Origin: Symbiodinium sp. CCMP2592 | Taxonomy: Eukaryota > Sar > Dinophyceae > Suessiales > Symbiodiniaceae | Reading direction: 5' to 3' | NCBI GenBank assembly: GCA_905221615.1 | Contig: CAJNDT010004890.1 | Span: 770,599-834,598, forward strand | DNA: 64,000 nt | Shown here: piece after piece, positions 1-64,000 of the stretch | How the letters are laid out: the number at the start of each line of letters is the position of its first letter | Numbering within the stretch: the first letter of the stretch is position 1 | Made by a program: the position numbers and the translations under genes | The notes under the pieces: generated by a model | The model's input: the letters and a program-made list of their open reading frames with translations, nothing else | What the model was told of the DNA's origin: nothing | Databases searched by the model: none

Positions 1-119
1 ACTTACGGCGTCCCATGATTTCCCCCCTCCCCCCAAAAAACAAAGTAACACCAAGAAGTTGCAAAGGCGAGCCTTGAATTCTGGCGCTCCGAAACCTGGC
101 TCTTCGGGCTTGAGGGGCC

Positions 120-430
120 AGCACTGCTGCGGGTTTGGGTTTATGGCTAATAAAGCTTAGGGTTCAGGGTTTAGGGTTTAAGGTTTAGGGTTGAAGGTGT
201 CAAGGATTAATGTGCAGGGTTTGGGGTTTATGGTTAAAAAAGCTTACCTGGACGCTAAGGAACCTACCTTTTCAGGGCTCCCGAGTATGATTTCTTTATA
301 TAAGTCCTTAAAAAAGGTAGGCTACTTGGGGTTAAGGTAGGGTTCAGAGTTTAGGGTTTAAGGTTGAGGGTTGAAGGTTTTTAAGGTTTAATGTGTATAG
401 GGTTAGGGTTGCAAGTTTATGATTTAGGGG
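120..430. repeat. Degenerate TTTAGGG text
   Basis: Loose TTTAGGG repeats on the plus strand with many substitutions, interrupted by foldback M1. Confidence 0.7.
260..338. repeat. Foldback family M, copy 1
   Basis: Arms AACCTACCTTTT and AAAAGGTAGG face each other across an AT-rich loop. A second copy is at 39071-39163. Confidence 0.6.
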
Positions 431-432
431 AT

Positions 433-890
433 CTGTTGGAGGATTGTCGATGCGTTCTTTTCTCTTCCATGGCCTTCTTAGTTTCAGGGAGCTTGGGGTC
501 AAGCAGTTCTTTCATGAATTGCAGGATCCGTCTGTACGTTCTGGAGGCATGGTAGTCTCAAACCCTAAACCCAACCCTGAAAAACACAGAAACAACTCCC
601 GACCCGTGTCAAAATTGCAAACCCCACCTTCGCGAGGACTCGGGTTATGGTTTAGGTTTGGGTTCAGGGTTAAGGAAAACAGCTTAGGGGTTGAGATAGA
701 GAGCCCTGGAAGGTATCTGAAATGCTGGACCTTCAATTCATGGGGAGATGCGGCATGAAGATTTTTAACCCCCTTACTCCGTTAAGGGCTCTCAGGGTGA
801 GATGCGGCCATGGCTCCGTGGCATCGCCGTCGCGCCATCAGCGCGAATCTCAGCGCAGTTCCCGGGTCGATGCCTCGGTCGCTCTACTCA
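433..890. other. No supportable gene
   Basis: Open frames on both strands are built from TTTAGGG-derived text (540-690). GC-richer sequence at 790-880 shows no coding signal I can support. Confidence 0.5.
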
Positions 891-1230
891 AGGGACCTTG
901 ATAATTGGAATAGGGTTCCCTTAAAGGGTTCCTGTAAGGGATATATATACGGGATCTATGAGAGTACCATAATATAAGGACCTGGATAAGTAGAACAGGG
1001 TTTTGGATGTACTTACCATAGTCGTGATAAGAAGCCCCCCAAATAATAGTATTGGTAAGTATTTAGGCCCCTATAGTACGTGAGGTTTCGGGTTTAGTGG
1101 ATTAGTCTGGAGGGTATAGGGGTTTAGGGCATGGGGGGTTTGTCAGGGGGCAGGGGCTAAAGTCTAAAGCAAGGGATTAGGGCTTGGAGCAAGGTCGAAA
1201 GCAATGGTTTAAGGTTTAGGGCGGAGGAGG
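890..1230. repeat. Solo family G arms and TTTAGGG text
   Basis: GGGACCTTGATAATTGGAAT at 892 and AGGACCTGGATAAGTAGAAC near 980 resemble family G left arms with no paired right arm nearby. Loose TTTAGGG text follows. Confidence 0.5.
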
Positions 1231-1232
1231 TC

Positions 1233-1352
1233 ACTTGGAGGGTCTCAGTAAGTAAGTAGACTTATAAGTACCCTAAAAAGGTACCCCAATTGGGGTTATG
1301 GTACTTGTAAGCCCTAAAATAACCAGTTGCTAAGTCCCCCGACCCTCCAAGT
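1233..1352. repeat. Foldback family A, copy 1
   Basis: Family A folds in two steps: an outer stem (consensus ACTTGGAGGGTCGGGGGACT with its complement) and an inner stem (ACTTATAAGTACC). The left outer arm here is altered (GGTCTCAG) while the right is intact. At least twelve more copies occur in the window. Confidence 0.8.
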
Positions 1353-1527
1353 GGGGTCTAGGGCGGAACGTCCGCAATGGAAGAACCCTTACTGCCCTTT
1401 GACTGTTGACATCCCACTGGAAAGCCAGCCCAAGAGGAAACAGAAACATAATGCGCATTCCTAAAAGTTCGCCTTCTAGCGACCTTCGTCATGGACGGCA
1501 GTTGCTGCAGTTTCAATCGTCTTAATC

Positions 1528-1626
1528 CCCCTAAGGCTCCATGTACCCATATAGTATATACTTAGGCCTTAAAGGGGGATTTAGGGTGTAAGTATATACT
1601 ATATGAGGCTACATGGAGCCTTTGGG
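1528..1626. repeat. Foldback family B, copy 1
   Basis: Family B has near-perfect arms of about 35 bases, CCCTAAGGCTCCATGTACCC followed by ATATAGTATATACTTAGGCC, answered by AAGTATATACTATAT and CTACATGGAGCCTTTGGG. The loop is about 20 bases. At least seven more copies occur. Confidence 0.85.
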
Positions 1627-1694
1627 TCCCAAACCTGGTTTTACCCTCACACATCTATTTCTTCACTGGCACCTGGGACTGGAGCCTGGCCTGA

Positions 1695-1912
1695 TGTAGG
1701 GGCCTTAATAATTAGAATAGGGTTTTGGGGCAATTGATTTAGAAGCTGCCCCCGCCCTGTAATGGTGGTATAATAGGAATATAATAGGGCCCTACTATAA
1801 TCCTTATAATTATAGTCACTATTACAGGGTCGGGGCAGCTTCTAACCCATGATACTATAATTCCATAAAGTAAGGAACCCAAAAGAAATGAAGGTAATTA
1901 TTACGGCCCCTC
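1695..1912. repeat. Foldback family G, copy 1, split by family P
   Basis: Family G has arms like GGGGCCTTAATAATTAGAAT and AGGGTTTTGGGG. Here the right arm reads AGGTAATTATTACGGCCCC at 1893-1912. The family P foldback sits between the arms. Confidence 0.7.
1739..1845. repeat. Foldback family P, nested in G copy 1
   Basis: Arms TTAGAAGCTGCCCC and GGGGCAGCTTCTAA enclose an AT-rich middle with CCTGTAAT and ATTACAGGG inside. Confidence 0.8.
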
Positions 1913-2226
1913 TGGTAACTAGCCCCTGAATCATGGTGACTGGCGGACACGATCGCCGAGTCACAGCCCACGAATACCTCGAGCGTCTCGCCTGCAGGGG
2001 AGTCCGGCTTAAGCCAGAGGCTCCAATACCCCTTATATAATTCAGGAATATGCCTTAAATCTGAGGTACTGCCCCCGTACAGTAAGAGTCTAGAATAGGG
2101 CTACTATTAAGGTCGTCCCTATATTTCTATATTATGAATATTATTCAACTGTTGCTGAGTGGGGGCCATACCCAACTTAAACCATATAAGGGATCCTATT
2201 ACAATTCAGGGTTAAGATTAAGGGAT
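1913..2226. other. Degenerate foldback remnants
   Basis: CCTTATATAATTCAGGAATA near 2030 resembles a family E left arm without a clear partner. No gene is seen. Confidence 0.4.
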
Positions 2227-2338
2227 ACCTAGAGTCTCCATTGTAGGTTCTTTTTTTGGTTAACCGGTTTGATGGCTAGGATCCTACAATAGAGATTTTG
2301 GTTAACCAAAAAAAAGGAACTACAATGGAGACTATAGA
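2227..2338. repeat. Foldback family C, copy 1
   Basis: Family C arms are GTCTCCATTGTAGTTCC then TTTTTTGG, answered by CCAAAAAAGGAACTACAATG and GAGACTATAG. Both arms are present here. Confidence 0.85.
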
Positions 2339-2339
2339 T

Positions 2340-3688
2340 ATTGGCGTCTCTGGGAAGTCTGAGGAGCAAACCAGAGTTGTGATTCAATCCTTCCGTGTGC
2401 ATGGGCTCGGGGAGGCCACCCTGAAGATCCAAAAACATCTACCGCGAAAGAAAAGCGACTCCACCTTGCCAAGGGTTTCGGGATTAGGGTTTTGGGTTTA
2501 GGGCTTTGGGTTTATGTTTTGGGCTTAGGGTTTTGGATTTAGGTTTCTGGTTTTTTTGTGTTTAGGGGTTTAGGGCGCACATTGCCATGCCTTCATGTAA
2601 AGCTTCGGTGAAGCCACTGAAGGCAATAAGCTGCGAGGCATTCCGAACCTGCATGCGGACGTGCTTTGAGGGCTCAGCGCTGAACATCCGAAGCTAAAGA
2701 ATAACAGCAAACAAGGCATGTAGACGAGCTCCTTCCGGTCCGGAATCCCTGATCTGAACACAGCGTGGTGGAACAATGCAACAAAAGCCTTCAATTTAGT
2801 GATCTGCGTTTCTTTCGTGAGTTTGTTGGAGGGAGGTTTACTTGAGTGGGGATATAAGTACATGCGAGATGCTCTTGCAAAGAGCACCATGCATCTTCTT
2901 GCCGTTATCTCAGACTGCTTTATGTTGCTACGACGGCGCGTCAAACGGGTTCGCATTCACTATTTTCATGGTTCTATCGTTGGTGCTTGCGGCATTGCTG
3001 TCCAGCACAAAGATCCAATATCGAACTTGCAGTTGCATGGAGCTTAAGCCTACCCATGGAGTTCTAGCAAGACAGACTCGACTATCGCAAAGACTATCTC
3101 TTCCTTGTAGGCTATGATGTGAAGACGGGTTTATAATCCTACAACAACCAACTTAAAAGAGACACTGCATACTACACAGGACTTGGTAGCCCGAAAACAC
3201 TTCCAGATGGCCTTCTGATCCTTAGGCCCCAGAGGCGTCATGCCGACCTCAGTCGTGTAGAGCTTTGGAGCTTGTTTAGAAAAGAGCATCGGGGCAAAAA
3301 CAGCATGTAAAGACCTGGGGGGCGGGGAGACATTACCACTAATTAAATTTTCAATTATTTAGAGGCTTCGGTTTAAGGATTGGGATATGGGTTGAAGGTT
3401 TGGGGTTTACATGCTACACACTGAGTCGTACAACGCAAAGCCAGTATTCCAACAGCCTAAACTCCGTAAACCCAAGCCCCCCATCCCAAACCTCAAACCC
3501 CTGCAACCGCGCAAAATTCCCAAGCCCCGAACCCCAAATCCCTAGACCCTTAAACCCTAAACCCTAATGCTCCACCCCAAATCCTGCATCCTTAGCTCAT
3601 CAAAGTCCAGCTGCCGAGTATTCCACCGATTCGGAGTCCTCTAGAAGACCTTCGACGCAAGCGCAGATGCCATTTGAGCGTCAACCTT
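2340..3688. other. TTTAGGG text and unique sequence, no supportable gene
   Basis: TTTAGGG text at 2470-2575 and CCCTAAA text at 3450-3600. Between them (2590-3120) is unique sequence, open for 82-128 codons in several frames; one plus frame has a membrane-like stretch (GFAFTIFMVLSLVLAALLS), but nothing identifies it as a gene. Confidence 0.4.
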
Positions 3689-3785
3689 ACTAAGAGGTTC
3701 ATGGGTAAGTAGGGTAACTATACTTGCAGCCCACATTAAGAGACTCACAAGCCCACTCTTGACTACCCATATGAACCTCCAAGTA
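3689..3785. repeat. Foldback family F, copy 1
   Basis: Family F arms are CTTGGAGGTTCATGGGTAGT and the complement ACTACCCATGAACCTCC. The left arm here starts ACTAAGAGGTTCATGGG. Confidence 0.75.
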
Positions 3786-4148
3786 ACCCCAAAGAACCTG
3801 TATGGTATTTTTTAAGCACTTACATCAAGAAAGCCCGAATAGGGAACCTGACAGGGTAGGGAATTTATGGTTATTTGGGATCCCCAAAGTACCTATATAG
3901 GGACTACATTAAGGCCAATGTATATACTATATGAGTACATGGACCCTGAGGGTAGGTTACTATTTGGGAATAGTTAGGCCAGGTATGGCTTCTAGATGGC
4001 AATGGGCCAGGTTTAAGCCCTATATCTACAGCCTAGACCCTACTTGGAGGCCCAGAAGGGGACTTAGAAGTCGGGTATTGATTAGGGGTATCATAGGAGT
4101 AGCTCCATTTATTTGGGTACTTGTAACTCGAGTTATAGCCTACTTACC
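3786..4148. other. Partial family B arm, no gene
   Basis: GTATATACTATATGAGTACATGG near 3920 is a lone family B right arm. The short open frame over 3931-4152 overlaps it and is not supported. Confidence 0.4.
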
Positions 4149-5889
4149 TTAACCCCTAAACCCTAAACCCTTAAAACACCCTAAACCCTAAACCCTTAAA
4201 AAACCCTAAACCCTAAACCCTTAAACATAACCTAAACCCTAAACACTTAAAACAACCCTAAACCCTTAAACCCCTAAACCCTAAACCCTTAAAACACCCT
4301 AAACCCTAAACCCTTAAAACACCCTAAACCCTAAACCCTTAAAAACCCCTAAACCCTAAACCCTTAAACAAAACCTAAACCCTAAACACTAAAACAACCC
4401 TAAACCCTTAAAAAACCCTAAACCCTAAACCCTTAAAAAACCCTAAACCCTAAACCCTTAAACATAACCTAAACCCTAAACACTTAAAACAACCCTAAAC
4501 CCTTAAACCCCTAAACCCTAAACCCTTAAAACACCCTAAACCCTAAACCCTTAAAAAACCCTAAACCCTTAAACCCTAAACCCTAAACCCTTAAAAACCC
4601 CTAAACCCTAAACCCTTAAACATAACCTAAACCCTAAACACTTAAAACAACCCTAAACCCTTAAACCCCTAAACCCTTAAAACACCCTAAACTAAACCCT
4701 AAACCCTTAAAAAACCTAAACCCTAAACCCTAAACCCTAAACCCTTAAAAACCCCTAAACCCTAAACCCTTAAACATAACCTAAACCCTAAACACTAAAC
4801 CCTAAACCCTTAAACATAACCCTAAACCCTAAACCCTTAAACCCTAAACCCTAAACACTTAAAACACCCTAAACCCTAAACCCTTAAAAACCCTAAACCC
4901 TAAACCCTTAAAAACCCCTAAACCCTAAACCCTTAAAAATAACCTAAACCCTAAACACTTAAAACAACCCTAAACCCTTAAACCCCTAAACCCTAAACCC
5001 TTAAAACACCCTAAACCCTAAACCCTTAAACAACCCTAAACCCTAAACCCTTAAAAAACCCTAAACCCTAAACGCTTAAACATAACCTAAACCCTAAACA
5101 CTTAAAACAACCCTAAACCCTTAAACCCTAAAGCCTAAACACTTAAAACACCCTAAACCCTAAACCCTTAAAAAACCCTAAACCCTAAACCCTTAAAAAC
5201 CCTAAACCCTAAACCCTTAAACATAACCTAAACCCTAAACACTTAAAACAACCCTAAACCCTTAAACCCCTAAACCCTAAACCCTTAAAACACCCTAAAC
5301 CCTAAACCCTTAAAAAACCCTAAACCCTAAACCCTTAAAAACCCCTAAACCCTAAACCCTTAAACATAACCTAAACCCTAAACACTTAAAACAACCCTAA
5401 ACCCTTAAACCCCTAAACCCTTAAAACACCCTAAACCCCTAAACCCTTAAAAAACCCTAAACCCTAAACCCTAAACCCTTAAAAACCCCTAAACCCTAAA
5501 CCCTTAAACATAACCTAAACCCTAAACACTTAAAACAACCCTAAACCCTTAAACCCTAAACCCTAAACACTTAAAACACCCTAAACCCTAAACCCTTAAA
5601 AAACCCTAAACCCTAAACCCTTAAAAACCCCTAAACCCTAAACCCTTAAAAATAACCTAAACCCTAAACACTTAAAACAACCCTAAACCCTTAAACCCCT
5701 AAACCCTAAACCCTTAAAACACCCTAAACCCTAAACCCTTAAAACACCCTAAACCCCAAACCCTTAAAAACCCCTAAACCCTAAACGCTTAAACATAACC
5801 TAAACCCTAAACACTTAAAACAACCCTAAACCCTTAAACCCCTAAAGCCTAAACCCTTAAAACACCCTAAACCCTAAACCCTTAAAAAA
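4149..5889. repeat. Interstitial telomere-type array with 143-bp higher-order units
   Basis: About 1.74 kb of CCCTAAACCCTTAAAA-type repeats with almost no other sequence. The variant CATAACCTAAACCCTAAACA recurs, exactly or with small changes, at 4226, 4369, 4463, 4621, 4775, 4938, 5081, 5222, 5365, 5509, 5651 and 5794. The last seven intervals are 141-144 bp. The array is flanked on both sides by foldback-rich DNA, so it is not a chromosome end in this assembly. Confidence 0.9.
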
Positions 5890-5962
5890 CCCTTGTCCCC
5901 TGGGCCTCTGAGTAGAGACTGGGCGGGCTTGAGGCTTCTTGGGTCTCGGGCCTGCCTGTAAC

Positions 5963-6097
5963 TGGGTAGTTGTCAAAACTATGACCCCTTTTTGGGCACC
6001 CTAAATATTTTGGGTTTCTTTTTGTAATATTAGGGTTTAGGGTTTAGGGATTATAAGAAGGACCCAAAAAGAGACCATAAGTTTGACAACCACCCAA
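5963..6097. repeat. Foldback family D, copy 1
   Basis: Family D arms are GGGTGGTTGTCAAAATTATG then GTCCCTTTTTGGG, with their complement ending GACAACCACCC. The loop here contains two TTTAGGG units. Confidence 0.8.
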
Positions 6098-6277
6098 CTC
6101 ATATTCAGAGGGAGCCATAACACTTAGACCAGCGTTTCGGGGGCATGTTAGCATACAGGTATAAAGAGAAACCCCAGTAACTAAGGTAATTGTTCCGGCT
6201 GGCAAGAACACGGCACCGGGCTCGGGACAAGCCTACAGATTTGCCGAAGCCCCTACACCTATGCACAAACACTAGGT

Positions 6278-6381
6278 TTCTGAGTAGCCCCTTTGTGATA
6301 AGGGTACCCTTTATCCTACTGTTCGGTTGTAACAAGGGGGGACCCCAAACTGAAAAGGGCAAAAGGGCACTACTCAGGAAC
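6278..6381. repeat. Foldback family S
   Basis: Arms CTGAGTAGCCCCTTT and AAAGGGCACTACTCAG. It is the only copy noticed. Confidence 0.6.
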
Positions 6382-6696
6382 CTAGAACAGCAAGAGGCCA
6401 AGTTCACGGTCTTTGCGAAACAGGTGGGCGGTGCTAGAATCCAGGCCCCCTGAGCCTGCTTGGAGGTTCCTGGGTAGTTATAGGACTCTACTGGTTTAGG
6501 TTTTAGGGGTATGGGAACTGTATAAGGAACCTAGGACCACAAAAAAAATGAAATAAGGGTACTGCTGGGCATCCTAGAATGTATCTTAACCACCCGTCCT
6601 CGGGCTCCTAGGAAGTAGGGGGCTCCTTTAAAGGGGATTCTAAGGGTTCCTTAAAGGGGTCCATAGGGGTACTATAGGGTTTAGGGTTTAGGGTTC
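6382..6696. other. Remnant foldback arm, no gene
   Basis: A lone family F-like arm (CTTGGAGGTTCCTGGGTAG) lies near 6460. CTTTAAAGGGG-type modules follow. Confidence 0.4.
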
Positions 6697-6817
6697 AGGG
6701 ACTTAGTAAGTAGGTAGTAAGTAGACTTATAAGTACCCTAAAAGGGACCCTAATTGGGGGCATGGTACTTGTAAGTCTACAAAATAGCCAGTTACTAAGT
6801 CCCCCGACCTTCTAAGT
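6697..6817. repeat. Foldback family A, copy 2
   Basis: The outer left arm is shortened to GGGACTTAGTAAG. The inner stem and the right arm (CCCCCGACCTTCTAAG) are present. Confidence 0.75.
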
Positions 6818-7428
6818 AAACCCTAAACCGAACTCTGAAGCCCAGATCACAAGAACCGCTGCGCAACAAATCCCAAAATGACCATGGCTTAAGGTTTAGG
6901 GTTTCGGGTTCACGGCGTGAATAGGGTGAGTTTAAGGTTTAGGGCTTACGGTTCAAGGTTTGGGATATAGAGTCTATAAGGTGTAGGGCAGCTTAGGGCT
7001 TTAGGTTGAGGGTGGAACACCATTCAACTTTTTACGACCCGTTACATCCTTCGGGAACACTAAGCCCTAGGTTAATCAACGTAGAAACCGACCTTTCCAG
7101 TCCCTTTCTCAGAACATATACCTGGGCTTTGGGGGTCAACGTAAAACCCAAACCTTGGCGTCTCAGCTCGGCACGGGGCAGTGTCACCTCGACCTTGTCC
7201 TCATGTTTCTTCGGCATAGGGTATCTTTAGATTTGAGGCTGTAGTTTCGGCTTAGGATGCAATTAAAAGTATCTTTGCTCGTGGTCATTTTAGGACCCGT
7301 CGCTTAGGGGCTAGGATTTCAGGTTTGCTTGTCTTTCTGGGACTCTGGCGTTGGGTTTGGGATTTAGGTTGCGCGAGTTGCGGTTTTTGGGCTTTGGGCT
7401 TGCAGGGTCGCTGTTCATAGGGGGGATG
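6818..7428. other. TTTAGGG text, no supportable gene
   Basis: Loose TTTAGGG text at 6890-7020. Short overlapping frames at 7006-7230 on both strands have no motif. Confidence 0.4.
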
Positions 7429-7537
7429 CTTGGAGGGTCGGGGGACTTAGACGTACCATAACCACACTTAGGGTCCCTATTAGGGTACTTATAAGTCTAC
7501 ATACCTACTTATTACTAAGTGCCCCGACCCTCCAAGT
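7429..7537. repeat. Foldback family A, copy 3
   Basis: Outer arms CTTGGAGGGTCGGGGGACTT and AAGTGCCCCGACCCTCCAAG. The inner part is shortened. Confidence 0.8.
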
Positions 7538-7599
7538 ATGGGTTATATAACCATAGTTAGCCCAGCTGCATATAGTAAGATCAAGACGCAAGCGAACGT

Positions 7600-8165
7600 C
7601 AACCAACGACAAACCAAACCCAAAACCACACCCGCAAACCCCCAATTTCCCTAAACCCCTAAATTATCCCCGAACCCTCCTCAGTTATTTCCCTAAACCC
7701 CTAAACCCTTTAAAGGAACCCTTATAAATCACCTAAAGGAGCCCTTAAAGGAACCCCAATAGATCCCTTTAAAGGAAACCCCATAGATCCATTTGAACGT
7801 ACCCCCATAGCCCTAGATCCCCACATATCTGAGCACCGGACCGGTGGCCGGGCTTTCACGACGAATTCGCTGCCCTCTCGGAGCTCTAAGGGTGGAGTTC
7901 GCACCTGACTCGAGATGTGGGCTTAGGGTTGGTTTAGGGCTTTCGGGTTTAGGGTTTCGAGTTTAGGTGTATATGGAGTTGGGGCAAGACTCCCAGGACC
8001 CGCCTTGTGCCCTCAAATAGGGGTATATGGCCCCAAATAATGGGCATTTAGGGTCTAATAGAGGGGAGACGGAGGGCCCAGGCCGAGATATGGGGTCAGG
8101 GTCGGCCGAGGGATTTAGGATTTAGGGTATTTTGCTGTAAGGCCGTGAGAATTACGGTTTAAGAT
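7600..8165. repeat. CCCTAAA and CTTTAAAGGAACCC text
   Basis: CCCTAAA text at 7620-7720, then four spaced CCTTTAAAGGAACCC modules to 7800, then TTTAGGG text at 7920-7970. No gene is seen. Confidence 0.6.
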
Positions 8166-8243
8166 ATGGGAGTATCCGAATATATGGGACCCCCATATTA
8201 TAGCACTCAAAATAGTAGGATCCCTACTTTCGGAAACTCTCAT
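8166..8243. repeat. Foldback family N, copy 1
   Basis: Arms ATGGGAGTATCCGAA and TTCGGAAACTCTCAT. The second copy is at 25146-25253. Confidence 0.6.
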
Positions 8244-8692
8244 CTGCGGTCGAGGTGTTTCTTTGACCGGGACGTTTTAGGTGTTTGGGGTTCAGCGTTC
8301 AGGTCTTTAGGGTTTATGGCTTATAAGGGTTGGATTCAGAGGTTTAGGGCTCAGGGCTTGGTGTCGTATCTAGGGCGCAGCGCTGAAACTTGTTTTGCAG
8401 GCTTAAGGTCAAGCGCTTTGGGGGTTGAGGATAACAAACGCGTACCTACGCCGCTTAAAACAGCTGCTACAGTATGCATCGGGAAGGAAGCACTACAAGT
8501 ACCTAAAGTATCCATTTTAGCTCCCTTGTTTGGCTATCCACTGATATGGATAGGACCCCATAACATGAAATGCAAAGGAGACTCAGGTATAAACACAAGA
8601 ACCTCATGATAATATCACACTAGTTACACGACTATACAACCGAAACGAGCCCTATAGCAATTCAATAGACAAATCGGTACCTAGTATAATCC

Positions 8693-8794
8693 TAAGGGTC
8701 AAAGTAACGAGTTATCATATACTCTCCAACATAGTAACTTACATAACTGCTATCCCAAAACAGGGTACCTACTTGTCGGGACCTTTGGACCCTT
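8693..8794. repeat. Foldback family R, copy 1
   Basis: Ends AAGGGTCAAAGTA and ACCTTTGGACCCTT are partly complementary. The related copy 58140-58252 has clearer arms. Confidence 0.5.
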
Positions 8795-8820
8795 CGGGCA
8801 AGTAACACTCAGGGCGAATC

Positions 8821-9156
8821 CTTTAAGGACTTGTGATTTCTCTTTGTCTCCGGCGGCAGCGCCGCAGATGGGTTCGGAATGTCCGGGTCGAGCATGTCCA
8901 CGAGGAACGATGCGGACCCCCGGATATCAAAGAACTCTTCGCCAGCGGCAGGGGACTCTGCTGGACTTTCGAATTCATCAGGATGCGGCTCTGCTACATC
9001 CTGATCACATGCACGGAGCGTCAGTGCTGGCGAGCTCGTGCTTGAAAACATCGTCCAAATGACTCAACAAGGCTTCGAATCCAGGCCGTGAGCCTGCGCA
9101 AACGCCGTCCATTTCCAGCTCTGGATCTGAGCCAATCGCTTCTTCAAGGACTTGTG
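8821..9156. repeat. 15-bp direct repeats bounding the coding-like island
   Basis: CTTTAAGGACTTGTG at 8821-8835 recurs as CTTCAAGGACTTGTG at 9142-9156, matching at 14 of 15 positions. The pair could be a target-site duplication from insertion of the island between them. Confidence 0.5.
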
Positions 9157-9211
9157 GTAAGGAGGTAGTATACCAATACGATAATTTCAAAAAGGAACCC
9201 CAAAACCCCAT
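8836..9211 (-). pseudogene. Small coding-like island with one frame change
   Basis: In GC-richer DNA the minus strand reads VLEEAIGSDPELEMDG and then FEALLSHLDDVFKHELAS to about 9010. After a frame change near the TTTT at 9045 it continues DVAEPHPDEFESPAESPAAG, then FFDIRGSASFLVDMLDPDIP to about 8840. Both parts are acidic and have the composition of a disordered or helical protein segment. The segment lies between 15-bp direct repeats (8821-8835 and 9142-9156). It could be an exon, a retrocopied fragment or a decayed gene. No family was recognised. Confidence 0.4.
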
Positions 9212-9382
9212 TCTCAGTATTAGGCCCCTACTATAGAACCCTGTTCTAGATTCCTTACTATAGAAACCCGTTAAAGACCCCCTTAAAGGGGACCCCTATT
9301 CCAACTATTACAGCTCCTACATTATGCGTCGATGGCATCTCTGCCAGCGCCATATGGCAGCAAGGCCTTAGCCCTTAAGGCT

Positions 9383-9489
9383 CCAAGGCTCCATGTACCC
9401 ATATAGTATATACTTAGGCCTTAAAGAGGTTCCTATATGGGTACTTTTGGGTATAAGTATATACTATATGGCTACATGGAACCTTTGGG
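9383..9489. repeat. Foldback family B, copy 2
   Basis: Both arms are present: CCAAGGCTCCATGTACCC and CTACATGGAACCTTTGGG. Confidence 0.85.
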
Positions 9490-9529
9490 AGCCTGGTCCA
9501 AGCGATGGTTCCAAGATGTTCCAAGGCGC

Positions 9530-9760
9530 TGCATGCGGGGATTCGGGTTTCAGGATTTAGGCTTTAGGGCTTCAGGGCTCAGGGTTTAAGGTTATAGGGT
9601 TTAAAGGTTTCAGGGTCTAGGGTTGTATTAGGGTTTCACAGGTTTCAGGGTTAGGGTTTCAGGGTTTGGGGTTAAGGGTTTAAAGGGTTCAGGGTTTCAG
9701 AGTTTCATTAGGGTTGGACAGGTTTCAGGGTTCTAGGGTTTAGGGTCGAGGGTTGGGAAC
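9530..9760. repeat. TTTCAGGG-type text
   Basis: Loose tandem of TTTAGGG and TTTCAGGG units on the plus strand, with CATTAGGGTT and GGACAGGTTTCAGGG repeated. Confidence 0.65.
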
Positions 9761-10080
9761 CTAAGTCTTAAGAGAACGAGCCCTAAACCCCAAATCCACG
9801 AATCGACAATGCCAAATCATCCAGTGCGTCATCATAACAAGTCCTGAATCGTACATGCCGTGTTCTAGATGTCACCTCATGCAACAAAGGCTCAACCAAA
9901 AGACTCAAACCCTACCGGCCCAACCTGAAAGCCTGCGATCCCGAACCCCAAGCTTCCCAAGCTATGAAGTTTAAGGTTCGGTTCCTTCCAGGGTGAATGG
10001 CTGAAACATGCATTCAGGTGTCGGGCTTGGCGCTTAGAGTTGTGGGGGCTTCGACACTTGTACCTTTATCAACTATTATT
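9761..10080. other. Nothing recognised
   Basis: Mixed unique sequence with scattered CCCTAAA. No open frame of note. Confidence 0.4.
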
Positions 10081-10190
10081 CAGAAAGCCCAATACCCCTT
10101 AATTCAGGAATAATATAGCTTAAATCATAATATGAGGCCCCTAAAAAAATTAAGATATATTGCTTGATTAAAGGGTATTGGGCTCTCTGG
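10081..10190. repeat. Foldback family E, variant, copy 1
   Basis: Arms CAGAAAGCCCAATACCCCTT and AAAGGGTATTGGGCTCTCTG. This subfamily has AATA/TATT where copies at 10569 and 13983 have AAAA/TTTT. Confidence 0.8.
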
Positions 10191-10260
10191 GTATTGAGCT
10201 TCTTCTAAACTTGATCAATGAGTGTTGTAGGGCCTTAGAGCTCTCTAGGCGCCCCTATCC

Positions 10261-10369
10261 CCCTAAGGCTCCATGAACCCATATAGTATATACTTAGGCC
10301 TTAAAGGGGTTCTTATATGGGTACTTTAGGGTCTCAGTATATACTATATGGCTACATGGAGCCTTTGGG
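10261..10369. repeat. Foldback family B, copy 3
   Basis: Arms CCCTAAGGCTCCATGAACCC and GGCTACATGGAGCCTTTGGG. CCCTAAA text follows directly (10380-10440). Confidence 0.85.
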
Positions 10370-10568
10370 TATCTGCATCGAACCCTAAACCCTAAACCCT
10401 AAATCCTAAACCCTAAATCCTAAACCCTAAACTAAACCGGCTGGGCGCTCCACCTGTGTAGGCTTGCTGACCACACTCCACGGCGACCAGCGCCAGTCGT
10501 CTCCAACTCGCAAAGCGAAGACTACACGCTGGCCCTCTGAGAACCTTGCTGGTGGAGTAGGAGTAGGA

Positions 10569-10677
10569 CCCAGAGACTCCAAAACCCCTTAATTAAGGAA
10601 TATACCTTAAATTAGAATAGGAGCCCAAATATGATTTAAGGTATATTCCTTAATTAAGGGGTTTTGGAGGCTCTGGG
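10569..10677. repeat. Foldback family E, copy 2, inside a GGAGTA microsatellite
   Basis: Arms CCCAGAGACTCCAAAACCCC and GGGGTTTTGGAGGCTCTGGG. GTGGAGTAGGAGTAGGA lies on the left and GGAGGAGTAGGAGTAGGAG on the right. Confidence 0.85.
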
Positions 10678-10844
10678 GAGCAGGAGGAGGAGGAGTAGGA
10701 GTAGGAGCAGGGTGAATTCAGAACCCTTGCTCGGTTGTCCAAGGTTTCCTACGTTACGGTTGGAAAGGTTTCATGAGCCAAGGCCTGCGCTCTTCAGGGC
10801 CTTGCGCGCTAAAACGCAAAGGGGTTTGGAACTCGTGGGGATCT

Positions 10845-11000
10845 GCTAAACCCTAAACCGTTGAACCCTAAACCCTGAAACCCTGACCCGAAACCCCCCA
10901 AAAAAACCTAAACCCCTGCACCTGTGTACCCTAACCCCCCTAAACCCTAAACCCCGAAACCTCTGAACCCTAAACCCTTAAACCCTAAACCCTTATGGAG
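10845..11000. repeat. CCCTAAA text
   Basis: Loose CCCTAAA and CCCTGAAA repeats on the plus strand. Confidence 0.7.
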
Positions 11001-11118
11001 ACTCCAGGCACCGAGGTTCCACTGCAGGCAGCGTGATGGAGTACCTTGGGTTTAGAAAGTGAGGCTATTAGTTTCCGGGCCCCTGGGTTCTAGGCTTCAT
11101 CGTGCACGGTTTTGGATA

Positions 11119-11214
11119 TGGGTGGTTGTCAAAATTAGGGTTCCTTTTTTGGTCCTTATGATAATACGGCAATATTAGGGTACCCAAAAAGGGACCATAA
11201 TTTTGACAACCACC
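11119..11214. repeat. Foldback family D, copy 2
   Basis: Arms GGTGGTTGTCAAAATTAGGG and GACCATAATTTTGACAACCA. Confidence 0.85.
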
Positions 11215-11341
11215 TGCATGTAGGGTTTAGGGCCTTCTGGATTTAGGGCTTAGGCTTCAGGGTCCAGCGTGGCTATCAGCTTCAGGCGCTTTTAGGCTTG
11301 CTTTTTGAAGGTTCGGGCTTCAGAACCACGCGGTTGCAAGA

Positions 11342-11436
11342 CTTACCTTTGGTTAATTAGTAGGAAATGGAAGAATGTTAGTAATAACAGTTGCAATTGT
11401 ACCCCATTCCTCCATTCCCTACTAACCAAAGGTAAG
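11342..11436. repeat. Foldback family I, copy 1, with 4-bp target duplication
   Basis: Arms CTTACCTTTGGTTA and TAACCAAAGGTAAG, with further pairing of GGAATGGA-type sequence inside. AAGA lies on both sides (11338-11341 and 11437-11440), a candidate target-site duplication. Confidence 0.8.
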
Positions 11437-11682
11437 AAGAGCAGAGGTGAAGGCCATGAGCACGCTGCTTCAACTACTCAAGACGGATTAGATGTTATAG
11501 CAGTAAATAACTCTTCGACGTTACTGTCTATAGTCGGGAAAGCAACTTTTTCGGATACTGGAGGAAGTACTGACTGATGCTGCAGTGCTCCTTCATGTTT
11601 GAGTGCTCAAGCTGAATCTTCGTTGCCTGTACTTTGCCGCACGTGTCGCATGGCAACAGGGCACCCCCAAACAATCAACCCT

Positions 11683-11815
11683 ACTTGGAGGGTCGGGGGA
11701 CTTAGTAAGTAGGTAGTAAGTAAACTTATAAGTACCCTAAAAGGGACCCTAATTGGGGTTATGGTACTTATAAGTCCTTAAAATAACCAGTTACTAAGTC
11801 CCCCGACCCTCCAAG
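11683..11815. repeat. Foldback family A, copy 4
   Basis: A full-length copy close to consensus, with both outer arms and the inner ACTTATAAGTACC stem. Confidence 0.9.
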
Positions 11816-13466
11816 CACCATTCCGAGAGTCCTAAAACCTCAACTTTACCATTCCGAGACTTCCCTGGGTCAACGAAGGAACGGATTCTTCAAGCAACGA
11901 GCTGGAGCTTTCAGAAAGACGGCTCCCTACATAGAGCCGGTAATGTTAGGGTTTAGGCATTTAGGGGGTCTAGGGTTATAAGATAAGTGCTAGGATACTA
12001 GGATCCTTGGTACCAGCACCCCCAAATTGTCAGAAGCGCCTTCCAAAAAGCTGACAGAGCCCTTGCTGCAGACCCTTCTACCAGAGCCTCTTCCGACTCC
12101 CCATCCAATAGAAGCCCTAAACCCCTAAACCCTAAACCCCTAAACCCTAAACACCTAAACCCTAAACACCAAACCCCTAAACCCTAAACTCCTAAACCCC
12201 TAAACCTTAAACCCTAAACCCCGAATCTTCCCCAGGGTGCCAGCAGATGCCGGGCCGGTCCACATCAAAGCTGGCCTCTGCCTTCCAAGGGCGCTCGGCC
12301 CTGGTGGGGTTTAGGGTTCCTTTAAGGGTTCCTTTAAGGCATCCTTAAAGGGATCACTATGTAACCTGGCACCGAAAACCCGAAGGCTTATCCTAAACCC
12401 TGGACCCCTAAACCCTGATAAACACTTTTTACCCTGAAATCTCCCTCCTCAGAAGCTCAAAACTCTCAGGAGCCTTTAGGGTTTAGGAAGTACAAATACA
12501 CAAGGCCACCAGTTTGAAGTTCTCCCATTGGCTCAGTAAGGTCTTGGGCAAGCAGTCAGCCTCCTGCAGATCTGTTGCCTCGAACTCTTGCAAATCGTCC
12601 TTGTCGTGCCTTGGGTTGGCTGGGGGCATCTTGTCTTCAGCCTTTAGGGCCTAGTAATCAGGGTTCAGACTTACCATGGGATTGAACCTAATTACACAGC
12701 AATGCAGACGTATAAAGCTGGGTAGAGACTTCGGCTTAACGTACATGAAAACAACCTTTACAATAGTATACTCCCTGAAATGTAGAAGCCGTTTCTAGGA
12801 AGCTGATACTGCAGTATCATTAAATGAATTAAACTGTTACAATAGTGTACAAACCATAAGATACAAAGGGTCTGCAATGATAATAAGACCCACAATCACA
12901 TTAATAGTAACTGTAATAATGACCGACAATAGTCGATACACCTTAAATCAGTACAGCCTAAATGAACTCCAACAAAAACCCTAATCCCCTAGTTTTGACC
13001 CTAAGCCCTAAACCCACACCTAAGCAATGTAGGGCTTAATTATTAGCACAGGGTTTAGGGGGTTCCGTATTAAAATTAAAGTATAAAATATCCCCCAAAC
13101 CCCATTGTAATTATTAAGGCACCTTTGTTTAACACAACCCGAAAAACACCCTAAACCCCATGAACAACCCTGAACCCCAAACCCAAAGCCATAAAACCCT
13201 AAACCCTTAGCCCTAATATGCCCTAAAGCCAAACTATAGGGCCCAAAAAACACACAAGCAACCATTAAGACAGTGATAGCCCAAATAAGCCCCCTTGTAA
13301 TGAAGCCCATTAAGGTAGGGATGTCCCTATAAAATGCTTATGCTTATGTGCTAAAGTCCACCGAACCCTAATGCCCTTAGTCGTGGGTATTTGGGGTATA
13401 TTAGAGGGTAGTTGGTGGGTCTAGATCCCTAAACCCTAAACACTAAACAATAAACCCCGAAACCCT
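11816..13466. other. Mostly repeat text and unique sequence, no gene
   Basis: CCCTAAA text at 12115-12225, then unique sequence. 12740-13000 is AT-rich with no clear frame. 13040-13310 holds a telomere-derived minus frame that is not supported. Confidence 0.4.
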
Positions 13467-13582
13467 ACTTGCAGGGTCGGGGGAAATAATAAGTATAGGT
13501 AGTAAGTAGACTTATAAGTTGGGGTTACGGTACTTATAGGTCCCTAAGATAACCAGTTACTAAGTCCCCCGGCCCTCCAAGT
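13467..13582. repeat. Foldback family A, copy 5
   Basis: Outer arms ACTTGCAGGGTCGGGGGA and CCCCCGGCCCTCCAAGT. The middle is shortened. Confidence 0.8.
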
Positions 13583-13739
13583 ATAGAAACCCCTATAGAT
13601 CCCTTAAACTGAAAAACCCTAAACGAACCCCTTACAGAAACATCCCTTAAAGGAACCCCTTATAGAAACCCCTATAGATCCCCTAAAGGAACCCTAAACC
13701 CAAACTCCGAAACCCTAAACCCTAAACCCCTACAGTATC

Positions 13740-13975
13740 CTTGTAGAGCCCTTTAAAGGAACCTTATAATTCCCTTTAAAGGAACCCTAATAATTCCCTT
13801 TAAAGGAACCCTAATAATTCCCTGTAAAGGAACCCTAATAATTCCCTTTAAAGGAACCCTAATAATTCCCTTTAGAGGAACCCCTAATAATTCCCTTTAA
13901 AGGAACCCTAATTCCCTTTAAAGGAACCCTAATAATACTAATAATTCCCTTTAACGGAACCCCTAAAACCCAAAC
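13740..13975. repeat. 24-bp tandem repeat with palindromic core
   Basis: About nine copies of a 24-base unit, AATTCCCTTTAAAGGAACCC plus TAAT. The core CCTTTAAAGG is a palindrome. Looser copies extend to the left from 13590. Confidence 0.85.
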
Positions 13976-13982
13976 TGAAGTC

Positions 13983-14092
13983 CACAGAGGCTCCAAAACC
14001 CGATAATTAAGGAATATACCTTAAATCATACTAGGGCTCCTATTATAAATTAAGGTATATTCCTTAATTAAGGGGTTTTGGAGGCTCTGGGC
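13983..14092. repeat. Foldback family E, copy 3
   Basis: Arms CACAGAGGCTCCAAAACCC and GGGGTTTTGGAGGCTCTGGG. Confidence 0.85.
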
Positions 14093-14259
14093 CCCTAAAA
14101 CCCCAAACTGAAGTCCCTAAACCCTATAAACCCCAAACCCTAAATCCCAAACCCAACGCCAGAGTCCCAAACCCCAACTGAAGTCCACAGAGGCTCCGAT
14201 CCCCGGCGAGGCGATGGGCCACTTGGAAGCGCCGGGCCCAGCGATGGCCGAATCCCGGC

Positions 14260-14605
14260 GCCAGGGGGAGGCCTGGCACCACCTGAAAGGCTTAACGGGG
14301 TTTACCCTAAACCCTAAACCCTTTTTAGGGTTTAGGGTTTAGGGCTTTTGAGGTTTAGGATTAGGGTTTAAGGCTTTTGAGGTTTAGGGTTTAGGATTAG
14401 GGTTTAGGGCTTTTGAGGTTTAGGGTGCCAGGGGGAGGCCTGGCACCACCTGAAACTTACCGTTGGTTAGTAGGGAATGGAGGAATGGGGTACAAGTATA
14501 ATGACTATTACTACCATTCTTTTATTCCCTACTAACCAAAGGTAAGGAAGGCACTACCCAAAAGGGATAACGGGGTTTACCCTAAACCCTAAACCCTTTT
14601 AGGGT
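14260..14605. repeat. Local duplication with one copy filled by family I
   Basis: The 29 bases at 14260-14288 (GCCAGGGGGAGGCCTGGCAC onward) recur exactly at 14427-14455. Both are followed by AACGGGGTTTACCC text. Only the second has a foldback between the halves. Confidence 0.8.
14456..14546. repeat. Foldback family I, copy 2
   Basis: Arms CTTACCGTTGGTTAG and CTAACCAAAGGTAAG. The flanks GAAA and GAAG resemble a target duplication. Confidence 0.8.
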
Positions 14606-15658
14606 TTAGGGTTTAGGACTAGGGCTTTTGAGGTTTAAGGTTTAGGGTTTAGTTCAGGGTTTAGGGCTTTTGCGGTTTGGGGCTTAGTTGGGTTTAGTTT
14701 AGGGTTGGGGTTCTGGGTTTAGAAGGTTTAGCGTTTATAGGGTTAGGGTTGGGGTTCAAAGTTTAGCGCATAGGGTCGGGTTTAGGGTTTAGGGTTCAGG
14801 GCTTACGGCATGGGGTAGGGCTCATAGGGTTTAGGCTTTGGTTGGGTTTAGGGTTTAGGGTTTAGGGTTCAGCGTTTAGGGCAGGGGGTAGGGCTTAGGG
14901 TTCAGGGTTTAGGGCATGCGCGAGGGTTTAGGGTTTAAGGGTTTACAGGGTTTGCAAGTTTTAGGATATCGGGTCAAAATTAGGGATTGTAGGTTAAGGG
15001 TTTGGGGCTCATACTTAGAGGCCCAAGGGACTGTAAGTAGGTTATAGGTAGAGTGGCTTTGCAGGACTGTAGAAGGGCTTTATAAAGGCTTCAGTGTCTG
15101 GAGGCTTCGAGTTCAGAGATGTTAAGGAGCTTCATCTACCATAGTTTGGGTTCAGCTACCACAGTTTGGGTACAAGAGAAGGCATTATGGGCCTGGCAGC
15201 ACTTGAAGGGTCTTAAGAGCTGAAGGACATTCAAGCCGGTCATAGCCCGGCTTGCCTTTGCCTTCGCGTCAAGGCCAAGCCCAATTCAACGGTCTAGGGT
15301 TTAGGGCTTATGGGGCTTAGGGTTCGGGGTTTAGGGTTCACGCTGTAGGGTTCGGGACTTAAGGGTTCGGGATTTAGGGTTGCATACCGCTCCTGACCAG
15401 CTTGAAAACATGATAAGACACCCTCCCAAACCTTGTGCATCCTGCGACCGTTCAAACCCCAAAAAAACCAAGCCCCGCCTTCAAGGTCTGTGAACCCCTG
15501 TCAGCCCCAAAGCCCAACTCCTGAACCCGAGAAACCCGAAACCGCAAAACCCACAAGATATTAGCCTACTAAACTTGACTCCCCACACCCTATAAACCCA
15601 TAAACCAGGGGTTAGAGGAACCCTTACAGGGGCCGTTAAAACAATCGAAAACACGTCG
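14606..15658. repeat. TTTAGGG text, then unique sequence
   Basis: Long degenerate TTTAGGG text to about 15010, then unique sequence with no supportable frame, then mixed TTTAGGG and CCCTAAA text around 15300-15600. Confidence 0.6.
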
Positions 15659-15782
15659 CCTAAGGCTCCATGTGCCCATAAAGTATATACTTAGGCCTTA
15701 AAGGGATTTCCATATGGGTACTTTAGGATGTGAATATAAATGATATAAGTATATACTACATGGCTACACGGAGCCTTTGGGG
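15659..15782. repeat. Foldback family B, copy 4
   Basis: Arms CCTAAGGCTCCATGTGCCC and CTACACGGAGCCTTTGGG, with a partial extra GTATATAC stretch in the loop. Confidence 0.8.
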
Positions 15783-15887
15783 TCCCGCCCGACCTCTCCC
15801 CGAAAAGCTTCTTCGGAGTCGATCTCCGAAGACGTACGGAGCGCGAACGTCACATGGATCTGGACTCCATGTCGTGCCTTGGGTTTC

Positions 15888-15998
15888 CCAAAGGCTCCAT
15901 GTACCCATATAGTAGGTACTTAGGCCTTAAAGTACCCATATAGGGACCCCTTTAAGGCCTAAGTACCTACGACTATATGGGTACATGGAGCCTTAGGG
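15888..15998. repeat. Foldback family B, copy 5
   Basis: Arms CCCAAAGGCTCCATGTACCC and GGGTACATGGAGCCTTAGGG. GTAGGTACTTAGGCC replaces the usual GTATATAC, and the change is mirrored in the right arm. Confidence 0.85.
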
Positions 15999-16053
15999 TT
16001 TAGGGTTTGGACTTCGGGGTTGCGGTGATCAGCCTTTCGATGGTTCTCACTGC

Positions 16054-16147
16054 TGTTAGGCTTGCCAGTAGAAGTAGCAGTAGCGGAGGCAGTGGCAGTG
16101 ACAGAAGCAGCAGCAGTGGCAGTAGCCGTAGCAGTAGCCGCAGCCCC
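16054..16147. repeat. Degenerate AGY triplet block
   Basis: GTAGAAGTAGCAGTAGCGGA and similar. The plus frame gives Ser/Arg runs and the minus frame gives Ala/Thr runs. It is simple sequence, not a supported gene. Confidence 0.75.
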
Positions 16148-16394
16148 TACATGAAGCTCAATCAACACTTATTCTTGTGTAGGCACACAAGCACAGCGGT
16201 CTCGCCACAACCCGAAACCACAACACCCCTAAACCCTAACCCCTAAATCCTCCCCCGACCCTCGAACCTACCTCCCCTAGAAAGAACCCTTACAGAGCCC
16301 TCCGAAATCTCAACTTACGTGGGTAGTTCTCTAAATCAGCTTCCCCTTAATCTTCATTGTAAGCATGCCGTACTATCTAATCCTAGGTGCCTAG

Positions 16395-16570
16395 ATGAAA
16401 AGGACCCAACCCTAAACCCTGAACCCTAAACCTTGAACCCGTCACCCTAAACCCCAAACCCGAAACCCTGAACCCTAAACCCTAGACCTTAGACCGTAAA
16501 CCGTAAACCCTAATTCCTGAACCCGAAACCCTAAACCCTGAACCCTTCACCCTAAACCCCAAACCCTAAC
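16395..16570. repeat. CCCTGAA/CCCTAAA text
   Basis: Degenerate repeats including a longer internal duplication around TCACCCTAAACCCCAAACCC. Confidence 0.65.
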
Positions 16571-16572
16571 CC

Positions 16573-16689
16573 TACAGTAGAAGCCAAAAAGTTGGAAACC
16601 CAATAGCCTCAATCCTTAAGAGTCATGTATAAGGAATCCCAGCACTATTTGGCCTTATTCCGGTTTCCAACTTTGTGGGGTTTACTGTA
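16573..16689. repeat. Foldback family H, copy 1
   Basis: Arms TACAGTAGAAGCCAAAAAGT then TGGAAACC, answered by GGTTTCCAACTTTGTGGGG and TTTACTGTA. Confidence 0.85.
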
Positions 16690-17217
16690 ATTTCGAGAAC
16701 TTCCCAGATCTCGCCCAACGAAGGCCCGGCTGCAGAGCTCACAGAAACTCGGGGCTTCGGTGGAGGAAGGAAAGCAGTGGCATAGGGCTCAGAGATCCTC
16801 CGGACGGGATTAGGATTTAGGGTTTGGGGTTTAGGGGTTCAGGGTTTAGGGTTTGCGGATTTAGGGTTTAGGATGCTGAGGCTGGGGTTTAGGGTTAGGG
16901 ATCAGGTGGGTTGTACGGTTTTGGGCTTTGAGACCACCCTTATGATATTATGAGAGCATGCGGTTTAGGAGCCTGTGATCAAAATAGGCATGGATTTTCG
17001 GGTTTTGTGGTTTAGGACTCGATTGAAAAATATACGTACTTGTTGCAGAAAAAAAGCTGTATAGACGGCTTCATTCATACAAGCGGGATAAGGGTTTGTA
17101 ATGTTTACGAGAACTTGGAAGAGTTGTGTATCAGGGCTGCATAGGGGTTTGGCGAGAGGCGGTTTTTGGAAATGGGTTGAAGGTTACCCTAAGATTCTAA
17201 ATCGCCCAAAGTGGATA

Positions 17218-17326
17218 CTACGGTTGATGATACAAACCTGCAATACCTTTATAAGGACCCTAAACTATGAGAGTTATGGTATATTCCTTATTCAGGGTAA
17301 CGGAAGATTTGCATCATCAACTGTAT
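17218..17326. repeat. Foldback family L, copy 1
   Basis: Arms TACGGTTGATGATAC and GCATCATCAACTGTA. The second copy is at 45059-45147. The open frame at 17101-17487 runs through it and is not supported. Confidence 0.7.
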
Positions 17327-17329
17327 TTA

Positions 17330-18602
17330 TGGGCTGTAGACCCCGAGGTAGGTACTCCTTGCATACTTGGAGTCTTAGAGCCCGGCATCTGGATTGCGGT
17401 TTTATAGGGCTCAAAGAGCTTGGAGGGCTGAGGGAGAAAATCTGGAGCTCTACGTCCCCCAAGTTCTGGCCGGCTAATTCGTCGTAAAAAAGGCCTCAAT
17501 AAATAGAATAGAGTTCCTTTCAAGGGGTCTATAGGAGCTAGTATAAGGGATATTGCAAGGATACTATATTGTAGGCGCCAAAATAATCATATCTGGGTTT
17601 TGAGGTATATCTCATAACCTTTGTATACAGGGGGCGCCTTAATTCATAATGTCAGAGCAGGGCTTTGAGGTATATTTCCTGACATTTGTACATAGGGACT
17701 AGCAGGGGATCTTAGTAACTACGCATGCATCCGACTCTTATGGTAGGCTACTCCTTTTATCTCCTTTACATCGACAGCTCGTGTGAGTTTGTATAAGACC
17801 GCAAGCCCTTGAAGACACCTCTGAAATCCACATGAACCCAAGACAAGCACCCAAAAAGTCGGACCCTAAAGGAAAACGAAACCCTAAACCCCTAAAGCCC
17901 AAAACTCCTAAACCCTAAACCCGCAACCCCTAAACCCCTAAACCCCTAAACCCCAAACTCCTAATCCCTAAACCCTCAACCCGAGACGCCATAAAGCTGA
18001 AAAAAACAAAAAAGGGGCCCCGAAACCCGAAGCTCACGCTGCCGAGGATCTGCGAAACCCAAGCCCTGACTCCAGGCGCGCGTGTGTCGTCACGCAGAAG
18101 GCGTAGTCGCAGCTGTACCTTAGGGTTTCGGGGTTTGGGGCTTTGGGGGGGTTAACCGGAAATCCAAACGTCTAAACCCCACAAACTCTGCTCCACTAAA
18201 CCCTAAAAGCCCTAAACCCTGCGACTGACTTCTGAACCCCTCCTAAAAGTTAAACTTTAGCCTACTTAGTATATAGTTCATGTAGAAACCCAAAAAGTTA
18301 ACGTCCTAAGAGCCAACCAGAAGAACGACAAGCCTATTGAGCCCTGTATCAGGCCGAAACCATCAAAAGTCGGGTAGACCCAGTGTAGAAGAAGCATTCA
18401 AGAACTCCTAAGCCCTAAATCGAAGCCCTCAAAGCCAAGATCTGAGAACCCAACCATAAGGGTTCCTTTAAGGGTCCCTTTAAAGGGATCCATTTATTTA
18501 AGAACTCCTCAGCCCTAAATCGAAGCCCTCAAAGCAACGCTGTCAGAAAACCCATCCAGTCCAAGCCCTCAAGCCCCGTCCGATTAGAATCCAAGGGTAC
18601 GA
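17330..18602. other. Solo arms, CCCTAAA text, a local duplication; no gene
   Basis: A family G-like arm lies at 17490. CCCTAAA text is at 17870-18000 and 18170-18240. CCCTAAATCGAAGCCCTC with surroundings occurs twice (18410-18470 and 18495-18550). Confidence 0.5.
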
Positions 18603-18712
18603 GGAGGGAGCCTTAATAAAGACCCCTAGGTATATACCCTTAATATAGCTATTATATACCCATTATATAGCCCATGATAGGGTAGGGGTCCGCATTAAGG
18701 GTCCCCTTTGAT
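18603..18712. repeat. Foldback family J, copy 1
   Basis: Arms GGAGCCTTAATAAAGACCCC and GGGGTCCGCATTAAGGGTCC. It is related to 32253-32362. Confidence 0.65.
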
Positions 18713-21700
18713 AGAAGGGAAACAACCAAAGGAGCTGTGGGAGATTCCCATAAACAAACCCCAGAGCAACAAAAACAGCTAACAGCTCAAAAAGTACCCT
18801 TTGATTTTCAACCCCAAACCCTGAAACTCCTAAACCATCGCACTGATGTACGAACTTGATCAGGAAACCCTGGGCCTATAACCCCAAAATAGTAGGGTTC
18901 ATATAAGGAACCCTAATAAAGGCCCAAGGTTTCTAAATCAGGTTCCTGCAGTCAAATAAACAAGACCTTCTGTGCACGCGGGCTGCCAATTCTGGGATCT
19001 CCGGTAGCTCAGGCAAATCCCAAGTGCAAATCGTCAAGCCCTCACGGGGCTGTGGAGGGCTCGGGGTTCGGGATTTAGGGCCTTTTGCGTTGCAGGTCTA
19101 GGTGCAGTCTAATATCGTTTTTACCATATAACAATTATTCCATTATGCCATGTTGTTGCAAAATTCATAATTGCATTGTACAACATGCTACATTAAATTA
19201 ATCCACGATGCGGTCTCTCAGGTACTTTCAGGTGTGTAGGGCCTAGCATAGGCTTTCCTAGAACATCTCCTTCCGTTAACGCCACGATAAAGCCCATGGA
19301 ACCCTGAACCCTCTAAAACCCTTCCAACCCTAAACTCTATACTCTAAACTCTAATTAAACCCTACACCCTAAATCGCAAGCCCTAAATCCTAAACCCGAC
19401 CCAAGACCTATCAAAGCCTGAAAGCCCGGATGAGCGCAAGCCTCACCACAAGGCGGCGCATGGAGGCCAGCAGGCTCCAACACGACAGGTTGCCATGCTC
19501 CTGCCAAGTAAGCCAGAGCGTCATTAGAACAGGGTTCCTTTAAAGGGCTCCTTAAACAGGGTCCTATAAGGGTTACAAAAAGGGTTTAGTATGGGAGCCC
19601 TTAAGATTCCGTATATAGTACCATTATGGAATTAGGCCCCAAAAGACCGTCTCCATGATGGTTTTGGGGTCCTAGTTGTAATAGAATGACAGTAGTCTAT
19701 TTGAACCCTCTTGGTAAGCTAAAGCCGAGAAGTACAACTAACAATGCTACCAACAATGACGACTATAACGATGGCGATGAGAATAAGAACAACGATGATG
19801 AATGACGGCAGTAGTATGTAAATGTAGATGATGGCAACCACATAGAGATCGTCTTATATAGGTAACAGTACGCACGAGCGATTTGTGTCTTTCAAAGTGC
19901 TGTCAGTGGTAGGCCAGTCGTCAGGAGCTCGACAGCCTCAAGAGGGTTAGAAAAAAGCCTAGACCCTAAAGGGTGGGTTTAGAGTGTACGGTTTAGGGGC
20001 AACAGGTACATGACGATAGCATACTCTGAATGGCTTTGGATATCTACAGTCATTAAGGTTTTGCGGCCGTCTCACAAAGCACAAGGCTGTGAACTTGTGG
20101 GCTATTTTAGATCAGAAGCACCAAATGTTGCAAAATCACTCACCCTTTGTACTGCTTTGTTCTCGCGTGTCTACATTGGTCTTTCGATGTCTCTAAATGG
20201 TTTAGTTTGTCAACTTCCGTTTGTCATTTGTCGTCATGTGCCAGACGTCTTGATTGAAGGTTATCCTCTTGCTTGCCTCCGACTTCATGCTCTTGTTCCA
20301 CTATCCCAATCCTCCTCCCACCAGTCACCATCACGAACGGCCTCAGCCCACCTCCCAGCCCAAAACTCCATGAACCACACTGCCCTAAACCCTGAACCTT
20401 GAACCCCAAACCCTCCCCTAAGCCGCTCCTGAACCTCAGGCCTTCAACCTCAAGGGTTTTGCTTGGAAATGAAATGCGTAACGTGCACATGTTCGTAAAA
20501 CCGGGCCCGGCAAAACCTTGGTAAGTCTTTTCTTGGCCTTATCGAACCCTTTGCAATCTTACTTGCAGCTTAAATCTGCGGCACCGCCCTCGAAAAACTT
20601 GCTCAACCTGATTGAACCTTAAAAGACACGATTACGATTGCGGCGGCATGACCCGAAAACTGGTTTTATCCATCTATCAAACCTTGTTGAATTCCAGAAG
20701 ACATGCTTCAGAGTGCGCCAAGGCACCATGAAAAATCTCATTGAATCCAATTAAAATCTTGGAACAATTGAAACTCCTGCCATGTCCTGCCAGAGGGATC
20801 CGGAGGGGAGAAAACACCCTCGGCAAGTACCCACCGAAAAATGTTAAAGCAATTTCACATCTACCATATTTCAAATCTGATGCAGGGTTTGATGATTGGT
20901 GCTACAAGGCTACCAGCCCATCTGAGCAAGTTACGCCCGAAACTAGATTTACACGCCCTTGATTTTTGCATGTGCCGAGAAAGAACTTGTGAAGCATCGT
21001 TCAATTTTGGGGAAATCTGTTTTCATCCTTGCAAAGTCTCTATTGCGGTTGTCTTGGCTCGGCGTTGTTACCTTTGGTACGCACTCTGTCTTCGCGTGCC
21101 TTGTCCATCAACAGTCGTTGTAGTCTAACTTGTCACCCTCAGGTTCAAAGCCCCGTGGTTTGAGTGCTTCGCAAAATCTTCAGTGATAAAAAAGGACTGT
21201 TCGGGTACTTGAACCAGCAGGAGGAAGTATCAAACTAAAACTGCAAACGCCACAGTCTCAACGGTGATTACCAAGCATTGGCGAATAACAAGGACCAAGG
21301 CCTTAAGCTGGCTATTATCATGCACGAGTCATAAACAAACCCTGAACCCTAAACCTTGAGGCCTTAGAAGTAGACCCTCAACAACTGAATCCTAAATCCT
21401 ATACCCTACACCCTTAAGCCCTGAACCCTAGACAGTCAAACCCTCAATCCGAAACCATGAAGCCTTAAATGCACGGCGCATTTCCTTCGTCGTCCATTTC
21501 TGGCGGAACCAAGTCCATTTGTGTCCTCAGGAGCAGTGCTTCTAAGAGATGCAACCTGATGAAAACATGTATGAAAGCGGACAGTACATCCACCGTGCTT
21601 CGAAAAACCCTTAGCCAAACACCGGTGCAAGAACTCGTGCGCCAAGAGGAACATCATGGAACATCTGTATCAACATCTTTTACAGACTGCAGGGGACAAA

Positions 21701-21926
21701 CAATCTTGTGAAAAAGAGCACCCGGAGGCGGATGCCCTGGTTTAGTGCAGCCAGTCCGAGGACACTCAGAGCTAAGTGCCCTTCGACAATTAATTCATGA
21801 ATACTTCGGGTTTAGGTTTTAAGGCTTGCGGTTCAGGGTTTGGGTTTGGGGGTCGAGGGGTTAAGGGTTTGGAGCTTAGGGTCTCATCATGACATGAAGC
21901 CTTGCACGGCTTAAGGAGTATGCCTC

Positions 21927-22051
21927 AACCAAGTCTTGGGCGGCAACCCCTACACACCTTTCTGCAATCCGTTCAAAGCCCATCTCTCAACCAGTCTTGG
22001 GCTGTAACCCCTACACAGCTTTCTGCAATCCGGGCAAAACCCATCTCTCTG
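21927..22051. repeat. Tandem duplication, about 61 bp
   Basis: Two units share CTTGGGC, CCCCTACACA, CTTTCTGCAATCCG and CCCATCTCTC. Confidence 0.75.
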
Positions 22052-22369
22052 GGTACCGACTACAGAATGAACTCGATCTTCTTGCAACTGAAAAGCGTGT
22101 GCGGCCGCCACTCCGTCACATATTCCGCCTGTCCAACTTGTGTACAGATCCGGATTTCAAGCTTTAGGGTTTGGGGACTTGCAAGATTGAGGTTTTCGGC
22201 TTGACGATACAAACGCAAGATGTAACGTGGGATGTGGGTTTAAGGACCGATTATCTTTCATGTGACCCATCCTGGACTACGGATATCTCATCTTATCACC
22301 GTGATCTTCCAACGCTTATGATGATTATGGGAATGAGATGATCAGTGTAGATTCGCGGATATACGTAAC

Positions 22370-22530
22370 CTGCTGGGGTGGATGACTGTGACCCTGTGAT
22401 GCAAAACTCCTATGGGTACTTGATGTTACTAATAATAATACTATTGTTTTGTCCATGTGGTCACCAGACCGACACCCGAACAGCTTGGAACATTTCAGCC
22501 GATGCGAAACTGACATCGTTCGAAATTCTC
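22370..22530. other. Downstream flank of RCC1-like copy 1, homologous to 26980-27110
   Basis: Scattered but collinear matches to 26980-27110 include CAAAACT, TGTTACT, GTGGTCACCAGA and GACACC. The plus-strand readings share QN-x-YGY and GHQ-x-DT. This shows that the duplication covered more than the coding frame. Whether it encodes anything is unclear. Confidence 0.55.
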
Positions 22531-22681
22531 ATTTCAAGCATTTCCAGCGTCAAGGCTTGATGAGGGCTTGCCTGGTGGAAGTCACAAGTACTGAACATGA
22601 ACTTTCAGTTGTGCCACGGAACATGTTGCCTGCATCATGAACTTGACGGTGCGTCGACTGGCAGCAGGATTTGATTTATTA

Positions 22682-22785
22682 CAGGTGCCTTGATAATTAG
22701 AATAGAATAGGGTTTGGGGCCCCTTTATAGTATACTTGTCACAGGAATAACATTGATAATTATTTTGGCTTCTATAGTACTGTGA
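22682..22785. repeat. Foldback family G, divergent copy
   Basis: The left arm GCCTTGATAATTAGAATAG is clear. The right end (ATAATTATTTTGGC) is degenerate. Confidence 0.5.
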
Positions 22786-22893
22786 CTGTGAAACTCTTCG
22801 ATGCAGCGCCCTCACAAACGCTGGTTCGAATCTCCTGCTGCTGGGACGGTTGGCCACATGACGTAAACAATCCAAAGCAGCTGAGATCTGCTA

Positions 22894-24231
22894 CTAATTC
22901 CGCAGCTGATCTTGCACAGCCTTACTGTCACCCCCGTCGGCAGCATCTCCCCAGGTAACGACAGATCCATCAGCGAGAATCGCCGCAAAAGCGCCACTGG
23001 AAGCTTGGATCTGCTGCACGTTCTTCAGCTGATCCTGTACATCAGAACTGTTACCACCCCTGTGACCAAGTCCCCAGGTGACAACAGATCCATCAGCAAG
23101 AATCGCGGCAAACGCCTTGTCAGAGGCTTTAATCTGCTGCACATTCTTCAGGTGTTCCTGAACAGAACGACTGTCACCTCCAGTGGCAGCATCGCCCCAG
23201 GTCACGACAGATCCATCAGCGAGAATGGCAGCAAAGGCAGAACTAGATGCTTGGACCTGCTGCACATTCTTCAGCTGATCCTGCACAGCACTACTGTCGC
23301 CACCGTGACCCCCATGCCCCCAGGTCACGACGGATTCATCCAGAAGAATGGCAGCAAACGCGGAACTAGAGGCTTCGATCTGCTGCACATGCTTCAACTG
23401 ATCCTGCACAGCACTACTGTCACCACCGTCGGCAGCATTTCCCCAGGTCACGACAGATCCATCAGCAAGAATAGCAGCAAAAGCGCTGCTAGAGGCTTCG
23501 ATCTGCTGCGCATCCTTCAGCTGATGCTGCACAGCACTACTTGCACCCCCGTCGGCAGCGTATCCCCAGGTGACGACAGATCCATCAGCGAGAATCGCCG
23601 CAAAAGCGCCACTGGAAGCTTGGATCTGCTTCACATTATTCAGCTGATCCTGCACAGCACGACTGTCGCCACCCTTGTGACCAAGTCCCCAGGTGACAAC
23701 AGACCCATCGGCAAGAATCGCCGCAAACGCATTGTCACAGGCTTTAATCTCCTGCACAGTCTTCAGCTGTTCCTGAACAGCACGACTGTTGCCACCATGA
23801 CCGCCACGCCCCCAGGTCACGACGGATCCATCACAAAGAACGGCAGCAAAGGCGGAACGAGAGGCTTCGATCTGCTGCACATGCTTCAACTGATCCTGCA
23901 CATCACCACTGTCACCCCCGTCGGCAGCATTTCCCCAAGTGACGACAGATCCATCGCAAAGAATGGCAGCAAAAGCAGAGTCAGCGGCCGACGCTTGAAC
24001 TCGGCTGATGTGCATGGTCAGCCAATCACCATTCCTCACCCCGGTATCCCTTATTCGAGCACATGGATCCAAAGCGCCTCCACACGAGTCCACCAATTGA
24101 ACAAGGCGCCCATCTCCAATTCCAAGTGCCGTGTGTGCGCGACGGCTCAATAACCTCACCTCCTCTTCCACGCCGGCTTCCGCGGAAGTTCTCTTGCCGC
24201 TGAGCAGCCCAACTTCAACAGTAATCGACAT
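22894..24231 (-). CDS. Ubiquitin-like domain plus RCC1-like repeat protein, copy 1
   Basis: Intact single-exon frame of 445 residues from an ATG to a TAG. Residues 1-75 look like a ubiquitin-type beta-grasp domain (starts MSITVEVGLLSGK, ends NGDWLTMHI). From about residue 86 there are nine tandem repeats of 41 residues with the core AFAAILADGSVVTWG, then a linker like DSRAVQDQLKNVQQIEAS. This is an RCC1/HERC-type beta-propeller repeat. Classical RCC1 has seven longer repeats, so nine short ones is a variant. Family members act as scaffolds, exchange-factor modules or ubiquitin-ligase parts; no catalytic HECT domain is present, so a binding role is inferred. The frame stops inside the ninth repeat, after DQLRN, so the array is not closed by a full unit. 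The next copy lies 3.8 kb away on the same strand. The lack of introns could mean a retrocopied origin. The AAGCCAGGGTTGC just before the ATG is shared with copy 2. Confidence 0.9.
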   Translation of the reverse strand: MSITVEVGLLSGKRTSAEAGVEEEVRLLSRRAHTALGIGDGRLVQLVDSCGGALDPCARIRDTGVRNGDWLTMHISRVQASAADSAFAAILCDGSVVTWGNAADGGDSGDVQDQLKHVQQIEASRSAFAAVLCDGSVVTWGRGGHGGNSRAVQEQLKTVQEIKACDNAFAAILADGSVVTWGLGHKGGDSRAVQDQLNNVKQIQASSGAFAAILADGSVVTWGYAADGGASSAVQHQLKDAQQIEASSSAFAAILADGSVVTWGNAADGGDSSAVQDQLKHVQQIEASSSAFAAILLDESVVTWGHGGHGGDSSAVQDQLKNVQQVQASSSAFAAILADGSVVTWGDAATGGDSRSVQEHLKNVQQIKASDKAFAAILADGSVVTWGLGHRGGNSSDVQDQLKNVQQIQASSGAFAAILADGSVVTWGDAADGGDSKAVQDQLRN

Positions 24232-25145
24232 GTTGCAACCCTGGCTTTATGGCGTCCGGTCAGCTCGGGGCGTAGCCTATCTGTGACGGTGTTTTTCCAT
24301 ATCCGATCATGTAATTCCTGGGAAGGGTAACCTGCGAGACCTGCTAGATCTGTAGCGCAAGGGCCTTATATAATGGTTCCACTTGGGGCATATTTTACTA
24401 AAGGTCGGATAAGGAACCCTCGGAATAGTATTGAATGGCAATTATTCAAGCCCCTGTCGTAGGCTTTGGGGTTGCAGCATTTGGCATCAGGATTGGTATT
24501 TCGAAAGTATTGATCATCCTCACCCCCCTGCTCCCCCGTGGAACGGCTGAGGTTTTGAGCTTCAGAGTTTAGTCCCCCTCTCCCTGCCCCGCTCTCTTTG
24601 TGGAACAAGGCTCCTTAGTGCATTTGGAAGGGATAAACCATAGGGGCCCCGGAAGTCAAGAACCCTCCGGTTGGCTTCTGAGCCCTGAACCGCTACATTG
24701 GAACACCCCTAAACCCCAAACCCTAAACCCCTAAACCCTAAACCCCTAAACCCCAAACCCTAAACCCCTAAACCCTCAAGCCTAAACCCCTAAACCCCAA
24801 ACCCTAAACCCTAAACTGATGCACTGATAGTAAAACCCCTTCAAACAACACGTACACGGGCCCCTCAAACCCTAAATGCCCTAAGCCCTAAATACCCTAT
24901 AAACCCTAAACCCTAAATACCCTAAACCCCCAAACCCTGAATACCCTAAACCCCTAAGCCCTAAACCCTAAAACCTTCGAAGCGAGCTTCGCGGAAGCGA
25001 GCCTCAGAGCCTGGGCGGAGGGACGACCGCTGATCCACCTGTGGTTTCGTGGTTTCGGGTAGAAGGGGCCTTCGCCCTGTAAGGATTCGACTTGAGTGGG
25101 TTCTGTAGTTGATATGGATGCCTTTATACCAGGGTTCGAGGGGAT
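24232..25145. other. 5' flank of RCC1-like copy 1, then CCCTAAA text
   Basis: The first 50 bases resemble the same region of copy 2. CCCTAAA text fills 24690-24990. No promoter motif can be assigned. Confidence 0.45.
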
Positions 25146-25253
25146 ATGGGAGTTTCCGAAAATCAGGGGCACCTTATTTTGGGTTCCTTATAATAAGGAT
25201 CCTACTGTTGAGGAGGGTACTATGTTAGGGTCCCCTGTTTTTGGAAACTGCCA
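25146..25253. repeat. Foldback family N, copy 2
   Basis: Arms ATGGGAGTTTCCGAA and GGAAACTGCCAT, with AGGGGCACC and GGTCCCCT pairing inside. Confidence 0.7.
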
Positions 25254-26729
25254 TTCTAGGGAATATCGCTACACCCTAACACCCTAAACCATAGTGCCAG
25301 TATATCCGGACTGTTAGGGCACAGTATGACTCTGTGACGACTTCTCTAATAGTAGGATCCCAGGTACAATGCCTATGAAGGGAAGGGCTTATCAATCAGG
25401 GTTCTACAGTTGTTACCTGTTACACAACAGTAGTAGGTTCTGATTCCTTTGCCAGAGGGTATAACCCCTAAAATCCCCCTAAACCCTAATCCCTAAACCC
25501 TGTAATCCCTAAACCCCTAAACCCTAAACCCAAACAGCGGGCTTTTGGATTCCAAGGTCCACGCACCAGCCTGAACCCCTGAACCCTCAACCCTGAAGAT
25601 GCTAAGCCCCCCGAAACCCTAAGCCCCCTAAGCCCTTAATTCCTCATCCCCAAACCCCAGCGAATGAAAATCTAGGGGCCTCAATACTTACCAACATAAT
25701 TCCCTAAGGCTCACTATTTTCAGGTACAGTGTGATCTATTCCACGATTAAGGCCCCATATACTATAGAGCAAAAAATGTGCACTGTGAGAAACCCCTAAA
25801 CCCTAAACCCTCATCCCTAAATCCTAAACCCCAAAACCCTAAACCATCGACCTCTAACCTTCTGAGCTTCGGCCTTGGGTGTGGATTACTTGGAGGTTCG
25901 TGGGTAGTTATAGGGGTTCCTTTACAGGGATCTATAGGGATTCTCTAAGCGTATAGGGTGTAGGGTTTAGGGCTAGTTCTAAGTGGGGCTATATGTAGCG
26001 TAACTCTGCTTATAACCCACATTAGCGGACTTCTAACCCCACTTATAACTACACTAAACCCTATAAAACCTATACAACCCGTAAAGGAACCCGAATTACA
26101 ACACATATTAGGGCACTTATAACACCACTTAACCCTGCTCCTTCGAAGGAAGTATATAAGGCAAGAGTTCCTATAAGTGATCTATAAGGGTTTAAGGGTT
26201 TAGCGGGGTTTAGGGTTTAGGACTAGGATGCACTGTTTGAGGGTTCACGTGGCTTGGCATGTCGTAGGGATTTACGAATCAGTGCTGAATCTGTTCGTTG
26301 TGCAGGAACCCTCCCTAAACCCTAGACCCTGAAACCCTAAACCCCTAACCCCTAAACCCCAAACCCCGCGTTGCGGAAACAGTTTTGACGCTTACCCATG
26401 ACGAATCGCCGGCTTCGGGTTGAAGGTGTCGGGAGAACGGGAAGCTGCCGACCGAAACGGTTTCGGGTTTAGGGTTTAGGGTTTAAGGCTTAGAGTTTAG
26501 GGTTTAGGACCAACATTTTGGGCTGAGGGTGTTGAGTTTAGCGTTTGGTTTTGCGATATTGGGGGGGGGGGGGGGGGAGGGTCTTGGGTCTAGTGATAAT
26601 TAGGGTTTACAGTAGGGTTGAGGGTTTAGAGCTTAGGGCTTAGAGTGTCTATAACGTAACAGGGTTCAGGGTTTATGGCCAAAGGGTTGAGGGTTCATGG
26701 TTTGTGATGGAGTTTACAGTATGGTCTAA
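25254..26729. repeat. CCCTAAA and TTTAGGG text with lone arms
   Basis: CCCTAAA text at 25460-25650, 25790-25850 and 26305-26360; TTTAGGG text at 26460-26720. A lone family F left arm is at 25888, and a run of 17 G at 26561-26577. Confidence 0.55.
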
Positions 26730-26979
26730 TCAGGGCCAATACCTGTGGTTTTGATGCGGTTCCTTCCAAGAAGGGAGTCTTTCGCAAGTCATCTGAATCT
26801 GGAGAGGACTGCCACCTACTTTCGTTGAACGTTGTGACCTTATGGTCGCCCAGCTAGCTGATGCCGCGCTCAAAGTTTGCCAGGTTTGCCAGAGCTCATC
26901 AGGCTTATAAAGGTCGTTCATGATGATTGTGCGAATAAGGAATAAAAGTGGTAAGGCTAGGGGTTTAAGTTTACAAGTT

Positions 26980-27110
26980 TTTGTGAGGTGGTAAGGATGG
27001 ACTCTGCCTCTGTGAGACAAAACTGCTACGGTTACCCGGTGTTACTGGCATTGTTGCAGTCTCAACGTGGTCACCAGATAGACACCGGCAGACATGGCAA
27101 GACTTGTGCA
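26980..27110. other. Downstream flank of RCC1-like copy 2, homologous to 22370-22530
   Basis: Collinear with the copy 1 flank through GTGGTCACCAGA and GACACC. Here it lies about 1 kb from the stop codon rather than about 0.4 kb. The difference is filled by the foldback arms at 27275-28066. Confidence 0.55.
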
Positions 27111-27274
27111 AATCGAGTACGGGCTCGAGGTTTAAACAGGGTTTGTTTGGAGGCTGGTTCACAACACTCTACGAGCCCTAAACCCTAAACCGCAGATAAT
27201 GGCACGAATCCGTGCTGCAAGTATTTCTGAAACGCTTGGTCGCATCACCATAACGCTCCAAACTTGGTGAGACC

Positions 27275-28066
27275 TGCTACTATAGGGGCCTTAATACTTA
27301 GGATACGGTTTTGGAGCCCTTTGAAGGGATCCTCACAAGGGCTCTATACCGGGTCGAAATTAAGGTTCCTTTACAGGCTTTCTTTAAACTTTAAAAGGGT
27401 CTACCAGGATTACTATAAGGGCTAATATAATGGCTGTGTAAAGGGGCCTTGAATATTAGAACAGGGGTTCCTCTACAGGGTTCCTCTATACGGGTTCTAT
27501 AAGGGGTACTATACGGGTTACTATAAAGGTACTATGATGTTGGGGCCTTAATAATTAGAATAGGTGTTCCTTCAAAAGTTCATTAAAAGATTCTATAAGA
27601 GTTACTATAGGGGTTACTAATGATAAGGGTACTATGATATAGGGGCCTTATTCCTTGACAGGGTGCCTTTTAAAGGGATCTGGGGTAGCGGCCTCAATAA
27701 ATAGAATAGGGGTTACCTTTTAAAGGGGTCTATCCGGGCTGCTATATGGGATCTTTCAGGGTACTAAAGTAAACCACCAATTGTTGGAACCCGGAATAAC
27801 GACACTTACTGCTGGGATTCCCTATACATGTCTCTTGAGGATTCAGGCTCTTGGGTTTCCAACTTTTGAGCTTCTACTGTATAGTATAGGGGGCCTTAAT
27901 AACTAGAATAGGGGTCCCATGAAAGGGATCCTTAAAAGGGATCTATACTGGGGTTCTGTAGTAGGGGCTCAGTCATTAGAATAGGGTTTGGAGGTATATT
28001 ATACCATCACTAGTTATAATAAGGAACTCCCAAAAGGAACTCGTTTAGATTATTAAGGTCCCTATA
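27275..28066. repeat. Run of solo family G arms next to RCC1-like copy 2
   Basis: Arms like GGGGCCTTAATAATTAGAAT recur in one orientation near 27284, 27447, 27541, 27641, 27688, 27890 and 27966, interrupted by family H copy 3. The last forms an imperfect pair ending TATTAAGGTCCCTATATTA at 28069. Confidence 0.7.
27781..27881. repeat. Foldback family H, copy 3, reversed
   Basis: Reads as the reverse of copies 1 and 2: GTTGGAACCCGGAATAA on the left and GGGTTTCCAACTTTTGAG then TACTGTA on the right. Confidence 0.75.
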
Positions 28067-29527
28067 TTACAAGTTCCTCAGCTGATCTTGCACAGCGCGA
28101 CTGTCACCCCCATCGGCAGCATCGCCCCAGGTGACAGCGGATCCATCAGCAAGAATGGCAGCAAAAGCACCGTCAGAGGCTTGGATCTGCTGTACATATC
28201 GCGCAGCACAGCCTTGACGATTTTTACGACCACCCTTGCCAGAATGTCCCCAGGTGACGACAGATCCATTAGCAAGAATGGCCGCAAAAGCAGAAGGAGA
28301 AGCTTGGATCTGCTGCACATCCTTCAGCTGACGCTGAAAAGGACGACTGCCCCCGTCAGCAGCATATCCCCAGGTAACTACAGATCCATCGGTAAGAACA
28401 GCAGCGAAAGCAGTACTAGAAGCTTGGATCTTTTGCACATTCTTCAGCTGATCCTGCACAGCACGACTGTCACCACCCCATGCAGCAGACCCCCAGGTCA
28501 CAACAGATCCATCAGCGAGAATCGCAGCAAAAGCGCTGCTGGAAGCCTGAATCTGCTGCACATTCGTCAGCTGACCCCGCACGACACGACTGTCACCGCC
28601 GTCGGCAACATCTCCCCAGGTGACGAGAGATCCACCAGCAACAATGGCGGCAAAAGCGCTGCTGGAAGCCTGAATCTGCTGCACATTCTTCAGCTGATGC
28701 TGCACAGCGCGACTGTCACCCCCGTCAGTAGCTTTTCCCCAGGTGACGACAGATCCATCGCCAAGAATGGCAGCAAAAGCAGTACTTGAAGCCTGCATGT
28801 GCCGCACATCCTTCAGCTGATGTTGCACAGCACTACTGTCACCCCCGGCGGAAGGGTTTCCCCAAGTGACGACAGATCCATCAGCAAGAATGGCAGCAAA
28901 AGCTTCGCTAGACGCTTGGATCTTTTGCACATTCTTCAGCTGATCCTGCACAGCACGACTGTCCCCACCCTTGTGACCAAGTCCCCAGGTGACGACAAAT
29001 CCATCAGCAAGCATGGCGGCAAAAGCGCTGCTGGAAGCCTGAATCTGCTGCACATTCTTCAGCTGATGCTGCACAGCACGACTGTCACCCCCGTCAGTAG
29101 CTTTTCCCCAGGTGACGACAGATCCATCGCCAAGAATGGCAGCAAAAGCGGAACTTGAAGCTTGGATCTGCTGCACATTCTTCAGCTGGTGCCGCACAGC
29201 ACTACTGTCACCCCCGGCGGCACGGTTTCCCGAGGTGACAACAGATCCATCACCAAGAATCACAGCAAAGGCAGAGTTCGTGGCACAGGATTGAATTCGG
29301 GTCAGGTGCATCGTCAGCAAATCACCATCCTGCACCCTGGCATCCTTTGTTCGCGCACGTGGATCCAGTACGCTTCCAGACGAGTCCACCAGCCGAGCCA
29401 GCTGCCCCGTTCCGATTCCCAGTGCAGCCTGTGCGCGAAGGCTCAATAATCTCACCTCCTCGTCCACGCCGGCTTCCACGGAAGTTCTCTTGCCACTGAG
29501 CAGCCCTATTTCAACAGTAATCGACAT
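28067..29527 (-). CDS. Ubiquitin-like domain plus RCC1-like repeat protein, copy 2
   Basis: Intact single-exon frame of 486 residues from an ATG to a TAA, paralogous to the copy at 22894-24231. The N-terminal ubiquitin-like domain (residues 1-75, MSITVEIGLLSGK to QDGDLLTMHL) aligns without gaps to copy 1. Ten 41-residue RCC1-like repeats follow, one more than copy 1. Two repeats are irregular: the eighth lacks a residue in its linker (GGSRPFQRQ), and the ninth has an unrelated linker (GRKNRQGCAARY) that looks like local offsetting indels. The frame ends after DQLRNL at the same point of the repeat unit as copy 1, and the TAA lies inside the end of a foldback arm (family G). A propeller-type binding role is inferred from the family. 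The tandem same-strand arrangement fits the usual dinoflagellate gene arrays. Confidence 0.9.
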   Translation of the reverse strand: MSITVEIGLLSGKRTSVEAGVDEEVRLLSLRAQAALGIGTGQLARLVDSSGSVLDPRARTKDARVQDGDLLTMHLTRIQSCATNSAFAVILGDGSVVTSGNRAAGGDSSAVRHQLKNVQQIQASSSAFAAILGDGSVVTWGKATDGGDSRAVQHQLKNVQQIQASSSAFAAMLADGFVVTWGLGHKGGDSRAVQDQLKNVQKIQASSEAFAAILADGSVVTWGNPSAGGDSSAVQHQLKDVRHMQASSTAFAAILGDGSVVTWGKATDGGDSRAVQHQLKNVQQIQASSSAFAAIVAGGSLVTWGDVADGGDSRVVRGQLTNVQQIQASSSAFAAILADGSVVTWGSAAWGGDSRAVQDQLKNVQKIQASSTAFAAVLTDGSVVTWGYAADGGSRPFQRQLKDVQQIQASPSAFAAILANGSVVTWGHSGKGGRKNRQGCAARYVQQIQASDGAFAAILADGSAVTWGDAADGGDSRAVQDQLRNL

Positions 29528-30480
29528 GCTGCAACCCTGGCTTCAGGGCTTGCAGCTCGTTCGGGGCAAACAGTTCTTCGGTGGCATACTCGATAATACC
29601 ATTTCCAAGAAATAAAACTTGAAAACCCACAGAACGTGCAAATCGGTAGGCGTGTATTGTTCAAGAGTAGGCTTCAAATGAGCGGAGGTACATTTTTTTG
29701 CGATAGCGTTCAATATCCGGACTTGAGTTGGGTAATCGGTAACTTCGCTACTCTGAACCAAAATGGCGAAGTTAGGGTTCCTGGGGTGTACTGCTTTCAG
29801 GGTTTAGGGTTGATTGATAGATCTACTTTGACCAGGGGGTCTCATGAACTACTATTGCCGTTTCAATCCGTCTCACATGCCCTTGAAACGACGAGGATGC
29901 GAGAAGTCTAGACACATGCACGACAGCAGAGTTAAGTGGTGTCAGTATCCAGCGCTTGGTTCGGTGGAAAGGCATACAGGCACCGATAGACGAGAGGTGC
30001 GGCTCAATGTACCCTTAATATTAACTCTCCAGAACGCCTACCCTGGGTTCTGCTTAAGGAAATCACAATAGGGATCCCGGATCTATAGTAAGTGAGATGG
30101 TTTCCTAATTATGGTAGTTTAGTTGAAGCAGGCTCCTAAACGCCCTGAACTCCTAAACCCCCCAAAACGCCTAAACTCCAAACAGCAAGCCCTTCAAACC
30201 CTGAAACCCCATGCCCCTAAATCCCAAAACCTCAAAACCTACACCCTCAACCACCAAAAACCATAGACCCTACACCCTAAACCCTACAAACCCTGAACCA
30301 AAGGACCTCCAGCCAAAACTGCAAACTGAAGGGAAAGCGCTTGTCTGCGCCGCCATGAAGCTGCGGAGGCGCCTGCAGCTTCCCAGGTCTTAGGCTTCAG
30401 GGTTCCTTTAAGGGATCTGTAGGGGTTTCTATAAGGGGTTCCTTTCGGGGTTCCTTTAAGGGATCTATAGGGGTTTCTAT
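29528..30480. other. 5' flank of RCC1-like copy 2 and CCCTAAA text
   Basis: About 50 bases resemble the copy 1 flank. The next 500 bases are unique with short frames only. CCCTAAA text occupies 30140-30300. Confidence 0.4.
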
Positions 30481-30615
30481 ACTTGGAGGGTCGGGGGACT
30501 TAGTAACTGGTTATTTTAGGGACTTATAAGTACCATAACCCCCAATTAGGGCCCCTTTTAGGGTACTTACAAGTCTACTTACTGCCTACTTACTCAGTCC
30601 CCCGACCCTCCAAGT
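30481..30615. repeat. Foldback family A, copy 6
   Basis: Full length and close to consensus, in the opposite orientation to copy 4 (AACTGGTTATTTTAGG is on the left). Confidence 0.9.
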
Positions 30616-30767
30616 AGGCTTTAGGGTTTAAGGGTCTTGGGCTTAGTTGTTCAGAGGTTAGGGTCTCGCTTTTCAGGGCTTGGGGTTCCCGTGCTGTAGC
30701 ACTTGATCTTTGCAGTTTAGGATTTGGGGTGTAAGGTTTCCGGCGAACGTTTCCCAAGATGAGCTTG

Positions 30768-30890
30768 CTTGGAGGGTCGGGGGACTTAGTAAGTAGACTT
30801 ATAAGTACCCTAAAAGGGACCCTAACTGGGGTTATGGTACTTATAAGTCCCTAAAATAACCAGTTATTAAGTCCCCCGACCCTCCAGGTA
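30768..30890. repeat. Foldback family A, copy 7
   Basis: Full length, 150 bases from copy 6 and in the opposite orientation to it. Confidence 0.9.
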
Positions 30891-31279
30891 CGAACCCATA
30901 TGTAGCATGCACGAGAAGGCACCAGGAGACAGCGCATCAGCACAAGATCCTCACATGGTATGTGCACCTGCTATTGTTTACCGTCCGAACAATGACTAGC
31001 ATTTCATGATGGTGGCTCTCTAGTTTGGTTTACTCAGAAGCGCATGCAGGCCATTTACTCAACTGCTATATAAGCTGCAACAAACATACCCGAAACCTAC
31101 CTTTCGCGTCATACCCTAGCTTTTTTTCGGTACCTACGCTCCTATACAGCGAAACCTAGCCATCAAAACTAAGTACCGCCAACAACGGCAGGGTATGACC
31201 CTCTAGGTACAACCTTCAGGAACACCGAAGGTATCCGAACTTCCTGCGGCGCAGCTCCAGAGTGTAGGCTTGAAGGCTT

Positions 31280-31515
31280 ACTTAGCGGCTCAGGGGACTT
31301 AGTAAGTAGGTTATAAGTGGAGTTAGAAGTACCCTAAGTGGAGTTGCCCCAAATATAACTACTATTTGCTTAAGAAACACCCAAAAAATAAAAATAATAA
31401 TCCCTATATTACACCCATAAGGAATATTTTTTATTTTTGGGGGGTTCTTAAGCAAATAGTAGATAACCATGCTTATAACTGACTTACTAAGTCCCCTTCC
31501 CTGGGCCTCCAAGTA
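31280..31515. repeat. Foldback family A, copy 8, split by family Q
   Basis: Degenerate outer arms (GGGGACTTAGTAAG and CTTACTAAGTCCCC) surround another foldback. Confidence 0.75.
31359..31462. repeat. Foldback family Q, nested
   Basis: Arms CTACTATTTGCTTAAGAA and TTCTTAAGCAAATAGTAG, then AAAAAATAAAAAT-type pairing inside. It is the only copy noticed. Confidence 0.85.
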
Positions 31516-31527
31516 GGGTTTGATACA

Positions 31528-31634
31528 TGGGTGGTTGTCAAAATTATGGTCCCTTTTTGGGGTACCCTATATAACGGTTAGGTGCCGTATTAGAATAAGG
31601 ACCCAAAAAGGGACCATAATTATGACAACCACTC
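31528..31634. repeat. Foldback family D, copy 3
   Basis: Arms GGGTGGTTGTCAAAATTATG and CATAATTATGACAACCACT. Confidence 0.85.
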
Positions 31635-31940
31635 AAACGTAACCCTAAACCACAAAGTCGAAAGGCCTAACAGCGAAACTCCTCAAGTCCAAGATGCCAC
31701 TTGCCGCACGGGAAACACCAGGGGGAAGTCAAGCGGATCAACGCCTCTTGCTTTCGGGATCAGGTTTACAGTAGGGTCAAAGGTTGAGGGTGTAGGGGTT
31801 TAGGTTTAGGTATAGAACTTACTGGTGAGCAGTAGGGGATTAAGGAACATGTTGCGTTTAGGTTCTAGGCTAAGGGGTCAGGGAATAGGGCTCATGTTTA
31901 TTCTTGTCCGGCTTAGATGGGAGGCTTGGGGTCAAGGAGT

Positions 31941-32056
31941 TACAGTAGAAACCCAAAAGTTGGAAACCCAATAGCCTCAATCTTGAGAGTAATGTGTAGG
32001 GAATCCCAGCACTATTTGGCCTCAATCCGGTCTCCAACTTTGAGGAGTTTACTGTA
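31941..32056. repeat. Foldback family H, copy 2
   Basis: Arms TACAGTAGAAACCCAAAAGT and CAACTTTGAGGAGTTTACTG. It is closely related to copy 1, including the CCCAGCACTATTTGGCCT middle. Confidence 0.85.
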
Positions 32057-32252
32057 AACCCTGAACCCTAAACCACTAAGCCCAACAAAAACCCTAAACC
32101 CCTATAGTACCCCTGTAGAACCCTTTAAAGGAACCCCTATACTGTAAACCCTGAACCCTAGACGCTACAGGAACCCTTGACTCGGGTCAGAGATCATGTT
32201 TGGCTTTGTGAGAGGGTTCGAGGTTTCTCGTGTTTTCTGATGCAGGATCTGC

Positions 32253-32362
32253 TCAAAGGGGAAAAGGAGGGACCCTTGATGGGGACCTCTACCCTATAAT
32301 GGGCTATATAATGGGTATATACCTAGGGGTCCTTATTAAGGGTCCCTCCTTTTCCCCTTTGA
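32253..32362. repeat. Foldback family J, copy 2
   Basis: Arms TCAAAGGGGAAAAGGAGGGA and TCCCTCCTTTTCCCCTTTGA are perfect complements over 20 bases. Confidence 0.85.
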
Positions 32363-32600
32363 TCTTAAACGAAGGGCTTATCATTCTGCCTGGGATCGGA
32401 CAGGACCCTCAACCCTAAACAGGTGAACCTAAACTTTAAACGTTAAACCCGCCCTGAATCCAAGATACCCCTGATAGTACCCGTATAGATCCCTTATACG
32501 AACCCTCTTAGTTAGCCCTCAACCGATATGCTGCGCATCCATGTGGAATTCTTGCGATGTTTGAATTCAATCCTTCAGGGCTTTGATTCGAAAGGATAAC
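32363..32600. other. Nothing recognised
   Basis: Short CCCTAAA-like text and unique sequence. Confidence 0.4.
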
Positions 32601-32699
32601 GTAGGGGCCTTCATAATGAGAACAGGGTTTTGGGGGTTCCTACTTGTAATTATAGTATAATGGGCCCCAAAACCCTATTCTAACTATAAAGGCCCCTAT
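32601..32699. repeat. Foldback family G, copy 2
   Basis: Arms GTAGGGGCCTTCATAATGAG and CTAACTATAAAGGCCCCTAT, with a GGTTTTGGGG and CCCCAAAACC pairing. Confidence 0.85.
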
Positions 32700-33339
32700 C
32701 TCGAAAGGGTATGCTGCTATAGGGGTGTAGCATAAGGGCTCTCCTAGACCCGCAACTGGCCACTATTGTACCCCGAAGAATAGCCGGTAAGGACCACAAA
32801 AGCTCCATTAAAGGGCCATTGGAGGGTCCTGGCTGGGTTTAAGGTTTACAGCTTAGGGATCAGAAGAGGGGGCACACAGTGGCTGTGTAGCGACTTGAGA
32901 GGGTATCTGTACTATGGGGATTACGGAAATGGGCTTTAAGCCCTTCGGCTTCGCAGACAAGGTAACCCCAAAGGTCCAAGTACCTAATAATCGCATACTC
33001 TCCAAAATCCTAACCTACATGAAAACCCCTGAGCCCGTTCAGCCCTAACCGAGGAGTTCTTGGCTGCCCGACCCGCCAGCGTGAAGTGCGCCTGTTGAGG
33101 GTTTGGGGTTTAGGCTGCTGAGGACCCGGAAACTGCTGTCAGGTGAATTGGGGCTGGCATTGGGGCTGGCAAGCGGGTGGATTGTAGGGCTTACTTCTGG
33201 GTTTAGCCCCGTGCTGCTTGCAAAATCCACAGTCCCGCGAGACATTAGGGATTGGTAAGCTGGTTCAAGGTACATCCCTTATTAAAGGGGCATGGGGCTC
33301 TCGTTAAGATTCAGGCTTGAGTGGTTCAGGTTTGGGACT
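32700..33339. other. Partial family R arm, no gene
   Basis: AAGGTCCAAGTACCTAATAA near 32970 is one arm of family R. The minus frame at 33045-33275 has no motif. Confidence 0.4.
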
Positions 33340-33442
33340 ACTTGGAGGTTCATGGGTAGTTATAAGTATAGGGTTATGAGTCCCCTAACGTGGGTTATAA
33401 GTATAGGTACCCTAGTTATAACCACTCATGAACCTGCAAGTA
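33340..33442. repeat. Foldback family F, copy 2
   Basis: Arms ACTTGGAGGTTCATGGGTAG and CTCATGAACCTGCAAGT. Confidence 0.85.
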
Positions 33443-33539
33443 GGTCAAGTTGGCGGTTGTGGGTCGGCTAGAGTCCACCTTCGAAACCCTTGGGGCTGAT
33501 GCTAGGAGAGTAAGGACCCCCTGCAGAAAGACTCTTCTT

Positions 33540-33763
33540 ACTAGGAGGATCGTGGGACTTAGTAAAGTTATAAGTAGCGTCGTTGGGGTTGTAAGTATGA
33601 ACTGAGTTGCGTGGTGTCATAACTCTAATAACTTCCTAAATGATTACCTATAATATTGTGGGGGGGTCATATTATGATTATCGTCTAATATACCCTAAAA
33701 CCCTATTCTAATTATGAAGGCCCCTGGATTATCTTATTCCTCTGTCCCATCATCCTTCAAGTA
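33540..33763. repeat. Foldback family A-like, with a family G remnant inside
   Basis: Outer ends ACTAGGAGGATCGTGGGACT and TCCCATCATCCTTCAAGT. A lone G right arm (AACCCTATTCTAATTATGAA) lies within at about 33700. Confidence 0.6.
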
Positions 33764-34424
33764 GGCCCTAGGCCCTAAACCCTATAGATCCGTTTAAGGA
33801 ACCTGATCCCTATTTTCAGCCTTGAAGTGGCCAGGGAAAAAAGTCCAGACATTTCATGTCATAAACATTCCTTCAAGGAACAGGTCAAACAAAAAGCATG
33901 AAAGTATGGTATGTTAGTCCAAACCCAGTCCTGAGTTAGAACACAGGTGTCAAGGATCTGGGTCTCAGGTAGGATTGCGGCTTCGTATTCCATGTCGCAG
34001 CTTTAGGGATCAGGGTTTGTGATTTCGGGTTTGAGACGAGCAGTACAGGCCTACGTGCAGAAGACCGGAACTCTATGTGGCCGTTTGTATTGCGTGCTTC
34101 TGCCGCGTTTCTGCTCGGAAGCAACTAGCATCCGGTGCCCCGCACAGAAGGACTTGAAACTAAATTGACTCTAAACCCTAAACATCCCTAAGCCCTAGCC
34201 TAAATCTCAGGCTTCCTGAACTTTCTGAAGCCCTAGCCTAAACCCGAGACTTCTAAAACCCTAGCCTAAACCCGAGACTTCTGAACCCCTAGCCTTAAAC
34301 CCGAGACTTCCGGCACTTTCGAAGCCCCACGGCCCTAAGGCTTGGGAGCAACCCAAACCAACGCCCAGTTTCCGAGACCGAGTCTTATATAAGTTAAAGT
34401 TGAAGGTCAAGGTGCCTTATCTAT
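33764..34424. other. Tandem CCCGAGACTTC text, no gene
   Basis: 34180-34330 has about four 30-base units containing CCTAGCCTAAACCCGAGACT. The rest is unique. Confidence 0.5.
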
Positions 34425-34611
34425 ACTTGGAGATTCATGGGTAGATATAAGTGGGGTTATAGGGTTCCTTATTCTAAAGGGTTTAGGGGTTCAGAGTCCA
34501 GGTTAGTTGGCATTGCTAGTTAAAGTGGGGTCCTAGGTCCCCTAACATGGGTTATAACTACAGGTACCCTACCTATAACCCCACTTATAACTACCCATGA
34601 ACCTCCAAGTA
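34425..34611. repeat. Foldback family F, copy 3, enlarged
   Basis: Arms ACTTGGAGATTCATGGGTAG and CTACCCATGAACCTCCAAGT. About 70 extra bases sit in the left half. Confidence 0.8.
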
Positions 34612-35401
34612 CCGCCCTTAGAACCATAATACACATCTTATGTTTTGTGTTGTCTTGGGTTTTATATGAACAACCTCAACAAAAGTAGTTCCTAAGCAGA
34701 CTATCGTTTTGGCGGTATGACAGCCTGACCGGGGGGTCTAAACCCTACTGCTTTGAGGAAACTTAGCCTCCAACAACGGGGTCACAGCAGACTATTTTGT
34801 GGGCTTTAAGATGCAGGTGTCCCCCAAAATCAAGTCAAGAATTCCTGCCCCTTGCGCCAGCGGAAGCTCAAGCAATTAGGGCAGACCCAACAGAGCCACC
34901 ACTGCACATCCATAAACCTATAGCCTGATTAGCAATGTCTGTAGCCACCTGACTCAAAGCACTACCACCCCAGACCTTCAAAAAATCCCTACATTAAGGA
35001 CTATACCCTAAAAGTGTAGTAGGATCCCAAATATGACTTCAGCTATATTCTTTAAAGAAAGCCAAACTGGAGGGGACCATTCAGCAGAGTCCCCCAACCC
35101 TACAGTCTACACCACACTGACCCAACACAACAAACTGGATTTTCAGGCCCCTACGATTACATCATTTCCAGGCCGAAAGCTCGCTGATGCATGGATCCGG
35201 CTAGCGAATATTCGAAACTACCCTTGAGAAAATGAACAAAATATGCCTTTTGGAGATCTCTTTAGCAGAAGCCATGACCCCAAAAAGGAACAACGAAATA
35301 AGCAACCAGGAGCCGCGTAGCTTGAGCCTCCAGTTGACACTCTTCCGGAGCCTCGCCGTTCTCCTGGACATGGAGTTCGGAGCGTCAGGCTCGAATAATA
35401 C
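34612..35401. other. Unique sequence with a lone family E-like arm
   Basis: ACATTAAGGACTATACCCTA at 34990 and AGCTATATTCTTTAAAG at 35040 are weak foldback halves. The short frames at 35033-35425 overlap one another on both strands and are not supported. Confidence 0.35.
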
Positions 35402-35565
35402 ACGGGCCTTAATAATTGCACACACTTTTTGTGTTATTTTGTTTTGTTTTGTTTTTTTTTTTTTGTGTGTGTGTGTGTGTGTGTTTCTTTTTTGAGGGGT
35501 CCTTATTAAAAAGATAATATGATGGGCCCCAAAACCCTATTCTAATTATTAAGTCCCCTATATTA
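35402..35565. repeat. Foldback family G, copy 3, with T/GT run in the loop
   Basis: Left arm GGGCCTTAATAATTG, right arm TTCTAATTATTAAGTCCCC. The loop holds a T run and about ten GT units (35445-35487). Confidence 0.75.
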
Positions 35566-35922
35566 GCAACTGCCAGCATGCTTCGTTTGACCCTCAGCCC
35601 GGAACCCTGTGTTTGGGGTCCGTGTTATAAGGGTGCCGTACAATTTAGAGAACTACCCATATGAGAACACCACCTGGGTTGCCCTTTTCTGCGGACTACT
35701 TCTAGTGGTGGGAAGACTATGGACGTGGGAAGCAGCCGGGGCTGTTCGAAGAGCCTGATGGAATCGACAAAAGCTCGTATAGTATAAACCGAGACCAGAC
35801 GAAATGGGTCTAGGGTTTAGGGTTGAGGGCCCCAAACTGCGTGTACATTACAAACTAGAGCCAAGCCTAAAGCACTGATCATTTTTGAAAGTCCAACCGG
35901 GCCCTTCCAATACTTGTCCAGT

Positions 35923-36152
35923 ACTTGGAGGGTCGGGGGACTTAGTAAATGGTTACATTAGGGACTTATAAGTGCCATAACCCCAGTTAGGGTCCCATTT
36001 AGGGTACTTATAAGTCTACTTACTACCTACTTACTAACCCCTAAACCCCTAAACCCTAAACCCTATAGTACCCTTATAGAGCCCTTCAAAGGAACCCTTA
36101 GAATCCCCTTTAAAGGAGCCCCTGCTTACTAAGTCCCCCGACCCTCCAAGTA
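35923..36152. repeat. Foldback family A, copy 9, with an 88-bp insert
   Basis: Outer and inner arms are intact, but 36037-36124 is foreign CCCTAAA/GGAACCC text between two copies of CTTACTA. Confidence 0.85.
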
Positions 36153-36230
36153 AGCCAGGGTCCTACTGACAAGGGGCGGCTTCTCCGGGTATTATGCTAG
36201 GTCCAGTATATCGTGAGTATACCCATAGTC

Positions 36231-36407
36231 TCCATTGCAGTTCCTTTTTTGGGCTACCTATAGTCTCCATTGTAGTTCCTTTTTTGGGCTACCTATAGTC
36301 TCCATTGTAGTTCCTTTTTTTGGGTTGATCAAACAGATACTATAGAATCCTAACCATCGAACTGACTGGTTAGCCAAAAACAGGAACCACAATGGAGACT
36401 AGAGGTA
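36231..36407. repeat. Foldback family C, copy 2, left arm triplicated
   Basis: Three tandem 35-base copies of the left arm (CCTATAGTCTCCATTGTAGT onward) face a single right arm (AGGAACCACAATGGAGACT). Confidence 0.85.
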
Positions 36408-36466
36408 CAATGTATGCATGTGGAGGTGGGGAATTAGTGCCGCTTCTGACGAAGGCAGCCACCAAC

Positions 36467-36469
<3 letters not shown>

Positions 36470-36504
<35 letters not shown>

Positions 36505-36775
36505 CTGCCTCTGTCCGTCTCGCTGTTTCGCACTGAATATGCACACAAACAAATACGTACACACATAAGCCATATGAATGCAAATTAATTAGAGATGTAT
36601 ACTTAAATAAATATATAGATATATACATACATATGTAGGTATATACATATATACATGGGTAGATAACAATAAGCAGATAGGTTTACACAGGTACATACAC
36701 AGAGATAGAGGTACATAACCTCTATCACACAAACATATGTATATGTATATATACATATCTATACTCACTCTCACA
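36470..36775. repeat. CT microsatellite and TA-rich tract
   Basis: (CT)n at 36470-36500, then ATATATACATACATATG-type sequence to 36775. Confidence 0.85.
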
Positions 36776-37254
36776 CGGGCGCTAGCTTCCGGTGGATTTT
36801 TGTAGAACCCTCGCAAGCGGGTCATTTCGGTGGCACATTTTCGGCACAGGACCGAAGCCCAACATTAACCAGCTCCCAACTCGGTAGGAAAATCGCCATC
36901 ATGGTTGAACTCGCGCTCCTTTCAAGGCTTCTTTACTGGGTTACTTCAAGGCTCTATAACGGTCTTCGGGTATATTGCAATCCAATTAGACATGGATAAT
37001 CAGAGGATATGGCACTTATTCCACGTTTTTCGGATCAGTTCTGCCTATGACTTTTTGTCTGTTATAGTTACTTGGGAAACCCTCCCCGTCCCAATTACCG
37101 GCACTTTCAACCCGGCTCATAACTACCCGTAGACATTGAAATTGAAGCAGTCAGCCACGTAACTACAAGATTCGACAACATGTGCTAGAGTTTAACTAGG
37201 GTTTAGGGTATAGGGTTTAGGGCTATTCCCATCAGTGGACATGTTTTCCTACCT
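36776..37254. other. Nothing recognised
   Basis: Unique sequence with short frames. TTTAGGG units at 37200-37225. Confidence 0.4.
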
Positions 37255-37543
37255 GGGCGTGCGAGAGCTTGGCCCCCTGGCATTTCCACTTGTACGCTGC
37301 GCGGCACAATTTGGACAGTCGAGTGGCAAGCATCCGAGGAAAAACTTCCTACGTGCCAACGACAAGGTATCAACATTTCCTTAATATCAATGCCCCATGG
37401 CATGTTGCAGCCATGCAGACGCAGTGGAACGGCCGAGGACTCAACAAGATCAACATCTCCGGCCATAGGTTCCCTAGGTGCGGAGATGATGCCTGGCTGC
37501 CTCTCGGCTGCCAAGGCTTCGGGAAGCCAGTCTGATGTAAACG
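37255..37543 (-). CDS. Possible internal exon, product unknown
   Basis: The minus strand is open through TSDWLPEALAAERQPGIISA, VDLVESSAVPLRLHGCNMP and DIKEMLIPCRWHVGSFSSDA. Its composition is protein-like and free of the Pro/Asn/Leu runs that telomeric text produces. An AG (ATCAG|AC) precedes the segment at about 37540, and a GT donor (CCCAG|GTAGG) follows at about 37255, so it can be read as one exon. No partner exon was identified within the surrounding repeats, and no family was recognised. Plus-strand frames over the same DNA are shorter and less convincing. Confidence 0.35.
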
Positions 37544-38698
37544 CTGCCGTAACCTACCAGAAGCCACTTTTTTGTAGGTCCTTATTATTTACCCCAATCT
37601 GCAGTCTATGGGAACTCTAGCAACAAAATAGGTTCTTGTAGGTTAGGGTAAAGCCTGAACTCATCGAAACAAGAAACCCTGCAGGACCCCGCAACAGTAC
37701 GGCGGAGCCCTAAACCCTATGCCCTATGTTCGTTCAAGCCATGTGCTTCTTCTGCTAGCCCGAAGCCTTCGAGACAAAGGTTTATGGGTTTAGGATTTAG
37801 GGCTTTAGGGTTTAGGGTGTTGGATATGGTTGGATGACGCAAGAGCACGGATAACATTCTAGTGGGTTTGGGTTGAGGGTTTCGTTTTTTTCAATAAGTC
37901 TTCGTTCGGTGCAAACAGTGGCACTTGCATGTTCTAGGCTGGTTAGTGGTTAGACACAAACATTTGCGAGATTCTGGATAAGCTAGATTCTGCAGCACAT
38001 CTGAGACCCGCATATACCAAAACGTAAACTGTGTGACTGTGTGTATATACTTCATATACGTATACATATACGTACACAAATAAATAAAAGAGAGAGAGAG
38101 AGAGAGAGCCTGTGTGAACTCGCGTTGCAATGTTTTCGATATCAGAACACCTGCATACAGCAATCACTCTCAACATCTCAAACCTCACCCCCCTAACCCT
38201 AAACCCTAAACTCCCTAAACCCTACGCCCCACTCGCAACCATAAACCCCTGAACCCTGGCCCCGACCCGCGTAAACCCGAAACCCCAAAAACAAGAATGT
38301 GACGGCTGTGGTTTAATATGGGGGCCTTCACAACTAGATTTGATTTTGGGATCCATTATACTATAAATTTTAGGAAGGAGCCCCCGAAAATAGCCCTATA
38401 CTATAGGGTTTAAGGCTTTAGGCACCTGGTAGGTAGTTAGGTAGTTACGGGTTCGAGTCGACGCGCTTCCATCAGTCCAAAAAGGAATGCCCACTTAGGC
38501 TTGAATTGCTGTGCTTTCGAGTGGAACGCAGAGGCCTGATAACTAAACCTCCGCCCCTTAAGGGTGATAATAATCCGGACCTTGAAGAAAGGGGGCTGCA
38601 GTACTTATCAGGGGTCTACAGTAGACTCGGGAAATAGTCGTAAGCCGGGCAAGTGCTACAGGCAGCGCTGGACCAATTTCTAAATTAGAGCTACCAGA
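37544..38698. other. TTTAGGG/CCCTAAA text and an AG microsatellite
   Basis: TTTAGGG text at 37790-37820, TA-rich tract at 38040-38075, (AG)n at 38089-38108, CCCTAAA text at 38190-38290, then a lone G-like arm at 38330. Confidence 0.5.
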
Positions 38699-38807
38699 CC
38701 CTAAGGCTCCATGTACCCATATAGTAGGTACTTAGGCCTTAAAGGGGTCCCTATATGGGTACTTTAAGGCCTAAGTAACTACTACATGGGTACATGGAGC
38801 CTTTGGG
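38699..38807. repeat. Foldback family B, copy 6
   Basis: Long near-perfect arms starting CCCTAAGGCTCCATGTACCC and ending GGGTACATGGAGCCTTTGGG; the GTAGGTACTTAGGCC subfamily, as at 15888. Confidence 0.9.
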
Positions 38808-39070
38808 AGAATTGCTCAGACTCAGACTGGCTCCACAAAAGGTCTTCTCCAGACTCCGCTAATCAACATTAAACAGAAGAATTCGAAAGAGTCAACATCT
38901 ACCGTCCTCAAGTCTGCACTGTCTTGTCGTACAAGGCAGGGAATGCGTGCCATAGGAACAGCAGATGGTACGGAAACGTGGGACCCAAGACACCTCAAAT
39001 CCTAAACCCCAAATCCCAAACCCTAATCCTCAAACCCTAGATGCTATTCAACCCTTAAAACCGTCATGTT

Positions 39071-39163
39071 CACCCCGAATAACCTACCTTTTTAGGTTTC
39101 CGCATTATGATTTTCTTATAGAAGTCTAATTTCAACCCTTAAAAAGTTAGGCTATTCGGGGTT
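39071..39163. repeat. Foldback family M, copy 2
   Basis: Arms CACCCCGAATAACCTACCTT and AGTTAGGCTATTCGGGG. Confidence 0.75.
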
Positions 39164-39334
39164 CAATAAGGCATGACCAAGCCAATATCCAAGATTAAAT
39201 CTCTTCAACCTGATCACTTGTGATGCGCGGAAGGTGCACCGAGATGTCGGTGCCGAAGCCTCCGGCCAGGGGTTCCTTGAAGTGCTCAGAGGGACCGATA
39301 CAGTAAGGGATCTCATGACAGATCCAGAAACAAA

Positions 39335-39490
39335 GGTTTAGGGCTTTAGGGTTTAGGGGTTTCTGGTTTGTGGGGTTTATATAGGGTTTATAGGGTTTAG
39401 GGGTTTAGGGGTTTCGGGTTCATAGGGGTTTAGGGCTTAGGGGTTTAGGCATTACGGTTTAGGGGTTTAGGGTGTAGGGGTTTAAGGTTT
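39335..39490. repeat. TTTAGGG text
   Basis: Degenerate TTTAGGGG tandem on the plus strand. Confidence 0.7.
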
Positions 39491-39638
39491 CCGGAACGGT
39501 ACTACCAGGGTCTTTAGGGCTGCAGGTCTTGGCTTTAGTTAGGGTTAGGCTTCAAGTATTTGGGCTGGAGCTGGGGGTTTAAGGCTTCGGGTTTAGGGCT
39601 TTGCTTGTTCTAGTGGGATTGAGGACCTCTAAACCCTA

Positions 39639-39739
39639 CCTATAGTCTCCATTGTAGTTCCTTTTTTGGTTTAACCAATTATATTTTAAGGATCCTATAA
39701 GGTAACGCCAAAAAGGTACTACAATGGAGAATATAGGTA
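39639..39739. repeat. Foldback family C, copy 3
   Basis: Arms CCTATAGTCTCCATTGTAGT and ACTACAATGGAGAATATAGG. Confidence 0.9.
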
Positions 39740-40063
39740 CATCTCTACATCTCTGAACCCTAAAACCTATACCCTAAGCCTAAGCTTGAGGTTATGGCTT
39801 CTGAACCAGGAGCCCGGCAACCAAGAATCCAGATCAGCTGATGAGATGGTGTGGGTATGGAGGTTGTGAATATTTAGCAACCTTTATTCCTTGGGGTTAT
39901 ATTCTTCCTTCGGGCTCCGTATCATCATTATCATAAAATATAATCTGATGTGTACAGAGTGGTTTCGGCTTTACGGTTTAGGGTTTATGGATTGTCAACA
40001 TGTTTTGAAATAATTGCTAAGGGTTCTTGGTCATGCTCCATTATACCTCCTTATTCTAGGAAG

Positions 40064-40135
40064 TAGTGGAAGTCGTCGTCGTAGTCGCAGTCGTAGCAGT
40101 AGCAGTAGAAGTTGTTGTAGTAGCAGCAATAGTAT
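40064..40135. repeat. Degenerate GTC/AGT triplet block
   Basis: GTCGTCGTCGTAGTCGCAGT and GTAGCAGTAGCAGTAG. Open frames over it are simple-sequence artefacts. Confidence 0.75.
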
Positions 40136-40259
40136 TCTTAATTGTCTTACTTACTGTAACTATCTCTTCGAGCTCGAACACTACGGTACGGAGCAGCTTC
40201 GTGCGTCCTACCAGACTCTATGCTAAGATCCCGTATTCCTGGAAACTCTAATTCAAAAC

Positions 40260-41377
40260 TAATGGTTTAGGGTTTAGAACTTAAGGACTGAAGGGAGTAG
40301 GGGGAAAGCAACCGTTTGCCAATTTGCCACCCAAGAAATCCACGTGCCTGGGTAAGATGTCAAATCCAGCTTTCCTCCCAAGTACCGTGCATGCAGCCGG
40401 GAGAGAGGCAATCCTCAAAGTGGCAACATCATGTGCGGCTGCGGTTTTTTGTAGAGGGTTACCGGTTTAGGGTTCAGGATGCATCGGTTTAATTTAGCTA
40501 AAATCCAGGTTGCATCATCAGTCATTGGGGCTGGGTCCCTAAGGTTTCGGGTTCCTGGGAGTTGCGTCGCGGGATTTCAAGCTATCTTGCGCTTTGCAAA
40601 CCGAACACTGACCAGCTCGTGGGTACTTATGGGCACGGTCATAAGTTAAATCCTACAGCAACCACACACTAGTAGCTACCTACACGTCGCCTAGAGCACT
40701 AATGGACGGTAACTGCCTGTCCCCACCAACTGTCAAGAGCGCCTAACGTAGACCCCTGGTGATCCAGCCCCTTGTCTCTGCATGAAGATGAAGATGCTCC
40801 TTAATCATCTGCCCTCTAAAGGGAAGTGTCAGACGATTTGTCCGGATTGTCTTCATAAAATGTTCAAGCGACCGACACCATATCCCGACAAGGGAGTCGC
40901 TGTGGTGCTCTTTGAATGTGCCGTCTGCGCCTGCCGGGAGGGAGACTGAACAGGCTGACCAGGTACCGGCCCCGCCATGTATGTTGATTTGCGGTTTAAG
41001 TATAGGGTTTAGCCACGTATTTGCTCAACAAACTCACAGTCCTGCAAGCACGTAAAGGTTGGACTCTGATTTCGCAAGCTTGCTGAAGCCATTCCTACAC
41101 ACCGTCTCAGCACCGACCGTGTAAATGACAAACACATGCATGACGACCCCGTAGCAGAACCCAACCAATAGGACTTCTGCAGGAATAAAGACCTCTCGCA
41201 CCAAGGGTTGCCGACGTGGGAAAACTTACCTAACCTGTCCTGCCATGCAATACTTGATTCCTTCTATGCCTGTGATCACCCATGTTCTGTTGAGTTCTTG
41301 TTGTTTGGCACGCACTGAGATGAAACACGAATGACATTCTCAAAAAGCACATATATCGGCCGTAGTGGTACGTAATC
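40260..41377. other. Unique sequence, nothing recognised
   Basis: No foldback, telomeric text or long frame is seen in this stretch. Confidence 0.4.
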
Positions 41378-41490
41378 GTTGTCGCCGTCGTACTAGTAGC
41401 AGTAGCCGTCGTAGTCGTAGTCGTCGTCGAAATTTAGTAGTGCTTAACGCCTGGCAATAGCAGCAGCAGTTGTAGTTATTGTCGTCGCCA
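41378..41490. repeat. Degenerate GTC/AGT triplet blocks
   Basis: GTAGTCGTAGTCGTCGTCG and a second short block AGCAGCAGTTGTAGTTATTG. Confidence 0.7.
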
Positions 41491-41777
41491 TCCGTGTGAG
41501 AGAACTAGGAACAGCAGGAACAATCCATCCGGTCTTGATGCTCAGAACGGGTCGCAATGAATAAACTGGCCAAAATCCAACCCACAACCATTAAGCCTAA
41601 ACCCTAAACACTTAATCCCGAATAGAACCCTAAACCTAAACCCTAGACCCTAAATCCCTAATTAAGCTCTAAGTCCCAAACCTTCAACCTCAATCCCTGA
41701 ACCTTAAACCCTAAACGCCAAACCCTTGTGTACCTTTGTAGAGCCCTTCACAGGAACCCTTGCATAAACCCCTGCAA

Positions 41778-41888
41778 ACTTGGAGGTTCATGGGTAGCTG
41801 TAAGTAGCGCTATAAGTCCCCTAACATGGGTTATACGTGTAGTTACCCTACTTGTAACTCCACTTATAACTACCCATGAACCTCCAAG
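41778..41888. repeat. Foldback family F, copy 4
   Basis: Arms ACTTGGAGGTTCATGGGTAG and ACTACCCATGAACCTCCAAG. Confidence 0.9.
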
Positions 41889-42074
41889 AAGGAACCCTAA
41901 ACCCTATACCCTTGCAGAATCCGTGTTGATCCCGTTGCAGACAGGAACCCTTCTATAAACCCCCTGTAAAGGAACCCTACACCCTAAAGCGCTAACAACA
42001 TCCTGCGCTCCCGGCCGGACTGCCTCACGCGCAGCTGCTCCATAAAGGTACGACCTTGAGCCGGCAGCAGACCG

Positions 42075-42180
42075 AGAGAGCCCACTACCCCTTAAATGAG
42101 GAACATACCTTAAATTATAGGGGCCTTGATATTATGGTTTAAGGAATATTCCTTAATAAAGAGGTATTGGGCTCTTTGGG
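42075..42180. repeat. Foldback family E, variant, copy 4
   Basis: Arms AGAGAGCCCACTACCCCTTA and AAAGAGGTATTGGGCTCTTT. Confidence 0.75.
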
Positions 42181-42199
42181 CAATGCTTACTACAGCGGC

Positions 42200-42390
42200 G
42201 CGGACTACAATTAGGGTTCAGGGATGAGGGTTTCAGGGTTTGGGGTTTAGGGTTCAGGGATGAGGGTTTAGGGTTTTGGTTTCAGGGATGAGGGCTTCGG
42301 GTTTGGGGTTTAGGGTACTACTAGCACCACCTCCGACTTCTTCCTGCTACTAGCTACTGCTACAACTTCTGGTTCTGCTGCTTCTGCCAT
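42200..42390. repeat. TTCAGGGATGAGGG tandem and a triplet block
   Basis: Three units of about 38 bases containing TTCAGGGATGAGGG, then CTGCTAC/TTCTG-type triplet sequence. Confidence 0.65.
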
Positions 42391-42709
42391 TACAGTCTTC
42401 AGCCTCTCAAGACATCCGCGTCCAACAAAATACACGGCCCGTTAAAGCCGGTAAGAATCTTAGCAAGTAAGACCCTGTTGAGCCCGGGAACAGACTCAAT
42501 ATCCCGGAGGCCTACCTTTATTTTGGGCTTCCAGGCAGCGCTGTTTAACACAATCTGTCGAGCAGCCTATCCATCAATGCATCTATCTACTTGCCAGTCC
42601 ATGTAGAATCTTTTCGCAGATGAATCCGGCGATCCAAGAACACATGCATACCTGCTGGCGCACATACAGCCTTGTGCCTTACCCTCCTGCATGACCTGAA
42701 TCACCTCAT

Positions 42710-42964
42710 TGGAAACTTACAAAAAACACAAACAAGCAAGCAGCCAACCAACCGACCAACCAACCAAGCCTCCCAAACAAACGAACAAAAAACAAACACA
42801 AACACACAGACAAACTTACTTACTTACTTGCATGCATACATACATGCATAAGAACTCACCAACCAACCAACCAACCAGCCACCCAGCCAGCCAGCCAGAC
42901 AACCAACCAAACAACCAACCCACAGACAGAGACCGAGACAGAGAGAGAGAGAGAGAGGGACAGA

Positions 42965-43032
<68 letters not shown>

Positions 43033-43165
43033 ACCCTAAATCCTAAACCCTTAAACGAACAAGCATCAAGCGAGTCCATCCGTCCGTCCATCCAAAGATG
43101 CATGCATCCCATCCTTTCATACATGCAACCATCCCTACATCCATCCGTACATCCATCCGTCCACA
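42710..43165. repeat. Period-4 drifted microsatellites with a GA tract
   Basis: (ACCA)n, (CAAA)n, (TTAC)n, (ATAC)n and (CAGC)n runs follow each other, then (GA)n at 42941-43022, then (ATCC)n to 43165. The 246-codon frame here is built from these runs. Confidence 0.85.
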
Positions 43166-44424
43166 TCCAGCTATTCATCACGCAAACACTCATAGACCAA
43201 ATACGCTATTTTGCATGCAGGCATTATGCTTCTATTTCGGAGGTCTGGGTGTCGGAGCGGGCCATGATTACGCTGTATTCGCACAGAAGTGTGGCCGTAC
43301 ACAGTCCCTTAAGCATGGATCCGCAGCAGTTGCCTGGAATGTCTGTTCGGCAATCAGGACTGGACACCAAACCCCAACGGCTTCTGGTCAAAGAGCCCGA
43401 TCGAGGCTGCTGGGAAGTGAAATCTAGAACACTGATACGTGCAGCCTGAAGCAGCCCTCATGGGAATCAACGGGTGCAGTTACAATCCAAGCCACTTCCA
43501 AACGATGAAAACGACAACAACAATTACGACTGTGCTTTTTGCACACCTTCGAGGTTCATGAGTAGTTATAAATGCTCTAAAGGGGTTACAAGTAGGGTAA
43601 CTACAATTAAAACTTCTGGCCCATATCAGGGGATATAAAACCCTTAACCCTAAAAAACCCAGACCCTACGACGACTCAAGATACCAACCCCCGGCCGAGC
43701 CGCCAAATTCGGTCGCCCACATGGCTCGGGATGCCGCCCGCGCGGTCACTGACGCGGATCAGTACCTGCGTATCGTCGCGGCCTCGAAGAGCAGGTTTGC
43801 TTTCTGTTCATCAACCGTTTTCAATATTGGGCTTAGGGTTTAGGGTAAGTTTACGGCCCAGAACCCTAAATGGAAAGTTTAGGGTGTAGGGTTTTAGGAT
43901 GACTTTCGGGCCTTTGGTTAGGAGCCTGAACAGTCAACCACACTACAGGTTTAAAATTAACCTAAATCCTTGCTAACCCCTACGCCCCTGATCCCTCAAC
44001 CGTAAAGGCTAAAAGGTGCCGGGCTGGAGCCCACAAAGCCCGGCACACACCTTACCTTCACCCTTGGTTGCCTCGCCCTTTTTCGAGAGCTCCCGAGGTA
44101 TTTGACCCACGAAGGACGCGGCGTAAGTGTTCGGGCCTGCCTCAAACCGGGGAACCCTACGTCAAATCCCTTAAAACCCTACACCCCAAAGCAGAACCCT
44201 TGAATCCAAGCCTGTACCCCAAAACTCCAAGCCCTATCACACCTTCCGGAACCATTGAAGGAAGCTTTTTGGAACTTACTAGGAAACCTCGACCACCCTC
44301 AACCCCAAACCTTTAACCTTCAAAGCTACGAGCTCGAAAGCCCTGCAAGCCCTGAACTCCTTGACTGCTCGGATGTGAGATCTGGGAGCACGGCAAATGA
44401 GCACATGGATCGGACGATCCTGAT
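43166..44424. other. Mostly unique sequence, no confirmed gene
   Basis: Frames at 43166-43449 have some protein-like text but no motif. A lone family F arm is at 43550. TTTAGGG text is at 43830-43900. Confidence 0.35.
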
Positions 44425-44531
44425 ACTTGAAGGTTCATGGGTAGTTATAAGTGAGGCTACCATAAATCCCCCTAACGGTATAGTTGCCCTACTTCCAACT
44501 CCGCTTGGAAGTACCCAGAACCGCCATGTAG
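44425..44531. repeat. Foldback family F, copy 5, degenerate
   Basis: The left arm ACTTGAAGGTTCATGGGTAG is clear. The right arm is eroded (GGAAGTACCCAGAACC). Confidence 0.65.
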
Positions 44532-45058
44532 AGCCAGGCCACGGGTTCAGGATTTAGGGCTTAAGGTTTAGGGGGTCTTGCGCTTAAGATTTAAGGGTTC
44601 AGGGTTGAGGGCTCAATCAAGGGACAGGCGGTGTAGACCCCTGCCCACTGATGAACCAACTCCTTGTCTTAAAGGCCCTCATATGAGGATCAACTGACCA
44701 ACATGATAATCCCTGTTGATTTTGTGAGGACAAGGGCTATTAATCTGAAAACACCCTCAACCCTAAACCCTACAGCCTAAGCCCGAAACCCTCAACCCCT
44801 ACCCCCTAGTATCTCTTCTCAGGAGCCCCAGTTAAATCCCCTTAAAGGAAGGATAAACCCTGTAATTCCCTTAAAAGAAGCCTGCACCCTCAAACCCTAA
44901 ACCCCAAACCCTTAACCCCAAACTCTGAACCCTCAACCCCAAACCCTAAAGCCTGAACCCTAAACCCTGCAGTAGTCTTCCCTTAGCGTCCTCGATCTCA
45001 TCCGGCCCGAAACTCGTCAGAGTCGCCTCGCGAAGCTGGGGCTTGCGAGCTCGGAGTT
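44532..45058. repeat. TTTAGGG then CCCTAAA text
   Basis: Plus-strand TTTAGGG at 44540-44610 and CCCTAAA at 44755-44970. No gene. Confidence 0.6.
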
Positions 45059-45147
45059 ACTACTGTTGATGATAGGACCCTAAACTATGGGAATTATGGT
45101 ATATTCCATATAATGGGTAATGCAGGATTTATATCATCAACCGTAGC
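45059..45147. repeat. Foldback family L, copy 2
   Basis: Arms TACTGTTGATGATA and TATCATCAACCGTA. The middle (ACCCTAAACTATGGGAATTA) matches copy 1. Confidence 0.75.
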
Positions 45148-45285
45148 TTGAATTTTGGGCGTCTTCAGCTCAAGCATGTCAGGAATTGACACACATACTA
45201 CAGGGGCCTTACTCTCTGGAAATGGGTTTCGGGGGTACATCTTACGATGGTCACACTACAGTAAGGAAGCACCATAAAAGTAGCA

Positions 45286-45594
45286 GTGAAAATATTAAGG
45301 CCCTTAAATGACCTTCTTAAGACTAACTCACGTCGCAGCCTTCAAAATGATCAGCGTTCTTCCTCAGGGTTGCTGATTATAACTAAAGTGGTGAAATGTA
45401 CCCCGAAGCCCGATTCTTCGTTTAGGCCTCTGTATCAACAGTGTTTCGCGGAAGATACTTGTCCATCTTCAGATGGGGGAGCATGTGACTTGAACTCAGA
45501 TTCGCTTGACATGTCTTCCGTCGATGTCCATTCCCTTCCCTCCTTGGTCTTGCAAGTAATCCCTGTGCTCAAAACGTCAAGGCCTGGGGCTTAG
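45286..45594 (+). CDS. Weakly supported open frame, hypothetical
   Basis: An open frame of 102 residues. The C-terminal half (CFAEDTCPSSDGGACDLNSD, SVDVHSLPSLVLQVIPVLK) looks protein-like. No motif was recognised, and the 5' part overlaps foldback-type sequence. Confidence 0.18.
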   Translation: MKILRPLNDLLKTNSRRSLQNDQRSSSGLLIITKVVKCTPKPDSSFRPLYQQCFAEDTCPSSDGGACDLNSDSLDMSSVDVHSLPSLVLQVIPVLKTSRPGA

Positions 45595-45929
45595 AGTTTA
45601 GGGTTGAGCCGTTGAGCCTGCTACCTTTGAGGCAGAAGTGCCCCTGGAAGAGAGATTCTGGAAGACCCTTCTAAAGCCAATTGCATGTGCTTGGTTGCAT
45701 GACCTCCTTAACATCGCATACCCGACAGCGAAATCTTCCACTAAACCCTACACTAGCGAAGCCCTATATGGCTAACGATCGCAGGGCCGACAGAAGTCTG
45801 CGCCTTGAAGCTGTTTTTGAGCAGCTCGACCATGATATATCGCAAGTAGCCGGGAATGTAGCCTTGGGATATGGGGGGGGGGGTTGCAAATCTTCTGGGG
45901 CTGCCCTTCCAAATCACATGCGTCAGCAC

Positions 45930-46200
45930 CTATCTGTGTGTGTGTGTGTGTAAATGTGCGTATACAGATATGGATGTGCATACATATAAACATATGTGTG
46001 TACATAAATAAATAAATAAATAAATATATATATATATATATATATAGATGTCTGCACGTAATTAAATGTACTATATGCTGTATATAGTGTGTGTACGCAG
46101 ATTTAACATGTGTATGTGTTTAAACATATATATATATGTATATATATCGACACATACATATAGTTATACATATATACATATATATATATATATACACGTG
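45930..46200. repeat. GT/TAAA/AT microsatellite tract
   Basis: (GT)n at 45935, (AAAT)n at 46005-46025, then several (AT)n runs to 46195. A run of 11 G precedes it at 45872-45882. Confidence 0.85.
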
Positions 46201-46309
46201 TCTACATACATAATCCCTTCCCCCAAATATTGAACGCCCGCCCCCTCCCCCCCTTAATGTAAAAACTGATTTCCGGGATTTTGTTTTAATTTTAGGGGGG
46301 GTTCGGGGC

Positions 46310-46470
46310 ATCCACGTAGCCCTAAACCTCTAAGCCTTAAAGCCTTAAAGCCCGAAGCCCTAAACCTCAGTCCCTAAACCTTAAAGACCTCAGCCCTAAA
46401 CTTTGAGCCCTAAAGCCCCAAGCCCTAAAGCTTTAGCCCTGAGCCCTAAACCCTTAAAAACCCTAAAGCT
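46310..46470. repeat. CCCTAAA/CCTTAAAG text
   Basis: Degenerate tandem on the plus strand. Confidence 0.6.
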
Positions 46471-46780
46471 GGTCTCTTCGGTTGGATTAGTGCAGCTGTA
46501 ATCTTTGGCTCCATTAAAACTCATACAATCCTAGCCCCCCTAATGTCTTTAATTAACTTTTACTTGTTGGCCCGAAACCGCGACATTCTGGGGCCCGGGA
46601 GTTTTTATATTAGGGGGTGTCTAATGGGGGGAAGCGATTACATGTATTATGCAAGCACACATAGATTTGCACAGCGTGCAGGCCTTTGTAGGCTGAGTTC
46701 ATAATGAATCAGAGCCTCTCTGTCTTCTGAAATTGCTTTTAAGGTTCCTGTTTGTCGATTGTAGGTCCGCTCGTGGTACC

Positions 46781-46870
46781 CGAAAAAGTATATACTTTGG
46801 CCGTAAAGTAGTCCCTATATGGGTACAGTGGGGCCAAAGTATACACTATTTAGGTACATGGCCCTTCAGC
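46781..46870. repeat. Foldback family B, divergent copy
   Basis: AAAGTATATACTTTGGCC faces GGGCCAAAGTATACACTATT; outer ends are eroded. Confidence 0.65.
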
Positions 46871-48647
46871 GTAAGCCAAAAACATTCCAAGTTGCTGCAG
46901 CAGAGGGGCCTCAATAGATAAGTGGCATAGTGTTTTAACTTTTGAGTTCAGTATACCATGATGAAAACCAGGAGCCCTGGTAATTGTTCAGGTCAAACCG
47001 AAACCAGAGATGGAGTATATAGGGGGTCTGGACACCCTAGTGTAGAAACGTGCAATAAATGCATGGTTCCGCTAAAACAAAGCCGTGCACCAACTGACAA
47101 TGAAGACTTCACAACCTCAACCGGGCATCCTACTTTGTCTGAGGTGCCCCTGGGAGCCTTGTCTTGAGCTCTGTGTATATCCAAATGCCCTATACTATAA
47201 CAACCTTGATTCCCTAAATCAAGAAACAGTCAACCGTAGACTGCGCCACCGCCTTCCAGGGTTGATCCATTCCAAGGTACGGCCGTGAAGAGTTCCCTTG
47301 ACCCTGAACCCCCTGAACCCTAAACCCCCTAAACCCGAAACCGCTAAACCCTAAACCCCGAAACCCTAAATCCCCTAAGCCCTAGCCCCTAAACCCTGAA
47401 GCCCCTAAACCCCTAAACCCAACTCTAAACTCCTTAAACCCTAAGCCAGGAGGCTGAAGTAGCACGGCGAGTCCGGCTGACAGGCGCCAGTTCCTGCCTT
47501 GCGCATCTCAGGCACGTCTCTCGCTACCACGACGACGTACGAAGGCAACACGGGAATGGTACCAAACTAACGTAGAAACTCAAGGCGCTGACAGGAACGG
47601 AGAGTGTTACCCAAGAGTCAACACGACCAACCAAAGCCTTCGTTCCCCGACCCCCAATACCTAAACCCTAAATCCGATCCCCTAAGCCCTAAACCCTGAG
47701 CACCGAAACCCCTAACCCCCGAAACCCAAACACTATGTCCGAAACCACAAAGAACTTGACTCTGAAAGCGGGAAACCTGCCTCATAGTTGTCGTAGACGA
47801 CGACTGGACGTTGTCCAGTGTGAAACTGACCTGTCCAGGATATCTGGTTTTGGCCCAGCACTACTTTTTTTAGCAGTTATATAAGACAACAAGAAGAAGG
47901 AACCTTAGAAAGGTTGGTTTTTATAGGGTGCAGGTATGCCCTGATTAAACCATACCCTCAACCCTAAACCCATACAGTATATAAGCCCTACCTTAACCCA
48001 AAATAACCACAACCTTTCCAAGGAGAAAAAAAGGAAGCGAGGCTAAGTAACCTTAAAAAGGAAGGGTCATATAGGGTCGAAGTATACCCTGATTAATCCA
48101 TACCCTCACCCTAAACCCTAAACCCATACAATAATCAAACCCCAGCTCTGCCATCAAAGGCCAAGGAGCAAATCCGAGAGGCATAGTCCGCCGCCTGCTT
48201 GCAGAGTGACACCGCGTCGCAGTCGGGCTGGATGATCCCAGTCTTTCGATCCAGACCACCTCTCGGCTTTAGGGTTTCAACTCCGTTTGCGCGTTTAGGT
48301 TCAGGGCTGTTTAGGGTTTACGGGTTTAGGGTTTAGGGGCTAGGATTTAGAGTTTAGGGTAGGGCTTTTAGGTTCAAGGCGTTGAGGTTAAGGGTTTTAT
48401 TCCTAGACCCCGCTTGAATCAAGGCCGGGCCTACCCGCTGGGCTTTTAGGGACTTCTTCCAGGAAATCATCATAAGGAGCCCTATCAGCTGGGTTAGAAA
48501 GGTTCGCATGGTCTGTTAACGCTTGAGGCTTAACACGAGGGAGTTTGAGCTTTAAAGCTTAAAGGGATCAGTGCGGGAATCCTCGGCATCGACTTGATCC
48601 AGGAGAGATGTGGGCGGCCTGAGCCTAAACAAAGAAGTTTGGTGTTT
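46871..48647. other. CCCTAAA text and a 90-bp duplication, no confirmed gene
   Basis: CCCTAAA text at 47300-47430 and 47655-47720. 47900-47980 and 48049-48140 are two copies of one sequence (shared CCTGATTAA and CCATACCCTCA). TTTAGGG text at 48270-48390. Confidence 0.5.
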
Positions 48648-48764
48648 CCCTAAGGGTCCATGTGCCCAAACAGTATAGACTTTGGCCGTAAAGTGGTCCC
48701 TATAATCCTATAAAGGTACATAAGGGTCAACGTATACGCTATTTGGGTGCATGGACAACTAGGG
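48648..48764. repeat. Foldback family B, divergent copy 2
   Basis: Arms CCCTAAGGGTCCATGTGCCC and TTGGGTGCATGGACAACTAG. Confidence 0.75.
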
Positions 48765-48815
48765 CTTTAGAGTTTCAAGTCTTGGGTGTAAGGCTCGAGG
48801 TGCACGGCATCGGGG

Positions 48816-49214
48816 GTGCAGGCCTGCCGCCTTCGGTGCGCAGGCGTAGTACCTCGGTCTGCCGTCGGACATCTTTTTTCTTTAAGGGTGCATTGGGACT
48901 TTCACACTGCTGACTCCCTGCCCTATTGGGCTTGCACTTTCAAGAACGGCACACCCCATTCGAAGTGGCCCGAAAAGCAAAGCTACCCCTCAGTCGATGA
49001 CGAACGGACTTCCGCAGTTGCATCCCCAGCAGTCACGACGTTTGCATCACTGTTTGGCATGACGTCATTGCCTAAGCTCTCATCCCCTGTCACGAACACC
49101 CCAGCAGCCCCAGCAGCATCCAAAGCATGGGCAGGAGCATCCCCAGATGCCGTTGGACTTCAGGTCTCCAAGAAAGCAGCCCTTGGAGTAGTAGAACGGT
49201 TGCTAAAACCTTAA
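48816..49214 (+). CDS. Weakly supported open frame, hypothetical
   Basis: An open frame of 132 residues. Its second half (SPAVTTFASLFGMTSLPK, NTPAAPAASKAWAGASPD, VSKKAALGVVERLLKP) has protein-like composition. The first half is less convincing. It could be one exon. There is no motif and no supporting neighbour. Confidence 0.22.
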   Translation: MQACRLRCAGVVPRSAVGHLFSLRVHWDFHTADSLPYWACTFKNGTPHSKWPEKQSYPSVDDERTSAVASPAVTTFASLFGMTSLPKLSSPVTNTPAAPAASKAWAGASPDAVGLQVSKKAALGVVERLLKP

Positions 49215-50240
49215 ACCTGTAAGCCAAACCTTGCTGTCCGAGCAAGAGATCGCGCAACAATCTCCATGTCTTATAGCATGACCATGTTACGTCTAGGGCT
49301 TATCATAGTCATAGTCCCCAGCAGAACCCCTGGACCCTAAACCCGCAAATCCCGAAGACCAAGGCCCTAAACTCTAAACCCCTTTGAAACCCTAAAACCA
49401 TCATGACCTTCTTCCTCATCTTCCTCGGAGCGGCTGGTCGAGCAGCATGTTGCTGCCGATTCGTGACAGCAGGAAACCTAGGTAGGAAAAGTTTTAGGGT
49501 TTAAGGGCTGAGGGTTCCTTTAAGGGGTAGGGCGAAGGGTTTCAAGCGACTTAGTAAGTACGCCTATGACAACCTCAACATGGGTGATAAGTATTCAACT
49601 AAGTTGTATCCCCAGGTACTAAGTCCACGATCCTTTACGCAGGCAGGGAGGGTCTACGTTTCTTGTGTTTGAAGGGTTTCAAGTGCTTAGGATTCGGAGG
49701 TTTAGGGTTTCAGAGTTGAGGAGGAAGTTGAGGCTGCGGGTCGCGGGGCAGGTTCAGCTTCAGAAGGTAACCGGAACACAACGAAAGGGACCCTGCCAAA
49801 CAAGGGTACTACTGCTGAAGTGACTGCCAAAACCTGAACACTGAGGATAGCCTGAAAGATAACCCCACAACAACAGTCAACGGACCCCTCAAAAGACACC
49901 CTTCACCCTCTGCCCGCAACCGTTTTGAGCAGCAAACTTATCAGGTAATGTCTTCCACATGAAATTGAACAACACTAGAACTGTAACTACTGCTCGCGTA
50001 AACCCCAGCCCGTAAATCTACTTGGGAACCTTCACAACAGAACCTAAGAAAGGATACAACCTATATTATCACCCGAAACCAGCCCGAAACCCTAAACACT
50101 CAATCTCCAGACTCCTAAACCCTAAACAAACCCTGATACCAATTGGTGAACCCCGAAACCAAACCCCTAAACACCTTAAACTCCAAGCCCCGGAACCCCG
50201 AAAACCCCTAATAACTCTGGTTTTCAAAGATCGAGGCCGG
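49215..50240. other. Degenerate family A-like ends and CCCTAAA text
   Basis: 49535-49640 has GCGACTTAGTAAGTA and ACTAAGTCCACGATCC ends. CCCTAAA text lies at 49330-49400 and 50080-50210. The minus frame at 49702-49899 is unsupported. Confidence 0.45.
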
Positions 50241-50460
50241 CTGCGGGTTCAACGTTTAGGGTCTAGGGTACATAGGGTTTAGGGTTTTGGGGTATAGGGT
50301 TTAGGGTTTTTGGGTATAGGGCTTACGGTTTTGGGTCTAGGGCTTAGGGTTTTGGGGTATAGGGCTTAGGGTTTTTGGGTATAAGTTTTGGGGTTTAGGG
50401 TATAGGGTTTAGGGTTTTGGGGTATATGGCTAAGGGTTTGGGGTTTAGGGTTTCTACAGC
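50240..50460. repeat. Tandem TTTAGGGTTTTGGGGTATAG units
   Basis: About eight units of 20-22 bases mixing TTTAGGG, TTTTGGGG and TATAGGG. Confidence 0.75.
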
Positions 50461-50559
50461 CAATAAGGACCTTTATTATGGGTTTCCTTGAAAAAGATCT
50501 TCAAGGTTTACTTTTACGGCGACAGCAGGAACCTGATGACTACTGTAGTTAGATAGGGT

Positions 50560-51440
50560 ATTAGGGTTTAGGGTGTTTAGGGGAAACCCTGGTCCTCTGC
50601 AGAGCGATGAGCGGCCGGCCTGAAGCTCGTGTTTGAGCACGTCCAGCGGCCCCAGAGCGCACCGGCGCCTTGCGGCGCGCCTTCTCAGCACTTTGCCAGC
50701 GCAGGCCCGACCTCCAGGGCGCTAGAGTCAGCACAGACACGAGCGCGCCCAGCAAGGCCCGCGCATAAGAGCGCGTTGTGCTCGGAATCTCCGGTGTAGT
50801 CCGGATCCACAGCCATTTCGGCCTTTGGCTGTCGGCATTCCTGATCAAGGCGCTGCTAACCCGGCCTGTGTTGGTCTCTCAGCCTGGGCTCGCAGCACAG
50901 CAGCACAGCACGCCATCGAAGGTCTCAAACTCGAGGGCCTGCCAGGCAAATGCGTGTCATGACCGCACCGCCGACCACACTGCACACGGAACCTGCATGC
51001 AGGCTGCTCATGGTCGGGGGTTCGAGGCGCGCCCGCGAAAGTGGTGGACAGGCTTGGACAGAAGAGCTGCGGAAGTGAGGCAAGAAGCAACAATGAGGTG
51101 CCGGGCTCTAGGTTCGGACTCGGGCAGTTTGGCAAAAAGCAGGATGTGGCTTTTTCTTCTAAAAGCCGACAGCGGACTGCCTGCACTCGGTCCGCCGCCC
51201 GTTCTCACCTCGACAAGCGCCAACTGCCTGCGGGTCCCGCACCTGAAAGTGCGCCTTCTCAACTGTGCCAGGAGATCCACAGCTCCAGGTCTTCCCACGA
51301 GAGGTCATCCGGCCTCGCAAGCAGGTGCTTCTTCTGCATCGCCTGCTTCGTATGGTTTGTGCCGAGCGCCCGCATCCCATCTGCTCGGCGATGTCGCTCA
51401 ACAGCTTCAGGACACGAAAGCCTCTCTCGCCGCAAGCGAC
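50560..51440 (-). pseudogene. Coding-like remnant downstream of the RING frame
   Basis: The GC-rich island continues past the stop at 51441. Minus-strand fragments in alternating frames look coding: FRVLKLLSDIAEQMG near 51400, QAMQKKHLLARPDDLSWEDL near 51330, and EKAHFQVRDPQAV near 51240. Each runs for 20-40 residues before the frame changes. They are probably the 3' part of the RING locus or a neighbouring gene. The 264-residue plus-strand frame at 50778-51572 has no recognisable motif and overlaps these fragments. The island ends abruptly at about 50570 against TTTAGGG text. Confidence 0.35.
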
Positions 51441-52804
51441 TCATGCGGAGCGCCGCCTGACTCTTTCGTCATACAGCTGCAGCTGGTCGCCCTGCGCGGA
51501 CGGCAACGGCAGCTCGAGGGCCTCAATGTTGCGAACGCCCCCCTGCATGACGCACGACTCTCCATGCTCTGAGCCCCGCGCCGCGGAGTAAATGCCGTAG
51601 GGGCCGTAGGGCCCCAGACTCGGCGTGTCAGCCAGCGCCTTCTTGACCATGTCTCCCTCTCGACGAAGCACCTGAGCGCTGGCACAGGGGGAACCTCTAA
51701 GACCAGGTTAGGCTATTTTGGGACATATATCCTATTTGGCAAAAATAACCTATATAGGTTATTTATATAAATAGACTATAGGTTATTCTATAGGTTATTC
51801 TATAGGTTATTTTGTAGGTTATATCTGAAATAGACTATATCCTACTATTGAATAGAGCCTAGAAACTGGACCCCGGTGGTCCGGTTTCATAGAAACCGGA
51901 CTCAAACCGGACCACCGGAGTCCAGTTTTCATGAAACCGGACCGAAACCGGACCGAAACTGGACCGCCATTTTGGTAAAAATCATACAAAAATGGACTAT
52001 GAAACAAGAGCGAAATAGTCTATTTAAAATAGTATATTTCGAGGTAAAATAAACTATTTTGCCAAATAGGATATATGTCCCAAAATAGCCTAACCTGGTC
52101 TTAGAGGAAGGGACTGGCACGGAGCTGCGCCGAGGCTCGAGCGGTGCAAATCTGTTGGGGGCTCATGCCCGACCTTTCTGCCGTGGAAGTGCCCCGTGAC
52201 TACGCTGCTGGAGCCTGGAGCCCGCCTCCGCAAGCGGGCCATTGCTGCCGCATCCTCGGTCATCACGGCCGAGAGGACGACCAGGCGCCTCTCCTCGCCC
52301 GGCATGATCTTTGCTGAAGCCCAAATGCTGCTCTCAGCACAGCTCTTAGTGCAGCTCGGCGGGCAGGTGTCGTTATGCAGCTTGTCAGTCACACGCACCT
52401 CTTTTTTGCCCGCCGTCGCGTGCACTCCCCTGCACTCAGAGCCGCGCGCCCGGCCTGCATCAGCGCCGCCGCGCCCGCTTGACGCAACGGAAGAGGCCGC
52501 ACTGCCTCGCAGCCGCGGCCCTGCGGCAGGCGCCGGAGCCAGTCGCGCTCGGCGGGCAACGGCGGCTGCATGGTGTGCCTGCGGCAGACGGGGCATTTGG
52601 CCATGCCCGCAGCCACGCAACGCTGGAGGCACCGTGCGCAGAAGCCATGCCGGCAGTTCAGGATCTCCACGTACGACGGCGCAGCGGTCCGCCTCTCCTC
52701 GTATAGGCCAATGGTTCCAAGCACAGCGGGCATTCCTCCCGCAGGTTCGCCTTGCTCTTGGCCTCCCGCAGTTCCTGCTTGAGGTGAGCGAGGTCGTCCG
52801 CCAT
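51441..52804 (-). pseudogene. RING-finger protein gene, frameshifted, with introner-like intron
   Basis: From an ATG at 52804 the minus strand reads MADDLAHLKQELREAKSK, a helical coiled-coil-like start, then the first RING pair CPLC at about 52740. The rest of the RING (NCRHGFCARC, then KCPVCRR) is in another frame down to about 52600, so one base is missing near 52715; one extra G in the GG of TTGGCC would restore the frame. The C-x2-C, C-x-H-x2-C-x2-C, C-x2-C spacing fits a C3HC4 RING, usually a ubiquitin E3 module. A second frame change near 52480 leads into a coding-like stretch (KLHNDTCPPSCTKSC) ending at 52095. A 400-base GT-AG intron (52094-51695) then joins in frame to VLRREGDMVKKALADTP, which stops at 51441. 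Either the gene is decaying or the consensus has indel errors; the intact RCC1 genes nearby argue for decay. RING identity is firm, gene boundaries are not. Confidence 0.65.
51694..52107 (-). mobile_element. Introner-like element with perfect 51-bp terminal inverted repeats
   Basis: The first 51 bases (51694-51744) and the last 51 (52057-52107) are perfect inverted copies beginning CCTCTAAGACCAGG. Each arm contains both CCAG|GTTAGG (a donor) and its complement ending CTTAGAG (an acceptor), so the element can be spliced from either strand. On the minus strand, GT at 52094-52093 and AG at 51696-51695 remove 400 bases and keep the reading frame across the junction (phase 1, codon G|GT). The interior is AT-rich, with a second palindrome at 51883-51929 (CCGGTGGTCCGGTTT and its complement). 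It sits in the GC-rich RING locus and contrasts sharply in base composition. Introner elements with inverted repeats are known from dinoflagellates and Amoebophrya. No other copy is seen here. Confidence 0.8.
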
Positions 52805-52894
52805 GGCTGCACCGCATGCCAGATCTACTCTCGAGCCCAAGGTGCATCGGATGAGAAAGCTGCGGCCAAACAAGCTCCTGTGTCCAGCACGCTC

Positions 52895-53516
52895 CTACGC
52901 AGCAAGCTCCTCTGCTGCATCCTCGCTGACGTCCCTAAGGCGACTCAAGCGCTTTTTTTATGGCTCGCTCCGGGGCTTCATGCTGGTCTCGGCGCTTTGG
53001 CGAGCCAGTGAAAGCTGTGCCTGTTCAGTGCCAGCTCCAGGTGCTCGCTGCATGTGTTCGCAGTCTATGTCCATCTCTTCTTCTGATCCAGATGCACCCG
53101 ACCAGAATCCACACCGAGAAGAGGACACCAGCAGCTTCCAGGGTCCCTGCAAGGACACATGGGGCGCAGGGCGGAAACAGCGTGCACGATGGGCGCCTTG
53201 GCCAACTGAGGCTGGAAGGCCTCTTGCCATCTCTTGGCTTGCCTGCGAAGAAAGTCCCTCCGGTCGTCCGTGCGCGACCTCGAGCCTGCCGGGCGACAGC
53301 GCATGAGTGCATGCCGCAATGAGGCCTGCACGCAGGGTCGCAGCGGGGATCCGTCAGTGTCCAAGTCAACCGCTGCTTATCGCCACAGCCAAAGCTGCGG
53401 TAGGCCACCAGCCGTGCGGCCGTGGCAGCTTCTGGTAAGCCTCCCGGCAAGGCGAGGTCCAAGGTCTTCTTCTCCCAGTCTGCCACGGCAGGCAGCCGCA
53501 GCAACAGCTGCATCAT
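52895..53516 (-). pseudogene. Unrecognised coding-like locus, frameshifted, upstream of RING gene
   Basis: An ATGATG at 53516 opens MMQLLLRLPAVADWEKK and then LDLALPGGLPEAATAARL, well-formed protein text in GC-rich DNA. Coding-like text continues in a second frame (RRQAKRWQEAFQPQLAKAP, about 53330-53170), then a third (GSEEEMDIDCEHMQRAP, down to 52958). After a run of seven A bases near 52950 it resumes with KKRLSRLRDVSEDAAEELAA and stops near 52895. Three frame changes in 0.6 kb mean it cannot be translated as it stands. I recognise no family. The 90-base gap to the RING ATG suggests a separate gene, or a broken 5' part of the same one. The plus-strand open frame over the same DNA is probably a shadow. 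Confidence 0.4.
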
Positions 53517-53629
53517 GACCTGAGCCAGATGAGGGGCCCCCTCTGAGTGCGGCCAACAGCCATCAAAAGGCTATTGCCAGATTCGGATTTATGATCAGAA
53601 CCTACCAAAAAAGTAGGTGATGGTAGTTG

Positions 53630-53764
53630 CTTGAAGGGTCGGGGGACTTAGTAAGTATAGGTAGTAAGTAGACTTATAAGTACCCTAAAAGGGATCCTAA
53701 TTGGGGTGATGGTACTTATAAGTCCCGAAAATAACCAGTTACTAAGTCCCCCGACCCTCCAAGT
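53630..53764. repeat. Foldback family A, copy 10
   Basis: Full length; outer arm GCTTGAAGGGTCGGGGGACT and its near complement. It lies just outside the GC-rich island. Confidence 0.9.
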
Positions 53765-53890
53765 GAGGGTAAAACTAAGCCCATCAGAGCAGGAAGCCAT
53801 CCAACCAGTTGTCGAGGAAGTCGTCCGAGTAGATTCCCTCGGACCGCCTCCTCGAACACGCAGCTTTTCCAAAATCGAAAGTGTTACCTA

Positions 53891-53982
53891 TACCCAGAGG
53901 CTCCGAAGTAGTTCCTTTTTGGGGTTCATATTTAGAATCCTACAAGGTAATCCCAAAAGGAACTACTATGGAGCCTATGGGT
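53891..53982. repeat. Foldback family C, variant copy 4
   Basis: Arms AGGCTCCGAAGTAGTTCC and GGAACTACTATGGAGCCT differ from consensus in the same way on both sides. Confidence 0.85.
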
Positions 53983-54084
53983 AGTCTCCATTGTAATACC
54001 TTTTTTGGGTTTATGTAACCAATTATGTATTACGGATCCTGTAAACGTAGCCCCAAAAAGGAACTACAATGGAGACTATAGGTA
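53980..54084. repeat. Foldback family C, copy 5
   Basis: Directly abuts copy 4. Arms GTCTCCATTGTAATACC and AGGAACTACAATGGAGACTA. Confidence 0.85.
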
Positions 54085-54099
54085 GGGTTTCGGATCCTT

Positions 54100-54152
54100 T
54101 TGAGGGATCCTTTAAGGCAGCCCCAAAGAGGAACTACAATGGAGACTATGGG
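54100..54152. repeat. Solo right arm of family C
   Basis: GAGGAACTACAATGGAGACT without a left arm. Confidence 0.7.
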
Positions 54153-54956
54153 CAGCGTTTCTTGTAGTATCCTTAAGGGAGGGGGGTCCAAGGGGGGTAT
54201 ATAGCCTAGTGATCCCTAATTCTCCCTAGTACTCCCTAAGGTTCCCTTACAGTCCCCTAAGGATTCCTTATACCCTCCCCCTTGAACCACCCTCCCTTAA
54301 GGATCCTATAAGTTTCGGATGCTTTTGAGGGTTTCCAGTCAGGGGTTGATTTGAAGGTTTTGGGGTTGCGGATCCTTTTCGAAAGGATCCTAAGCCACAA
54401 AACCTTTAAAGCCGAAGCCAACATGCTTGTAGGTCTCTTAGAGACCTATCAGGATCTGGGATTAGGGGTCTAGGGTTTAGGATCCTTGTAGAGATGCTGT
54501 GAAGCTTTAGGTCGAAACCCTGAACCCTGAATCCCAAACCCTAAACCCCAAACCCGAAATGACATTGCAGAAGCCCCACTGCCCGACTAAAACACTAAAA
54601 AGTAAACTCCGACCCAAGAACCTTCAGTGCCGCGGGTTCTCCCATACTGCACCAAGACCCTAATCCCTAAACCCTAAGCCTCTGGACCCCTAGATCCTAA
54701 ACCCCCAAACCCCCGCACCCCGAAAGAATGCCCAACAAATCCCAAGCTGTGCTTCAGCCGAAGCTCTGCAATCGGTGGATGCCTTGGGATGCAGTAGAGA
54801 TGCATTCTTCAGGAAGGTCTGTCGGGTTTGTGAGTTTAGGGCTTTGGGTTTTTTTTTTAAAGTGTAATGCACCACTCCTTTGACTCCAGCAGGCCGTCGG
54901 TACTGCTCAGATTGAGCTTACACTGAAAAAGACGATCCAATGAATCGAATCGTCAA
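54153..54956. other. Low-complexity and CCCTAAA text, no gene
   Basis: 54175-54300 has an imperfect foldback (AGGGAGGGGGGTCCAAGGGG and CCCCCTTGAACCACCCTCCC). CCCTAAA text at 54520-54720. Confidence 0.5.
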
Positions 54957-55382
54957 CTAGTGCCCCTCAGACCCCTCACGATCGCCACTTGTAGTAGGTT
55001 CTGTTCGGCTTCCTACATGGACAGGTGCATCAGGACTTTCAGGACGTGGGCTATACCCTGCCATGGTAGTAGGTGGAGTGCAGGGTGAATCCGTGTAGAC
55101 TGACATCGAGTTCCAGTGCCATGGCGAAAAGCTGTAGGAGGTCGAAGTAGGATTAGACGACTCCAGACTGTCATCACCCGAACTCACAGAAGAAGACGAC
55201 CAGCAGGGGTTCACCACCTCATCCATCACCATGGTCTCCTCCACTTCGGCCGGGTTCAAGTCCTCATCAACTCGGCTCGTCCCGTTTGTACCCGTCGAGG
55301 CTGTTTGAGACCACAACGAAGACGCAGTAGCCAAAGGAGCCGGACACCCAGTTGCCAAAGTGCTCGAAGAAGAAGCAGCCAA
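54957..55382 (-). CDS. Ser/Pro/Glu-rich open frame, hypothetical
   Basis: An open frame of 141 residues, rich in Ser, Pro, Thr and acidic residues (for example TRVDEDLNPAEVEETMVMDE in the reading SRVDEDLNPAEVEETMVMDE, and SPCTPPTTMAGYSPRPESP). It reads like an intrinsically disordered segment, as in linker regions of large proteins or polyproteins. The ORF begins within an Ala/Ser run. No domain or partner frame is visible; the upstream minus frame turns into telomeric text. Confidence 0.35.
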   Translation of the reverse strand: MAASSSSTLATGCPAPLATASSLWSQTASTGTNGTSRVDEDLNPAEVEETMVMDEVVNPCWSSSSVSSGDDSLESSNPTSTSYSFSPWHWNSMSVYTDSPCTPPTTMAGYSPRPESPDAPVHVGSRTEPTTSGDREGSEGH

Positions 55383-55990
55383 AGGGGACGGGCTTTGGGT
55401 TTGGAGTTTGTGGTTTAGGGTTGAGTTGGGGTTGAAGCACGTTTAATGAAAGGACCCTAAACACAAACAAGGCGGCTAACCAACGGTTCATGCGCCTGAG
55501 TGTTGAAGGTGAAACTCGGGGATCACCGCAACCCTTGATAACCCATCTTCTAAACCGCACACCGAACCCTGAGTCCTGACACCGTCAGCCCTAAAACTCC
55601 AAACCCTAAGCTTGGCCCCAGAACCCTGCACTTAGAACAAGGTTTTCGGGGTATGTTCTGGTATAATTATGTAGCTTTCTTCGAATTCTTACTACCCAAA
55701 TCCTCGTGAACCCAGGACACAACTTTCAGCCCTAATATAGGCCCTAAACTGTACACCCTCCGACTGCTGGGGCTTCACGGTTTGGTTGGCCGCAAAAAGC
55801 TACACCCTAATCCCTAAAGCCTATAGCCCTAAACCCCCCAGACCCGAAACCGTTAAGTCCTTTAAGAAGAACCCGGCTCACCACATGCTATTTCCGGGCT
55901 TCCCGGCCGGAGGCTACTAGCCCAACCTGGAAGAATGCAGGGGGAATGGGGCCCCTTTCAAGGTTCGGAAACTAGATGAAGTCAGGGTTT

Positions 55991-56110
55991 ACAAGGATCG
56001 TGGGACTTTTAGTGAGTAGGGTTATCAACGGCAATTGTAGTTATCAATGCCTTTAACCCCATTTCTAGGACTTATAACCTTATTTACCAAGTCCCATGAT
56101 CCTTCAAGTA
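55991..56110. repeat. Foldback family A-like
   Basis: Ends AAGGATCGTGGGACTTTTAG and CCAAGTCCCATGATCCTT. Confidence 0.7.
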
Positions 56111-57260
56111 GTGTTGCTAAACAGAAAGGACTGCTGCATGGGATGGGAACCCACTAGGATAAGTGAAACAGGATTTTGGAGGTATATCATGCTAAAGCTC
56201 AGGAATGGTATTACTAAGGCTTCTGTATTACGGCTTGTCGGTGGGAGGGGGGGTGTGGTGGTGAGGAACGGTACGTATGAGAAGCTTGATTTCTGTTTCC
56301 TATGCTGTACACTGGCGTCATTACTGCACGCATTCAAAACTCGTAAATTTGTGGGCGCAGTGATGATCGGCGCTGGGGGTGTCCAGCTTCCCAATCGCAA
56401 ACAACACTAGGTTTGGGCATACCGTCCTTCTTACTAGCCACGGTTGTTTGTCAGCACGCAGTGTTGCTCTTGTCATCAGACTTTAAAACTACGGGTTTAG
56501 AGTTCACAGTGAAATTGATAGAGTAACGGTTTCCATTTGACACGACTGCTCCAAACAAGTAGCCCACGGTGGTATCCTGCCAGGAGCTTAACAGTAGTAG
56601 TAGCCGTCGTCGTCGTAGTTGGGGTAACGGCAGCAGCAGTAGCAGTAACAGAAATGAACAGCAGTAGAAACAGCAGTAGAAGAAGCGACAGCAGCTCGCT
56701 TCTTGGCAAGCAGGTACAGGTTCAAGCATGTGGGGTCCTTTATGCTTTTTCTATTGAGGAAGCTTGTAGGGAAGTCAGAATGATGCGAGGCGAAAGGCAA
56801 GCATTGCAGTAGAAAGCAAGCACAGTGTTAAAGAGAGCTCTGACTGATAGCACGAGGAGCTTTGGTGGCTTAGGGCTTGGGGTTTAGGGGTTTGATTGAG
56901 CTTCGGGGTGTAGGGGCTTAGAAGCTTGGGGTGATACTCTGGGTCAGCTTGAAAATCGAAAATAACCGCGGTGCGAGCGAGCAGCAGTTGTGCTGCCTTC
57001 TTGACGAATTGCACGAGTGATTTCCTTAGCTCACAGCCACTTGCCAGTCAGAGTGTGCACACCGTCTGCTGCGCAATTGAATCTCGGGGCTGGTAAGAAG
57101 CTCGTATGGCTGGATCTCTTTGCGGGTTTTTGCGGCGCAAGAGATCAAAGTTCAAACCGAAGCGGCCGGAGCACACCGGACTTTGCATGATTGCCAAGTC
57201 TTCAGGTGATCTACAGCAAAGAGTACTGTCCGGTTTTGAGGTCTAGGGCTAAAGGGAACT
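56111..57260. other. Triplet block and unique sequence, no confirmed gene
   Basis: 56590-56690 is a degenerate AGT/GTC/CAG block. Frames around it on both strands are simple-sequence artefacts. The 56096-56410 frames lack motifs. Confidence 0.45.
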
Positions 57261-57349
57261 CCAGAAAGTTGGAATATGGTTTCAGGGTAGGATACCCTAT
57301 AATTTACCATAATTAAAGGGTTTAGGATAATCATATTCCAACTTTCTGG
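57261..57349. repeat. Foldback family O
   Basis: Arms CCAGAAAGTTGGAATATG and CATATTCCAACTTTCTGG are perfect complements over 18 bases. Loosely resembles family H. Confidence 0.9.
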
Positions 57350-57884
57350 CTTTTACTTTAAGGGTGTATAGGACGTATAGGTATAAGTTCTAGGGTTTGC
57401 TACCTGAGGTTGAGGGGTTTGGGGATTGAAGTTGCGAGGCAGAGGTCTAGCCAGTTCTCAGCATGGATCATGCTTTGCAGTACCCGGAAACAACAGCCGG
57501 GAAGCCTAAACCGTGAACTCCAGGCTTCGCGGCTTGCCACGCACTGTGCCTATATATAGTGACTGCCTGCGCAACCCTCCCACAGAATGGAATTTTGGGA
57601 AAGGCCCCAGCGGGCTTTGGGAAAAAGGCGCCGTGGGGTTCGACCACCGGAGTGCAACAGAGGTTTAGGGCTTCAGGGGATCAGGGGTTTAGGGTTTAGA
57701 GTTAAGGGAAGCAGGTACCCTGATCCGTAGCACGCACAACATCCCTAGCCCCCCGTCCTAAGCCGCAAAAAGTCAACCCTAAGCTCCGAAACTCGAAATC
57801 TAGTCTGGCGTAGGGGTGCGGAGACGCGAAATCCACGGCTGATTATTCCACTATGATCCGCACGAGAAATATTATCAAAGCAGA
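57350..57884. other. Nothing recognised
   Basis: Unique sequence with a short TTTAGGG patch at 57660-57700. Confidence 0.4.
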
Positions 57885-58050
57885 ACTTGGAGGTTCATGG
57901 GTAGTTATAAGTATGTAGGGTTATAAGTAGGGTAGCTATAGTTATAACCCATATTAGGGGACATATAACCCCAGTTTAAGCTACCCTAAACCCTGTAAAA
58001 AACCCTCTGGAACCCTTAAAGGAACCCTATATCTACCCATGAACCCCACA
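57885..58050. repeat. Foldback family F, copy 6, with insert in the right half
   Basis: Left arm ACTTGGAGGTTCATGGGTAG, right end CTACCCATGAACC. CCCTGTAAAAAACCC and GGAACCC text interrupts the right half. Confidence 0.75.
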
Positions 58051-58139
58051 GGAATTCCTCCGAGCCACGGTGACTTGCTTCAACCCGCCGTGAGGGTCTA
58101 CCAGTCGCAGCTCGCGGTACCTTGACTAGACCTAACCCC

Positions 58140-58252
58140 AAGGGTCCAAAGGATCCACAATACTTAGGTACTCGGCTTTAGGATGGTAGTTATGCAGGTT
58201 AGGATTTCGGAGACTATATGATTATTGGGTACTTGGACCCTTGACCTAAGAG
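58140..58252. repeat. Foldback family R, copy 2
   Basis: Arms AAGGGTCCAAAGGATCC-type and ATTGGGTACTTGGACCCTT. Confidence 0.6.
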
Positions 58253-58930
58253 TAACCTAGGAAAAACAGGGTGCCTTTTTGCTTTAAAGGGGCTCTAGGT
58301 CCTAGTTGAGGGTTTAGGGCTCAGGGCTCGGGGTAGCAAGGTTCCTGCATGGCCGGTGGGCATGGGGCATGGGATATAGTCATAAGGTCCGGGGGTTGGA
58401 GAGTCTACGATCGCAAAAGGTCCTAAGTACCTGTGCGGGGATACTTGCCAAAATCATATTCGTAAGTCTTGTTCCAAAAAACCCTACATTCCGAGATCAT
58501 ACTGTTTGAGTATTGAGGACCCTGTCTTTGGGAATATAGAGCCTCCAATGCAGGGCAAGACTCGCGTATTTGCGTTTAGGGGTTTAGGTGCTTTTGTTTG
58601 TTATATAAACTGGCTTAGGGTTATACTGTTAGCCTGACCACCCCTAAAACCCTACACCACCCGGTTATACTGCTAACCCGGCCACCCGTAAAACCCTACA
58701 CCAGGCATCCCTGCAGAACCCTCAAACTCTAAACCCTGAACCCTAAAATTTAAAACCCTGAGCCCCAAACCCTGAACCGTCGTAGGAAACCCGAAGGATA
58801 TAGTTTGGGTTTGAGCCCTTGGGGAGTTTGCGGGCAGGGTGTAGGGTTGGGATTCGGGTTAGGGTTTAGGGTTTAGGGTTGCGGGTGTAGAGATGGGTCT
58901 AGGTTTAGGACGGTCTAGGGTTTAGGTTTT
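58253..58930. other. TTTAGGG/CCCTAAA text and a 40-bp duplication
   Basis: GGTTATACTG-TAACC/GCC-CACC-CTAAAACCCTACACCA occurs twice at 58615-58702. TTTAGGG text at 58850-58925. Confidence 0.5.
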
Positions 58931-59065
58931 ACTTGGAGGGTCGGGGGACTTAGTAACTAGTTATTTTCGGGACTTATGAGTACCATAACCCCAATTAGGG
59001 TCCCTTTTGGGGTACTTATAAGTCTACTTACTACCTACTTACTAAGTCCCCCGACCCTCCAAGTA
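58931..59065. repeat. Foldback family A, copy 11
   Basis: Full length and close to consensus. Confidence 0.9.
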
Positions 59066-59329
59066 GGGTGTAGGTTTAGGAAGGCTTGGGGCTTTGGCGA
59101 GTTGAACCATAAACCCCACGCCGGCTTGGGCGGGTAAGCCTGAAGCAAGACAACCCAAAGCCGCATTACACAAGACGATCACATGCTTCGGTTGCAGCGA
59201 GCAGGCCTTGTCCTCAATATGTGGGAAGTTCCGAACTGAAGCAGGGACGCCCCATATAGAACCTTCATTCTTATGGCATAAGGATGTATAATAAGGATTC
59301 CCAATGAAGGTTTCACCCTCCTACTACGC

Positions 59330-59597
59330 GAGAGGAGCCACCATCTCGTCATCATGGCGTGCAGCTCGCTCATCTCCGGGATAGTTTCCCAGCCTCTCGA
59401 CAAGGCTTCGGGTGCATGTGAAGCTGCAGCGGGTTTTGAGGCTCCGGAGATAAGCTCGTCGGTTTCGGTTTTGTCTCTCAGTGCTTGGATCGTCAGGGCT
59501 ATTGGAGAAACCAGTCGGGGTATGGAGGACTCGAGTTGTACGGTTGCTGCAAGCCTCTTGAGTGCTAGCAATCTCTCGACAGGAAGCTATCTCTGGC
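59330..59597 (-). CDS. Possible exon, product unknown
   Basis: After an AG at about 59598 the minus strand reads LPVERLLALKRLAATVQLES, then ALRDKTETDELISGASKPAA and WETIPEMSELHAMMTRWW. Codon use and composition look like protein, ending before a small foldback at 59259-59311 (arms AACCTTCATT). The plus strand is also open here (59354-59623, Ser/Ala rich), so the strand is uncertain. No family was recognised. Confidence 0.3.
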
Positions 59598-59610
59598 CAA
59601 GACCTAGACT

Positions 59611-59722
59611 ACAGGGGCCCTAATAATTACCTACACTATTTGGGTGGGGTTCCTTATTCCTTTTTATGATTATAGTATAACTTGTCCCAAAACCCTATTC
59701 CAATAGTAACGGCCTTATATTA
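59611..59722. repeat. Foldback family G, copy 4
   Basis: Arms ACAGGGGCCCTAATAATTAC and CCAATAGTAACGGCCTTATA, with CCCAAAACCCTATT inside. Confidence 0.75.
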
Positions 59723-60064
59723 CGCCTGAAAGCCTGAATCCAAAACCCTGAGCTCTGGATGGCCTACACCACTCATCCAAGTACCTTTTGAAGGGCCCCA
59801 ACCCCCTCACCCCTCGCCGAACCCCTTCACCCTATCCCTACACTCTAAAAATAACCCTAGCAGGAACCTGCCTTGGAGGCTTTCAATCATGCGAATTCGC
59901 ACGGCGAAGCGCTTGGGCACGTCGGTGTGGATCAGCTCTGCTAGACCTCGAGGTATAGGATTTATCGGAGGCTTACCCAGAAACTCCAAAACGCCATTAT
60001 TAAGGAATAAACCCAGAGCTCATCCTAAACCCTAAGCCCTAACAAGCCCTAATCGCTACTCCCA

Positions 60065-60272
60065 TAGACTCCGAAACCCCTCAATTAAGGGATAGATATA
60101 ACCTTTAGTTATAATCGGAACCCTCATATGGGCAGTTGTCAAAATTATGGTTCCTTTTTGGGTACCCTAAATGTTAGGTGCCATACTAAATTAATGACTC
60201 AAAAAGGGACCATAATTTTGACAGCCACCCACATGATTTAAGGTGCACTCCTTACTTAAGGGACTTTGTCGT
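60065..60272. repeat. Foldback family E, split by family D
   Basis: Outer halves ACTCCGAAACCCCTCAATTA and CCTTACTTAAGGGACTTTG with a complete family D foldback between them. Confidence 0.75.
60129..60232. repeat. Foldback family D, copy 4, nested
   Basis: Arms GGGCAGTTGTCAAAATTATG and CATAATTTTGACAGCCACCC. Confidence 0.9.
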
Positions 60273-60306
60273 CGCTGGGTACAGGGCTTGCGGATTAGGG
60301 CTTGTT

Positions 60307-60441
60307 ACTTGGAGTGTCGGGGGACTTAGAAACTGGTTGTTTTAGGGACTTATAAGTACCATAACCCCAATGAGGGTCCCTTCTAGGGCACTTATAAATC
60401 TACCTACTACCTACTTACTAAGTCCCCCGACCCTCCAAGTA
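60307..60441. repeat. Foldback family A, copy 12
   Basis: Full length; left arm ACTTGGAGTGTCGGGGGACT. Confidence 0.9.
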
Positions 60442-61423
60442 AGGTTTCGGGGTTGAGGATAAGCTCGGCTAGACCTTGGGGTTTACGAGGTGGGGCTTAT
60501 AAGGTTCGAAATAGGGTTTAGGGCTCTTGTTGAGGGACTTGGCTTAATGTTTCCTCATTCAGGAAACCCTGATTATTTCTTTAGATCCCTATGATGTTAG
60601 CTTGAACTACCTTCCTGCACAAGAACCCAGCTTAGGATTCCTACGGCTTGTGGCGTTCCGTGGGGTTTAGGCTTTGCTAGGTCTTCTAGGGTTTCCAGCA
60701 TGTCTCGGGTTGTATATCCTAAGGTTTTCATGGTTTGTACGGTTTAAAGGGGGAAGGGTAGGACGTAGGACTTCTACCCAGAGACTCCAAAACCGCTTAG
60801 TTGAGGAATATACCTGAAACTATTAACAGGAACCCTCAGATGATCTAAGAATCTACGGTACATCACGGTACATGCCTTGATTTAATTGAAGGATGTTGGA
60901 GTCTTACGGTACTGTGCGCTGTTTACCTCGCCGAACACGATGCAGCAAACAAGTACACTCAAATACACAAACAGAAGTGCATCGCCGTAGTATCCGTTCC
61001 TTTGCTTTCCAGAACTACCTCTAGCAATAGGAATCTAAACGCGAGCAACACAGCGCGAAAAAGAACCCTTAAGAAGCTCTTATACACTCACACAAAACCT
61101 TTCCTAAATTCCAAGAGCCCTCAAGAAGCCCTTATACACTTACACGAAACCGTTCCTAAATTCCAAGTTTTAAACAAACTTTGCAGTTCCTAAATTCCAA
61201 GTCTTACTTAAAGAAGGTTGAGGGTCTAGGGTTTAGGGTTAAGCTTGGCAAATCTCGTTTCGCAGCCGAGGTACTCTCCGATGAGACCAAGGCTAAAACT
61301 TCCTGCCTGAGAGCTTTTCAACTTCGATTTTTTCGATTTTTGAAGGAGGCTTCGGGCTCACAGCTTAGGGCCCTTGGGGGGGGGGTGGGGTGGGTTAGAG
61401 TTTAGGGGTTGGGGAGTTTAGGG
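60442..61423. other. Degenerate family E half, a 55-bp duplication, no gene
   Basis: CAGAGACTCCAAAACCGCTT at 60780 is a family E left arm. 61070-61200 repeats CTTATACACT-ACAC and CCTAAATTCCAAG two to three times. A G-rich run is at 61374-61395. Confidence 0.5.
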
Positions 61424-61526
61424 TAGTAAGTAGACTTATAAGTACCCTAAAAGGGGCCCTAATTGGGGTTATGGTACTTATAAGCCCCTAAAATAACCAG
61501 TACTAAGTCCCCCGACCCTCGAAGTA
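61424..61526. repeat. Foldback family A, copy 13, left arm truncated
   Basis: The inner stem and right arm (AAGTCCCCCGACCCTCGAAG) remain. The outer left arm is replaced by TTTAGGG text. Confidence 0.8.
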
Positions 61527-62839
61527 TCAACTTCCATTCTCTAGGAGGCTTCGGGCTTGCAGCTTAGGGCCCTTACGGGGGGGGGTTAGAGTTTAGGGGT
61601 CGAGGAGTTTAGGGTTTGGGGTTCGGCGTTTAGGGCGTTTACTGTAGGCTTTCGCGTTGAGCGTCTTCAGGGTTGTTAAGGTTGCTTGGGTTGTCGGGGT
61701 TAGGGCTTTCTGTTTTTTGTTTCACGGTTCTGGCTTCGAAAACCTGCATATAGTGTCAACTGCAGTTCCTGTTGCTGTTGGATGCCGTCACACCCGTTTT
61801 TACCGTAAGCCGTGTTACCATTGCCAGCTCCCCATGAACCCTAAACCCCAAGACCCCAAAACCTCAACCGCCAACATGACCCCGTCCAAATAGCGGCCCT
61901 TGAGTTGCCCTGCTCTCCGAGGCTCTGTAGAATCATAACCTAGCAACCTATTCTTTCCGTGTCGCTTCTCCCTTTGAGGGCTCCTTCAAGGCTTGCATTA
62001 AAATTTCCTTTCAGGGTTCTGGGTTCCAAAAGCCGCTATACTCTTTGCGGGGTTGTAGAAGGGCCGAGGGTTCAGGCTTTTAGGGTCTATAGGCTTTATA
62101 AAAACCGACCGTTTTCGGTGTTACACGCTTTAATGACAGAGTCGCAGCCAACCATAATATTGAAGGCCTTGGGGTTACAGGATCTTGCTAGCCTTAAGAG
62201 AGTAAGTTGTAGCACCGTCTAGTTCACCTCGCCGACATCCTACTCTCGCTACCCCTGCGCTCCCGGTACCGTAAACCCATGGGACCGTAAACCCTATGCA
62301 CTGTGCACCCTAGGCCCCGAATTCGCCCCACGAGCTTCCGGCATGCTCAGAGGACGGATAGGGACTGTACTCATGTATCCCACCTGCGGCAATCTAAAGC
62401 AAGCTAGTTGCAGCTGGGCGATTTGGGGTAAAGGTCGGAACAGCCCCTTTAAGGCTTTCTGAAGGGATCGTTGGTTCTCCAAGGTTTCTTCTTCGGATCT
62501 ATGGGTTTCAGAGTTCCGGACTTAGGGTTCACGGCTCGGGGTTCAGTTCAGGTTTCAGGGCTCAGGCGTCATGGTTCAAGTTCCCGATTATTTGCTGTGT
62601 CTCCACAAAGTACACCTCCCTCATCCCCTGGCGGCATCACCCCGATCCCTTTAACCCTTGCCTCCTCTGACAATCCCAAAACCCAAAACCTCTCAGCCCT
62701 GTAATTCAGCCAAACCCCAGGCCCTGCTCCATCCCTGAAGCCTAAACCAACTCAGGCTCTCTCACTTCCCCATACAAGTACCCGCCCCAACTGTATTAAC
62801 ATCGAGTTTGGGGGGGTGTCTTCTGCTGTCTACTCCAAA
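61527..62839. other. No supportable gene
   Basis: Several 60-90 codon frames without motifs. Short TTTAGGG text near 61600. Confidence 0.35.
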
Positions 62840-63240
62840 AACCTAAAGTAGAAAGCCTGTAAAACCTTAAAGGAGCCCTTTATGGAGCCCTTTCAAGGAA
62901 CCCTTAAGGCACTATTACCGGAAGATTCCTCCACTTAAAAAGAACAGCCCAACTGAAAAAACCTCAAACGAACCCTTCAAGGAGCCCTGAAAAGAGCCCT
63001 TAAAAGAACCCTCAAAGGAGCCCTTACAGGAGCCCCTAAAGGAACCCCTTACAGGAACCCTCAAAGGAACCTTTAAAGGAACCCTCACAGGAGCCCTCGA
63101 CCCTCAAAGGAACCCTTAAAGAAGCCCTTACAGGAGCCCTTAAAGGAAACCTTCAAAGGAACCCCCTCAAAGGAGCCCTGAAAATAACACCCTTGCAAAG
63201 GAACCCTTAAAGGAACCCTGGAACCCTTTCAAGGAACTCC
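62840..63240. repeat. AAAGGAGCCCTTA tandem text
   Basis: About twenty degenerate units of 12-20 bases such as CCCTTAAAGGAACCC and CCTTACAGGAGCCC. Confidence 0.75.
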
Positions 63241-63344
63241 CCGAGGGCCTCAGCGCAAAGGAGCTCTTCGAGCCTCCCGCTGTGTAAGAAGCAGGTGCCA
63301 GCGGTGACAATACCACCGGATATGTAGCCATAACCATATGCATA

Positions 63345-63435
63345 ACATATATATATATATATATATAGATATGTATCAACTAATACCGATCTATATACAT
63401 GCATATATATATATATATACAGAGAGAGAGAGAAA
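63345..63435. repeat. AT and GA microsatellites
   Basis: (AT)n at 63347-63366 and 63402-63418, then (GA)n to 63432. Confidence 0.85.
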
Positions 63436-63707
63436 TATAAAAACAAAAACATACTTATAACTTATAGCTTTTTAACTGTATAAACCTTAACCGAGCAGCC
63501 TGCGGCTTAGTCTTTAGCTCGAGGGTTCGGGTGGTCAGGGCCACAGAGGCCTAAACATGTGTAAGGTTAAGGCTTAGGGTTCCGTTTTGATTGTGAAAAG
63601 TATTCCTTCGAGGGTTCTATAAGGGAGCTACGATGATGCCTTAATATGTTGGATCGGGTTTTGGTGTATATAACAGACTAGAGACTATTTGAGGACACTA
63701 TGGCTAA

Positions 63708-64000
63708 TCATTGCGACTCTTCTTCTTTGGGTCGCTTGTCCAGGGTCCCAGGCGACGAAAGGTGGGATGGCAAGGTGACTTGTCCTAAACTGCTAAAGGC
63801 AAAGGTGAAAGGCAAACATAAACCAGAAGTCATGTTATGAAGGCGAGGGAAGTCCAGATTGTGGACCAGTGGCAAAGCATCACCCAAACAACCCACCTGA
63901 ACACCTAAGCGCCTCGTCGAAATACGATGGATGGCTGACAGAGCTCGGTGTACCAGGCCTGTTGCAACCTCCAAGAAACGAAAAGTAGCAAGCCGCAGAC
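63708..64000 (-). CDS. Partial open frame running off the right edge
   Basis: The minus strand is open from the window edge to a TGA at 63708. The visible C-terminus reads FRFLEVATGLVHRALSAIHR near the edge and LSSPGTLDKRPKEEESQ at the stop. The frame continues beyond the window, so the start cannot be seen. The charged tail and absence of telomere-derived residues favour real coding. No family was recognised. Confidence 0.4.
   Translation of the reverse strand, partial: LRLATFRFLEVATGLVHRALSAIHRISTRRLGVQVGCLGDALPLVHNLDFPRLHNMTSGLCLPFTFAFSSLGQVTLPSHLSSPGTLDKRPKEEESQ

Follow-up and report, generated by a model that had tools for sequence, protein, structure and literature searches.

Does a short AT-rich element that interrupts a GC-rich locus of Symbiodinium sp. 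CCMP2592 create introns as it moves, or is it a transposon whose termini resemble splice sites? Introners have been proposed as drivers of intron creation in dinoflagellates, as stated in the available text of a review (PMC11453091), and the element in the stretch of DNA analysed here (the window, 64,000 nucleotides) had been predicted to be a mobile intron source, with both splice sites carried on its inverted arms. Our analysis indicates that it is very probably a short, non-autonomous (MITE-like) DNA transposon that a larger relative gave rise to through two internal deletions, and that its mobility depends in trans on a transposase-like protein encoded by 13.8-kb elements with identical ends.

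Structure and setting of the element

The element spans positions 51694-52107 (414 bp), with a GC content of 0.37 against 0.66 in the 500 + 500 bp that flank it. Its two 51-nt arms are 100% complementary and 312 nt apart, the longest listed frame wholly within it has 66 codons, and tRNA and Rfam scans of the 64-kb window gave no matches. The perfect arms, the second palindrome, the AT-rich composition within a GC-rich locus and the splice-like motifs in each arm on both strands were all as the original prediction had described them. The features are as follows, the splice-like sites being read from the sequence, with a slash at each putative junction:

51692..51693, no strand: left copy (AA) of the target-site duplication, a 2-bp repeat flanking the element
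51694..51744, plus: left terminal inverted repeat (TIR), 51 bp, 100% complementary to 52057-52107; outer 29 bp common to 68 genome ends
51697..51701, minus: CTTAG/AGG acceptor-like site, AG at 51698-51697; +18 nt, open
51705..51712, plus: AG/GTTAGG donor-like site, whose GGTTAGG core a second family retains
51711-51707, minus: CTAAC branch-like motif, the reverse complement of the donor-like site
51776..51822, no strand: 12-bp tandem repeat, 3.9 copies
51863..51991, no strand: central block, a single piece in ~3.5-kb relatives and bordered by deletion joints that overlap by 6 nt and 4 nt
51863-51943: second palindrome, within the central block
52057..52107, minus: right terminal inverted repeat, 51 bp, complementary to the left arm
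52093..52096, minus: AG/GT donor-like site, GT at 52094-52093
52100..52104, plus: CTTAG/AGG acceptor-like site
52108..52109, no strand: right copy (AA) of the target-site duplication, the 2-bp flank repeat
52392..52934, minus: decayed RING-finger gene fragment adjoining the insertion (Pfam PF00097, E 5.7e-6)

Copies, target-site duplications and empty sites

We searched the 1.098-Gb assembly (5383 contigs) for further copies. Among the 40 of 76 candidates that were scored, at least eight places match 315 or more of the element's 414 nt: at least six of these run end to end (the window copy at 100%, four at 98-99% and one at 89%), and at least two are truncated; because 40 of 76 candidates were scored, these counts are lower bounds. 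The arm search proposed in the original prediction proved productive: a pattern built on the outermost 29 bp, allowing up to three mismatches, found 68 TIR ends genome-wide and 0 in the control, so the inverted repeat lies far beyond chance (L001-L008, which duplicate other loci, were left out of our TIR tabulation). The shortest form, a 92-bp family member (L052:1044-1135), consists of nearly just two arms back to back, with TA/TA flanks. Judging by end positions alone, one copy of the 414-bp type (C814:93281-104371) is seemingly split by ~10.7 kb between positions 64 and 65.

A 2-bp target duplication accompanies all 14 insertions for which both ends are available, and a 3-bp match occurs in one of the 14. 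This set comprises three pairs assembled from separate left and right loci, and excludes single-ended loci together with L013, L015, L016 and L022, in which an end is missing or eroded. A query made of three joined sites, each with one copy of the duplication removed, gave 1004 first-look candidates, of which 40 were scored; all 40 span the joined L011 site, four at 100% and 36 at 99%, even though the joined flanks of L010 were in the same query. The L011 matches are empty sites in a repeated host. That host, which is repeated at least 40 times, carries an RNA 2'-phosphotransferase (Tpt1/KptA) domain that L010 has as well. At L011:1814-6399 the insertion lies between two open frames, one of 401 and one of 989 codons, which become 1390 across the empty site. 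For the window copy, the joined flanks matched the window alone in the genome search, and the similarity of a RING paralog on C4013 (96% over 367 bp) stops before the insertion point. The window element is mobile and has recently moved, in keeping with the earlier view of a fresh insertion into a decaying locus, in which the RING gene fragment has indeed decayed.

Origin by internal deletion

Positions 1-175, 170-298 and 295-414 of the window element occur in the same order, ~1.5 kb apart, in ~3.5-kb relatives. The three blocks are complete in L017, L018 and L019, and L016 and L022 have one eroded end. In L018 the deletion joints are the overlaps AAACTG and AAAA; the two internal deletions were also considered as introns and rejected, the joints being short overlaps and not GT..AG. 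ORFs were listed in the ~3.5-kb relatives L018 and L019, and none made a convincing gene.

The same termini bound a 13,804-bp element at C5:196824-210627 (L024, L029, L023), which resembles the window-type and ~3.5-kb members over the left ~280 bp at 88-90% and the right ~330 bp at 93-95%. These termini are common to 92-bp, ~3.5-kb and 13.8-kb members, and the long ones encode a transposase-like protein, which makes the window element a deletion derivative of the non-autonomous kind. The parent in which the deletions occurred may be something other than the 13.8-kb family.

Transposase-like proteins of the long elements

Long plus-strand ORFs run along the 13,804-bp element, the last of which encodes P0001 (362 aa). 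Among the 113 of 769 candidates scored, P0001 is intact and 100% identical in 17 copies and carries a stop in one more, and relatives at 50% to 31% identity are numerous. The 18 copies have 15 different right flanks, three sharing one flank and two another; because of these identical flanks, some long copies may be duplicated contigs. The additional ORFs of the 13.8-kb element encode Lys/Ala-rich proteins and an RRM-like sequence (E 0.023, 15 bits, below the 20.7-bit cutoff).

The motifs HGDGTP, GDxEY, CxLC, HxDYMH and KGED are common to P0002/P0001 and a 50%-identical family, here family B. The TIR of family B is CCTCTTAGATTCGGTTAGG, which retains GGTTAGG and the AG ahead of AGG; its ends form ten facing pairs, eight of them 14.6-14.9 kb apart and two at 22 and 57 kb. 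A family at 34% identity has the end ...CTCAGGG and lacks the GGTTAGG core; the other distant relatives gave no clear common end within the 0.8 kb examined. Searches of Pfam with the transposase-like ORFs (E up to 10) and of PDB sequences with P0001 (E up to 1) gave no match. Even without splicing, the elements apparently represent an undescribed, recently active transposon lineage, undescribed in that no Pfam model matches; the literature searched, which excluded most subscription papers, yielded no description of the window element.

According to the available text of PMC12730594, the CMCT clade is marked by C(2)C and H(3-4)H between the second D and the last E, by duplications of 2-5 bp and, 'in most cases', by CA..TG termini. 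Read by eye, both of our families show this order as far as H(4)H, with D, D and C(2)C ahead of it, the last catalytic E and the fold being tentative, and the 2-bp duplication of the present family (family A) falls within the CMCT range. Termini are CC..GG in both families, not CA..TG, which counts against the assignment, although the latter, holding 'in most cases', is no strict requirement. On the protein motifs and the duplication length, this is likely a CMCT-like lineage (CACTA/EnSpm-Mirage-Chapaev-Transib, with Plavaka). We infer that P0001-type proteins are transposases that mobilise the short copies by a cut-and-paste mode, with the 13.8-kb elements as the putative autonomous partner. 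The transposase-like protein would recognise the 51-bp TIRs, and the element would be cut out and reinserted with a 2-bp target duplication.

Host sites and reading frames

The explanation that the element inserts in the ordinary way into GC-rich, often coding-like or multicopy DNA, and that its splice-like motifs are transposase-binding sequence, is probable. When 1 kb on each side was taken, nine of 14 sites proved to be spanned by an ORF of 200 aa or more, compared with 8.6% of 3000 random window positions (binomial P 3e-7), but 79% of the 95 window positions with GC of at least 0.54 reach 200 aa as well. Much of the excess follows GC, and because GC was not matched, the window-wide background overstates any preference for ORFs. 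Long and short members also behave alike, the 13.8-kb copies C5 and C461 sitting inside ORFs too, and recognition by a transposase would account equally well for the conservation of the motifs between families. Against this explanation, it leaves the coincidence of donor, branch and acceptor and a multiple-of-three scar unexplained, and the ORF background comes from one 64-kb window, supplemented by shuffled flanks.

Spanning ORFs at seven of the 14 sites (L009, L010, L011, L012, L018, C5, C461) exceed 300 dinucleotide shuffles of their own flanks (≤0.3%), among them four of the six end-to-end copies of the 414-bp type (L009-L012), whose ORFs were reached by 0 of 300 shuffles. The original prediction had set copies confined to intergenic DNA against an intron role, and this was not what we observed, these seven sites lying in long ORFs. 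The window site is borderline: its shuffled flanks average a spanning ORF of 196 codons, and the observed 340 is reached in 5% of 300; L014 stands at 11%, and five other sites are also not clear.

Where hosts could be labelled, they are mostly other mobile elements, and no intact cellular gene was identifiable as host among the copies examined. L010 and L011 lie in KptA-domain ORFs, L009 and L012 in zinc-knuckle ORFs (weak, below cutoff), L027 in a copia-type reverse transcriptase and L035 in a Helitron-like N host. The C5 host is 57% identical to that of L009, and the L036 host 98% identical to that of L011. By eye alone, L014 lies in a LINE-type reverse transcriptase and L038 in a copia integrase, neither with a Pfam match.

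Splice-like ends and the predicted scar

The arm reads CCTCTAAGACCAG/GTTAGG and its complement CCTAACCTGGTCTTAG/AGG, such that each arm holds AG/GTTAGG on one strand and, opposite it, CTAAC-N5-CTTAG, in which 11 nt separate the branch-like A of CTAAC from where the AG ends. The original prediction had removed GT(52094) to AG(51695) and joined a 240-codon frame to a 76-codon one. The resulting frame is open (243 + 84 codons), as GC-rich DNA tends to have more than one frame free of stops, but this cut leaves 13 + 1 TIR nt and 2 nt of target duplication, and the +16 nt shift the frame relative to the uninterrupted site. Nor is the 240-codon frame that of the RING gene: it had no Pfam match at E 0.01, and RING, the sole domain recognised in the vicinity, lies in another minus-strand frame (52392-52934). 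A cut at the CTTAG/AGG acceptor leaves 13 + 3 TIR nt and the 2-nt duplication, 18 nt in total, with which the host frame at the window site is kept and is open for 339 codons.

These ends invite a second explanation, that the element is an introner whose TIRs form a two-way splice cassette, CCAG/GTTAGG ... CTAAC-N5-CTTAG/AGG, leaving 16 TIR and 2 TSD nt as six codons. We regard this as unlikely. In its favour, 0.05% of shuffled TIRs contain both the donor-like and the branch/acceptor-like motif, with motifs chosen post hoc; the family with a 50%-identical transposase-like ORF retains the GGTTAGG core and the AG preceding AGG; and the +18 nt keep the host frame. Four of the six 414-type copies lie in ORFs beyond all 300 shuffles, and the available text of PMC9860276 describes Symbiodinium introners with TIRs and Aureococcus introners adding 12 nt.

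The evidence from scars and phases leans the other way. The predicted spliced scar CCTCTAAGAYCMGAGG, the one form searched (others were judged too short), had two genome matches versus two in the control, despite the abundance of at least one host family; the two matches, considered as spliced retrocopies, were rejected as chance, being at control level and flanked by no 2-bp repeat. The 18-nt scar carries TAA in one of three phases, when two host nucleotides precede the element, and, read by hand, three of 13 phase-readable host ORFs are in this stop phase (L014, C5, L038). The fraction is one of six among end-to-end 414-type copies and five of 16 after adding L016, L021 and L034, so that the stop phase is not clearly avoided against a one-in-three expectation. 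L040 and L041, which share the L035 flank, were counted once; the 13 exclude L016 and L021, whose ORFs are short or ambiguous, the single site L034/L037 with its 213-aa ORF, and L045, whose ORF consists of simple repeats. A transcript of the element is predicted to fold into a long perfect stem containing both sites (-201.5 kcal/mol, compared with a shuffle mean of -98), which would bury them. The short copies are also few, the long copies sit in ORFs too, the identifiable hosts are mostly mobile elements, and the window and L014 ORFs are not clear of their shuffles. What stands of the mobile intron source is its mobility, with the copies and 2-bp duplications in support; splicing of the element from transcripts, which its end motifs would permit, seems improbable. 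A bidirectional splice cassette throughout the TIR lineage, with a GGTTAGG donor whose complement CCTAACC would supply the branch point ahead of CTTAG/AGG, appears slightly more doubtful. If it were real, any member between 92 bp and 14 kb long could add six codons to an mRNA in either orientation, and full-length elements, like MITEs, would act as introns.

A chance or assembly artefact, to which the single locus of the window copy and the identical flanks of some possibly duplicated long copies might point, is refuted by the spread of copies over many contigs and flanks, by their TSDs and by the empty sites.

Comparison with known systems

As a short non-autonomous transposon, the window element resembles MITEs and other internal-deletion derivatives: it is short, bounded by TIRs, free of any gene-sized frame and present in several near-identical copies, with short-overlap joints. 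Unlike MITEs, the family has few copies, and its 92-bp member is almost two TIRs alone. With the CMCT clade, as described in the available text of PMC12730594, it shares TIRs, a 2-bp duplication as in PlavakaA and, by eye, the order D/D/C(2)C/H(4)H, but it differs in its CC..GG termini, the lack of a Pfam match and its additional ORFs, including a weak RRM.

Introners with TIRs, described for Symbiodinium microadriaticum and Aureococcus in the available text of PMC9860276 and for Amoebophrya in that of PMC7789003, are similar in their TIRs, AT-richness, insertion inside ORFs, splice-like ends and hairpin potential. The present family differs from them in having both splice-like sites inside the TIRs, in that its splicing is at most predicted and in having hosts that are mostly mobile elements, with no identified intact cellular gene. 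Its duplication is 2 bp, whereas that of the S. microadriaticum introners is 4 bp in the available text of PMC9860276.

The family forms a chain from 13.8 kb, with intact, identical transposase-like genes, through 3.5 kb and 414 bp to 92 bp, with empty sites in a repeated host, and it could allow target choice and any splicing of fresh insertions to be studied directly.

Other repeats in the window and assembly

Tandem arrays with a 123-bp period and ~79% mutual identity occupy 22885-23976 and 28074-29269 of the window; read by eye, they encode RCC1-like repeats. An interspersed repeat family of ~135 bp, 88-96% identical and in both orientations, occurs at 11678-11815, 30480-30635, 53630-53764, 58930-59069, 60306-60446 and other positions. 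Degenerate TTTAGGG repeats, found in the tandem-repeat scan, are in keeping with a dinoflagellate genome, as is the spliced-leader core, which had 429 exact matches in the assembly and 0 in the control.
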